64,000 nucleotides of DNA from contig NC_088300.1 in NCBI RefSeq assembly GCF_032854445.1, forward strand, positions 71,028,984 to 71,092,983, written 5' to 3'. Position 1 is the stretch's first letter, and every line of letters starts with the position of its first letter. Position numbers and translations under genes: made by a program. The DNA comes from Liolophura sinensis. Its lineage: Eukaryota; Mollusca; Polyplacophora; Chitonida; Chitonidae. This document shows, in pieces, positions 1 through 64,000 of this stretch. Under the pieces are notes generated by a model, which made no database searches, was not told where the DNA came from, and worked only from the letters and a program-made list of their open reading frames with translations.

Positions 1-838
1 CCGGAGTCCATAGTAATCATTCATTTGAGACTTACATTATTTGTGTAATGCAGGGATACGTGGCATGCTATTTTGTCCTTATTCAGGTGTCTAAATATAA
101 ACACCATTTAAATCAAGCAAGGAAATCGTCGGTGTGACAGCTATTCTTGTCTAACAAATAAGGAGGTTGTTTCTGTTTAGGCTTTTCACTTAAATCGGTT
201 TCTGTCCTGCTGATTCAAAATAATATAATATACCAGTGTCAAACCAATTACTTTTTTCCTCTCTGCTTAATGGTTGCATGGGTTCACCATATTGACAACT
301 TCTGTTAACGAAATTCTGAATGTTCCATTCCTCAAGTCTATGATGATTCTGATCACAATAAATTCATTAAAGTGTTCACCCAGACAAGAATATCCTGGCA
401 TGTAATGTGTGGTTTGGATCAGACAAACATTTTCAAAAGGCATTATAAAACATTCTCATCAATATGTCAACAGAATGGATGTGCGAAATAAGTCAAAGTG
501 GATCCCGGTAATACGCAAAAAAATGAATGCATAGGGCCAAGCGCATAAAGCCTTGGATAAGATAGCCAAAACAAGCCCGATTAGAGCGTAGATACGCTTC
601 AAAATGTATTGTTTCTCTACCGCTAGTGTGAGAACTGTGTGTTAACTCCTTGTCCGTCATTTCTTCAGTCTGTCAGTCCTTCACGAATCAGTTTTCCGGA
701 TTTTGTTTCAAACTGGTTCGTCCAGACATTGCATGAATTTTGTTTTAACTACCGATGTAAATTTAAATTTAATTTAATTTAAATTTAAATGGCACAACAT
801 CCACAAGAAGTGGTAGGAACGTGTGCTAGTTTCTCAGC
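1..838. other. No gene seen; AT-rich tract inside
   Basis: I see no supported coding sequence or RNA gene here. The only notable structure is a low-complexity block at 758-791 made of alternating AAATTT and TTAA runs, which is close to self-complementary. It is simple-sequence DNA with no assigned role. Confidence 0.6.
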
Positions 839-1252
839 CTAATTGTCTGCTGTTTCTTGAGGTATATAGGTGATAGCTCTTGTGGTGTTGATACATGTTA
901 AACAGACGGTGACTTCACGAGCATTGCAAGTGAGTGAGTACATAGTACACTTGGGACTCCTTACAGTGTATGGACGTGTAATATGTCTCCATCTTGCAGG
1001 ACGGATTTCCACCCTTCTTTTATCTTGTGCTGCTTCACTGAGACGACTTACCGAAGGCAAGTAGGCCGTCTCACCCGACCCACTATACTGATTCGGGCCA
1101 ACCAGTCGTTGCACTAAGCCCTTAATTCTGAACGTCAATCTAGGAATCTACAACTTCCTCTTTTAAAGTCCTATCTATGACCCGACCCAGGATCGACCCT
1201 CCATCTAACGCCCCCGAAGCGTACGCTCTATCAACTGAGCCATCGGGGCCGG
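839..1252 (-). mobile_element. tRNA-headed SINE-like element
   Basis: On the minus strand a tRNA-like head (about 1252 down to 1178) has an A-box-like TGGCTCAGTTGATAGAGCG and a B-box-like GGGTCGATCCT at tRNA spacing. The body that follows contains segments such as GCAACGACTGGTTGGCCCG that I recognise as a common molluscan repeat. A related body lies on the plus strand at about 32049-32170. A 99-codon open frame crosses the body, but nothing in it resembles a known protein. The element looks old, I find no target-site duplication, and the 3' end is approximate. A single degenerate tRNA gene next to unrelated DNA is less likely because the body is itself repeated. Confidence 0.6.
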
Positions 1253-3617
1253 TCAAACACGAGTTTTGCAGTGTATTCTATTATTTACGATGTTTTCCCT
1301 ATAGTCAACCTTAACCTATTTAATTTTGTCTGTCCCTCGTAAAATAACAAATAAACGTTTGCACGAATGAAGGCTTAGTCGAGTCACATGGAGATGACTT
1401 TTGTCACATGACCTCACTGGCCAATAGTATATTACGACCATACAAACTTGTTATCAAAACTTACAGCTATTTAATTTTAAGTTTTGGATCCAATTTGGAA
1501 GAATTAGCCATGAACTGTCTTAAACAAAGGGTAAGAAAAAGCTACCAACTTTTGTAAGTACAGACCACATGCATTTTCGAGTTACGTTGGTAAACAAATT
1601 CAGCTTAAATTCAGCTTAATTGCAGTTAATGAAATAAATTATTTCGCTGGTCTTTAGGGGGTTTCTTCATACTTAGTGAGAGCACTTATGTTTGAATATA
1701 TACGAAATGACAAGTTATACACTTTTTACAAGGACTATATATTTCGGTAAATTTAGGGAACGGTTGTTCAAAATATCAACTTATTCACCTTTCGGTTCAA
1801 AGCCACCGACTGATGGTCGAAACACTCGAGTTACACTTAGTTACTGTTTGGTTGTGTCGCGCAACGCCATTGATTCCTCGTCGGATACCGTGGAGGAACA
1901 CTAGTATTAGTCACGTTTTCCATCAATTTACACTGTTAATCCAAGGAGCACTGCAACTAAGGTTCGCCTAGAGATCGACCATGATCCTTGTAACCTTACC
2001 CTGTCCGGAGACGTTATCGAGCCCCAGTGTCCACACACTCCTCTCAGCACCCATGGCAAGCCCCGATGGCAAGCACCAATGGTCGACTCGAAAGTTGGTC
2101 ATCCTTGGCTTTCTCGACTACGCTAACCGGCAAAGACGCTCCCGGAAATGTCGTTCAAGACCTTTTGCTCTCAAGCCATCAATACCTCTTAACATTTTCA
2201 ATTTTTTTCATACATGGTTTCTATTTTCTCGATAAACACCCGAAAGTGTAACGGCTCTCGCGACATCGTGTCTTCATTTCCAGATGACGTCGATAGATCG
2301 TGATACAACATGCTCCAGACGGTTAGGATGGATATCTTGTATGGTGTGACATGTCTTTGAAACGAATACATATGCATACTGTGAGATTAACGGATAACGG
2401 GACACTTGGCAATGCCTCAAGAGTTGGCCATGACGGCAAACTCCTTGAAACCGAGAAGGAAATCGACAGCACGACAACATGGGCGTCTCAATTATTGTTC
2501 TTAGTTTCTGAAATGCCTTTGCAGTATGTTCCCATCGATTCCAGGATAATAGCCAGTTAATCTCATGAAAATGTGTTTTCCTTAGATGGAATAATTCACG
2601 GATTCTTCAGTTGAATACGCAGCAATTTCTATGTTAAAAATCTTTATGCAACCATTATGCAAGAGGTTGCAAAATTTCAATTCACTTCAATGCGACAAAA
2701 CAGGTCCAGAAAACTGTCAAAGTCCCGCCTTCAATGTTTCAATGGAATAAATAAATCAATCGATAGGGTACATAAGGTGTCGAGATCTTGTCAGTACGCT
2801 GTCAGAGCCATTCACGTGGCCTTTCATGAAATTCCTGTAAATCACCTGTCTTCCACCAAAATTGTATATACTAGTACCTTAAGGGTATACCGATGTGGTA
2901 TTTGTCAGAAAATGTGGATATTTGTGTTTGACTGTATCTTGGTCTACGTTTTACACAACACAACAACCAACCCATCAAAATAATCCTCAGTAGGCATAAT
3001 GCACCCAGACCATATCTAGACTATACACAAATGAAATCCGTTCTAATTATAAGACAATGGCATGGACAAGAACGTGCAGAACTTTCTAAATTTTCAATAT
3101 TGACACAAAACAACCTTTGTACATCCCTTTAGACCACCCTATCAACATGTTTGGAGATCTCTGAAGACAACAGTGTCAAATAATTCATCCAAACTTTACA
3201 GCTTATGTTGGTTACATTTCTTCAGCTGCTTAATAATATGAAATATGATTTTTCAAAAATTATAGGTGGGATGCTCTATATTAACACATGAGTGTTATTT
3301 TACATGATAGTTCATAAATGAATATGAGAAATACAAAGAGATATGTTTGTTTTAGTCCATGCCAATGCCTTTGAACATGTTGTATATATTTACAATTTGA
3401 TAACGATTATTTTGAGCCCTTTATTGCCGAACTGTCTTTAGTATAGGCTATCTTTAGATATGGTCTAGAGTAAATTTGTTGACATCTTACATCAAGAAAC
3501 CCCTAAGCTCACCCCCTGATTAAAACTCGGTGTCTGTCACATGTTGAAAAATTCTGTCGCACAGAGGAATTGTTGTTGCTAGCTACTTCACCCATAGAAC
3601 CATTTTACAGTATTGTT
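1253..3617. other. No gene seen
   Basis: Open frames here are at most about 108 codons (2657-2983). They have no recognisable domain, no signal peptide and no splice context. I see no tandem repeat or RNA gene. Confidence 0.55.
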
Positions 3618-3915
3618 AAAAAAACACTAATTTATTTATTTATTTATTTGATTGGTGTTGTACGCCGTACTCAAGAATATTTCACTTATACGACGGCGGC
3701 CAGCATTATGGTGGGTGGAAACCGGGCAGAGCCCGGGGGAAACCCACGACCATCCGCAGGTTGCTAGAAGACCTTCCCACATACGGCCGGAGAGGACGCC
3801 AGCATGAGCTGGACTTGAACTCACAGCGACCGCATTGGTGAGAGTCTCCTGGGTCATTACACTGCGCTAGCGCGCTAACCAACTGAGCCACGGGGGCCCC
3901 GAAAAAAACACTAAT
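3618..3915 (-). mobile_element. Near full-length tRNA-derived SINE with 14-bp TSD
   Basis: The body (3632-3901) is in reverse orientation. On its own strand it starts GGGGCCCCCGTGGCTCAG, has an A-box-like TGGCTCAGTTGGTTAGCGCG and a B-box-like GAGTTCAAGTCC. It then has a conserved body with CGTGGGTTTCCCCCGGGCTC and a tail ending TACGGCGTACAACACCAATC plus an AAATA-type repeat. Perfect 14-bp direct repeats (AAAAAAACACTAAT) flank it at 3618-3631 and 3902-3915, the mark of LINE-machinery retroposition. This is the best-preserved copy of the main SINE family in the window and serves as the reference for the others. Its ORFs on both strands are incidental. Confidence 0.9.
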
Positions 3916-6900
3916 CAGATATGAATCATTATCACAATTTCTAATCTAAAAATTACCAAAAAACTGTTGTTCTATATCTGCAAAATGTTGCTGTCACTGG
4001 AAAGTCTTTTTCAGTCATTTGTATATACTTAATAGTGAAATAGTACAATAGGGCCACACCGAGTTACTTCCCTTGAGGTCACTCACCTTTTATAGGTGCT
4101 TTTTAGAAGTAATTAAGGTTCCTCAATTAGGAAGTAATTTTTTTAATAATCCTGGCCCTAATTAAATACACTGGAAATGAAAAGTTTGGTGTGCATGTAC
4201 ATAGCATTTTAGCAGAGTCATTGTTTTAACTGTGACTCTCAATTAGAGCATCTTCATGAAACATTTGTACAGAAATCACCCCGATAACTGTGAAGATTCC
4301 CCAAAATAAGTAAGGCGACAGTGGAAAGCCCATTGAAGACTGTTTACAAAATTACTTTTATATTTGCTATTGGACGGAATAAAAGACATCTAGGCCCGAA
4401 AGGCCGGTATTTTTCTCTTGCAGTGGAATGAATCGGCATGGTTTATGTAAGTCGCAATGTAGTTCATCTGAAAGTCTTCATCTGTAATCTGTTTGTCTAT
4501 TTATTTTTGTATTTGATCGGTCACTGCACAGGTTTACAGGTGAAAGGCTGTCCTTTGTGTTCTATGAACAAACCACCGCCCTTGCTGATCAGGATAGGGG
4601 ACCCTGTACAATAAGAATGAAAGCAATGATACAAAGATATCCTTCTTGTATATCAGGACTTGCATGCTGGGGAAGTCTTAGCCTGTGTGTGTGTAGGGGA
4701 GTGGAAAAAGATAGAGCGCTCCATACCCTTACCTTCTTGGATTAAGCAAAACCCACTGCCTACAAGGATTGATTTCAACTAAACCAGCTTAGCTTGTACA
4801 GACTCGACCTTTAGATCTTTGATTTCGCCGCTTGGTTTAGACCATGTCTCAAAACTCGCAAACACAAAGCTCATGCCCAAAAGTCCCGTCGCCCTAGAAG
4901 TCCTGTGTAGAGTCAGCGCGGTTTGTTTGTCCGGTTTAGTGTTCAAAGCTGCAAAGCTACGAGAGCGAACATTCCCTCGGCCAACATGAGAGTGTTTGTC
5001 ATTGGTCGTGCTTGATGACGTCATAGCTTTAAGTCAATGCCACTTGGGAGTGGTGATTTACGGTTTATGGCGATTTCTAGCGGGGAGCGTTATAGTGTGG
5101 CTTATCACATACATATACCAGCTTTGTGTTACTATATACCAATACATGTACTTAGAAATCTTATACTTGGCGTTGGAAGTTCAGTTTAGTTAGGCATAAA
5201 TCACATCAGATAGGAACGAGTAACGAAACAGCTAACAACGACACAACGAATTGTTCTGAGCAATCTGGTACTTTTGATATTAGAAACGAAGTACACACTC
5301 TAACTATTCAAATTGCCTTCAGGGGCCGGAATAAAGATCGTAGTGTAAGATGACACCAAAGTCTGCGTTAACCATCTTTATGGTACGTGTATAGTGTCAC
5401 GTAAGTCGAAATCTAAAAACGCTGAGCGCCCTAATGGTTTGCTTCTGCCAGACCTCCACACAACCCCAGGCAGTATTGCCTAACGCCACAATCGGTCGAT
5501 AAAAAGGCTGCGAAGCACATGGCGTCGTGCAATCTCTTGACTACTGACAAAACTTTGCGGCTACTTAACAAAGCTTTTGGCCGGCGGCAATCTGTTAGCC
5601 CTTCATTATGGACTAAAGTGACTTGACCCGCGGCTTGTCCCGGATTACATGTGGAGGAAACGAATGACCGAAACATGACTGACATAAGATCGAACCTTCG
5701 GGGCGGGGTGAAGACCCGGAAAACTCCTAACATATTGCCGATGGCGTGAAAAGCATGTGACACCTGTCCTGGGAAGGTCTGCTTGAAAACAATTAACAAA
5801 GGACTAATATTGGTTTTATAAATGGTCGATGATTCCATAACTTTGACGAATTTATTCATTAGAATAAGATTGAACAATGTTTGAAATGTGTGACTCGAAC
5901 ATTTCTCAGAGTACACAATTATTCCGTTTAAATACGGTTTGTAAACGAATTCGTAAATTGTCTGAAACAATGTCTGTCAAACGTAAGTAGGTTGTTTTTT
6001 TTAATAAAAGTAGAGTCTCCATGAATACTGAGAGATCTGCAAAGGTTAAGCTGAATGTCAGAATGATTATAATGTCAGATATAAGGCATCCTTAACCGGC
6101 ACTTTGAAACGGCCTCAGACTCTGGCCAGATTTGGAAACTGATCTTTTATAGTTTAATCACAATCTGCTATATCTATTCTGTTCTAAAGTTTCTAGCTTC
6201 TATTATCCCCAGATTTTTTTGGTTTTTGACAAATTTTTAATATTTCATTAGATGTTTGGCAAGTTACTTGCAAACATTTCCACTTGAACCGATCAGACAT
6301 GCATACAATATTGGTGGGACAGGTGATATTCAACGAACGTTAGACTGTAAAACGGTGACACCGTCGACCGCGTTCTGTCATCAAGTCTCCGCAGTGATAG
6401 CTATGGAATGTACAAATTCCCTGTCCATTGCTGGGTTTGAACTGCCACCTGGTGTGTCCTCGCGATTAAAAGACAAGCACCTTTTACCACTACCCCGCGA
6501 ACTTTTAAAATTTACTTGCCTAAATTACAGATGTCTGTGAACGTCAGATTTAGGTTTTTTCTAATATGTTCTCCGAACAAAATGTGACATTTGCCGATTG
6601 CAAATCTGTCACTTCGATATGTCAGAACAATCTGACATTTCAATTTCCACACACTTCCATGATAACTTTGGTTATAAGTAAACTTGAGATTAAGGATGGA
6701 TCGATAAGGCTTAACCTTACATCCAAAACCAAGATTTGCTGATAAAAGCAGATAAGGCTTCATTTAAACTTTCGAAATTAATAAGGTAAGAAAAAAACTT
6801 GACTCTATTACATTGTTTCGTATAGTTAGATTCTGTATGTATTCTTAAACATTTATCACACACCGCCATTTTGTGGGATTATTATTTTGGGTATTTGTTT

Positions 6901-8380
6901 GCAAATTATCTTTTTTCCCACTTCCAGCAAGACTCTTTTAAGATGTTACTGAACATGAGATTCGGATTTTGCATGTAGATATGTGTGTGTTTTTTTTACT
7001 CTGTGTGAGTTTTTCTTTATTGGACAGCTGTACTGAGGGAAGGTAGCGTTTCAGTTTGACTGAGTTATTTTATTAAATGATCCAACAATAAAATTAAATA
7101 CTACTTTTTGCAAAAAACATGCATAAACCCAAGCAGAAAAGTAGCAATAGGATATATGATTTCTTTAGCACTATAAACTATAAAGTCAAATGGCAATGCA
7201 AACGACACTCCAAATACTTGTTGATTCGATTTATTAAGAAGGTATTAACACAGAAGAAGCAGCCTAACTTTCTACCCATATTTACCAGGTGTTATACCAC
7301 AAGTCAAGGTTGCTGATCGTTAGCAGTAACCAATGGATGTGCCTTCTCGGCGTATCCATCACACAGCTTGCTGCCAAACAATTAAGCCATCGGCCGCAGT
7401 GGTTCTGATGTAGGAAAATTGAAATTGTAACTGACGTCAGCGAAATTCCGACTAAGGAAAAACAGGAAATATCACAGGCTAATTGGCTGAGATTGTTAGA
7501 AAATGGTTGTGTTGACTTGGGCATGGAGAAATCTAGATCACTTAACGTAGCTGGAAACGGCTCGAAATAGCCCCGCTCTGCTTTTATAGTCTAGGGTTTA
7601 CACACGGTACATGTCCTTAATTATTTTTGATCTAAAACTTTTGCACTATTTTTGTTAGCTCTTCAAAAGCTTTTCCACCAGACGATAATACTACACTCCG
7701 GAATACCCAGGGGTTTCTCGGAAAAGGCCTATCACCGAAAACGTCGGACCAGTCGCCACTCAGGTAAGAAATGCTATGACAGATGTAGCTATACATCGCC
7801 CACATATTTGCACTAGAATGCCAACAAACACTTACAATGCTCTCGTCAATCCAACTATCTATGCAATTGGAGACAAATTAGGTACATGTATCGCTTGTTA
7901 CTGGTTATAAGGATTAAGTTCTAGGTTTTTCAAAGGTTTCTCAAGATGTGTTTTGTCGTGGAGATATTAATTGTATCCCTCAATTAGTCTTAGCGTAATT
8001 TGTTAAGTGTGGCGTGCTGATTGTTCTTGGAGTAGCTTTTGTACTCCGTGACCAGTGACTAATTGGTAGATCCGAGACAGTCTAATACTTAAGTCTTTGT
8101 TCCACTAAATAAATAAAGACCTTTAATCAATGTTGGTGATTCAGGCTGGAATGAAAATGTGATGTTAACCACAACATTTGTAAATAAGAAATCGCTTATG
8201 GCTTCCGTGGGCTCGCCTCTCCGCCTCTATACATCTGCACCAATGACTCGCCGCATGGGCATTGCTGATTTCCAGTTGGCCATTCGCTGGCGTTGCCAGG
8301 AATCTCCCCACACACCAATGCTGCACGAGATCTACTCTTTAGACACGGGGGTGTTCAGCAGCATGACGCGTCCAAATTCA
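3916..8380. other. No gene seen; upstream region of the neuropeptide gene
   Basis: I see no supported gene. The longest open frame (minus strand, 5431-5970, 179 codons from a TTG) resembles nothing I know. Perfect CRE palindromes TGACGTCA occur at 5016-5023 and 7432-7439. The second is roughly 1 kb upstream of the inferred neuropeptide start site, so a cAMP/CREB role is possible but unproven. Confidence 0.5.
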
Positions 8381-8427
8381 ATATTCATATGCTTCGTTAA
8401 TATTCATATCCTTCGTGAATATTCATC
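8381..8427. repeat. 19-bp tandem repeat in the neuropeptide promoter
   Basis: Two and a half copies of a 19-bp unit, ATATTCATATGCTTCGTTA and ATATTCATATCCTTCGTGA, then ATATTCATC, end 14 bp before a TATA-like box. The ATATTCAT cores resemble POU or other homeodomain half-sites. The tandem, promoter-proximal position suggests a binding-site cluster; that role is inference. Confidence 0.6.
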
Positions 8428-8441
8428 AACACTTACATTTC

Positions 8442-8450
8442 TATTTAAAG
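8442..8450 (+). promoter_or_regulatory. TATA-like box of the neuropeptide gene
   Basis: TATTTAAAG sits where a core promoter is expected if transcription begins near 8470-8480, giving a leader of about 260 nt before the ATG at 8733. The start site is inferred, since no transcript evidence is visible. The 19-bp repeat lies immediately upstream. Confidence 0.45.
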
Positions 8451-8474
8451 AGGTGAGAAATTAGCTTCCACCGG

Positions 8475-8732
8475 GACTAAGAGACACTACATTGAAACAG
8501 ACGCGTTAAGGACTGAAAACGATTCTTTGAAGCACTGCAGCGGAGAGCACAGGCACGGAAGCTCCCGACACAGGGAGACCTTACTTGCTGCGGTATACAC
8601 GAAGAGCTTCTCCTGTCTTCGGAACGTTCCATACCAACTTTAATGAGAGACTGTTCGCAGTGAGACCAACAAGAACATCGGAGAAGCCCGAAACAGTTTT
8701 GTCCGCACCCGCAGGACTAACCGTCTACAAAC
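8475..8732 (+). other. Probable 5' UTR of the neuropeptide gene
   Basis: This is the inferred leader between the TATA-like box and the start codon. It holds one upstream ATG at 8643 opening a 6-codon uORF that stops at 8661-8663, 69 nt before the main ATG. The 5' limit is approximate, and an additional noncoding exon farther upstream cannot be excluded. Confidence 0.4.
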
Positions 8733-8787
8733 ATGAAACTTTGGGGAACCTTAATTGCTTTCTTTATTTGCCTTCATCAACATTACG
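8733..8787 (+). CDS. Myomodulin-type neuropeptide precursor, exon 1 (signal peptide)
   Basis: ATG at 8733 (A at -3) opens MKLWGTLIAFFICLHQHY plus the first base of a Gly codon. A GTAAGA donor follows at 8788. One basic residue and then a hydrophobic core (LIAFFICL, residues 7-14) make a typical secretory signal peptide; the cleavage site is uncertain, probably around residues 19-22. The exon ends in phase 1 and the peptide exon at 28842 requires exactly that, so the join restores Gly19 without a frameshift. A separate signal-peptide exon is common in neuropeptide genes. This exon is too short to find by ORF length. The main alternative is that a different upstream exon is used; the phase match and the perfect signal sequence argue against it. 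Confidence 0.85.
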
Positions 8788-11700
8788 GTAAGATATTTGT
8801 TTTTATCGCTTATCGATTTCCCAGTAGATCGTGCCTTTACGTGTTATTCTGCAAATTTTTTGCGACCGAAGTGAAAATAATAACACGGAACCACAACTAA
8901 AATTAATCCAGACTAATTTAAGGGCGATACCTATATATTAATTTTACATTATTCATTTGAAAAAAAAGCCAAAAACTAATTATTAATATTCTCTAACGAA
9001 TGTCTTATTTACGGTCGTTATAGATAATAGTTTGTTAGGTAATTTCTTTAATTAACACGTCGAAGTCTTGCGCAGGATTAACTTTAACGCATAGTACACG
9101 ATTGAGTCTTATCTATGATGCTGATATCCCATCTCACCCTTCTGACCGTTGGAAATGTCCTTGTGAGAGCTATTTAAAATCCTAAGTGACTGAGAGTCTA
9201 ATTTATCTCGGTTCCTATACAAATGCAAGCATTGTTATCGCTTTTCCGCTCGCTTTCTTCCACAATTACCACAACGATTTCCTGGTAAGATGGACAAATG
9301 GTTTTGTCAAAGGGCAAAAGAATAAGAATAGCTTTTACGGTTGCAATCTCCACTCAGATTCTTTCCGCAAGTCCTAAGTTGTTAAAGAACCGTTTAGCAA
9401 AACTCCGCCAAGGGCCAAAAAATTGCCCCCAAAACAGTTATCAATTTTCAATTTAAACTCGTCGCAATACATTTCCTTTAGCAAGTTTCTATAGGCTGAG
9501 TGAGGTCTCCCACACTGCATCTCTGATAGATTAGCACCGGGGAAACTGTCCGCCTAACACAGCATACCTCAGTGAGTTGCTGATAGCGTCGTTAGGGGGT
9601 CCCAAGAGATGCAGATTAGATGCAGCTAGAGCTTCTAAAAACCACGCGTTTTTCTCTGGTGGCCCCTAACTTCCACCGAGAAATCAAATATGAATTGATT
9701 TCGAGACGTCTGATAGAAAGCGTAAATTGTCACTTCGCGTGCTTCATTGTTCCGTGTATAACCACTACAGTTGATTCGACCTGATTAATACCGCCTGATT
9801 TTTTTGGCGAGGAATGTCGCGATCAAAATTTCCGTTTTTTTGGGTAAACTGTTAATGGCGTATTGTTTTAGACATCCCATAGAGATCTCACTATCCTGTT
9901 ATAGAAATGGAAAAGCATGTTATTAAAGCTTGAGTCTGAAATTATTTCGTCGCATATATATACACATATACCTTAGAATATATATCAACATGGACAATGT
10001 CTGACAGACCGTCATATACAGATCGTAGTTACATTCCCCCCACACATTTGTACATACACTGATTGCCAGTCAGTGTCTGACACGCAACGATCGAATAATA
10101 CGAAAACGGTCAATGCTACATGCCGTGATCTATAAGTATATACTTTATGTGCTTACTGAATTCCTTTGTTCTTTTTAATCAGTTGTGTTAAGTGGAGCAT
10201 CTATGTGATATAACCATTACTACAAAAAAAATCAGAATAAAACGCTCGGGACGCAAAAAATGTACAGACGTAACGCATATAATACAAGCAAGTCAAATTT
10301 GCCAACCTTTTCTAGCAGATCGTATTTTGAATTACAAGTCAGCTTTAGAATCAATGTCGCTTTCAAAATTATTTCTGTCAAATTATACGGGTATGTCCGT
10401 ATTGCAATGGGGTCTAACTGGGGTCATATAACACTGCTGCCGAAGTGGGATTTCTACATCCCACAAATAAGCTCTGAAATTGTATTTCAGATTTTTACTT
10501 AAGTGGGAAATGGCTTTGTGGAATCTGCCCCAGGTCACTCGTGTTTGGTCAGCGAGACCGTTACCCAGTATCTGTAAAACAGGCAAATCCCGTGGGAACA
10601 GCGTATGCACAATATTCACGTATATGATCAACTTCACTTCATTCATACAGTTACTTAATGACAAGACGTTATTCCAGCGCCCTGGACATGGATCTAAAGA
10701 TCGAGCTGTGATGATATTTAATAGTTCATGGGACAAGGATTTTGCAGATGAGAAGCATTTTTCTCCATACCGATCTGCGCATGAAATGCCAATGTTGCTT
10801 GTCAGATTTGAAATCCTAGTTGTCCACATGTCACAAGGCATGGCGTGTGTGTAAGGGTTTTACTACTGGGATATATTCTGTTTGACAACTTGACAATCGT
10901 TCATGTATACGTTCTCAACTGCAATGTGCTTATTATCATCCTGCTTTTCCGAGCTTTTTGATTTTCTTCCTCTGGCGATTTATTTTCGTTGTGAGTGCTT
11001 TTTTTTTAATTTCTGCGTCATAATGGCGTGTCAGTGCTGATACAAGAAGATGTCATCTTGATATGGCTTAAATAATTCTGAAAGGGTTATAAACCAAATT
11101 ACCCAACCAACGTGTACTTTTCATAGTCACTGTTTTCTCCATTCTTGCAGTTACTGAAATCATTTCTAAGACAAAATAAGACAGATTTCAAGATCCAAAC
11201 CAGTTTAGTGATGACTGTTGTTAATACCGTTAACATAAATTAGACATTTTGTGTTGTAATGAGTTAGAATGCTTGATGCAATACGCATGTCTTGCATGAT
11301 TGAGACTCGTGAAGACACGTGACTAAAGTTTTGACGTCACCATTACTTCGAAGAAAAATTTACCCTTGATCTGAAATTGAACCGGGTGTTAAACGACACA
11401 GGCTGAGAACATTGTTGTAGAAGGGAACAGGTCTTCATTGTTTCTGTTGGCATCAGTTTACTTTTATGACATTCAGTAATGATAATACTGATTGACACGA
11501 TTTGAATGGATTCCCTTGTATTCTTTTTGACAGTCCTTAACGTTTCGGAGGTCATAAAAATGAAATACAATCATCACCTGTTCCAACAGAATGTTCAAAC
11601 CGTCTGTGAAACAGTCATCAACGCGATGTCTGCTATTGAATGACGAACAAGATTAATCTTGACAGAGTGGTTTTTAATGAAACGATTCGGTCATTTAGAC

Positions 11701-14520
11701 ACCAGTTCCCTAAACAGCTAGTGAATAACAGCTGTCTGACACAGTTCAAAACTTAACGGCAGTTATTTTATTCATGAACTTTCCTACATTTAATTGCAGA
11801 GTATGTTAGCCTATTCTAGAGTCGAAAACTTTGATTATAGGGCAATTTAATACATCAAATAGCATAGAAAGCTTCACAAAGTCTTCACACTTAATGCACT
11901 TAGACATCTTCAACTGAGTTCGTCATTTATTTAGTGCCTGGCTCTACATAGCCGTTTTAAGAGCACTTTTCCCAGCAAGATGTCGTGATAGGGTCTTCAT
12001 TGTATCTGGCGGCTATTCTACTTAAACGGCGATAATTGAAATATGAAGTTAGAGAGTTTTTCACGCTGTAGCTATGACTTGAGGAGGTTTGCAATATAAA
12101 ATTCATTTCCACCCACTTTCTTTTCATCCATGTTCTGATTCGTCATAAAGTTCAATAAAGTAACTTCACTTACTTGAGTGATAAATTTTGTAAGCTAGTG
12201 GTGGACCCATCAATTACATCACAAGGGTTTCAATTCTATTTAAGCAAAAAGCCTTTATTTCAGTATCTGTGACGTTTAATATATCTGAAGTTTAATTAAG
12301 CAGTATACTTGCAGGCGTTGTCTCGCATTTTCACAGAAGTTAAATACATCAGAATGAATGTACAAGATAACAAAATAATCAATACGGAAACATATTATTC
12401 AACCGTTTCTTTTTGTCCTCCAAATGTGTTTTTGGTCAATTTGAAATAATTTCAATGCCTCGCCCAAAGGAAGCTCACTTCCAGTAAAGGGAATGAGAAT
12501 AATTTTTTCCCGCCTAGTTATTTCACGTTTTATTTCATTCCGTTTTCGTGGTGTTTTAATCAATTCACGTAGGCGATATTCTGCCGCTATTGAGAGTCAT
12601 TAGCCTGCGTATAAAGTCTCTTGTGCACTCTTCATGATCCGCTAAGCTGTGAACAGAGGCCTTTGCTTGGCCGAAGTCAGCGACCGAAACACTAAACCAG
12701 TTAATGAGAAATGAGGCGTTGAGCATTGTTTGATCAAGCCATTATCTCCCCCGGTAAAATCAATGAATCGATAAGCTGCTTTGAGAATAATTTATAAGCG
12801 TTGTAGGGAGAGCTTCCGACAACTGTTGCGTCATGCCTTTTGGAAAGGGAACCTTCCGGTTGTAGCGAAGGTGAGTCAATGGTCTTATGCTGTAACTGAG
12901 ATGTATTGACACGGTGGTAACCATGAGGGATGGGGGTGATGGTATTAACAAGAACAAACAAAAGAGCCATCCGCCAACAAACCTCCTTTTAACAAATGGT
13001 GACTTAACTTAAAGTGTGATTTCATGTACTTCCGGTCCTAAACCAACGCCCTCGCGCTCTAGTCACTCCGAAGTCACTAAAGACAAACATGGCCTGGAAT
13101 TTCAACTTTGTCAGAGCTGTGCAAGCGGAAGTACTAAAGTACCCCCGACCAAACGGAAGTCGCGCTCTTTCAATTTCGGATTGAGCGACTCTTGGCTTAA
13201 TGTTAACGATACTTTCAGGAATACACCAGGCTGTTAGCTTTTCGTTCAAGGCGAAGACATTTGCCAATGGAAAGTAATTTGTGAGCATTCTTGTGTCCAT
13301 CCCAGTTCTGTAAGTCTCTCTACGGTTATACTACCTACACGATACCTCTACAGACATTCTTCTAATTTCCGACTGTAGAAAAATCGTTCTCACGAAGTAT
13401 TTGAATTCCGGCAAGGTGACATTGGTAGCTTCAACTCTATGATGGCAACACTACAGGCTTAAGACATTGGCTTGAATTCAAGGCCGATTACTACCAGTAT
13501 ACCATAGATCTTTTCTCTGCAGTTACATATTTTGCGCTTGAATGAAAGGTGAATGTTCTTTTATGCTTCATATTTTTTATGCCGGAATCCCTCAACATAT
13601 TTTCTACTCGAACAAAACTTATATTCCGTCCAACATGATCTACAAAAAAGTATTTTACTCCCTACATGACGCACCTGTCATGCTTGTAGCTGATTATTTC
13701 CAGACACATTACAGAATTACAGAACAAAAAATGATGTCAGACAGCATTGACGGCAAAACCACTGATAAGCGTGACAGGTTCTTTTCAGTATTAGTGCCTT
13801 TCAGTTGTTAATTATCAGAGATTTCCGTATTTTGTTCTTGTTAGACAGCATTGGGGATAAAAGTTGAAGGAAATTGAAGGCAACAAAGTACCAAGAAACA
13901 CAAAGACAACAGTGTTTGCTAATTAGGAATGAGTGAAGAGCCATTTGTTATTGACGATGACACATGTTCACTGCTATCGGACTTCGAAACGTCATTAGGG
14001 AATATATTTAGTAATCACCATAGAACATACCAATATTACACACAGTACTATTGACCTTAGATATAGAAGCTATCATTCACAAGACTCATGACCTATCAAG
14101 GCATCCTCCAGAGTGTCATTAAGGTTTACGTCTGTATTACAGGGTCAGCGAGCTGCTGCGTCAGTTTCATTAGACGCACATAATATAGTAAAATAGGACA
14201 CAAATTTGCCCTCATCGACTGCAGTGATTTATCTGGATAGAACAGCGACTAAAACAAAGAGGAGTGTTGTCCAATATATATAAAGCATTCTAAAAACTAA
14301 AGATAGATCTGGCTTCTCACTCATTATTCTGGGAGGTAAAGTCGACTCTTCACTTCTTTTTCACTTGGAGCATTTAGTGTTTGAAAAGAACGAGATGAAA
14401 AGGCAAGGTTTGACCTATTCATTCAAAGATGGGTCATGGCGTAGATTAAAGACAGGTTTATCCTCAGATCTACTAAGCGATAAGCCAGAATAAGACGGTA
14501 CCTCTGTTATATCTGCGCAG

Positions 14521-14822
14521 CGCGTCGTGGCCGAATGGTTAAATAAGTTTGTCTTTCAGTCGCAAGGACACCGAGGTACGAGTTCAATCCTGTCTCGCAT
14601 AGCAAAGTTGTACATTCCCCCGCTCTCACTGTTCGTCGAGCCTTGGTGACCATAAGCTATCACCGACATTGTTCGCGTGACCGTTTGTGCAGCAAAACAT
14701 TCGTTAAAGACTATCGTGCACCAACACAGTGTGCATATCCTGCGTCACTCATAAAACTGACCGCCAAAGCATATGTGAACAATTCTTGAGTTAATCAACA
14801 AAAAAATAAATAATCAAATAAA
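14521..14822 (+). mobile_element. Degenerate tRNA-Ser/Leu-headed SINE-like element
   Basis: The head GCGTCGTGGCCGAATGGTTA matches the 5' end and A box of Ser/Leu-type tRNAs. A B-box-like GAGTTCAATCC follows about 45 nt later. The acceptor stem cannot be closed convincingly, so a working tRNA gene is unlikely. Downstream DNA runs to an A-rich stretch (about 14799-14822) that could be a retroposon tail. This head differs from that of the main SINE family. Boundaries are approximate and no TSD was found. Confidence 0.45.
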
Positions 14823-17800
14823 TCTACCTGATCCAGCTTTTGTGAAATTGTAAAATATCACAACCATTTTCTTGTCCTAGTTTGTCTTCACAGCGTACAT
14901 AGTGCTAGACCTTGTCGTGCGTTAAACTTTGAATCAAGTATCTTAAGTCTAAAAACCGTTCACATTTCCCGACTTAACCACACATATGCTTTGCAGCCCT
15001 TTTGCAGGAAATGTAATCTTACCCATTACACCAACTAAATCCTATATTGCACACATTATTATCCCAGTAATATATTCGCGTTCTTCGGTAATAGCTTTCA
15101 TGAAAGTCAGTAAGTTAGCCGTAATGTAGTGCAAGATAGCAGAATTGAACAATTTATTTCAATCTGAAGAAGTCAACAGTTTAAATTTTTGCATATCCGC
15201 TCTGTGAATGGAATATCTAGCCGCATCAATTCGGTTTCACGTGTGTACCTTTCACGAAAGGTGTTTCAACATTAGATGTGTGTATGTCCAAGCTTGTAGT
15301 TCATCCTTCAGTGGTTTGGGCCGTTGACAATACATGCATGTTTTATGTTCTCTTGGCAACATTCTAGTAACATTCAAGGTCATCATTAAAACTAGCGTTA
15401 CTCGGATTCGACCTCTTATACTATCTCCCCTACGGCCGGGCCATGTGGCTGTTGAAGCGTATTGGTGATTATGGCCAGCGGCTTTGATCACGGGAATAAC
15501 CTTTACAAGAGAGACTGGAAACGTCGTCGGCTGAACCATTAAAGAGATTTGTGGGGAGCTGCGGTTGAGGAAAGCTTCACTGTTCCACGAAGAGACCATT
15601 GGTTAATTACATCTACCTCACTGTAATTGTCTTGATGGTTGACAGAGTAGGACGCCGAGTGGCCCACGTGATACCGACATCGTGCACGAATTATCCCCAT
15701 TTTACTACCTCTAATAGAGATTAATTGGTTTTAATATATCCGGCAGCGGTCATCCTTGACCAGGATCTAAAGAGTCCCGACTCCAGGCGGAGAGACCCCG
15801 CCCCACGGGCATTGTGGAAGTCTTAGGAGCTCAGACTGTTCTGAACATCGGAGACTTTAGCCAGATCTCAAGTGACCACTGCTTTCCTTTTAGCCTTGGT
15901 CATACCCGATGGGTATGGTAACAGGACCGTTCAGGCCGTTGTGTAACAGATCTGTCAATACCCGCTGACCCACAGACCCTCCCCCGTGGGAGCCCTGTGA
16001 AATGGGACCAAGATTACAAGTTCACCTAGACCTACTATATATTCTTGGTTTCCACAGACTCGAAGTGACGAGTTTGACCAAGTGCTTATTGTCCGGGATT
16101 ATCACTCCTGTGAAATGATCAGCATTTCCCATATACATAGACTTCTAAGTGCAGTAAATAGTGCTAAGCTTTCATTAAATGGACTTTTTGGTTTTGGTAA
16201 ATGCTTGTTTTCGAAGCGAAAGGTAATATTTCTCCAGTAACCAGAGTGCCTACATTTGAATGAAATAAATCGAAATGTTTATCCTTCGACGAAACTTCAA
16301 GACTTACAACACTATTTATGGTTTATATTGTGGAAAAGAACTGAAAACGGCCATAAAGGAAAAGTGATTATTTCGTGTAGATTTCAACCAAATCAAATAT
16401 GCGCATGCTCACAATCACTTGGTAGAACGGAATTAGGTCACTGGTTCTCAGTTTTGTTAATTTAGCACTGGTACACAGAAATAATAAATACGTGTAATAG
16501 TTTTATGTATGAGGCAAGCGATCCTTATACATGCTGGCAGTGTGCACTGTCTATATTCTGAGTCAACATGTGATTAACCTGATAATCGCATATTGCTGAA
16601 TCAGTTAAGAAACTTTTTCACCATTACCAGTCAACTGTTTGTATGTCATTTTTCTTTTTTGACATTTTGCGTTATGTCACACAATATATGGATTGATGCG
16701 TCTGTCTCCAGTAAAAAACTTGTGCATTCAGAAAAAAAAGAAATGAAACATATTCCCGACGGCATTCACATAACCATCGATTTAGTTGTGGAAAACTGTC
16801 GTGAACATTAAATTTTATATACATTTTGTCAAATATGCTCATAACCATGCTTATCTAAAGCAGTGCATAAAACAGCATCTAATACCACCACACGTCACTG
16901 TGTACATTGTGCTTACCTTATACCTTAATTCTGTGTGCCAGTCCGTTTGTCACTCATCCTGTACGTCTGTTTGGCAGCAGTCTGGCAGTATACACCATAA
17001 CCCCGGTGTTCATCCCCACGTAGCAGTTCTGATTCTAACATACACGACGCGATTGATAGTAACCACAGACTTGCATAGCACTAATCCCATGACTTTCTCT
17101 ATATTTATCTATATTCCATGTGATTTGTGGCATTGATTCAATCGCATCGCTGTTCCTTGGGGTTTTTTTTCGAGGTGATCTTTCTCTACCAATTCAGCAT
17201 TACCGTAAATGAATCTTCAACAAATGTGTTGGTCGTTACGTGTCGTTCAGTTATTGTGGTATAGCCATACACCCACATAATAACATACACAAACGACTGT
17301 GTCACATCATGTGTGGGAAGCAAATGAGACGCGTAAGAATATTAATGTCTTAAGGCCGAGACGGTAAATATATAAGCCATCCTTCTCTTACTCATGGCTA
17401 GCATACCTAAATTTTAAATGAAATATGATCTTTTATGTTCTATATTTTCGGGCGAAAAATTAACGGTGTAGTTTATAAATACATGTATTATAGGTTCCAT
17501 GTTTCAGTAGTGGATTAAAAAATTTCAGACAATATCCCAGACCGCCAGGGAAAGATAAAATAGAACTGACGAAATCTTCATATTATCACACTATATCTCA
17601 TCTCAATTCAACCATAATCTCATTGCCTAAGGAGTCCGACACGCTGGACGTCGTTATCACATAATTTCACTTTGATTTTCTCGCTTTTTTCCCGACTCGA
17701 TGTTTCTTGTGTTCGTATATTACAGTGTGTTGGCTGGGGCGCGCTGTTGGTTTCGCTTGCCGCAGGCAATAATCCGTGTTCCTCTCAATCTATCTCGTGC

Positions 17801-20289
17801 TGCCGCAGGGCGCTACGAGAAAGATCGATACCTCTGTATGATATTACCGCACCTGGACAGACTTTCATCTGGGTCATGCAAGTCTTGTCCTTCGCTGACC
17901 ACAATGAAGAAGATAACTCACCTAAAGCTAGATAAAGTGTATACAATATATCAAGTACAGGCAACGATATCCGTTTAACAGACTCTTACATGCTTTTGCA
18001 AAGATTTGGGTTATAGTGCCGATAATAATTGTCTAGTTGAAAGAAAGCGACGTTTAATGGCTTTACAGCAGGTTTTACAAATGCGGAACAAATAATAACT
18101 AGAGACTTCAACCAGCCAACATGGTCTTTACGCCATGGTTTTTAATGTTATGTTATTTTTAATGTTAAGTGCGTTGCATCGTAGGTTCATTTGAGGCGTT
18201 AGTTTAGCAATTGTGTAAAATCACTCCTAATATGGTTGTAAAGCTATTTGACATAAGATAATGGCTAGGAGAAAAACTCCATCATCACTTAGACACTGCT
18301 TGGGCCGATACCTCTGCACGGAGTTAGCTAACGTCATGCCAAAGGCAACGTTAAATATCAGGTACAGGTGCGTTTTTTGATAATCTGTGATTCAAATTTA
18401 GTTAAATGGGTACAGAATCGACGCTGATTTGCCAACAGTGGAAAAGGGATTTACTGGGTTAAATCCTGCTTCCTTTCTCACGTTTGAATTAATCCGCAGT
18501 ACTAAAATTCAGCTTAGGCAAGGCTTTGCCCGGACTTGCCTATTTCTTACACCTGTCAGCGGTGATTCCGTGTCCCTTTAAGCATTTGTGAGCAACTTTA
18601 CTTTACACAGAAGTGAGGCTCGAGTAAGATAACTTTTGATCGTTACTTAGAAACTGATGATAATGGGTGCGCTGGCGTCAGGTCACAGATCACGTTGTCA
18701 GATACAAACGCGTTTGATTGGTTAAACTTTTATTTATGCTGTTAAGATGTATTTTTATTTGTGTGTGATTCGAACGAAGGTTGCTTTTTTGTTCATTTTA
18801 ATCACATTATTCCTTAGTGAAACGTACGTTAAAAAGATGATGCTTTACAGATTATTTGAACCTTGGCCTCTTTATTGAGAAACGTCTTCACGAGGTGCTG
18901 TTCTTTTGTGTATAAAAGACATTGGTAATTTTCAAATGCAACGCTTCACTTGTCTAGCTCAAATGTAAACACTTCTAGCGACAAAAGTAAAAACAGTTCT
19001 TGCTTAAGGGGGAACAATTCATCACTTTGTTGAACCCCTTAATTCTTTTAACAAGTTGATAATGGCGTTAGGGCGAAAGTCTGGCGGGTCAGGATTTCAG
19101 GCTCATGCGCTCTTTGACATTTCCTTTCTGGTCTACTTAGTTTGGCTGGTGTCCAGTGAGAGTTTGCACCTAGGGGTATAATCGGAGTTTCGTCGTCGGT
19201 TAGTTTCTACTTACGCTTAATTAAACAGACGCTGGTAATTGATTCCAGGGTGTCAGGATATAGCCGAAAGATTGCTCAATCTGGCAGCAAAAATTAAATC
19301 ATTCGTTTCATTTCATTTTGGGTCACACTGAACACCTAATACAATTCGCCTTAAACGGTTAATCTCCCACGAGGAAGATTCGTACGTTTCCCCAAAAAGA
19401 ATTATCAAGTAAATTTAATCTCCAATTCCATATTTTAAACTGCCTGTTTCTTCGACCGAGGTGTAAGTATATCTCACGTATAATCTTTATCAAGTATTCT
19501 TTGGGCCATCGGATCAAAATAGTATCTAAACGTTTGAAGGGAATTTTCACCTGAACTTCAAACTCATTGTAAACAGATGAGAGCCAAGGTCTTCAATCCT
19601 GAAGCATGCAGCGTGATCATAGTTGTACAGGGCAAACATACAGTACACGACGAGATATGATTTTTGAGGAAACGGGTCTCAAATATTATTTTGCATATTT
19701 TTGTCAGAAAATCCGTTGTGATAATAAAACTTTGCAAAATTCTACAAGTACAAGGACGTTTATATCAAAACGAGATTATAGATTCACTACTCGTTAATAC
19801 TTTTGAGTTAAAGTATGAAATTTGATGTATTCCATTTGGAAACTAGTGGGTTTGCCTTGACCGTTTTCCGAAGGATACCTGCCAACGGTTATGTCCAGAA
19901 ATACGAAAGGTAAGATGAAAATTGCTTTAAGAGTATGTACGTTGTGTCAGATACGCCAATAGTGTCAAATAGCTGTCTTAAATCTCTTTCTAGGAAAAAT
20001 AGCATGCATATAAAGAGGCGGACTAACTATTTTAGCACTCCAGAAATATACACGAAACAAATATCCATTTTATCCTCCATGTTAATCGTAAATTGACTGG
20101 TGCCACTAGATTGGCTTACAAAAGCAGTCACGCTGAGCGCAAGTGTCCAGCCTATGGTATTACGGAAAGAGACGTCACTGTCGGCTCGTTTTGTCCCTTA
20201 CCCGAGCATTTTCAGGCTATACTCCAAGCTGACCAATCGCTGATCCGGTTCCTGTAGCAGATGACAGTCAGATGTTTGCCAAGCCCATT

Positions 20290-20722
20290 CAGGTGTCCAT
20301 AGTGGCCGGTCAGGTGTTCCAAATAGCCGGTCAAGTGTCTACAATATCCTCTCAGGTGTCTACAAAAGGCAATCTAGTGTCCGCATTAGCCTCTCGGGTG
20401 TCCACAAAAGACAGTCATATATAGGCAATAGTCAGTCAAGTGTCTACAATAGCCAGTTGTGTCTCCACAATATCCAGCAAGGTCTCCGCAATAGCCATTT
20501 AGGTGTCCACAATAGCCAGTCAGGTGTCAGTAATAGTCAATTATGTGTCCACAATAGGCAGCCAGTTGTCCACAGTCGTCTGTCAATCAGGTCTCCGTAA
20601 TAGTCAACCAGGTGTCCAAAGTAGTCAGCCAGGCGTCCACAAAAGTCATTTAGGTCAGTGTCTGCAAGAGCCAGACAGGTGTCCTCAATAGCCATTCAAG
20701 TGTTAGAAACAGCCAGTCATGT
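20290..20722. repeat. Minisatellite, period about 21 bp
   Basis: About 20 diverged copies follow the consensus CAGGTGTCCACAATAGCCAGT, with single-base changes and small indels between copies. It lies in the neuropeptide-gene intron. Two short frames inside it are by-products. Confidence 0.85.
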
Positions 20723-23700
20723 ATTCCTAGTGTCCATAATGTCCGTATCTATCATATATATTTTTATTCCACAAAAACAAAGTATTGTAATGGCAAAATT
20801 AAATAAAACATTAACCAAAAAAGTTATTTGCTACAATAATATCTACACATGCTAAGAACTGTATACAGAAGCCATAGTGGAAATTTGATGGCGGATATAT
20901 AACGTGAAGGCCATGATTTGGATTTCGAGTTCGTAATGCTCTGATTGTGAGTGTTTTCCACATGGTGTGAGCATATCGCGGAGATATAATTCCTGAACGC
21001 GCGATAGATGAGATGGTGAGATAACATAAATGAAGGACACATCACTATAAAATATTAATTGATCAGATTGCAGTTGGGTCAAGGGGATTCCGCGGACGGC
21101 TGACATTTAGCGAGATCTCGTCATAAGCCGATAACGGGACCCTTCTGCCGGAAAATTCAGTCTACTTTTGCTGAGACATTCTCCTTTTTGCAGACTAGCC
21201 CGTGGTTATAATAATTTATAACAGCAAAAATATTCTCAGTTTGTGACGGACATGCCAATGGACAATAAGAATCCATTTTTAAAAATAAAATTAGGGTCTT
21301 TACCGGTTGCGAGAAATCCAAGAGCATTTCGGAAATTTTTCACACAAATTACAATACTCAAAATGTATGCTTTTGTACATTGAATTATTTTGGACTCCGT
21401 TAAGCGGGGTGAGGATAAGAGTAAAATATTTCATACTTTCTTTGCTCCCAAGTTACCCCACTTAGATCACAGTGGTACGTCCAAGTCAAAAGTCAAAAAA
21501 AAAAAAACCGATAGTAAAATTGCATATCAAATGTCTCTGCTTGTACATAATGTGACGTTTGGTCATAGTGAACCTTCAGGTTTCTGTGTTCCCTTGGATG
21601 CTGAATCTGTGGAGAGGTAGTTCGAAACTGGTGACTATAGACTAAGTTATGCATGGTATTCAGTGAAAACCGTTGCAATCTCTCTTGCCTTAAAAGGTTC
21701 AGGAAAATTGCTGTACTTTATTTTATCAACTCGTTGTTGACATTTTTCGCCTAGAAGAGGTCAAAATACTTAAGAACGGGCTGGGCAACTGTCCTTCGAC
21801 CACACTTCCGTTCGTTATATTCATGTCTCATTTAAATTGATTAGTCCGGAAAATCATCGATGTGATGATCCACTGCTTTGCCTTCACGCCCAGTTGATTA
21901 TTTCTGACCATAGTTATTAACTCTGCATTAAAAACCTCCCAATGGTCTGTCTGGGATTTGCAGATTTAAAACCTGTCCGAAGTTTCCCCTCTCATTACAT
22001 CTGTAATGGTCAATTTTGTAAGCCGGGAGGGGAAAAGCACACAGTTGTCATTGTCATGTGGAAAATTAATATCTCTGCTCGCATTTAAATGACCGTCCGC
22101 CAACCGTCTCTTGTGGTAAAGTCTCAATTTGCCGGTATAAACTCTCGGTGGGTGTAAACCACAAAGCCAATCGTCTAGCAACGACCAACTGGCCAAATCG
22201 ACGGCGCAGGAAATTAAGTTTTCAAGACTAACCTAATCCAGCTAAATTTGTATCAAACATGTTGTCATTCACTTGTTACCGTCCCAATTAGAGGCCCATT
22301 CTGAGTTACAAGGAGATTGCCCCTGTAAATGACGTGTTCACTGGACCCTTGTGTTTAAGTGGTAATACCAAGCCATCTGTGTTATTACATTTGTAGAGGT
22401 TTTTGATCAACGGTTTGCTGGATTGGAACCGGTTATCACGTGACATATCTTCATTTCTGTCATATCTAGACGACTTGCAGCTGACAGATAGCATCAGCCC
22501 AATTGGCATTCGAGAGAGATCTGGTCAGTTAATTAAATGGCGCGAGTTTAGACTCGACGTCCAAGAAAATTGGGTATTTCATTTTTTTCGTCTTCTTGTT
22601 TATTTTTCCTTCCGTGTTTACCACGGTTGATGAACCTGTTTAGGTCTAAGGCTTGAGAAACACGGATTTCAATCAAATTTTTCTTCTTTGATGCTGTTTG
22701 TTCTACTATCCAGAAAGTTTTCCTAAACTGCAGCATAAATCCAACGCCGTCTGCTTGGCACCCATTACTTCCCAGACTGCAACAGTTTGGGTAGCAATGA
22801 AAACCCGGGTTTCAATTAAGCCGGAAAGAATCGAGCAGCGGGTTTAGGATAATAAATCTTTTCAGCCGACTTCCCATTAATCAAAACACCTCGGAAATTG
22901 CACCTTTAAATGATTTTGTATTGAAAACTTGATATAAGAAAATTCGATGGAGAGACACTCAATGTACAGCAACCAAAGCTTCCGATAAAGGGATCCCCCT
23001 TGCGCCAGGCCACAAGTCCCGCTGTGGCAGACCGGAAGGAGCTGAAAGGTGTTGCGGAATGAGGAAGTCATTTATATCATTCACTATTACGTATTTCAAT
23101 TGAATTCGTTTTCAGTTGACATTCGGTGACTCGAAAGAATAAGTGGCAATATTAAGATAGACCTATCCAGGCCTGAGCTTCGCCTTCATGTGAAAGGGAC
23201 AGGGAAGGAAGCCGCTATTTAATCAATAATACGCTCAACAGCCGCTTGGAATCGTGCGATTCAACCGCGATTAGTTATGGCGTGTTGATTGTAATGGCGT
23301 TCATTTCACCACAATAGTGGTAGAGAAGTAAGGAATACATCCTAAAATTAGGACTTTATCGATTTCTACCTTTTAGCACAGGTATAACAATATAAAGATA
23401 CAGATACAGCGTCAGCGACGAAGAGGGGAATTAAACAAAGGTATTTTATAGCCGGTGTTTGTTATCTGTCCGAGTGTTATGTCATGGTATACGCAGAATT
23501 ACACCCTAATTTACTGAACTTCTTCTGTGTGAAAGTTTTTGATTGAACATTTACACAAAAGGCTACCGTTCATCATCACCACGAAGCTGAGCAGCCAACT
23601 GAGCCTGGTTATAGCTTATATACCAAGTTTAGGCAGATTATCTATTGGTTTGGAAAGGCATTTTCTACGTTTTGGCTCTAATACCTTACGTACCAATGTA

Positions 23701-23807
23701 AACCTAGATAAATTTAATTATCAGCATGAACTCATGGCACTGTTAAAGGAGTTTTAAATGTTTACTTGATCAAGTCTGGGCTAAGGTTGGTTCGAAATAC
23801 AGAAAGA

Positions 23808-23878
23808 TGCTTGCCGCCGTCGTATAATTGAAATATTCTTGAGTACGGCGTAACACTACAATTGAAAAAATAAATAAA
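23808..23878 (+). mobile_element. SINE 3' end fragment
   Basis: GCCGCCGTCGTATAATTGAA and CTTGAGTACGGCGTAACACT followed by an AAATAAATAAA tail match the 3' end of the SINE at 3632-3901. About 70 bp survive and the copy is strongly 5'-truncated. Confidence 0.8.
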
Positions 23879-24972
23879 GGCTAGATTAGGACGTATATAG
23901 AAACCCGTGTTCTGTGCCTTGAATACGGGCCCTCACTTCCTGAACCAAGTGGCTAAACCACTTTTTCCTGACATTTTACTCTTGACCATTTGTCATTTGT
24001 TTAATCAGATTCTTACTCTAGGAATTGGCATGATTTGCTGATGAAAAGGCCTAGACAAGGAAAACATCTAAACATGTTAATCTTGGTGTCTCCCTCAAGC
24101 TAACTGTCAACATTTGCTAAAGAAATCTCTATAACCTGAAGAACAACTGCTCAAATACCTGTTCATGAATTTTGCATTAACCACGTCCCAGAGAATTTGT
24201 TCCCAATACCAACACTCAGTCACAGAAGTATAGTGAAGAAACAGTTATTTTATTTTAACGATTTATTCTGGAAAAGGGGCTTATATCCAAGTATGCATGG
24301 GTAGGAGAATATTGTGAGATCTAGTTTGCGAAAATATGAAAAATATATCCCAGTTAAGGGTGTCAGTACATGGAATCTTGAAGACAAAGTAAACTTAACT
24401 GTACATCTGAATGAAGAGTGATCAATGTTTTTATACACGTATATCTTCGAGTAACCACCTACCACCATGAGTTAAGCGTAACCTACGAGAAGAAAATAAG
24501 TTGAAATGGTTTGATAGAAGTAAAACTAACAAATATGTAACATATACAAGCAACAAGACCGAGTAGCTCAGGAAATCTGAATCACGGGGGACCGAGTTTT
24601 AAATTTTCAAACGCTTTTAAATGTTTCGTGATTAATTGATAATACGTTTAATAAAGTACAAAAAAAGCCCTTGGAATGTGATACCTTTTCCAAGGCACTA
24701 GACTCAAGCCCAATTTACCCCAATTTGCCGTGTTTCTTTTATAATATATGAATACTAGACGTACCAATCTTTCGTCAAATCGTCATGGCAAACGCAGGAA
24801 TGAATGAATGTAGCTTAGACACAAATTACTTTAGTCGGGAATGGAACCCCATTGAAGAGTATAGACACATAACGTTCATATATCTGTCCGTAATTTTCGT
24901 AAATAATCGGTTAGCAGACTCGTTAACATCACTTCGTTTGTTATATCAGGTTATTTTCTGCTCATTTAGAAA

Positions 24973-25223
24973 TAAAGGTTATATAACAGTACTAGTACTA
25001 TATAACAGTTTCACTAACAGTACTAACCATATCCAATGTAATACATACTGATTGTTTCTAAACGCTTAATGCTCATTTTAAACTACTTCGTACAGAATTA
25101 AAGGTTTTATAACAGGACTAGTACTATATAACAGTTTCACTAAGAGTACTAACCATATCCAATGTAATACATATCTGATTGTTTCTAAACGCTTAATGCT
25201 CATTTTAAATTACTTCGTACAGT
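24973..25223. repeat. 126-bp direct tandem duplication
   Basis: Unit 1 (24973-25098) and unit 2 (25099-25223) differ by only a few substitutions and one inserted base. Each starts with AAAGGTTNTATAACAG and ends with ACTTCGTACAG. The high identity suggests a recent event. Each unit also contains two internal copies of a TATAACAG/ACTAGTACTATATAACAG motif. Confidence 0.9.
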
Positions 25224-25982
25224 TGTCAACAAGAGAAACCCCCAGAGTGTCCAATAGTTTGTACACACACGGCTAAACCACCCATCAAAAAGACCTTGGC
25301 ATGGAATTCGCATTGTCTATGGCTAATAAAAAGAGCCATCAATATCGTCTTCACAAGTCTTCCATTATGATCTTAAAAGGACTGACATGCTATTGTAGAA
25401 CCAATGATCGATTGTTTTATTTTACCCATTACGGCTATTCTTTCTTGACGGAGGCCTATGCATTATTCGTCTAAGTGGACTGTGATATTTCCTCAGTGCA
25501 TTGGATATCAGTCATTCCTGTCACAAGCGACCTTTGTTCCGCGTTACAACACAGCTCCCACCTTTTCCTCTTCAACCTGTACCTTCAAAATCAAACTAAC
25601 AAAAGACATAACTCCGATATATTACAACTTACTGCAGAGAACGAACCAGTTACGGAGTCGTGACAAGACGCGTATGCTTTCCTCAGTAACATCGTTGAAT
25701 TCCAATCAAGGGCCAACGAGATATTTTTCTCTCCGTCCCAAACTTTGTAAATCCATCGATCACAATTAAGAATGGTGCATGGCCGAACGGATATAATGAC
25801 ATATATCATTGCTATATTTCCGGTGATAGTTAAGAAATAAACAATTTCTTACTGTGATATATGTTAGTATAAATCATACTGTTACAGGAAGTGGCCACCA
25901 GTTGAACACGAGGCTACATGCCATCGTCTTTTGGAGTGGTGTTGTTAAGTCACGAAGTATACACTGTATTGGTTACGGTACA

Positions 25983-26120
25983 GGCCCCAGTTTCACATAG
26001 CGGAGTGTGACATTTTTTATCTTATATTTGTCGTACAATATTTTGTACGTCACTATTACCGTACCATTGTCCTATATGTGCGATTATTATACATGTACGA
26101 CATCTTTGTGAAACGGGGCC
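25983..26120. mobile_element. MITE-like element with terminal inverted repeats
   Basis: The 138-bp element begins GGCCCCAGTTTCACA and ends TTGTGAAACGGGGCC, which are imperfect inverted repeats of about 15 bp. The right half, with GTACGTCACTATTACCGTAC and ATGTACGACATCTTTGTG, recurs in the opposite orientation at 57285-57381. Terminal inverted repeats, small size and dispersal fit a non-autonomous DNA transposon. No transposase is present and I could not identify a clean target-site duplication. Confidence 0.7.
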
Positions 26121-28841
26121 AAGTACTGAAATTAAAGATTGAGATATTTGTGGTCTGGAAAGCATACGCATATATGAACCAGAATATGGTGGCAATTGTC
26201 TAATATAATTTCTCAAAGAGGCTTTTTTATCAGAGAATTAGAAGACGTTTGTTTGTGACAACATGTATTAGCCTTAGCCTGGGGCTTCAGTCAAAATCGC
26301 ATGTATTTGTTGTATGTTAAGTAGTGGCTTGGTTCATGTCTGTAATTTTATAATAATCCTTTACACATTCGTGTTGTTGAAATGATATTGTTTGTCTTAG
26401 TGTCCGTTTCTTAAGCTTAGCCTGTGGCGTCAGGCCCTGTCACATAACAAACAACATCATTCCATTACTGGATCATCGGGCTTCCTTGTGTATGAAAATC
26501 ACTGATGACCTCAGGGGAAATTGCACGCAGCAACAAAGTCACGAAGTATAATAGTCTTCCAATGACACTATTTTCTGAGATGTTTTATGTGCTGAATTAT
26601 TTATTGAATTCTTTATGCACTCTTAACGCAAAAATGTAGCACGTGGAATTTTCGTACAAACCCATAGCATAAAAAGTAATCGCTATGTTTTAGATTTCAC
26701 CTCAGATATATATATAGAAATGCATAAATGAAAAAATACCTGTAAAGTCTTGCATGAAAAGATGGATTTTTGACAATTCCGTTGGCATACATATAGTTTT
26801 TGTAAACCACTTATTGAATGGATGGATATAGCTAAAAGATTTTAGTTTGATTCAATCTGGATATCGCCTTGATGATGTGCTGCTAGTCTCAGTATCCCGG
26901 CTTTGATTATAGTTCATTGCGCAGGGTCAAAAGATTAGACGGTGTTACTTCCGGTTTATGGGCAACGAATCCTCTAGGGCTATTCGGGTTTATAGGGTTG
27001 CTTTTACAACCTGAACTCGTCGGCATGCGGGCTCGGACTAATGATTGACAAACTTTGTAGGGGTTTATTACCATCTGGCCCGACCGCGATTTGATATTTC
27101 AGTGGAAAGCTGATGATTTACAGCTTCTTCCGAATGGTCGGGAGATTTATTAAGACCCTACAGATCGGTGCGTGTACTGTAAATTGACGTGTATAATGAA
27201 GTCAATATGGCCAGAAAGAAACTGCAAAATGTCGATGGAACCCGATTAGCAGAGGCTTGATGACAGTCTCCAAGCTGCCGGTGTAAGCCGCTCGGGATCT
27301 CGACGACTTGGGGAATTGAAACGCACTTTGCAGACGACGCCTTAACCAGGAAGATATAATCTATTAGAGCCGTGTCGCTCCGCGAGCTCTATTCATATAA
27401 CTACCATAATCGAATCATCTCATCTCGATATGACAGGCAAAGAATCAGTCGGCCGTCAAACCTCATTTATGGGTGGTATTCTGTAAATTAAAGAGACAAT
27501 CAGTTAGACCGAACCGGTCCGGGACAACAACATAGTAAAGATTCATCACGCAGACAATCCTGTTATCTTGTTACTATCCTTGTCACTGCCTACTCTCTCT
27601 TTCGTTGTAACTAAAGTGTATACGGGTTACTTCCTTAATGTTGTTTCTGGCTGAAGAGAAATCGCAACAGATTGTCTGTCTTACCCAAACTAAAATCAAA
27701 TCTTTCTCACGAATAATGAAATATACGTGATGATTAATCACCCCTCTGATGACCGCGTATATATGTTCTGTGGAGTAAGTTTCACGACAAACCAAGATGG
27801 AGTGATAGAAGTCAAGGTATTCGTTGGTGATAACGAGGTTTTCCACTAATGCTTTTTCACATATTGGATTTGGCCGTGTGACTTTATACTTAACACTATG
27901 GAAGATGAATATGTTGGAGTTTCCGGCCGGAATTGTCATGTCATGCTGTGAATAAATATCAGCTATTATTATTTGTCATGCGCATGTATACATATATCGA
28001 TATCCTGGACTGTTTCTTCAGATATTATTTTTTTTATTGTTTTATTATGTGGGTGGTAGAATACAGCTTATGAAAATGTCTAAGATTCATTTGGTCATAC
28101 AGAAGGGTGTAAAAAATTTACATTTTTGTAATTTTTTAAATTTAGCCTCCAATTTGAAGTTGTTCCAGATGAGGCATCAGAAAATACCTCTGCTTCAATC
28201 ACGTTTCAACCCGTTACCCACTGTTTTATATTTGCTTAAGCGTTATATAACTTGGCAAAGACTGTTAAAGGATCTTTTCAAAGCCCGCATGACAGTATTG
28301 GCGCTGACTCGATCTCGAGGTTTCCAGTTATGCGTACTTGACAAAATAAAGTACTGGTAGCTGGTTTTGGCAAAGCCCGCCAGGCAATCTTTCAAGAGTC
28401 TGATAATCAGTCTCAGCAAAGTAAAGTCCTTTCAGTGGTCTTATCCTAGATGATTTACAACTGCTTTTTGGTATTCGTTTCGTTTTTCAGAAAACTCTAT
28501 TCTTCACTTTACGGTTTTCTTTTAAGATATTACACAAATGGAAGAGAAATTTACTCCACAATTTATCCGCAAGAATAATTTAGTCCTGCTCACGGAGTAA
28601 AGGTTAATAAAGGATAAATGTAAGAATTAAAATCTCTGCAATCATTGCTTCTATAAAAGCTAAGTTCCACCAAAATGCCGGACGGTACAAAATCGCGTTA
28701 ATAGTGTCGGTGGAATTCTTGACATTCTCAGACAACATGTAAAAGAAAATCATTGTTAGTATCGAATGAATGACATTAGTTTGAACTGATACCATTTATG
28801 TTCATAAATGAATCAAAGCAAATTGTTTTTCTGTTTCACAG

Positions 28842-29761
28842 GAAATTCCGCCGAGATAGAAGAAAATGCCGCTGCTCAGAGTGACAGTCCCATGGTTCGG
28901 TCTACTAGAGGCGGTCTAAACATGCTCAGACTAGGGCGCGCCGGCAAATTCAGGACGCGAGGAGTGCGCATGCTCCGACTGGGAAAGCGTTCCGACCCAC
29001 TGGACCACCTCACATACGACGACTTAAAAGAAATTTTGTATTCGCTTTACGACCAAGAGAAGCACCCCATGGTGAGGCAGCCTCCTCTGCCCCGATACGG
29101 CCGTGAATTGGAAGGTTTGGACGATTACGACGTTGCTAAACGGATGAGTCCCGACATGGCCCTGCAGCTGTTGGAAGCCGAAGCCTATGGCTCCCACATG
29201 AGGCCCACACCAAGACTCGGACGCTTCAAGAGGTCCTCAGACAGCTCCGAAAACGACATCGCGTCCGAAGTTTCCCAAGACGGTGAACGCGCCGTTCCTA
29301 TCCCACGATTTGGCCGTCTCACTGATGGAGAAGACAAAGACGCATCATCAGATGAAGACAAAGACGGAGGAGAAAGAGCTGTGCCAATGCCCAGAATCGG
29401 CCGCGAAAATGAAGAAGAGGCAGTTTTAGATAAAGACAAAAGAGGACTTGCTATGCTGAGACTTGGCCGCAGTATGAAAATGTTAAGACTGGGCAAGAGA
29501 GATCCCGCCGAGTTTGAGGACCCCGAAGACAAGAGGTCCCTTGCCCTGCTCCGCCTTGGAAAACGAGGAATGAGGATGCTGCGTTTGGGAAAGCGCGAGC
29601 CCGAAACCGGCGAAGAAGACAAAAGATCTTTGAAACTGTTGCGGCTTGGAAAACGTGAAGACTCCGAACATCAGATAGATACTCGAGCTTTGAGCATGCT
29701 TCGGTTAGGCCGCAGTCAGGCCGATGATAAAAGGTCATTAAAGCTTCTGCGTCTGGGTTGA
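28842..29761 (+). CDS. Myomodulin-type neuropeptide precursor, exon 2 (all peptides)
   Basis: This exon encodes residues 19-324 of a secreted prohormone and stops at TGA 29759. Nine peptides end in LRLG before a basic site or the stop: GGLNMLRLG (42), GVRMLRLG (59), GLAMLRLG (220), SMKMLRLG (229), SLALLRLG (251), GMRMLRLG (261), SLKLLRLG (281), ALSMLRLG (301) and SLKLLRLG (317, at the C-terminus). Amidated xxxMLRL peptides are the molluscan myomodulins, which modulate muscle and feeding circuits. Between the second and third lie four PRx-amide candidates: QPPLPRYG (98), PTPRLG (140), AVPIPRFG (169) and AVPMPRIG (198). KR or single-R cleavage sites and acidic spacers (such as 107-115 and 178-196) separate them. 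The apparent ATG at 28808 lies in intron sequence; the real 5' end is the spliced acceptor. The last peptide ends in Gly directly before the stop, so it needs no C-terminal cleavage for amidation. Antisense frames here are shadows. Confidence 0.93.
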
Positions 29762-30240
29762 GAGAGATAACGTCGAGCTTAGTCTCAGATCCAGCTACAA
29801 GTATCTCTGTATGGCTTAAAGGACAACGCACGAAAGAAAGTTAATTTCTCGAAAAAAAAGTTTCACCGAAAAATACAAACCATGACACATTGTTCCATTG
29901 ATCTGTCTTCTGAGTGATGGTGGATGCAAGCGCCCGGAGATCAGGTCAAAGATACACTGTATAGGGCTATAACGAAAACAAACTCAAACTAGCAAAATAT
30001 TCTCAAGTTTTCCATGTTTATTTCATGACCCTGTTGGCCGTCTATATGTGAATATTTCTGAAGCACATAAATGCTGTGATGACGTAACTACACGTCTTGA
30101 TGACGTCATTTATTTGTGAAAACTACTTAATGTTGAGTTAAAAATCGTTTCGGTTTGTCATGTTCGAAGTTTGAAAATACAAACGAATTGTTTTCTTTTG
30201 TTTCGAATTTAAATAAATAATATATTTTGGAAAGACCTGC
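29762..30240 (+). other. Probable 3' UTR of the neuropeptide gene
   Basis: AT-rich DNA follows the stop codon up to the first AATAAA. It contains a perfect CRE-like palindrome TGACGTCA at 30101-30108, which is not meaningful in RNA. The 3' limit is inferred from the poly(A) signal. Confidence 0.5.
30212..30217 (+). promoter_or_regulatory. Poly(A) signal AATAAA
   Basis: This is the first canonical AATAAA after the neuropeptide stop codon, about 450 nt downstream, inside an AT-rich run. Cleavage would be expected around 30230-30245. Confidence 0.5.
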
Positions 30241-31756
30241 ACTTCTATACATTACAATTGTCTTTACACTGAAAGGGACTCGTGAAGATTGCTTGTAAAT
30301 AACTATTTGTGAACGATATAGCTTAATAACTCCTTATTAAATACGCGATAAAGTGAAATTCTTTAATCTCGACATGTCCGGCTCTCTCCGCTCTGGAGAT
30401 ATTCTGTGGCAAGAATATATTTAGAAAAGAGTTTATTTAGGAATTTATGGTTGTAGTATCCCGGTTTGTTTAAACGGCGAACGGACTGTGGTTGCAGCCA
30501 ATGATGGACACCCTTACAAATACTCCTTGAATTCAAATAAAATGTCGCTGCGATTTTGTTCCACAACGGTTCCTCGAATAGCAATATGAAATTAAAAGTC
30601 CCATTAAAACCATTACTGCTTTGATTTTTGTGGCTCTTATTCTGAATAAACTACTGGAAATTCATCATATTTGTGATAAAGAGATGCGGCTAATTCGTCT
30701 CTCATTACTTCACCTTCAAAGTATATTTTCATTTCAAAATAATAACGTAAAATTCTTCCTCTTATCAAGAGTATAATTAGCTGTTCTCCGGAAATTGCTT
30801 CCTTTAACACACATAAATCCACTGTGTAATAATTGCCACTATTACGCAAAGCTAATAGATCAAACTATTATGAGAACTAATGAAAATGTCTCTTTTAATA
30901 AGAGTCGTTTATCTGCATTTTTCGAAAGGGGATGTTGTGAAAATAATTTTCATCGACTTGATTTGGAACTCATAAATGGACAAGCGGATATCAAAAGTAA
31001 TTAATATAACAAGTTGTTCATTCTCGAGACATGACAGTGAGTTCAGGAGGCTATCTGGTTCTCATGCCCATCTCCATACTATGAACTGCATCTAAGAATT
31101 GGTGTCAGGAAGAGTTATAATAAACTTTCTCCGAGGTTTCACGGATTATATGAGATCAGATATCTTTGACTATTGCGCGGGTAGCTGCTTGGGCATAACT
31201 GATGTTATCAGATTCTTTTGTATTATAGTTCCCCAATATTTATGAGGAACATTTAACATTTATTTATTTAGTCTATTATGTCGTATCTAACAATTTTTCA
31301 CCTGTCCGTGGGTGGTCAGATTAATGAATGCAGAAAACCCCTTATCGTCGGCATATACCTGACAAGCTTCTTAACGTAAAAAGGCTCAATGATCATGGAC
31401 TATTCTGCCCGAGCGTATTAAACAAGGTGAAACCATGTCAGGGAATGCTGTGTGAAGTTTGTTTTCATGACGTCATACCATGCGTTTCAGTGCAGTGTGT
31501 CTCAGGTAATTAAACGGTTAAGGTGTGTGGTTTATGGGTTACTGGTAATTGTTGCAAGTTCCGTTGTAAACATTAAATGCCTTCTGCATTTTTTCTTGAG
31601 GGAAAAGATAGGGATCAATTTCCTAAGATTACATATTATTTGACATATACATATATATACCTTTAGTTACGTTCCACTATTTATGTCCGCTTTACTGCAT
31701 GGAGCTTCAGCTAAGACTTAGAAGCCCTACATATTTATTACCTTTAGCGACCGAGC

Positions 31757-31961
31757 AACTCATCTAACCACTAACCAAGGAGGTCCAAGGCTCGAATCCA
31801 GCAGCCACAGGTACAGCTGTGGGCTGTATCAGGGCGTTTGTCAAGGGGCAGTGGTTAAACCGAACTATGCTCAGTCTCATCTTCGCACCCATATACCACA
31901 CCGCCACCATATATGGGCATTTTCTTGACTACGGCATATAAAACCAATCAAACATGTAACT
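31757..31961 (+). mobile_element. Second-type SINE-like element sharing the main family's tail
   Basis: A B-box-like GGCTCGAATCC lies at the left. The middle part (GGGCGTTTGTCAAGGGGCAG) is unlike the main SINE. The right end (TTTTCTTGACTACGGCATAT, then AAAACCAATCAAAC) resembles the CTTGAGTACGGCGTAAAACACCAATCAAAT tail of the main family. This suggests a distinct SINE with the same LINE-recognition tail. The element is diverged, and the left boundary is uncertain. Confidence 0.5.
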
Positions 31962-32048
31962 ACATGTAAATAAATCATATATATTTAGTTCTTTTGCTTG
32001 GATATTAGTTTCGCCTCACTTGCATACTATGACGACCGTGCCTCCTCG

Positions 32049-32170
32049 TGTGAACATACTTATAATGCTTCCTCACTGGAATGCCATGCCTAAGACACCA
32101 TGCATGCTCGATGTAACACCTCACTGACACCATCTCAACAAGCACTTGGCCGACTGCTGACATTCATGTC
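32049..32170 (+). mobile_element. Degenerate dispersed repeat related to the element at 839-1252
   Basis: TGCTTCCTCACTGGAATGCC and the following CTAAGACACC...CCTCACTGACACC...TTGGCCGACTGCTGAC string align, with many changes, to the plus-strand reading of the body at about 1029-1115. Only the body survives and no head is visible. Confidence 0.45.
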
Positions 32171-33370
32171 CTGCAAAATCCAAATGTAGTTTTCCTTTTG
32201 AAAATTAATTAGCATATAATATTTTTAGAGATAAACGAGGTCATGAAAAGAAGAATGCTAAACTCACGTTTTCAACCATTTTGAATTGCCCTTCCTTGTG
32301 ATCGAATATAAGGGGAATGTAATGCAAGCTATAGTTTCATATTTTCCTAGCCAGTCAATCTTACGAGGGTGAGTAGCCTGGAAGGAGTGGAGTGTACCTT
32401 ATTTCTCTGTCATGTCTGGGATAAACATGTGCAAAGTTAATGTATACAAAAGCGTGCCAGCAGAATGTAACAGTTTAAGGGTGCCTAGGGTGATTATAAC
32501 GAATGTTATAGTCCAGTATGGCGGTAGAAGATAAGAGTTTGTCATGCCGCTAAGTTGAATGAATAAGCGTGTCATTCCTCTAACAAGTGAGAGGGTAGTT
32601 GTTATAAAGGTCGACCATCTGATTCTACTTTTATCTCCCAGCAAATATGATTCTTTATTAATGAACTACCGTACCTATGGAAGCCAGTAACGGTCAACGC
32701 GATAACACTATGAGGTGATTTATGCAGAAAGCCGTAATTTTCGACAGATGTATAAATTTCTACTGAAAGTATTTTAAGCATTTTACATCTACTTAAAATA
32801 ATTTTACCCAGTATGACATTCAAAGAAAAGATGTTAAACTACACCCATGAAACATTTCTCATTCGTCTAGTTATATACGTGTGCATTCAATGATTCAATC
32901 GTTTATATATTTCAAATACATGTATATGCTTTAAAACGTGTGCTTTTACTCTCTTTTCTCAGACTGCAACTATAATTAGCATTAAGCATTATGTTTGTTG
33001 CACGCAGTTGTATCCACACGATACAAGATAACGCACTGAACAATGTGCCGCTAGTTTAAGAGATAGGAGTGTATGTAATCAACAATGACATCAATATGGC
33101 TCATAAGGCCACCATAGTATTCAAATATTAAAATGCGTTTCAACACTCTTAAAAAAATCTGAAAAAAAATAAATGAAATTTTTAGGCATTGTTTTCGGTT
33201 GTGTGTATAATGAACCTTTCTTCATATTTTGGCTTTCTTTTACTTTACGGTAGTAAAAACAGATATTGAACATTAAAGTGTATTCAGTGAAAAGTGAATG
33301 TGGGTAGAGTGGATTGTAAGTATCATTGTAAGGTGGGAGTGTCACGTTACATCTACGGCGTGCCGAGAAC

Positions 33371-33466
33371 ACGAGTTACTTAACAACCATGAAGTACTTA
33401 ACAGCCACGAGCAACTTAACAATCACGAAGAACTTAAAAACTGCGAGGAACTTATTAACCACGAGC
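33371..33466. repeat. Short tandem array, period about 20 bp
   Basis: About five imperfect copies of an ACTTAACAACCACGAGNA-type unit. Confidence 0.75.
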
Positions 33467-34020
33467 CATGAGTCGAAGTCAGGAGGCCCCGGAATCAAAC
33501 CATACCAAAGGTTTTTAAAAATTGTATTCACTGCTGCCTTGCTTTGCCCTCAGCACTGAGAGATTAGACAAAGGAAACAGGGCTGGTAAGCCCAGTGTCA
33601 GTATAATGTAACTGGGCGGGGTGTCATGCGGGGTGTCATGCGTGGTGTCTCCGGCATGATACTTCAGTGGCGGCAGCACTTTGGCAGCATGGACTCGCCC
33701 GGCCACAAGAAGATACAATATATGTACACGCACCTAATGACCCTTCGTCGGCGTATGGCAGAAAAATTGTTAAGTACGACGCTTGGAACTTAAGTCTTAA
33801 GTTTACAGTTCTAAAAATGTTACCCACCTGAAGAATTTTTATTTTAATACAAAGAATTGTCTTAGATTTGACGACAAGAATGAAAATTAACATTAAGTTC
33901 AATTCTTAATTCAGGAATAATATCACAGGTTAAGACTAAGCCTGACTTAAATCTAAGATAGATTCATGATGCTGGGGCGAGCTGGTTCAGATCCTCTATC
34001 TAAGATCTCTATCTAATATC

Positions 34021-34172
34021 TTATTTATTTATTTATTTCATTGGTGTTTTACGCCGTACTCAAGGATATTTCACTTATACGACGGCGGCCAGCATTATGC
34101 TGGGAGGAAACCAGGCAGAGCCCAGGAGAAACCCACGATCACCCGCATGTTGTTGGCAAACCTGCCCACTAA
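34021..34172 (-). mobile_element. 5'-truncated SINE copy
   Basis: In reverse orientation it carries the AAATA-type tail, TACGGCGTAAAACACCAATG and the central body of the 3632-3901 family, ending at about 34172 before the tRNA-derived head. The CCCACGATCACCCGC stretch shows substitutions relative to the reference copy. Confidence 0.85.
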
Positions 34173-34292
34173 CGTTCATTATAAAACATGAAATGACACA
34201 TTGTAGGTGTGTTATTCAATTGGCGCATTCTAATTTAAATTCTAATTCGCCACGATGTGGTTGAAACAATACCGACGCGGTGTGAATCCATA

Positions 34293-34344
34293 TTCATTCA
34301 TTCATTTATTCATTCATATATTCATGCTTTCATTCATTCATTCC
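34293..34344. repeat. (ATTC)n microsatellite
   Basis: Interrupted ATTC/CATT tetranucleotide repeats lie between two SINE copies. Confidence 0.8.
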
Positions 34345-34387
34345 ATCGCCAGAACAGACGAAGTGTTGATTTTTTTCACTGCTGGAC

Positions 34388-34682
34388 AATAAATATTTAG
34401 GGGCCTCCGTGGCTCAGTCGGTTAGCGCGCTAGCGCAGCGTAATGACCCAGAAGCCTCTCACCAATGCGGTCGCTGTGAGTTCAAGTCCAGCTCACGCTG
34501 GCTTCCTCTCCAGCCGTAAGTGGGAAGGTCTGCCAGCAACCTGCGGATGGTCGTGGGTTTCCGCCGGGCTGTGCCCGGTTTCCACCCACCATAATGCTGG
34601 CCGCCGTCGTATAAGTGAAATATTCTTGAGTACGGCGTAAAACACCAATCAAAAAAAAAAAAAAAAAATAAATAAATATTTA
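34388..34682 (+). mobile_element. Full-length tRNA-derived SINE with 12-bp TSD
   Basis: The body runs 34400-34670, starting GGGGCCTCCGTGGCTCAGTC with A-box and B-box-like (GAGTTCAAGTCC) sequences. The tail ends ACACCAATC plus an 18-A run. Direct repeats AATAAATATTTA at 34388-34399 and 34671-34682 are the target-site duplication. Head, body and tail are all intact. Confidence 0.9.
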
Positions 34683-36720
34683 AGATTCTCCCGCTTCATT
34701 TGTTCGCGCCTTGGTGATAATAATTGGTCGACGTCGCCCGTATGGCCGCTAAGGTTGAGTGGCCTTACATGAATTTCAGGGTAGATCATTGTCTTCCTCA
34801 AGGCATGGCAAGCACCTTGACAGTCTGTATCACAAAAGCGACAGCTCATCATTTACCCAAGGCACCGTGGGTTCTTTATCCTTGCAGTGAAAAATACAAT
34901 AATAGATAAATAAATAATTCTTCGTGAACATGATTTAAAGTCGCAACGATGAGATGATTCATTGGGTCACAAGGTTTTCTTTCTCCAGCTGGTCAGTAGA
35001 AGGGGCTAATCTTCCTATTAAGGCGAGATCTAATTGTACGATGTGACTTGTTCCATATGATATGATTCTCACAACACTGGCAGCTTAACTCTCGCCAGAC
35101 AACTAGCTCAGTCAATATTGATGATATTGTCGCTCAAATCAATCGTGTGTCAAACGCCCGGCAGCAGCACCTTGAAAATGACGTCAAATGTCCCTTTCCC
35201 AACTCATCATCATGACATCGTATTAAAGACTGTGCTAAAATCCAATTTTAGAGTAAAAATAGCTCAAGGTCCTACTTCACACTAGCGCCACCTCACCTCA
35301 TGTTATATTCAAACATATATCGCCTCCCCATTTAACACATCAAGAAGCAAAGAACTGTTAATCATAATAGATAATTAGAGACGGTCATAGGTCCGCTCCC
35401 CATCACATTTGTTTGAATATGAGAGGAACTAAACTTTGACAACCAATGGAAATCCAGTACTGCCAGACAGCAGTTATGGGGTTACGGGCGGATGACGTAA
35501 GCTCCCTGGCACGGCCACAATTATGTATCAGTATACTGAATGGACAAGACTCAGTTAACACAGATTACTTTCCAATATTTGGTTTAAACACCTCATTTCT
35601 AAATTTTATCCCTAGCCCTGTAACTCTCATTCCGACGTATTTGTTCTTTACGACCGTAGGCTTTTTAATTACCAGAGTAAATTAGGTCTAATGGCGCCAT
35701 AACTAAGCATAATAGCTATGGAGTTAATAACCGGTCATGAGATAAGCCAGCTTTATTGCAGGGTAAGGAAAAAAGTCACGTAGAGAAAAATCGTGGCGTA
35801 ACACCAGGAGTCTGCTATGCTGAATACTTCTGGATTTCTTGGAAGACGATCAAATCCCCCCCACCTCCCCAACCACCAGTCCCCTAATCGTCTTTCTAGG
35901 GAGACGTACTGTTCCTCCAGCCATATACATGTGGCCTTCTTTGAACGACATTCAATGTTGTAGACACCTGAGCCCTGGGGTTGTTCATCTCTCCTAATTA
36001 TCGTTTCCTAATTACACGATTTAGTCCTCACAAATGAAATTTAGCATCAGGAAATTGTGTCTTGTGGGTTAACAAGGATATCCCGCTGAATCTTTACGCT
36101 AAAACGATTAACTCATTTCACTAAATAATCTAAGTCAATTATCAACTGAGAGTGAACTTCAGGACTCTTTCATAGTGCAGTTCAAAAAAGTACTCGATGA
36201 CGCCTTATCAAGAATAGCCTGTGCGCATGCGTAACCTCGTTGAATTAACCTCTTTAGGCAGAGTTTAACGACACTGTCCTTTAGGGATTTTTTTTTTCGA
36301 TTGAATAATGACGTCATAAAAATAATAATCACTCCAAACTGACAGCAGGTAATTCCGGGAAGTACAGATCCCCGAAAACCTTAATGAGCGAGAACCCGTG
36401 TTTTTGACATACAAAATGTTGTCTTGAAGGGCGGATCTTAATCAAACCTACTCCATATTCCCATGCCCACAGGCTTGCTTCCCAGACCGCACTTGTCCGA
36501 AAGAGTGGAATCATTGGCTATGCTATATTCGGTCAAAGGATACACAAGCCGCAATAACCATTCTAAACTATATAGCTCGCTGGACACAGATGCCTTATGC
36601 ACTCAGCAGACAGATTATTAGATATAGAAACCAGTTGATCAGAACATAGAAGGTCATACGAGATTGATGATTTTGACAGCCGGATACCAATATACTATAT
36701 ATAAATGGCGAAAAACATTT
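34683..36720. other. Intergenic; no gene seen
   Basis: There is no coding sequence I can support. CRE palindromes TGACGTCA occur at 35179-35186 and 36309-36316. The stretch around 35000-35440 is slightly richer in GC but shows no conserved protein pattern. Confidence 0.5.
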
Positions 36721-37062
36721 TATGGCTTCTTGTACCCTATGTTCTTGTACACTATATTCTTGTACCCTATATTCTTGTACTAGATCTTCTTCTAGCATAT
36801 ATTCTTGTACCCTATCTTCTTGTACCCTATCTTCTAGATTTTACTCTTTCTTCACGTATCTTGTTTTCTTCTACCATGTCTTCTTGTTCCCTGTTTCCTT
36901 GTACCCTGTCTTCTTGTACCCTGCCTTCTTACATCTTGTCATCTTGTACTGTTTATTCTCTGCCCACTTGTACCCTGTCTTCTTCAACATGTAGTCTGTT
37001 TTCTGGCACCCTGTCTTCTTGAATTTTATGTTTTTGTACTCTGACTTCTTGTACCTTAAGGC
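36721..37062. repeat. Minisatellite, period 15 bp
   Basis: Over 20 copies follow the consensus TTCTTGTACCCTGTC, the left half being richer in CCCTATATTC variants. The period is a multiple of three, so it opens frames on both strands (a VQEYR-type pentapeptide on minus, a CTLSS-type on plus). These are not evidence of a gene. Confidence 0.9.
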
Positions 37063-37861
37063 AATGTGGCAAAAGTCACACAGCCATGTAGAAAAGTACC
37101 TCTATAACACAGATGTGATGTTTACCTCTGATTTCCTGCAACGTATAAGTGAAAAATGGTAGGGCGTGGTGTTAGCAAGAAGTGGTTAATCAGTGAAGAA
37201 AATCTGCACCTACCTGTCTTCTTAAGACATGTACTCTTACGCTATGCCTTTACATTGCTCCATTTTTGTACCTGTACTTCCCATAACCTGCCGTCTTTTA
37301 TCCATCATATAGTGTCTTGTACATTTCAACATCCCGTGAAATATTCTTCTTCATGTCGCTTTTAGTCCAGTCTACATATTAATTCATTCATACAGTTTTT
37401 TTAACTTTTCCTTGTTTGTCCAGAATTACATTAAATTACAATGATAATTTTGGCATTTACTAAATACAATAGTACGTGTATTTAGCTTCTTTCTGAACTA
37501 ATGAATAACTTCGTATCTCGATTTGTTACTGGAGTAAGAAGAAAAACTGTATCAGCTATTCTACACCTCAAGTTCATGCTCACATTTAATCCTGAGAGTG
37601 GTGTTTTATATCCATAATGTCGCTCTTTCCACATGCCCTATGCTGGTTAGCCCCGCTGTGCGTGTATAAATGAATCGCTGCAGTTAATATCGGATATCTT
37701 CCTTATCAACGTAAAGTCGATAGCAGTATAGTAAGGCAGTCGGTTGGAAAACGACGCGCAACATTTCAAAATTTTAAAAAATTAAAATTCCAATGATTAA
37801 AACACTGCCAACTACCGAGTTACATCGCATGATTTACATTCGCTCTGAAAACCAACAAATC

Positions 37862-38124
37862 AGGAGCCTCCGTGGCTCAGTTGGTTAGCGCGCTAGCGCA
37901 GCGTAATGACTCAGAAGCCTCTCAGCAATGCGGTGGCTGTGAGTCCGGCTCATGCTGGCTTCCTCTCCGGCCGTACGTGGGAAGGTCTGGCAGCAACCTT
38001 CGATGGGCGTGGATTTCCTCCGGGCTCTGTCTGGTTTCCTCATACTAAAATGCTGGCCGCCGTCGTATAAGTGAAATATTCTTGAGTACGGGCATAAAAC
38101 ACCAATCAAATAAATAAATAAATA
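37862..38124 (+). mobile_element. Full-length tRNA-derived SINE
   Basis: The copy runs from GGAGCCTCCGTGGCTCAGTT through the B-box region, where a few bases are missing (GTGAGTCCGGCTCATG), to ACACCAATCAAATAAATAAA. It is more diverged than the copies at 3632 and 34400, and I found no clear target-site duplication. Confidence 0.85.
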
Positions 38125-41100
38125 TAGACCTACAGTATATAACGTGTGTATCTCTCTTGTGCACATCCTACACCAGTACCATTTGGTTGATACCTTTAAT
38201 GCCGGTAAAATTTAGAAATACAAATCCATTTGAAAAGGCAACACCTTTTTACAGAAACTTTTTTACATGAATGGCTAATTAAAATCATTAACTCAAAGTT
38301 TCAGAATACCAGCTAATAATTGTCAGTAATACTGAATATCTGAAACCATATTTTGCGTGTAAGTCACTAATCCGCCTCACCATAGATGAATATATGTGCT
38401 GCTTTCATTGCTTGTGATAGAGAATGTGATATAGATACATTGTTGTGCTATTTGCACAGGATCACGATTATAACATCAAGGGTTTGAAGATCAAGACCAA
38501 GAGGTGTCGCAAAAGGCTTGAAAACTTGTGACAAATATATCTTCCGGTATCGATTATCTACGTCTCTCTTTGAATGGATTCCTTCAAAAGCAACTTACGG
38601 TTTGGTAACTTAGGTTCTGAAATGATCCGTCAACGTCTTTGTCGGTTTCTCATAAGTTTTCTTTCTCTTCGTTTTTTGTCCCATCAGATCAAAATTCGCT
38701 GGGGTAGGTGTGTGAGTTATGCATTATCCAAGGTATGTCATCCTGTGTTTTTGTCGTTGGATGGAAGACAGTAAGCCAAGAGTCTTCCAAGGGATAATAC
38801 AGTAGTTGTGTTAAGGATACAAAATTTAACATGAGCCCTGCATTGAATGTTGTATGAGGCCATTTTCCGAGCTGAGCAAAAATATTGTCACCAGAAGATT
38901 GGAAAATGATTGAAACCTATTTGAATTTCTACGGTTTCATGGAAATCTTTTCTGAGGATTCCAAGATCGTTATTTACAGAAAGATGCCTTGAATGATCCG
39001 AGATTTCAAGGCCAGTCCATGGTTTCAAGATTCTTGTATGGTGAATACAGGGTTAGTGAGGATTTGATTATATGGTTTTTAGAATGTATGTAATACCTGT
39101 GTCAGGACTGATTGATTTAAGTGCATTCAGTTTAGAATCTAACCAGAGCTGGGGTAATCCGTGAGGTGGATTAAATCTAATTTTGGTAAAACATGTATGT
39201 TTAAGAGGAGGGTGGCCTGAGGTCAAAACAGACGACAACAAAAGGTTAAAAGGAAAGTGGTGAACATTGTATGGTATCCCTTGCTTAATTTTGTAAGAAC
39301 GATGTTACATCTAATGAAAGCTGAAGATATTCTGAGAGAAAGTGACTACGCCGTTGACCAAAACAAAAAGACTTTTACAGCAGACTGGTTAAAAATATAT
39401 TCGGTCTTGGCATATTGATATATATAGGAGGCATTATATCTGAGATGTGGACAGTGCTGGTTGACGGATCACATTAGGCGCCTAACTCTCACTGCGCTTC
39501 AAACAATGTCACTGTATCCCACTGGGTAAGCAGCCGTTATATCTCGATTCTTCAGAGATCTGTAGCAGCCACCAGTTCAAATTAAACGCCACTAGAAAGT
39601 GACATATTTTAATTAGAAATTGCAACGACGAGTTTAACCCCAGAATAGCTGGCCCTCTATGTAGATCTTTCCCCCTAAATATTCAAATACTTCTAACCCT
39701 TCGTTAATTTTTATAATACAACCTCCCTTTTAATTGAAACGGTAAGTTCTTACCAATTTCGGAAAATCGCAGAAAGTGTGAACCAGCCTACCAAATCATT
39801 TGATCTGGAATTTAAAATCGAAAGCTGGGTATTTTTACGGCACTGAAAAGCAGACTTAACAGTGTGGAGCATATTGCAATGAAGGGAACGATTTCTGGGA
39901 ATGGTTTTGCTATATGATCATCACTCGCAATACATCGGACCATGCATTTGAACAGACCAGGCTTTATTCCTGGGAAAAACTATGAATTCCAAATCTGTTA
40001 ACGATTGTTCAGTATTTGATCGAGTGCGTACGTCAGTGGACAAGACTGCCGTCTGTTCTCAGTCTAACAAACAGGACGTGTTCCATCAACTGTGAAATCC
40101 AAACCGTCCACCTACAAGAAATCTTTCCAGTTACAAAAGTGCAATTGTGCTTTGATAAAAACGAGAGGGGTTTGAAATGCAAGAGTATTCAATAGTATAC
40201 CAATGGCCACCGTCTTAGCATGTTAATAGAACTCTGGGAAACATCAGCTTTCCTGTATGGGGAATTCTTGTTCGTCATTCTTGTTTATGAAAGCAAAGAA
40301 CTTCATGTAAGCTGTCGCAATTTATTAATTGAAGTTTTAATTACCCAATCAACTAATCGGTGAATTGCTCGTGACCAATGTGAAAATGTACTCCAGCCCT
40401 TTTTCTCCTGAGGGTTGCTACCCAAAAGTGTAGGGGGAAAGGAGGATTATCAAGTTTACCAACAGTTCCTCTCTGGCTGACAGTTTAACTTAATTACTCT
40501 TAGCAAAGAAACACATTTTATGAAACCTCTTGGTGTAAATAAAAGTATACATATACACATCACTCCATATAGAACTGTTGTTAGCAACGCCGACCCAAGC
40601 TGTTTTTCAACTGTTTGACTGCGACTGTCATCAGATTTATGGGTGGAAAAAACACGAATGTTGGCATAAGGGGTTTGGGAATTTTAGATTGTCTGGGCTA
40701 AAGTTCGCTTCTTGTGATCAATTGTTGTCAGTTTCAATCACTCGTATATAGAATGACATTCAACAAGTATTGGTAAAAAAAATACAAAACACAATGACTT
40801 TGAGATATATTTAAAGTAACGTGTGTTCTCCCTTTTTAAGGTGATAAATTGTATCACAAGATGTGTTTTGGTTTGATTCGGTTAAACTGCTACATCACAC
40901 CACCATGGATATGGCCATTCCTCAGTCCAACAAAGTTGACATAGGAAAACAAATGGGCTGCCTATTAAGATCGTCTTGCAGGTTGTGGGATAGGCTTTGC
41001 TTTTACTGCCTAAGCAATCTACTTTGAAATGTATTACCTTGTACTTTGTAACCAAGAAAAAATTACACATATTTGAAAACTATCTGAAGTTGTCAAACAC

Positions 41101-41567
41101 ATGGTCTATTTGTAGACTTGGTTGTTTCTTTACCAAGATGTTTTGTTATCTACATTGTTGCCATTCTTTATGCCCACGGACGTTGTAAACCTAAACATGA
41201 AGAATAACCTTATCCAGGCCCGTCTACGAAAATTTCTCACCATTTACAGAGTTACGATTCGAAGGACTGTGCCTGAAAAACGAGAGACAAACAAATGTCA
41301 ATATCTTCCTGTCCATCACCTTACCACTGGAAATATTTGAAAACTATGGTGGGCTTTACGAGCCATACTGACGGTATCTAGGAACTTTGACGTCACATCC
41401 CCTTTTTTTCCTGATGTTCACCAGAAGGAAGAAATTTACGGAAGTGTCGTGGAGAGAGTTGGATAAACTCTCTGAGACGTCAGAGCTCCGAACCTCTGAT
41501 AGTATGGTCCATAAAACCTGTCTTAGAATTGAAATGTTTGAGCGCCTTTAACTATTTTTACAAAAAT

Positions 41568-41600
<33 letters not shown>

Positions 41601-43022
41601 ATAAATGGAAGAATATTTCTGCATAGTTTAAAGTGATCTATTTAGTGATGCCTGCTTCGATTTTTAAAGGCCTTTTCCTTTAAGTATCAGCTAATCTGTG
41701 GTTATCAGCTGAATTTAACAGGCTTGTCACAGCATCAGTTTTGGCACATTTGCCCATACACAACATATGTAGTAATCACATTTTTTTTTTGCGGAAAAAC
41801 TAACTCACATATGCCACATAGGTCATCTGAAAAACGTTTTTTCAGACTTTTTTTCAATACTCAATGCCTCTTGACCAGCCAAGAGTTCTGAATGGCGGTA
41901 GACTAGTGCGTCTTATAATAAGGTCTCATGAGGTGGAACCACTAAGCTATTCTCTCCCAGTTTGTAGAAGTATAGCCACTGTTGCAACTTGACTCCAAAT
42001 CAACATCATTACAGCAGAAAATGTATATTTGAAAGTCATCAGTCAGTGTGCAGAATATTGACAAAACTACACATACCTACAATGCACGTCATTCAGCCGA
42101 GCCATTTTATTATGCTGCCATCCGGTTAAACTGGTGCGGAAACAGCAGTTAAAAGAAACTATCAAACAACAGGACAAAAAAAGCCTGTTGAGTGTAACAC
42201 AATGCGCATGAACGTTGCATGTTCATGCGCTGGCAGATATTTTTGAGAACGGGGATGGGATATGGTCTAACATGAAAGGTTATAACAACTGCAAGTGCCT
42301 TTAATGAAACCTTTTGAATCAAATGACATTTAATGCAATCTTGTATCTTGTAAAATGCATTGTCATCATACCAGTCATGCGCAATTTTCACTCACTGAAA
42401 AGTCCTCTGAAATAAAGAAACGATATTCTAAATTGTCAGGGTTTGGCGTCCATCCGTCTCTAAGAAATAGAAGTAAGAGGGACCATTAAACGGGCAATGT
42501 AAATACATGACTTCATCAATAAAGAGCACAAGTGCATCGATTACAAGGGCTGGACTTCATGTCAGCTCCTCTGCACCGTTCTCCACGCGTTTCTCTCATT
42601 GGCTCAGCTCTTGGTCAGCGCGTCAGTTATGTTTGCACATTGTCCAAGAACATCTCAAAATAGATTCAGCTCTACATTATACAACTCGCAATGAGAGCTC
42701 GTCAAGTCCCAGTTATAAACGGGTCCTGACGGTCACTTGGCCGGGTTGCATGCAACCTATAAAGTACGGCGCCTGCCTGCCTATGAAAGGCGCAATTGTC
42801 ACTCTTCTTTCGTTTGGCACCCTTTCTAAGTGAGTAACATGCGTCATTTCGTCTAGTGTAGTCGTCAGTATCTTGAATATCAGAGGCAATAACCTTTGCC
42901 TGTGTGAATACCATATTCTGTTGAATACCGTTGAAAACTGTTTCAGAGTCCCTCCGTCAATCACATCTTCATAATTTATCTAACCTTCGTCGGCCAAAAA
43001 TGAACACTACGGTAAAACTACG
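38125..43022. other. Intergenic; no gene seen
   Basis: I recognise no gene or RNA gene. A run of about 31 A lies at 41569-41599 with no retrocopy evident upstream. A CRE palindrome lies at 41388-41395. Open frames reach about 108 codons (42507-42833) without recognisable domains. Confidence 0.5.
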
Positions 43023-43294
43023 GATGGGATGCATCCTTCACGGGTGAGACGTCTCCGTCACAGGCGGAACGTCTCCGTGACGGGTGGGAAGCTTTTGTCT
43101 AAGGTTGGGCACCTTTGTCCCGGATGGGACCCCTCTTTCACGGGTGCGACACCTCCTTCACAGGTAGGACGCTTCCACCACGGATGGGACGTCCCTCAAG
43201 GGTTTAAGAAGCCTCTGTCACGGGTAGAAAGGCTTTGTAACGGGTAGGACGCCTCTGTCACGGGCGGGACCCCTTTGTCACAGGTGGGACACCT
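43023..43294. repeat. Minisatellite, period about 22 bp
   Basis: About 12 degenerate copies of a GC-rich unit resembling CACGGGTGGGACGCCTCTGT, with insertions and deletions. It is notably GC-rich against its AT-rich surroundings. Confidence 0.85.
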
Positions 43295-45299
43295 TATGGT
43301 TCGAGGATCTTATAGGAGAGTTTTCAGTTCGATCTCTTTTGTTGCTAAAGGTAAATAAAAGGTTTTTCTTTGTCATGTGACTTGACAAAAATGTTTGGCA
43401 ACTTGTGTTGATAATTATTTACAAATGACAAAGTATAAATGACACCTTTTTCCATCAGGAACTCGACAGAAGTTCAACAATTCTCATTTCGTCAATTCCA
43501 TCCATCGTTCTTTTACTCTAAATAACATTTTCAGACGCCAACGTTACAGTAAATGCCATCGAAAAAAGCTGCTTAACATTTTGACAGATCACATATAGTT
43601 TTTTTGATAGTTATTTAACGCCATAATCCAGAAAATGGTCAGTTCCATGGTTAGAGGACTGGAGAGCCTTGAGTAAACAACAGACCGTTACCAAGCTACT
43701 AGTGTCATACTGGTGAGAGTCAATTGCACTCCAGAGAACATCGTGTAAAACCACACGAAAGAGCAACTTGACAACTTTGGCACTATCTCCCGAAACTACA
43801 ATGTAAGATGAAGAATCTAACAAATTTCAAGTCCCAGAATGGGATTCCACGTTCGTTTCGTTCGACCTAACAGAAACAGAAAGTCTCTCCTGCTTTTCGG
43901 ATAGGAGGCCTCGGCTTAGCCGCAAGGTGCAGTGCGTCGTATGACTGTATCCTGTCCTACCCCCGCACAGAGAGCTCTCTCATCAATTTTAGTATGTTGC
44001 CATTTGTCCGCCCGTTTCCTCACATAATGAGGCTGACGGTGGCATGCAAACTACGAAATCATGCTTCTGAACACGATCTCAGCCAAGCAAATAGCTTGTA
44101 ATTTAGGCAAATAACACGAATTAGCTCAGACACAACAGCAGAACATCCAGAAGAATTTCTTCAAGGCATATCGGGGATAAAAAAAGGGCTGATGCATTTT
44201 TTCCCGAGAATCCGTTTTCATCTTACGTCAAGAATATGTTTGGTTTGTTCAAAGTCCTGTGCCATTTACCTTTCATCTATTTTTTCAAATCAGCCACTGT
44301 AAGGACTCATGGCCCCCTGACAAATTGTTATTCCTGTGTTTTCACCACTTTAGTGAGGGGGAGAGCTGACAGTGTGTGGAGCCTCGGGGGAAACTTACTT
44401 TCACCCACAATACGTCTCTAGTTAGCTGCCTCCCCGAACAAGTTCACAACGCAGACGTTGGCAATGATTTAAACGATCGGTGTCTTACATCGCCTCGTCT
44501 TTTCCCTCAGTATTTCCGGGTCACCTTGCAAACAAATGACCAGCGGCAGCTGAACATTTCTCTTCAGGCAGACAAAAGGAGAGAATCCCACGAAGTGGGG
44601 AAGTCTGGAATAAATTTGTTAAGGTCAGATTCGTAATTGTCTTTCGAAAAAATACATTATGGACGTTAGGATTTGCCACTTTGGTAGACATATACAGATA
44701 ACAGATAAAATTTGAATTATAAATTATCACAATATTGTTACGTCCACAAATCATTGTTTGCAAAGATTTTGATGAACATTTGTTAGCGAGAAGATTTTGT
44801 AGCTACATATTTAATATTTGACACTGTTTTTAAGGTGTCAACAACTTGAGGATAGCCAAACCAGTTTTAACGATACAGTGTATTCCAGATCTAAACACTA
44901 ACTATATATATCGGCTATGAATATCGTAAAGGCCATGTAAACACCATTGGAAGGGGGGGGGGGGATGAGAAATAGGCATGTTAACTCTGGAAAATGAATA
45001 GCGCATTTGCGGTACTCGTGGATTAACATGACAGGCTTGCTGAGTGAGTTTGTTTCACTGTCAAAGAGTTCACTCGGTGCGCGATCATTACAACCATCTA
45101 AAATAACAGTAATTTTATATGGACATATTTGATCAGTAATAACCCAATAATGGGGAGACTATCGACATTCGTCTATTATCCATTAGCATCGGGCTTTCTT
45201 ACTCGGGTTAATCTGTCATGCCCTGTACACGTATCTCTCGTCAGCACTGGCCTGATGCCATATCTCGTCGATTTCACCCCAGAATGAGGCAAGCAAAAT
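43295..45299. other. Intergenic; no gene seen
   Basis: There is no supported gene. A short poly(G) run lies at about 44952-44964. The frames at 44236-44636 are unremarkable. Confidence 0.5.
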
Positions 45300-45886
45300 T
45301 CGAGACTTGACAGAAGTGTCATGACTCCGCATTCGACTAAACTGTCATGACCTCGGACTCGACAGAAGTGTCATGACACTGGACTCAACAAAACTGTCAT
45401 TACTCCACATTCAACACTCCTGCCATGGCTTCGAACTTCAGTCCGCTGTCATGACTCCTCAGCGAAAAAACTGTCGTGATTTCAGATTCTCCATCACCTA
45501 ACTGTCATCACCTCGCACTCCACACAATTGCCATGAAACATGACAAACCTGACAGAAATCGCTATGAGTTCGTTCAGCTCATGCTGGCTTCCTCTCTGGC
45601 CGTACGTGGGAAAATCTTGCAGCAACGGGCTCTGGCAGGTTTCCTCCCACCATAATACTGACCATCGTTTTATGAGTGGAATAGTTTTGAGCGCGGCGTT
45701 AAACACCAATCAAATAGATAAATGGAATACAAAATTAACATAACTGGCAAAAGCTCCGTTGTTCCGCACAACACAGAACTGATATGAATCTGAACTCGAC
45801 AGACATATTATGACTCCGAACTGGAGGAAACTTGCACGACTTTGCACTCGACAGAACTGACATCACTCTTGACAGACCTTGTCATT
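45300..45886. repeat. Minisatellite, period about 25 bp, interrupted by a SINE
   Basis: Diverged copies of a unit like ACTCGACAGAANTGTCATGA occupy 45300-45560, resume at about 45776 and end near 45886. The gap is filled by the SINE copy at 45561-45726 plus about 50 bp. The same unit on both sides shows the SINE landed inside an existing array or that the array kept expanding around it. Confidence 0.75.
45561..45726 (+). mobile_element. Truncated SINE with internal deletion
   Basis: It starts in the B-box region (GCTATGAGTTC), keeps CAGCTCATGCTGGCTTCCTC, loses about 25 bp around the CTGCGGATGGTCGTGGG segment, and ends CGGCGTTAAACACCAATCAA. It lies inside the 25-bp minisatellite. Confidence 0.8.
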
Positions 45887-47498
45887 TATCTTTCACCTCT
45901 TTTTCAGGCATATTGCTGACAACGCATTGATTAATAGCCTCCGAAAAATTAATATTCCTATATGTGTAGTGCTTGAGTATAGACAAAATATAGGAATTCA
46001 ACGCCTTTAAAGCCGTCTCACTATATACATGCTTGGTTAGTCCGCTTACGTACAGCCTGCGTACACATCTAGACATCGGTTACGGCTGACATTGCACAGT
46101 CTCAAATTTCAAACTCACAATGGTGCCAGATGTTCATTTCCCCTGTGACTTTTTCCGGCCAACAGACAAACAGGCAGGATCTCAGTGGCGAAAAAACCCA
46201 TAGAATAAATAATTATAAATAAAGTTATTCCAAACATCTACCCTCAAAAGGGCGGAGTTCATGTATGTGTGACCCTGTAGTATTTCCACCCATAGATTCA
46301 CACAAATAAAGACCTAAGAAGTAATTAATTTTGATTAGTGGTTTACTCTTCAAACATTGAAGGTATTCAACCATTTGCACAGATTTCATATTTGACCTCC
46401 ATGTATATGTATAATTAAGATTCAATTACCTCATTTTTTTACCTGTTGTAAGAAGTACAACCTCTGAGCATAGATTTGAGAAAGGTGTTCAGAAAAAACA
46501 TCTGTCGTAATCTTATAACAATTACTAGATGTTGTCAGTTACATATAATGATTTATTTGATTATTTTTATCTTGTAAGCTAATATGCGTGACCATGTTAA
46601 GCTAGATGTACATAAGAAATCTGCTGTACACGTATAAGCGATGTTTTTATTACAGTGTTTCTTTGTATGCGTGTATCCATGGCACTGATTTGTGCGATTA
46701 GCGACCAATGGCCTTCATGATGACATCTAACCCTTACTCAGATTTATTGGTCTGTGGGTCAGATTGGTAGATTGGACGTTAACCAGTCTAGACACGTACA
46801 ACTAGGATAGCGGCTTCCGTGTACTGCAAGGAATCACGACACTTTTTCGGTACATACATTTTTCTTTTGTTAATACATACAGATGTTTGGCCTTCGAAAT
46901 ATAATATAATAGCGACGCTATAGAAGTACTTATCACACAAGGGTTCTGTCTATAACTCATATTTATTAAGCCATAAACGAGGATTCAGTTGGATGTATAT
47001 GTGGGTAACTATAAAGCCCGACTATGTCCATCTCCCAGATCGCAGGTAAGCGTTGTTAGACATGTGCACTTCATAAACTTTAGATGTATACAGACAAATT
47101 TACTCTCAAAAGATCATCTGCTACATTTAATAGAAAGTCTGTTGTTGGGGTGATGGTGGAATCTATTCTGGTATTACAGCAGATTATTCTGCAAAATATA
47201 GCACACATATTCTGTATTCATTCAACATAAAGATTGCATTAGACTAACATGACTTTATGTTGGATATGACCCAATACTTGGTTGTAATACATTCTAGCAT
47301 TAATCAGACACAAAATTTTCTGTTAAAGTTAACACAGAGCATAATCATCCCGCCATACAAATAAGTGATACCTTCGTCTCTACATTTGGCCGGTCACTGT
47401 TGGATTAAACCTTAAGGAATGAACTTTTGACGACAAAATACTTCAGGAGTATATCTGTTTTCACACTGAAGCAATTTTTACTGTTTATAACAGGATGG
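45887..47498. other. Intergenic; no gene seen
   Basis: AT-rich sequence with no supported gene, repeat array or RNA gene. Confidence 0.5.
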
Positions 47499-47612
47499 TT
47501 GGGAAGGTCTTAAAGCCACCAGCTGACTGTCGTGGGTTTCACCTGGGCTCTGCACGAGTTCCTCTCACCAAAATGCTGGTGGCCTTCATACAAGTGTAAT
47601 TTCTGAGCATTA
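47499..47612 (+). mobile_element. Old SINE body fragment
   Basis: GGGAAGGTCTTAAAGCC, CTGTCGTGGGTTTCACCTGG and CCAAAATGCTGGTGGCC match the central SINE body with many substitutions. Head and tail are missing. Confidence 0.6.
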
Positions 47613-48095
47613 AGATTCAAGATGTCAGAGTAAGAAGTTTCTTTGCAGTATATATGCAGACTAATGTTCTTAGCAATAACACCAGCAGCTTCCAGTCGCC
47701 CACATAACTATACTAAGGTTTCAACTTACATAACTTTTAACTTACATAAAAACAATGCACGTTCTACAACAAAGCGGGCCCTCGGTGTTTCGATCCTTGG
47801 CTTTAAGCCAAGATTTTTGTTATATACTTGCGGAAGGTCGGTTGTTTACTGTAAGAACTCCGGTTTCCTCCAACCATAGACCTTTACCTGACCGCCTTCA
47901 CACAAAAGAAAAATTTTTGACACCCACACGAGCCATCAAGTCAATCACATATACGAGTGTTCCAGAGGTTCCACTAACTGACCTAGCTATTCTGCTCGGT
48001 CTCCAAAGAGAAGCGAATTCCTTCCAGCGAATTTTAGTAGTTGACATAGGAATATACTGCACAGTCTTCAACGTCACGGGTTCGTATGCTGTAAA

Positions 48096-48229
48096 GTCTG
48101 TCGGCAACTTGAGAATGGTTGTGGGGGTTTCCCCCGAACTTTGCCCCGTTTCTTCCCCCACAATGCTGGCTGCCGTCTTGTAAGTGAAATCTTCTTGAGT
48201 ACGGGGTAAAACGTCAATAAAATCAAACC
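48096..48229 (+). mobile_element. 5'-truncated SINE inside the tandem array
   Basis: It begins GTCTGTCGGCAACTTGAGAA in the body and ends CTTGAGTACGGGGTAAAACG followed by TCAATAAAATC. It is flanked on both sides by the 65-bp array. Confidence 0.75.
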
Positions 48230-48672
48230 AAACCAAAGACAAGAGATTACAATAACCGGCACAACTAAACCCTACAAACTTCAATGATATGACCGTTCCA
48301 AAACAACCGACAAAACTAATGTGCGCAGTCTTCGATACCAGTGATACCAGTGTTCCAGAGGTAACCGGTAAAGCTGTACCACAAATCCCTTAACAGATAG
48401 GAGCGTTCCAGAAGGTTCTGACGCCCACATAGCCCTACTACATAATCCAGAAAGACACGAGCGTTCCATAAGGTTCCAATTAACTGCCGACATAACTATA
48501 CTGCCCAATCGTCAAGCGTTCCGGAAGGATCTTATGGCCATTACATTGGTTACATAAAATTTACTTCGGGAACAGGTATAGTTATGCTGCAAAGATTTCA
48601 ATGAAAGGGGCGTTCCAGAAAGTCCCAATTACTGACATAACCATGCACCACAGTCTTCAAAGATATACGAGG

Positions 48673-48902
48673 GTAGCGCATTGACCCAGGAGCATCTCGT
48701 CAATTCTGTCACTATAAAGTTCAAGTTGTGCTCATGCTGGTTTCCTCTCCGGCCGTACGTGGAAAGGTCTTGCAGCAACCTGCGGATGGTTGTGGGTTTC
48801 CCAGAGTTCTGCCCGGTTTCCTCGCACCATAATGCTGGCCGCTGTTGTATAAAGTGAAATATTCTTGAATACGGCGTAAAACTCCAATCAAATAAATAAA
48901 TA
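48673..48902 (+). mobile_element. SINE copy inside the tandem array
   Basis: It starts within the tRNA-derived head (GTAGCGCATTGACCCAGGAG), has a B-box remnant (AAGTTCAAGTTG), a well-kept body and the tail ACTCCAATCAAATAAATAAA. Array-type sequence resumes after it. Confidence 0.85.
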
Positions 48903-49841
48903 ACTAAAGCAAGATACGAATTTTCAATGCAGAAGTTCCAACAGCCGGTATAACTATATACTGCACAGTCTTTAAAGATACCAGCGTTCTAATAAGGCGT
49001 TCAGGTTGTAATGACGATCTACAAGCGTGGCATAAAATTTACTAGAACAAAAACCTACGGGTTTGGCTTTGACGAAAAGCTACTTTTTCTTTTCAAAAAA
49101 TAACGAAATAAAGGTCTTTCTGAAATGAAACTAGGCAACCGCGGCCTTTGGAAATGGGCGTAGGTGGGATAATAAACCAATGGGTTAACGAGCTCTAAAG
49201 ATCGATATGGTAGAACGACGTTTACTTTGAAATCATAAAGGACTATTACAGATCACGATCTGTTGGTTGTATCGATAATTGTCAAAGCTTTGATAATCCT
49301 CAGTTTCAAGCAATCATATCTTCAAAATTCTAAGAGTATTTTTTTCCGCGAACGTTTTTGAAAACAAAAAACACCCTAACCTTCCCCATAGCGCACATAA
49401 AAGGCCTTTGAGAGACATATGATTTATCGTAATAGATTTGTCTTGATCGGCACTTGCAAACATAACTTCCTTGAAATGGAAATAACTTCCTTCCCTGGGC
49501 ATAGATAGGCATTTTTTGTCTCAGTATAGGTATGTCAGGCAGGCATAAAATATGGTCGACAATCTGTCAGCCTAATAGAGAATTAACAAGCTGCCCTGAA
49601 CTCGTTTACCACTGCGTTTTCCGTTAGATGTCGTCTGCTTGCCCGCATGGATGAAATAATTCAAATAGGAAATATACATCTGCCAGCGGCGTTCTTTTTG
49701 AAATCTGAGTCAGGAATCTAAGGTTACACCCTTCGTCTGTTTTCGGTTGACAACAGGATTGGCCGAAACTAGATTTGTGTTGAATGGAAAACAGCCAACA
49801 TAGTCTGATCTAAGCCATTTATTCCGTCTATATGCCCTAGC

Positions 49842-49927
49842 CATACACGACCACCCACAGGTTGTTGGCAGGCCTTTCACGTACGACCGTAGAGGAAGCC
49901 AGCATGAGCTGGGCTTGAACTCACACA
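49842..49927 (-). mobile_element. Partial SINE body
   Basis: ACGACCACCCACAGGTTGTT and GAAGCCAGCATGAGCTGGGC match the reverse complement of the SINE body from the B-box end to the middle. The tail is absent, so this is a 3'-truncated remnant. Confidence 0.75.
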
Positions 49928-50640
49928 TACCTTGATGAAAATATAATAGTAAAATGTGCTTTATTAAAGGTACTGAGGCTTAAAAAAGTTCTTGTATATT
50001 CCTCGACGTCTCATGTTAGACGTTTAGGAGGTCTTAATAGAGTGGGCTTATGAGACATGATTTGAATTCTGATTTTTACGATTTTTTTTATGATTTTTTG
50101 ATCATATAATACGTCAGCAGGTCTTTTGTTTCGTTTTTAACCATTGAACGAAGCAAGAAATCTGTTTCTGATATTTCAAAGACAGACTGTAAACGGTTAA
50201 GGAAACATGATAGCCCAAATTATTCCAAACTTAAGAGCTCGGTTTTGCTCTTCTTTCGAGAACCTTAAAGGTTTCGAAATAGTGATGAATAAATATACAA
50301 TTCACCTTCAGCCTATATAAATGTTTCTTTCAACAATAATCCGAAAGCTCAGTGTTAATATATATACCACAGTCAATCTGCAATATTTGTATACGATATA
50401 CCACGTTAATCTTCCTCCTATGCTTGCTTCAGAAATTTAAACAAACCAAAGGCAGTTTAGCGGAGGTAATCAATGGATACAGTGACAACGTAAGATCACA
50501 ACAGGAGACATAGATGGAAGATAAGTCACAACGTATATTTAAAACAAACAAAACGTATTACATTAAATGAAAACGGGTCCGCCAGTGAAAACCCATAAAT
50601 CTCTTTTTTTTTGTCAGAAAAAAAAATTAGCTGGAAGTTC

Positions 50641-50815
50641 TGCTGTTATTTCCCACTTAATACGGGTTATTTGCCTCAATTATGGGCTTTTTGTTTGCCG
50701 GCAGCCGAGTCCGGAGTCGTTGATTCCCTATTTTGCATGCCACAGCCACTCTCATTACAGGAGAAAACGGGCCGGAAAACGGCAGCAGACCGAATCTGAT
50801 GAAGGGTCGCTCTAC
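50641..50815. repeat. Dispersed repeat, copy A
   Basis: About 175 bp align imperfectly with 51939-52110. The best blocks are TTATTTGCCTCAATTA, TATTTTGCATGCCAYAGCCA and a segment around GGAAAAYGGCAG followed by GAATCTGATGA. No terminal inverted repeats, tRNA boxes or coding pattern are visible. It may be an unclassified transposon, an old local duplication or a duplicated regulatory element. Confidence 0.65.
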
Positions 50816-51938
50816 ACGTACAACGACATACGGGAGCACCGCAGTGTATTTAGCTACATTTAAATGAAAATTTACAGAATTGTGACGTCCTCAATACATA
50901 GCTCAAGAGCTCCAATACGACACCCCAGATGAGCCTTAAGATACACAGGTATAATATACATAAATGCACTGAAGGTATAGTGGCAAAACATCACGCTGTC
51001 TCGCGTTACGTTGTTTTACGTTGTAAAAACTTCGACCTCCGACCTTGGCGTGCCCTTGCAGGGTAATCGATGGATGTGGCCCGGGACCTGCTCAACATAC
51101 ATCCATGCAGTTCACAGGTTCATACGATTTTGGAACAACGTGTAGATTTTTTACTTTTTTGGTACATTTTTACACATTGACAATTAGCTCAGACCATTCT
51201 ACGACAAACTAAACAAACACTGATTCAAACTAACACTAACATCTAACATCTCACGATGCACACGTACCCTGTATATTTGACATCGGGAGCTACTTTGATT
51301 GATGTTTTGTTTGGCACTTTAATTGCGCTTGGACAGTTTCCATATTGTCGACAACCTCAAGCAGGAAATCAAAGCTCCTGTAGGTTGTTATTGTAGGTTA
51401 AAGATTTTAACGATTCCTCCAGCCTACCCGACTGCACTGCCTCAATCCCGAGCATTTACAAGTCCAAAGCTATTTGTAACCTCAATACACCAAACTTACA
51501 GCTGATGTACTTGTTCTGTTGATATAACTAACTTCTGACTACTTTTTTCGTTCGAAAACTCATGATTGTCATCAGCTGATTACGTGTGATTAGCTAGTTC
51601 TTATGGCTCATAGCTAAAACAACCTTCAGTAATGGCAACATATACGTTAGAAATACAATATGACGTAAATTACACAAAACATATTCATCAGGGGGCCATG
51701 CTTAGACTGTTCAACCAATCAAAGACTAGTTGTCGGAAGGTCTGTCGTTACAGTAGCAGCCGGAGATCTCAAAAATATTCAGAGATGAAAGAAAAGTTGC
51801 ACAGATTAAAGCAAACGAAACATGCTGAGTATGGTGTAAACGCATCACGTGGTGAAAATTGTTGGAGACGAATGACATTATTTTTCCTGTTCTTTTTTTT
51901 TTGTTTTTGCCTGGAAAATGTCTCCCTTGCGTTTCCGC

Positions 51939-52110
51939 TGCTATTTCTCACTTAATTCGAGTTATTTGCCTCAATTAAGGTTATTCATTTTCTTCACTTC
52001 TGCATCCGCAGTCACGATTTTGTATTTTGCATGCCATAGCCAGCTTCATTACGGGAGGAAACGGGCGGGAAAATGGCAGATGGCCAAATCTGATGAGGCT
52101 GCGCTCTGTA
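51939..52110. repeat. Dispersed repeat, copy B
   Basis: This is the partner of copy A, about 1.3 kb downstream in the same orientation. Similarity may continue weakly to about 52175. The DNA between the copies is not visibly duplicated, so a simple tandem duplication would have to be old or partly deleted. Confidence 0.65.
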
Positions 52111-52175
52111 CTGTGCACAGGGGCAGGGAAGTGCAAAGCATTAAGTATTTAAAGGAATGTTTACAACTTTGCAGC

Positions 52176-53651
52176 CTACAACAGTAGGGTAATATGTCAG
52201 ACGGATAGTTCTTATCAGGGAAGTCACTCCAGCTGAATTACTGTCACCGGCCTTGACGTTCAAGCAAAATGACCGCCATTCCAAGATATTTATCATGCAC
52301 TGTTGAGTATTGACCTGGTGGGAAGTGACACGACCCATCTTTATTAGAGTCGCAAACGGTACAACTGCAGCATTACAGTAGTCATGTTAGTAGCTAGATG
52401 ACCGTTAGGTAACTTGTATGACATGGATTTGAAGGTCTTGGATTGCTAGAGTAACATAATCTAGGAAAATCCCTTTTCAAGAAGAACTAGCGTCGAGTGC
52501 AAACGTGCAACTGATTTTATTGTCAAGAGCTCGATCACTATACAAATCAACAAAATGATTTCGGTAAAAAGTTATGCCTCTCGGTGCCTTTTCCCTCACT
52601 ACTGGTAATAGGATGTCCTTTGTATTTGACTTTGTCCTCAGCACCGTCTCTAGGATGGCGTAAGGTCGACAGGTGTACATTTATTTCGTTAATAACTCTA
52701 GAGGTTACCTTTTGTTGAGTACAAGTTGCCAAGAGGAACACCAGAGAACTTCTTGTACGTCTTCATCAATATTCCATTACAGATAAAAACTCTTTCCTCT
52801 TTCAAATCTGTATCAGTTTCATGAAAAAACGAAACTTGAACAACCCGAGAGGGTAAAACAACGCCATATGCCGCTTCAAAACGTGGAGTAATCCCAGAAC
52901 ATTCCTATTTTTTAGCTTCCCTTCAGTTACAGCCTAGTGAGATGGCTTAAGATATGCATGCTTCATTAACAACATTATCTTATGGGCGATTTGTGACACG
53001 CGTTTTCCCAGTCTAGGGTTGCATTATTTGAACGCAGACGGAAAAGACTTTCGCAAAATATATGGATATAGTTGAATAGTACACTCGGCAATCCAGCTCA
53101 TGTTAAGATGGTCATGACTGGTACGGCACACTGTGGATTAGACGGTCGGGTCTCCCGCTAAATGAGATCCAGCAACTACAAATGCCAACGAATGAACAAC
53201 TATACATGTCAGCTTGAACAAATATGGCATGGCAAATCTGTTTTCTAGCGCACGCATTGGAATGTCAGATGTCGTACATTACACTGTCGCGCAGGCGTCA
53301 TTCCTTTCCAGACATTAAAGGTTCCTGTTAGTTCGAATTCGAGAAGGGCGTAGGCCTGTCATGTTTTTCAAGCCACTTTATTTCCACAAAGTTGATGGCA
53401 GACTTCTGAAATGTTGACACCTAAGCTCTATCTTCTTCTGACACCAAGTTTTGTACTGAAACAGAAATAATACTAAACTGCATGGGTCGAGTCTCGCGCT
53501 TATTACGTGCTTGTCTTTCACAAACTAGGATTAGCATCAATATTATTGCATATACCAGTATCTCCATCTACAGGCCGGTGGAAAACTTGATTTTTTTTCA
53601 CTGTAACTTACCGTACGCTGGTCGGTAAACAATTTTCTCTGCTTATAAAAA
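52176..53651. other. Intergenic; no gene seen
   Basis: No supported gene, RNA gene or tandem repeat. Open frames are about 65 codons or shorter. Confidence 0.5.
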
Positions 53652-53728
53652 GCAATGCCGCCGTCGTATATATACGTGAAATATTTTTGATTACCCGCTG
53701 TACGGCGTTAAACACCAATCCGATAAAT
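53652..53728 (+). mobile_element. SINE 3' end fragment
   Basis: AATGCCGCCGTCGTATATAT and TACGGCGTTAAACACCAATC mark the tail of the main SINE family. Small insertions are present. Confidence 0.75.
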
Positions 53729-53865
53729 GGGCAAATATTTATAGTCAAATTCATGGAAAAGGGAGGACTAATGTTTGAATGAAGAACCCGATAGTAGTTA
53801 GTCTTCAATTCAGCGATATCAATGCTGAAATACTGAACGGTTTTGGGGTCAGGTCTGTTGTGATT

Positions 53866-54116
53866 GATTTATTTATTTATTTGATTGGTGTTTTACACCG
53901 CACTCATGGATATTTTACTTACAAGATGGCGGCAAGCATTATGGTGGAGGTTGGGGAAAGAGCCCGGCAGAAACCCACAACCATCCGCAGGTATCTGCAG
54001 ACCTTCACTGTTGCAACCGGAGAGAAAGCCAGCATGAGCTGGACGTGAACTCACATCGACCGCATTGGCAAAGGCTCCTGAGTTATTTCCCCGCACCGGC
54101 ACGCTATCGACTCCAG
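53866..54116 (-). mobile_element. Near full-length SINE, diverged
   Basis: In reverse orientation it runs from an AAATA-type tail and ATTGGTGTTTTACACCGCAC through the body (CACAACCATCCGCAGGTATC) into the tRNA-derived head (GTGAACTCACATCGACCGCA). Many substitutions indicate an older insertion than the copy at 3632. Confidence 0.85.
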
Positions 54117-56339
54117 CCAAGGACGACCCTAGATATGCTGTGAATGTGATACACTACACCATTTATATATATGAACAACGGCTGTAGAAATATGTATATT
54201 TTTATCTTTGTTCATGGCAGCTCTGAACACTATAGTATAATAGAGAAAATTAAATGTTTTTACACCCATACAAATCTCAAGGATATGACAAATATTCTTG
54301 TTTGCGTCGTAAAAGAGGAAATAAAAGCATTACGCTTAGATGTTTGGAAAGTAACTTGCACAAACACCTGGACGTTTCCATCTATGACAACCTGGAATTG
54401 GTAAGGAATTGATGGTGGAAAACACGTAGGGAATATTCATTTCATAAAATGGAGAGCATCTCTGAAGACAGGGTCTGATATCTGTTCATCACAAGAATTC
54501 GACACAAAACGCAAACTCAGCATAAAACTGACTTTACCATTCTGACCAATAAAACTAGATCGCACGCGGATTTGTAGAAACGATAACGGACAGCTGACCT
54601 ACAAAAAATCTAACTCTCCTCTGTTCATCAGTCTTTTGGTTTCGTGAAAATTCTATAAGCTTTGTTCCAGTATATATGTACTTTACGTGGCGCATGAACA
54701 TGTAGGTTGTGTTGATCAGTATTTGTATATTGAACTGTTCTGTATTATTATCGAATAATTCCACACAATACTCTCCCGCCTGGCCAATTAGACCTCTAGA
54801 AATGTATTTTCCAAGGCTGTAACCATTATGGAGGAATCATTAATTCTAGATGCACGTTTGATTGGATAAACATTTATTTCGCGCGTAACGTGTCAGATTG
54901 AACAACTGGCTATGTTCTGCATATACACTCAGGCGAACTGTTCAAACATTTACATAGCCGATTTGCATAACCATCATATCAATTATGAATAATCCCATAG
55001 CATGTAAATGGTCTTCTGTGGCCCTAAGTAAACGTTTACTCCCTGATGGGAAAATAAACGCATTCAATTTGGCCGGTCACGTGCACGCAATGCCGATGAC
55101 TGTTACAACAGTACATGTATACAAACTCTATGCAATTTCCTTAGACGATTAATTACAGATTGTCTTCAATAAAGGTATCATATCACGTGGCACGATGCAG
55201 CTTGTCCAGATTGCCTTTGATAAATGTGATTTACCAAGTGGTATTTCAAATATACCCAATAAGACTATACACCTAACTAAAACAAAGAAGTATATATTCA
55301 TTGTATACGATGTCGACAAGAGTTTAGTTTTATCCACAACCTGTGCACTAATTTATTTATAATTTAGGCTATGGAGTTCAAACGACTTCATTTCTCCCTT
55401 TTTCACTGGTATTATAAATGTGCAGCACGAGAAAATGTTTCAGGGTGCCTTTGTTTCTTTGCCTTAGGGGGAAAAGCGGTAAGCAAGACAACTGCATAAC
55501 TGCACAGCTGCACAGCTAGCGCTTGACCCGCTGTGGTGGCTTTTTTAATCAACCACGTGTAAATGCGTTTTGGCAGGCTGTATAAGTTACTTAAATCGGG
55601 TATTAACTCAGAATGACCGAGCCTATACTTTTATAAAAGTTTTAATTTCGTAAATTTTGTCGCAAATTTTCCGAACTGAACAATGGACTGTACAGAACAG
55701 ACTGTAGGCCTGTGTTGGTTCAAATCGAAAGGCTACGATAACCTATTCTCATTAATGTATATCTAGTATTGTATTAGGGACGCCGCTGAGGAAAAGGCTC
55801 AAGCCATAAATGACCTTTCTAAAATTGTGTAGTTAAATATGTTAATTGAATAATAAGATAATACTCGACATTGAAATCCGCTGACTGTCATGTTCATTCG
55901 GGGAATATTTGCCTTGCGATCATGAAAATTTAAAATGGGAACAAAAAGTTTGTTTTTACGTAATAAGCTAATTCATCAATCCGTATCTCCATTTTCAGCC
56001 GCATGTTTGAATCAGCTGATGATCGGTTAGTTAACACGCCATTTCTGGTGGATATTATAGCAGTCCAAAATGATTAAATTGATTGTCGTCTTATGGATGA
56101 AATATTCTTCAATATTCCAATGAAAAAGTGAAATGCATTTGTACGTGGCAATCAAAACATGGCCAAGGCCGGTAATGATATTGGTTGTCAAGCATATCAC
56201 TTACAATAAGAAAAACAGAAGCTTGTGTTTGTCGTAAGGAGTTCGCTAGTAACGATGATTTTTTTTCATGGCTCTATGGCCATAACCACTTTCAAAACAG
56301 TAATGATATGACAGAACACTGGCGATACGCCATTCAATA
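54117..56339. other. Intergenic; no gene seen
   Basis: AT-rich DNA with short, featureless open frames and no recognised element. Confidence 0.5.
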
Positions 56340-56960
56340 CATATATGGTATTCACGGCTAGAAATATTGATGACATGCCGTTCACTGCCAGAAATACTAA
56401 TGATTTGCCATTTATTGCCTGAAATACTGACGATATGCCATTCACTGCCAGGAATACTGACGATATGCCATTCACTGTCAGAATACTGACGATAGGGCCA
56501 TTCACTGCCATAACACGATATGCCATTAACCGCCAGGATACTGACGATATATTATTCACCGCCACAAATATTGATGATATGCGATTCACTGCAAGAAATA
56601 CTGATAATATGTCATTTATTGCCAAGAATACTGATGATATGCCATCCACTGCCAGGATACTGATGATATGTCATTCACTGCCAGAATACTGACGATATGA
56701 AATTCATGGCTAGAAATATTGAAGACATGCCATTCACTGCCAGAAATACAGATGATTTGCCATTTATTGCCAGAAGTACTGATGATTTGCCATTCACTGC
56801 CAGAAATACTGGTGATATGCCATTCACAGCCATAAAACTTATTATATGCCAGTGGTTGACGGCTGGTATACGAATGTTTTTTTCGACGTATAGATTCACT
56901 ACCAGAATATTGCATGACAATATACCATTCACACATATGCCATTCTACCAGAATAATATA
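56340..56960. repeat. Minisatellite, period about 30 bp
   Basis: About 20 copies of a 30-bp unit with the core GATATGCCATTCACTGCCAG followed by AAATACTGAT. The period is divisible by three, so overlapping long frames open on both strands (NTDDMPFTAR-type on plus, VNGISSVFLA-type on minus). Several variants have lost a base (such as AGAATACTGACG), which breaks those frames, so selection for a protein is not indicated. The right end is degenerate. Confidence 0.9.
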
Positions 56961-57284
56961 GTGATGTGTCAGTCGGGGGCAGAACACCGATCACATGTCA
57001 TTAGATGTCATTGCCAATGTGACTTAATAGACTGATAATCGAGTATTATTTTATTTTAGCTCGAGTAATAAGACAATAACCAAGTCTAATCGAGACATAA
57101 ACAGAGTGTTATATCACAAAATATATTTGTTATATTCATTATACGTGTGATTCCTTATACATGCGTGGTAAACCTGCGTGGTAGACACCCATACTATTTT
57201 CCAGGGCAGACGAACCACAATAATATGGCACCCGTCACATATAGGCCTATGTAAGTCCGTCACAGTGGTTTAATCCCGAATTAT

Positions 57285-57381
57285 GGCCCAGTTTCAAAAA
57301 GATGTCGTACATGGACGATCATGGCACATATAGGACGATGGTACGGTGATAGTGACGTACAAAATATCATAAGACAAATTT
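57285..57381. mobile_element. MITE-like element, second copy (inverted, one end lost)
   Basis: GGCCCAGTTTCAAAAAGATG, CACATATAGGACGATGGTAC and GTGATAGTGACGTACAAAAT match the reverse complement of the right part of the element at 25983-26120. The distal inverted repeat is missing, so the copy is truncated. Confidence 0.65.
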
Positions 57382-58422
57382 TAAGCCAATGTTTAAAACC
57401 TCCTCACAACGCGTAGTGTTTGATACTGGAAGGTGAAATTTATACCCATCTGCCCGCCGATCACATAAATCAGGTGGTAAAAATTTTAATTTGCAAAGCC
57501 CCAATATAAGTAGTCGTATTCCTGATACATTCCCAGGTTTGGTGCCAGCACAAGAGGATAGGCATGAAGTCAGGCCGGTGTCAATCCTTACATGTTATCG
57601 TCGTGTCTGGTCACGAAAAAAAGACATATACGCTGTGGATTTACTGAAATAATGTTGAAAGTGACGATAAATTCATTGTAAAGAAGCAAGGTAAAGACCA
57701 TTTTCCAACGTATTCATGCATGTGCGTGCCTTATATTTTCTAACCAGGATCGGATGGTCTTTTACAACGTTGTACCAAATAAATAAATAAAAAGATAAAT
57801 AAATTGATATAAACAAACAAAAGATAAAATTTCCTGACATCAAATGCCATGTCAAAAACTGTTTTCCCTTTCACCTTTATGTATGCTTTCGACCAGAACG
57901 AGGATAAAGGCAATGTTTGAGGACTAGCCCACTTTGATCCCATGTGCCAGTTTCACTGCCCAGGAGCATTCTTTGCCTCTGACCATATCAACTATAGTTG
58001 TGCACAGGCTTATACCTCGCATATTTACCAGGTGATTAGTTTTAATATGATTTGGCGGAGATTGTATATGGCTGCAGGGTGTGGGGTATAGGTATAGGCT
58101 ACCTGTGTTTATCGTGCTAAGCTTCCCTGGAATTACAGTATGTTATCATTCCAGAAAATGTTACAGTATGAGGTCCCGCGCAACACTGACAGCAGTATGG
58201 AAAGACTACATATATATCTATGCTAATTTGTCTTATATATTTTGCCTGTAATTTACCTAGATTTCATAAAACATACTCGACCCTGTCGTGCCAATCTGCT
58301 TAAATCTTAAAACAGCTGGTGTGTCGAGTATGTGAGAAGAGAGTGAGGGCTGTTCCATCATCTCGGCATTTCATAATGCACAAAAACTGCAATTTTACCT
58401 GCATGCATTTTATTTGCCCATT
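57382..58422. other. Intergenic; no gene seen
   Basis: No coding sequence is supported; there is a short A/T-rich AAATAAATAAA tract at 57778-57800. Confidence 0.5.
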
Positions 58423-58545
58423 TAACCTGCGGATGGTCGTGGGTTTCCCCGGGCTCTGCCCGATTTGCTCCCACCATAATGCTGGCCGTCGTCGTATAAG
58501 AGAAATAATCTTGAGTGCGGCGTAAAACACCAATCAAATAAATAG
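58423..58545 (+). mobile_element. 5'-truncated SINE upstream of GUF1
   Basis: From AACCTGCGGATGGTCGTGGG to GCGGCGTAAAACACCAATCA plus AATAAATAG it matches the 3' half of the main SINE. It ends about 310 bp before the GUF1 start codon. Confidence 0.85.
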
Positions 58546-58856
58546 AAAGAATTGTGAAGTTTGGCTTGCCATATGGCCTTGTGGTATTAAATGCCAGCTC
58601 CCGGATTTCTTGTTCATGGATTCAACTGCTGCTTTTTTTGCAGTGATCGAGATAAGTTATTACCCATTTTTTTTTTGGTGAAAGTGTTAAAGGGTAGCCG
58701 AGCTTGTTCTCTACTTTTAGAAATTGATTAGGCCCTTTAATGGGCCATAGGTGCCTTAGTCGGCATGCGGGGAAAAGCACGAAGATTTAAGGGGAGACTA
58801 CTCTGCTGTGACATCTGGAGCTGTCAAAGTCGGAGGCGCACGTGGGCTAGCAAGCC

Positions 58857-58936
58857 ATGACGATGTGGATAAGAAATGCTATTTGCCCATTTTGCAAAAG
58901 GCTAATAGATCAGACCAAAAGTCGGCACATAAACAG
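58857..58936 (+). CDS. GUF1: GUF1 exon 1 (start of mitochondrial presequence)
   Basis: ATG at 58857 has G at -3 and an in-frame TAG at 58848-58850, so the coding sequence cannot start farther 5' in this exon. It encodes 26 residues beginning MTMWIRNAICPFCKRL plus two bases of an Arg codon, then a GTAATA donor at 58937. The segment is basic with one acidic residue, as expected for a mitochondrial targeting sequence. It is joined to exon 2 by phase (2+1) and was chosen for that reason. No family-conserved residues lie here, so the evidence is phase, donor, start context and composition only. A different first exon is possible. No TATA-like box is obvious upstream. Confidence 0.65.
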
Positions 58937-59151
58937 GTAATACATATGCAATTAATGGGATGAAATTAAACGAGACACAACGTAGCAATTGCTGACTGAT
59001 TCGTGCATTTGCATTACTTTCTGTGGCACTGGATAATATGTGATCATACAGGGATCAATTTTCGACGTCAAACTTTTTCATAGGTACCCAGTTCAATTAA
59101 TCAGTCAATCAGTCAGTCAATCGGTTGGCCTTTTTCTTTGTCTTGTTGTAG

Positions 59152-59209
59152 GTTTCGTGCAAACGTTCACAGAGAGGTTTTTCAGAGGAGAAGATACTCG
59201 ACTAAAAAG
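59152..59209 (+). CDS. GUF1: GUF1 exon 2 (presequence with RRRYST motif)
   Basis: A strong pyrimidine-rich acceptor (CTTTTTCTTTGTCTTGTTGTAG, reading TTTTTCTTTGTCTTGTTGTAG from 59131) ends at 59151 and a GTATAA donor begins at 59210. The 58-bp exon supplies the last base of an Arg codon and then 19 residues, FRANVHREVFQRRRYSTKK. RRRYST resembles an R-2/R-3 matrix-peptidase cleavage site, fitting removal of the presequence just before the conserved GTPase. It ends in phase 0, as exon 3 requires. The exon is found by phase and splice sites rather than by length; the other frame through it (59040-59300) is a shadow. Confidence 0.72.
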
Positions 59210-59472
59210 GTATAAGCAGGAAAAAAAGTATTGTGATCATTCAGATTTCAAATTGAGCAGGCCTACCCACAGGAGCTTTCGTCAACCGTTACTCAGCTGA
59301 GGTAGTCCATGTAGGCCTACAGACACACAAATTTTCAACAAAGAAATATTTAAGATCTTTGTTGTTTTTTGGATTTTTTTTTGTTGTTTTTTTTTTCAGA
59401 CTTCTTGTCTTGAGTAGGATTTATGTCCGCATTTTATGATTTTCATGTAAATATCTTTTCTTTTTAAATCAG

Positions 59473-59584
59473 ATCGAGTACGATTTGTCTGATTTCTCTG
59501 TTGACCGGGTGAGAAACTTCAGTATAATAGCCCATGTAGATCACGGCAAAAGTACTCTGGCAGACAGGATTCTAGAGCTGACAG
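59473..59584 (+). CDS. GUF1: GUF1 exon 3 (P-loop of the EF4/LepA GTPase)
   Basis: GUF1 is the mitochondrial homologue of bacterial EF4/LepA. It is a ribosome-associated GTPase of the matrix side of the inner membrane that supports mitochondrial translation. This exon encodes residues 47-83 plus one base. It opens [20 protein letters not shown] and reaches the P-loop AHVDHGKST (66-74), with Lys72 and Ser73 positioned for phosphate and Mg2+ binding, then [10 protein letters not shown]. The [19 protein letters not shown] string is characteristic of LepA/GUF1 and separates it from mitochondrial EF-Tu and EF-G. The acceptor TTTCTTTTTAAATCAG ends at 59472 and the GTAAGT donor starts at 59585. Confidence 0.95.
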
Positions 59585-60072
59585 GTAAGTAGGTGCTAGA
59601 TGTACATCTATGTACACAACTTGGAAACTGTGTATAAATATATGCAACTATACCATGAAACAATAAATTGCATGTAGATGTAAGAGCATGTTATATTCTT
59701 GTTCTGAAATAAGTTGCTATAAAATGAAACACTTTGAATGTAAATTACACCCTGTTATTGCAGTTGTCTGCTTCTGTGAGAATACCTCTTTAATTAAGAA
59801 AGGATATGAAATAAGCTCCCTCATCATCCTCTACATTCTCTGGTAAATTACAAGTTTACAAATTCAGATCATGTTGGCCATTGTAAAGATGATTCACTAC
59901 CTTTATCAATATATGTAGTATCAAACAAACACATAAATTGTAACAGTTACTCAGGAGTTAAAGTGTTAATTAACACAAATAGGAAATTGTGAAATACCCA
60001 AAGATTAAGATGATAACCTGGAAATATGTAATGAACACAATTCACATGATTTATTGTTGTTTACATTTACAG

Positions 60073-60221
60073 GTGTGATCCCATCAGATGTGGGTAATGC
60101 ACAGGTGTTAGATCGTTTACAGGTAGAGAGGGAGAGGGGCATCACAGTCAAAGCTCAGACTGCTTCACTGTTCTATGAGCATCAAGGGACAACATACCTC
60201 CTTAATTTAATTGACACCCCT
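60073..60221 (+). CDS. GUF1: GUF1 exon 4 (switch I)
   Basis: This 149-bp exon completes Gly84 and ends in phase 0. It contains the [20 protein letters not shown] block, conserved in LepA/GUF1. RGIT (105-108) is the G2/switch I motif with Thr108 expected to contact Mg2+. It ends YLLNLIDTP, so the G3 motif DTPGHVD is split by the intron that follows (GTGAGT at 60222). The acceptor is TTTACATTTACAG, ending at 60072. Confidence 0.95.
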
Positions 60222-60513
60222 GTGAGTAACCATGGAAATATGAATGGCTAGGGGGTTGGACGTGAAAGTTTAATGAGATTTAGATATCAATTTTGTTCAA
60301 AATGTACTTTTACTAAAAATTCACAACTGTGACTTACATGTAATAAATGTGATGAGTAATTTTTAACTGTTGTTAAGTGAATTTCTTTCCAAAAAATTTG
60401 TGTATGTGTATGTAACATTTCCTCAGTGTGAAACGGGGTCTTATTTTGTTTTTACATGTGTATCCTGTCAGCGGGAGAACCTGTTTGTACATGTTCTTTT
60501 GTTCCTATTACAG

Positions 60514-60594
60514 GGCCATGTAGATTTTAACTATGAGGTATCGCGGTCGCTCTCTGCATGTCAAGGTGTTATTTTGTTGGTGGATGCCAATCAG
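60514..60594 (+). CDS. GUF1: GUF1 exon 5 (switch II)
   Basis: This exon of 27 whole codons begins [18 protein letters not shown], finishing the DTPGHVD G3/switch II motif (131-137), with His135 at the catalytic position of translational GTPases. It ends VILLVDANQ before a GTAGGT donor at 60595. Family members usually have VDANEG or VDANQG here, and the Gly is supplied by exon 6. Phase 0 at both ends. Confidence 0.95.
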
Positions 60595-60734
60595 GTAGGT
60601 GGAGATTCCCTTTAAGGGAGAAGGCCATGGGAATTTTATTCATTCAGTAAAATAGATAAAATAATTGATGCTTAGTTAATGAATTAACAACAGTGACTAT
60701 CAGCTTTATATGTCAGCTACCTCTATTTTTCCAG

Positions 60735-60895
60735 GGTGTACAGGCACAGACTGTAGCCAACTTCTTCTTAGCATTTGAACAGGAACTGGAGATAATTCCT
60801 GTTTTAACAAGATAGACCTTAAACATGCCAAGCCAGAAGTGGTGATCAGTCAGCTGGGGAACCTGTTTGATATACAGCCAGAACAGGTTTTGAAG
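60735..60895 (+). CDS. GUF1: GUF1 exon 6, with a one-base frameshift in the NKID motif
   Basis: The exon starts [20 protein letters not shown], strongly conserved in the family. At 60804-60815 the sequence reads TTA ACA AGA TAG. One extra A would give the expected Leu-Asn-Lys-Ile-Asp of the G4 guanine-specificity motif and keep the rest of the exon open to the donor (AAG|GTGAGC at 60896). As given, the frame stops at 60813-60815. The exon is 161 nt, whereas all flanking exon phases require 162, an independent sign of a single lost base. The other exons are intact, so a consensus error or an individual null allele is more likely than an old pseudogene. Its 3' part (from 60828) is the founder of the tandem array downstream. 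Confidence 0.9.
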
Positions 60896-61853
60896 GTGAG
60901 CAAATTAAAAAGACCAAGCCAAAGGTGGTGATCATTCAGCTGGAGAACCTGCTTGACTTACGACCAGAACAGGTTCTTAAACTGAGTAAAGTAAAAAGAT
61001 CAGGCCAGAGTTGGTGATCATTCAACTGGAGAACCTGTTTGACTTACGACCAGAACAGGTTCTTAAACTGAGTATAGTAAAAAGATCTGGCCAGAGTTTG
61101 GTGATCATTCAACTTGAGAACCTGTTTGATGTATGACCAGAACAGGTTCTGAAGGTGAGGAAAGTAAAAAGATCTGGCCAGAGCTGTTGATCATTCAACT
61201 GGAGAAACCGTTTGACTTACGACCTGAACAGGTTCTGAAGGTGAGGAAAGCAAAAAGATCAGGCCAGAGTTGGTGGTTGTTCACCTGGGGAACCTGTTTG
61301 ACGTATGACCAGAACAGGTTCTGAAGGTGAGGAAAGTAAAAAGATCTGGCCAGAGCTGGTGATCATTCAACTGGAGAAACCGTTTGACTTACGACCTGAA
61401 CAGGTTCTGAAGGTGAGGAAAGCAAAAAGATCAGGCCAGAGTTGGTGATCGTTCAACTGGGGAACCTGTTTGATACACGACCAGAACAGGTTCTGAAGGT
61501 GAACAAAAGACCAGGCCAGAGGCGGTGATCGTTCAACTGGGGAACCTGTTTGATACACGACCAGAACAGGTTCTGAAGGTGAACAAAAGACCAGGCCAGA
61601 GGCTGTGATCGTTCAACTGGGGAACCTGTTTGATACACGACCAGAACAGGTTCTGAAGGTGAACAAAAGACCAGGCCAGAGTTGGTGATCGTTCAACTGG
61701 GGAACCTGTTTGATACATGACCAGAACAGGTTCTGAAGGTGAACAAAAGACCAGGCCAGAGTTGGTGATCGTTCAACTGGGGAACCTGTTTGATACACGA
61801 CCAGAACAGGTTCTGAAGGTGAACAAAAGACCAGGCCAGAGCCGGTGATCAAT
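60828..61853. repeat. Exon-derived tandem array: 12 copies of the exon 6/donor junction
   Basis: The anchor GAACAGGTT recurs at 60881, 60967, 61053, 61140, 61226, 61312, 61398, 61484, 61564, 61644, 61724 and 61804. Spacings are 86, 86, 87, 86, 86, 86, 86, then 80 four times. The first unit is the real 3' end of GUF1 exon 6 (68 nt of exon plus 18 nt of intron). Later units keep donor-like junctions such as CTGAAG|GTGAGG or GTGAAC but have no acceptor. Neither 86 nor 80 is a multiple of three, so frames shift between units; the many short frames on both strands are by-products. The 80-bp units are nearly identical, hence the youngest. Confidence 0.95.
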
Positions 61854-62129
61854 CCATGCTGTTAAAGTCATTGCATGTTAATGAGTTGGTATTGATACAT
61901 GTATGTTTACATCAACTATGCTTTTTTAGGGTCACCTTAGTTGTTTATTCAAACATTTTGATTTACTACATTCATAAACTTAACTGTCATTGTATAAGTG
62001 AATATTCCTGAGACTTACATTAAACTCCAATGCAATATAAATTCATATATTTTGTGTGGGTCTTCCAGAGTGATTGTGTAATAAAAACTCATACAATACG
62101 AATATGTTAATATAACTTTGTTCTGACAG

Positions 62130-62194
62130 GTGTCTGCTAAACATGGAACTGGTGTAAAGGAAGTCCTGGATGCTGTTGTTGAAAGGCTCCCAGC
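62130..62194 (+). CDS. GUF1: GUF1 exon 7 (G5 motif)
   Basis: The acceptor TTTGTTCTGACAG ends at 62129. The exon encodes VSAKHGTGVKEVLDAVVERL and Pro plus two bases, before GTAAGC at 62195. SAK (216-218) is the G5 motif of translational GTPases, and the VSAKxGTGV string is typical of LepA/GUF1. It starts in phase 0, continuing from exon 6 only if the missing base there is counted. Confidence 0.93.
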
Positions 62195-62565
62195 GTAAGC
62201 ATTTTAAACCCATATCAGTAGTGTAATTGTTTTCATTAAGTGCATTGCATGTATTTATCATGAAAATGTTGTATTGATCTTTGCCCTTTTATTTAATTCT
62301 TTATTAGGTCATTCGATGAAAGATCTTTTTGTATTTTGTATCCGCTCCAGTCTCTCTGCATTGAGCCTGTTTTCTATAAACTGTCTGTTGTGATTTGCAT
62401 TTTGTGAAGTACTTATTTTAAGAAAAGTAATAGGTAGTAATAATAAGTAATTTATCAAAACATGTTTACTCTGTGTATATTCTGAGTATAAATATAACCC
62501 AACAGCCAGTTTATCAGTAAAAATAATTAAGATGAGGCTATTCCCCTTTATGTATGACCCTTCAG

Positions 62566-62678
62566 GCCCCAGGGGGACAGAAATAAACCACTGAAGAGCC
62601 TAGTCTTTGATTCCTGGTATGACCAGTTCAGAGGTGCAGTGGCTGACATTGCTGTACTAGATGGAGTGTTGCGAAAAG
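62566..62678 (+). CDS. GUF1: GUF1 exon 8 (start of domain II); gene continues past the window
   Basis: It completes an Ala codon and encodes PQGDRNKPLKSLVFDSWYDQ then FRGAVADIAVLDGVLRK, matching the linker and first strands of the beta-barrel domain II that follow the GTPase domain in EF4. It ends in phase 1 at a GTAAGA donor (62679). The eight exons give 273 residues plus one base. GUF1 proteins are roughly 650-670 residues, so about 60% (rest of domain II, domain III, the EF4-specific C-terminal domain) lies to the right. No further exon is visible before 64000. Confidence 0.93.
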
Positions 62679-62780
62679 GTAAGATAATTATATGTTAATT
62701 AAGCCACTTTGTGTAAGCATTTGAAATGTGGAAAAGTGGGGCTTTTCACACGAAATATCTTCCAAAAGCTTCAAATATAT

Positions 62781-63660
62781 ACTTTTCACACTCATTGAAT
62801 TAACACTTTTTCCATTCTTTAAATCCACACTTTTTCCAATCTTTAAACACACACTTTTCTTAGTTTTTAAACCCACACTTTTCATATATGGTAAATCTGC
62901 ACTTTTCCCACTCTTTAAACCCAAGAGGGGCCTCCGTGGCTCAGTTGGTTAGTGCGCTAGCGCAGCTTAATGGCCCAGGAGTCTCTGACCAATGCGGTCG
63001 CTGTGAGTTCAAGTCTAGCTCATGCTGGCTTCCTCTCCGGCCGTACGTGGGAAGGTCTGCCAGCAACCTGCGTAAGATCGTGGGTTTACCCCGCGCTCTG
63101 CCCGGTTTCCACCCACCATAATGCTGGCCGCCGTCGTATAAGTGAAATATTCTTGAGTATGGCGTAAAACACCAATCAAATAAAATAAAAAAATACTTTA
63201 AACCCACACTTTTCCCTCTTCTTAAACACACAGGTCCCACTCTTTAAACCCACACTTTTCCCACTCTTTAAACCCCACACTTTTCCCACTCTTTAAACCC
63301 ACACTTTTCCCACTTTTTAAACTCACACTTTTACCAGTCTTTAAACCCACACTTTTCCCGCCTATTAAACCCACACTTTTCACAGTTGTTAAACCCACAC
63401 TTCTCATAGTCGTTAAACCCACACTTTTCATAGTCATTAAACCCACACTTTTTCCAGGCATTAAACCCACACTTTTCCCACTCTTTAAACCCACACTTTT
63501 CATAGTTGTTAAACCCACACTTTTCATAGTTGTTAAATCCACGCTTTTCATAGTCTTTAAACCCACTTTTTTCCCACTCTTTAAACCCACACTTTTCATA
63601 GTTGTTAAATCCACACTTTTCTTGGTCGTTAAATCCACACTTTTCCCACTCTTTAAACCC
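62781..63660. repeat. Minisatellite, period about 24 bp, split by a SINE
   Basis: Around 26 copies of a unit with the core AAACCCACACTTTTCCCACT followed by CTTT occupy 62781-62925 and about 63194-63660. Variant CATAGTTGTT and CATAGTCGTT blocks recur on the right side, showing local amplification of subtypes. On the minus strand the period gives an 8-residue KSVGLKSG-type repeat over 138 codons, which is a by-product and not a gene. Confidence 0.92.
62927..63193 (+). mobile_element. Full-length SINE inside the GUF1-intron minisatellite
   Basis: GGGGCCTCCGTGGCTCAGTT with the A-box region, GTGAGTTCAAGTCTAG as the B-box region, a well-kept body and the tail ATGGCGTAAAACACCAATCA followed by an A-rich stretch. 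Array units flank it on both sides. A TTTAAACCCA direct repeat borders it, but this sequence is also part of the array unit, so it is weak proof of a target-site duplication. Confidence 0.9.
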
Positions 63661-64000
63661 TGAAACAGTCATGAAAATCCAGATGAGGAAATCTTTTTGA
63701 GTAGTTACTATGTGTATAACCACTACAGAGTTTCACCACAAATAAGAACAATTTTTTTACATGGATTTATCATTTAGCATTTGGTGTTCATATCTTTTGG
63801 GCACATGCCTAGCACAAAGATTCCCATTCTAACATGTATGCTTGGCAGGTGAGGTTAGCTTCACCGGCTAAATGGCTGCGTCAACAAATATCAAGTTTTC
63901 TGATTGGCTGATGTAGCATTTTGACTAATAGTTGCAGCTGGTCAGATTATTTTGATTGGTGAACTAGAGTGCAGATATGATTATAGAGAACTTGGATGTA

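Follow-up and report, generated by a model that had tools for sequence, protein, structure and literature searches.

The GUF1 exon end and its array

The window analysed here, a 64-kb stretch of the Liolophura sinensis genome, contains part of the GUF1 gene (Table 1; positions refer to the window unless a contig or another locus is named). Joined by hand, the exons in the window yield a peptide of 228 amino acids, a partial protein, that matches the lepA profile TIGR01393 (4.3e-94, 316 bits; the score lies under the whole-protein cut-off of 533.9 because the peptide is partial) and LepA structures in the PDB (2.1e-79). Across the assembly, identities of 81-97% to this peptide are confined to this locus; matches on contigs C1 and C8, at 29-48% identity, are presumably other translational GTPases. 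One C8 match (4.1e-14) outscores several of the GUF1 exons in a search with the family profile, and more LepA stretches lie downstream on C6, the contig of the window.

The exon adjoining the array aligns with bacterial LepA without gaps over its stretch in both of the alignments shown by the searches. The exon thus predates the array, and it is the exon that gave rise to the repeated unit and not the reverse. The original prediction had called it exon 6 of GUF1: the gene is as named, and the number, which rests on two upstream exons read by eye, is plausible. As assembled, the exon is one base short of the LepA frame at 60804-60815 and runs into a TAG at 60813-60815, so that this allele, or the local assembly, would not yield GUF1 protein; the deficit either arose in sequencing or assembly or marks an allele that is truly broken. 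Continued from the exon into unit 2 of the array, the frame also meets a stop.

Table 1. Coordinates at the GUF1 locus, with the further arrays whose start is an exon end backed by homology
Feature	Position	Strand	Details
GUF1 exon, probably exon 6	60735..60895	+	last 68 nt form part of array unit 1
Array unit 1	60828..60913	+	86 bp; 68 nt exon end and 18 nt intron; donor AAG/GTGAGC, GT at 60896
Units 2-3	60914..61085	+	86 bp each; starts 60914, 61000; donor lost, AAA/CTGAGT
Units 4-7	61086..61430	+	87, 86, 86 and 86 bp; starts 61086, 61173, 61259, 61345; donor kept, AAG/GTGAGG
Units 8-12	61431..61830	+	80 bp each, near-identical; starts 61431, 61511, 61591, 61671, 61751; donor weakened, AAG/GTGAAC; longest hairpin arms
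Partial unit 13	61831..61853	+	23 bp; right end of array
Next GUF1 exon	62130..62194	+	VSAKHGTGVKEVLDAVVERLPA; acceptor TGACAG at 62124-62129
L005, second GUF1 array	C6:71092984-71102983		10 kb next to the window
L009			SNF2 (5.2e-6); exon end at first donor
L014			fucosidase (2.7e-4, under Pfam cut-off); exon end at first donor
L015			Fe_hyd_lg_C, Fe-hydrogenase-like (3.2e-13); exon end at first donor
L016			OGDH (4.2e-21); exon end at first donor
L019			RPC1 (2.4e-8); exon end at first donor
L020			ABCC3, ABCC transporter (2.6e-16); exon end at first donor
L021			RIBIOP_C (4.5e-11); exon end at first donor

Tandem Repeats Finder places a repeat at 60828-61851 (period 86, 12.2 copies, 89% matches, score 1192), and alignment in register resolves 60828-61853 into 12 full units of 80, 86 or 87 bp and a stub, as had been predicted (twelve copies of 80-87 bp). 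It had also been claimed that the first unit begins with the genuine end of the GUF1 exon and its splice donor, and so it does. Since the next exon starts at 62130, the units after the first all lie within one intron. Of the 11 full copies that lie in the intron, four have an intact donor and five a weakened one; GT is thus present in nine, from five of which the G at +5 is gone. An origin of the unit outside GUF1 had been named as one outcome that would speak against the prediction. In a search of the 609-Mb assembly with one 80-bp unit, all 12 matches fell inside this array (a missing match being no proof of rarity), and the idea that the unit is a dispersed repeat was rejected on the same count.

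Several other features were noted in passing. In an upstream GUF1 intron, a 21-nt stretch (60467-60487) resembles a portion of the exon end, with a match of 90%. A later GUF1 intron contains a minisatellite of 24-bp period (62803-63660), interrupted at ~62926-63190 by what we take to be a tRNA-derived SINE-like element; a string search for a SINE found nothing. On C8, at 37880506-37891931, eight haemocyanin domains stand in a row (PF14830, best 3.3e-41), all of them in open frames, an arrangement typical of molluscan haemocyanin genes and one that marks the genome as that of a mollusc and not of an amphioxus.

Two blocks of different age

Proceeding away from the exon, neighbouring units differ at 15, 7, 10, 10, 14, 13, 12, 3, 1, 4 and 1 positions. 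The near-identity predicted for the four terminal 80-bp steps is evident (the last four values, each of 80), but the predicted left-to-right fall in divergence is not a slope: it is a single step at unit 8. Moreover, the far block is the most exon-like, with units 8-12 differing from the exon unit at 11-12 of 80 positions and units 2-7 at 15-20 of 86. Units 5 and 7, which are not adjacent, are one base apart, and a tract of 145 bp (61131-61275) recurs at an offset of 172 with one mismatch, which together imply either duplication of two units at once or a conversion. A tree of the units joins units 5 and 7 (99), units 2 and 3 (95) and units 2-7 (78), the remaining inner nodes lying at 38-79.

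Judged from these unit sequences, the array is composed of an old block, the product of one two-unit copying event within it, and a young 80-bp block. Of the readable history of expansion away from the exon that had been proposed, the origin from the exon end stands; simple outward growth does not, because there are two blocks, because a near-identical pair is non-adjacent and because the most distant block is the one that resembles the exon most.

Units 8-12 have hairpin arms of 20 bp, 80% complementary, that include the copied donor. Folding of five units gave z values of -3.3 (unit 9), -2.9 (unit 12), -2.2 (unit 3), -1.4 (exon unit 1) and +1.15 (unit 7). Growth driven by hairpins is a lead, to be set against the fold of unit 7, which is itself within a duplication.

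Exon-end arrays elsewhere in the genome

A second array of exon end and donor lies ~5 kb farther on in the same gene, at 2959-4074 of the L005 stretch. Its units, of 48-62 bp, are arranged in higher-order patterns; unit 1 is the end of another GUF1 exon, VFAG...HPDSR, for which the PDB yields EF4 (1.2e-5). Its donor is CAG/GTGAGG, and AGGTRAG is kept at 16 of the 19 junctions.

A query for donor arrays (perfect CAGGTRAGT three times, with gaps of 20-50 bp) gave 1093 matches in the whole assembly. The matches listed fall, when grouped by hand, into 16 loci, all in C1:0-18.84 Mb. These were fetched together with four of the further clusters among the single-site matches listed, 20 stretches in total, which hold up to 38-44 copies each (L015, L014). 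In seven of the 20, all belonging to the systematic 16, a coding exon backed by homology ends at the first donor (Table 1). In six of the seven, 16-20 of the last 20 exon nucleotides agree with the best copy, and agreement drops towards chance upstream; in the fucosidase gene, essentially the donor side alone is common to array and exon. One open reading frame was searched from each of 12 of the other 13 arrays (all except L018) and none had a homology match; eight of these are among the 16 and four are the extra arrays from the single-site list. Long open frames occur in L008, L011, L017 and L022.

The two GUF1 arrays, and the supported arrays of other genes as well, have the real exon end first and have grown on the intron side. 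Minisatellites seeded by a functional junction had been called rare; with a second example in GUF1 and others in further genes, that description does not hold for this genome, and such repeats are already known from amphioxus as 'mirages'. By the evidence of its sequence, arrays of exon ends are not rare in this mollusc genome.

A rival possibility is that splice donors are special seeds for minisatellites, through breakage linked to U1 or R-loops, through the motif itself, or through selection for extra donors. The number of triple-array matches per single site is 1093/19904 (5.5%) for the donor word, 251/7585 (3.3%) for its reverse, 462/12640 (3.7%) for GTCAGRATG, a word of the same composition, and 370/9225 (4.0%) for the reverse of the latter. 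The donor rate is thus ~1.5 times that of the three same-composition words, whereas the acceptor word TTTKCAGG is at the level of its reversed control, without excess (531/64170, 0.83%, vs 241/29798, 0.81%). Counted as loci among the matches listed in C1:0-18.84 Mb, the donor word has 16 and two control words four each. Matches inside one array are, however, not independent, and a comparison by loci (16 vs 8) gives an excess of about two-fold (p = 0.07), the exposures being about equal as estimated from genome-wide densities. The donor enrichment is only modest. Moreover, seven supported exon ends among 20 stretches are not above the share of real donors suggested by the single counts (an excess over the reversed word of 12319/19904).

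Acceptor-side arrays seem to exist too, which also argues against a special role of donors. The acceptor sample comprised 13 loci, all those on C1 among the matches listed, with open reading frames of eight compared with Pfam. The array of L044 ends at the start of a probable tetraspanin exon (Pfam 0.0026, under cut-off); by eye, L046 (no Pfam match) and L047 (TM2 0.026, under cut-off) also resemble exon starts.

The control sample comprised 12 reversed-word loci among the matches listed, with edge reading frames inspected by eye and one (L035) compared with Pfam. No AGGTRAG was counted in the arrays of these 12 stretches (a count that misses the GGTGAGT on the other strand of the L029 unit), and no exon ends were seen by eye at the visible edges of the arrays. 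The array of L035 adjoins an exon of the opposite strand that encodes an Ig domain (I-set, 5.4e-6), and in L027, L028, L029 and L036 the array reaches or nearly reaches one end of the stretch, with that edge out of view. With edges read by eye, a single Pfam query, hidden edges and the L029 motif, this comparison is a weak one. (The listed loci of the reversed donor and of the acceptor are concentrated near both ends of C1, a contig of 96 Mb, within the initial 18 Mb and the final 15 Mb; those of GTCAGRATG are concentrated only near the left end.)

On balance, an origin of the arrays in some special property of donors is unlikely. The broader proposition, that 5' splice sites are preferred seeds by a process favouring donors over acceptors, perhaps in hundreds of genes (an extrapolation from seven of 16 arrays on 18.84 Mb), is doubtful; if it were true, the choice of a donor among tens of near-identical sites could be tested in nature. 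Any 9-mer of this sort has a few per cent of its copies in arrays, so that exon-end arrays are to be expected from tandem duplication and tolerance.

A probable mirage-type minisatellite in a mollusc

The GUF1 array is very probably a mirage-type minisatellite, in which a junction is duplicated, growth proceeds on the intron side, and the copies, spliced out by way of the first donor, drift freely. At the level of sequence, duplication across the junction and origin of the unit from the exon end are established; the initial tandem duplication would have captured the last 68 nt of the GUF1 exon, the donor and 18 nt at the start of the intron. The array would then have lengthened on its intron side as more duplications followed, presumably by unequal exchange or slippage.

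Splicing would proceed from the first donor, at 60896, with the later copies leaving as part of the intron, by analogy with RT-PCR results in amphioxus. As the original exon end and donor come first in the transcript, the later copies would be removed with the intron and would be free to drift; on the best reading, a first donor that is still in working order is what makes the array tolerable. Against this, the four intact and five weakened decoy donors might be expected to see some use. That the same outcome recurs in other genes would follow from a genome loaded with minisatellites.

Neutral drift of the copies is supported by the distribution of changes over codon positions. In the exon-derived part of the units, variable columns at codon positions 1, 2 and 3 number 10, 8 and 11 (of 22, 23 and 23 sites), with minimum changes of 12, 8 and 12, and this evenness gives no sign of protein constraint. 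It is also supported by the divergence of the copied donors, close to that of the remaining sequence, in seven other arrays, which had been chosen for keeping the motif: pooled, these differ at 39/410 GT positions (9.5%), at 6.3% over the donor 9-mer and at 585/7383 positions (7.9%) outside the donor, giving no clear signal of selection for or against copied donors.

The same figures bear on the proposal that the copies are functional, serving GUF1 as alternative exons or as decoy donors under regulation. In its favour, units 4-7 have an intact donor, GT is retained in units 8-12, and the exon-like part of each unit is mostly open. On the other hand, codon positions are without bias, and with periods of 86 and 80 the frame shifts from unit to unit and runs into stops, so that a role as coding exons was rejected; and those seven arrays show no consistent trend towards retention or loss of donors (in L009 alone, divergence is 17.6% at GT vs 5.4% outside the donor). 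A function for the copies is accordingly very improbable. That the array is an artefact of assembly, or collapsed or expanded, is scarcely credible: repeats invite errors and the one-base frameshift lies ~22 nt upstream, but each unit is marked by differences of its own, in an ordered series (as many as 20 of 86 positions relative to the exon unit), and similar arrays stand at other exon ends; doubt attaches most to the number of copies in the right block.

Arrays of this kind occur here in genes with housekeeping roles, among them GUF1 (two arrays), OGDH, RPC1 and an ABCC transporter, and in each of them nature tests how one donor is chosen by the spliceosome among up to dozens of near copies. 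Arrays of exon ends are also a possible route to longer introns or to new ones.

Mirages are described in PMC3087553 as minisatellite-like tandem duplications of exon-intron boundaries in the amphioxus Adh3 and globin genes, on the donor side in BflGb9 and on the acceptor side in BflGb6, with AG/GT signals in many copies and concerted evolution within a cluster. The account given there is that, by RT-PCR, mirages seem not to interfere with regular splicing; the GUF1 array, in contrast, is known from a single assembly. As in the amphioxus cases described, the GUF1 unit spans an exon-intron boundary (68 nt, and 18 nt with the donor) and many copies, though not all, keep the splice signal (GT in nine of 11). 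On the pattern of concerted evolution, with homogenisation in the interior of an array and the units at its edges left out, the observations are mixed: units 8-12 are near-identical and units 5 and 7 are one base apart, but of the two edges only unit 1 is divergent, and unit 12, the last full unit, is not. Unlike the amphioxus examples as reported, those found here are in a mollusc, in which GUF1 alone has two and a single contig has several genes with such arrays. A literature search on mirages, mollusc minisatellites and AGGT duplications, which covered little of the subscription literature, found no mirage outside amphioxus.

Minisatellites are known from introns of other invertebrate genes: that of the abalone TSSK1-like gene, length-variable and with a unit of 27 bp (PMC6905558), is an intronic minisatellite of a mollusc as in GUF1, and others lie in an earthworm metallothionein intron (PMC12783039); derivation from an exon end is not stated in the available text of either report. 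Internal tandem repeats that alter human gene structure in segmental duplications (PMC2812944) are likewise minisatellites that change exon and intron lengths and splice sites; unlike the copied exon ends of GUF1, they are described, in the part of that paper drawn on here, within exons or introns of recent paralogues. Introns can also be gained when exon segments that contain AGGT are duplicated in tandem in the genome (PMC3443670, in the portion considered), and here too a splice signal is copied. In that process an exonic segment gives rise to a new intron, whereas the GUF1 duplication spans an existing junction and only lengthens its intron. As far as the searches reach, the GUF1 array is thus a known kind of repeat, the mirage, in a new phylum, Mollusca.
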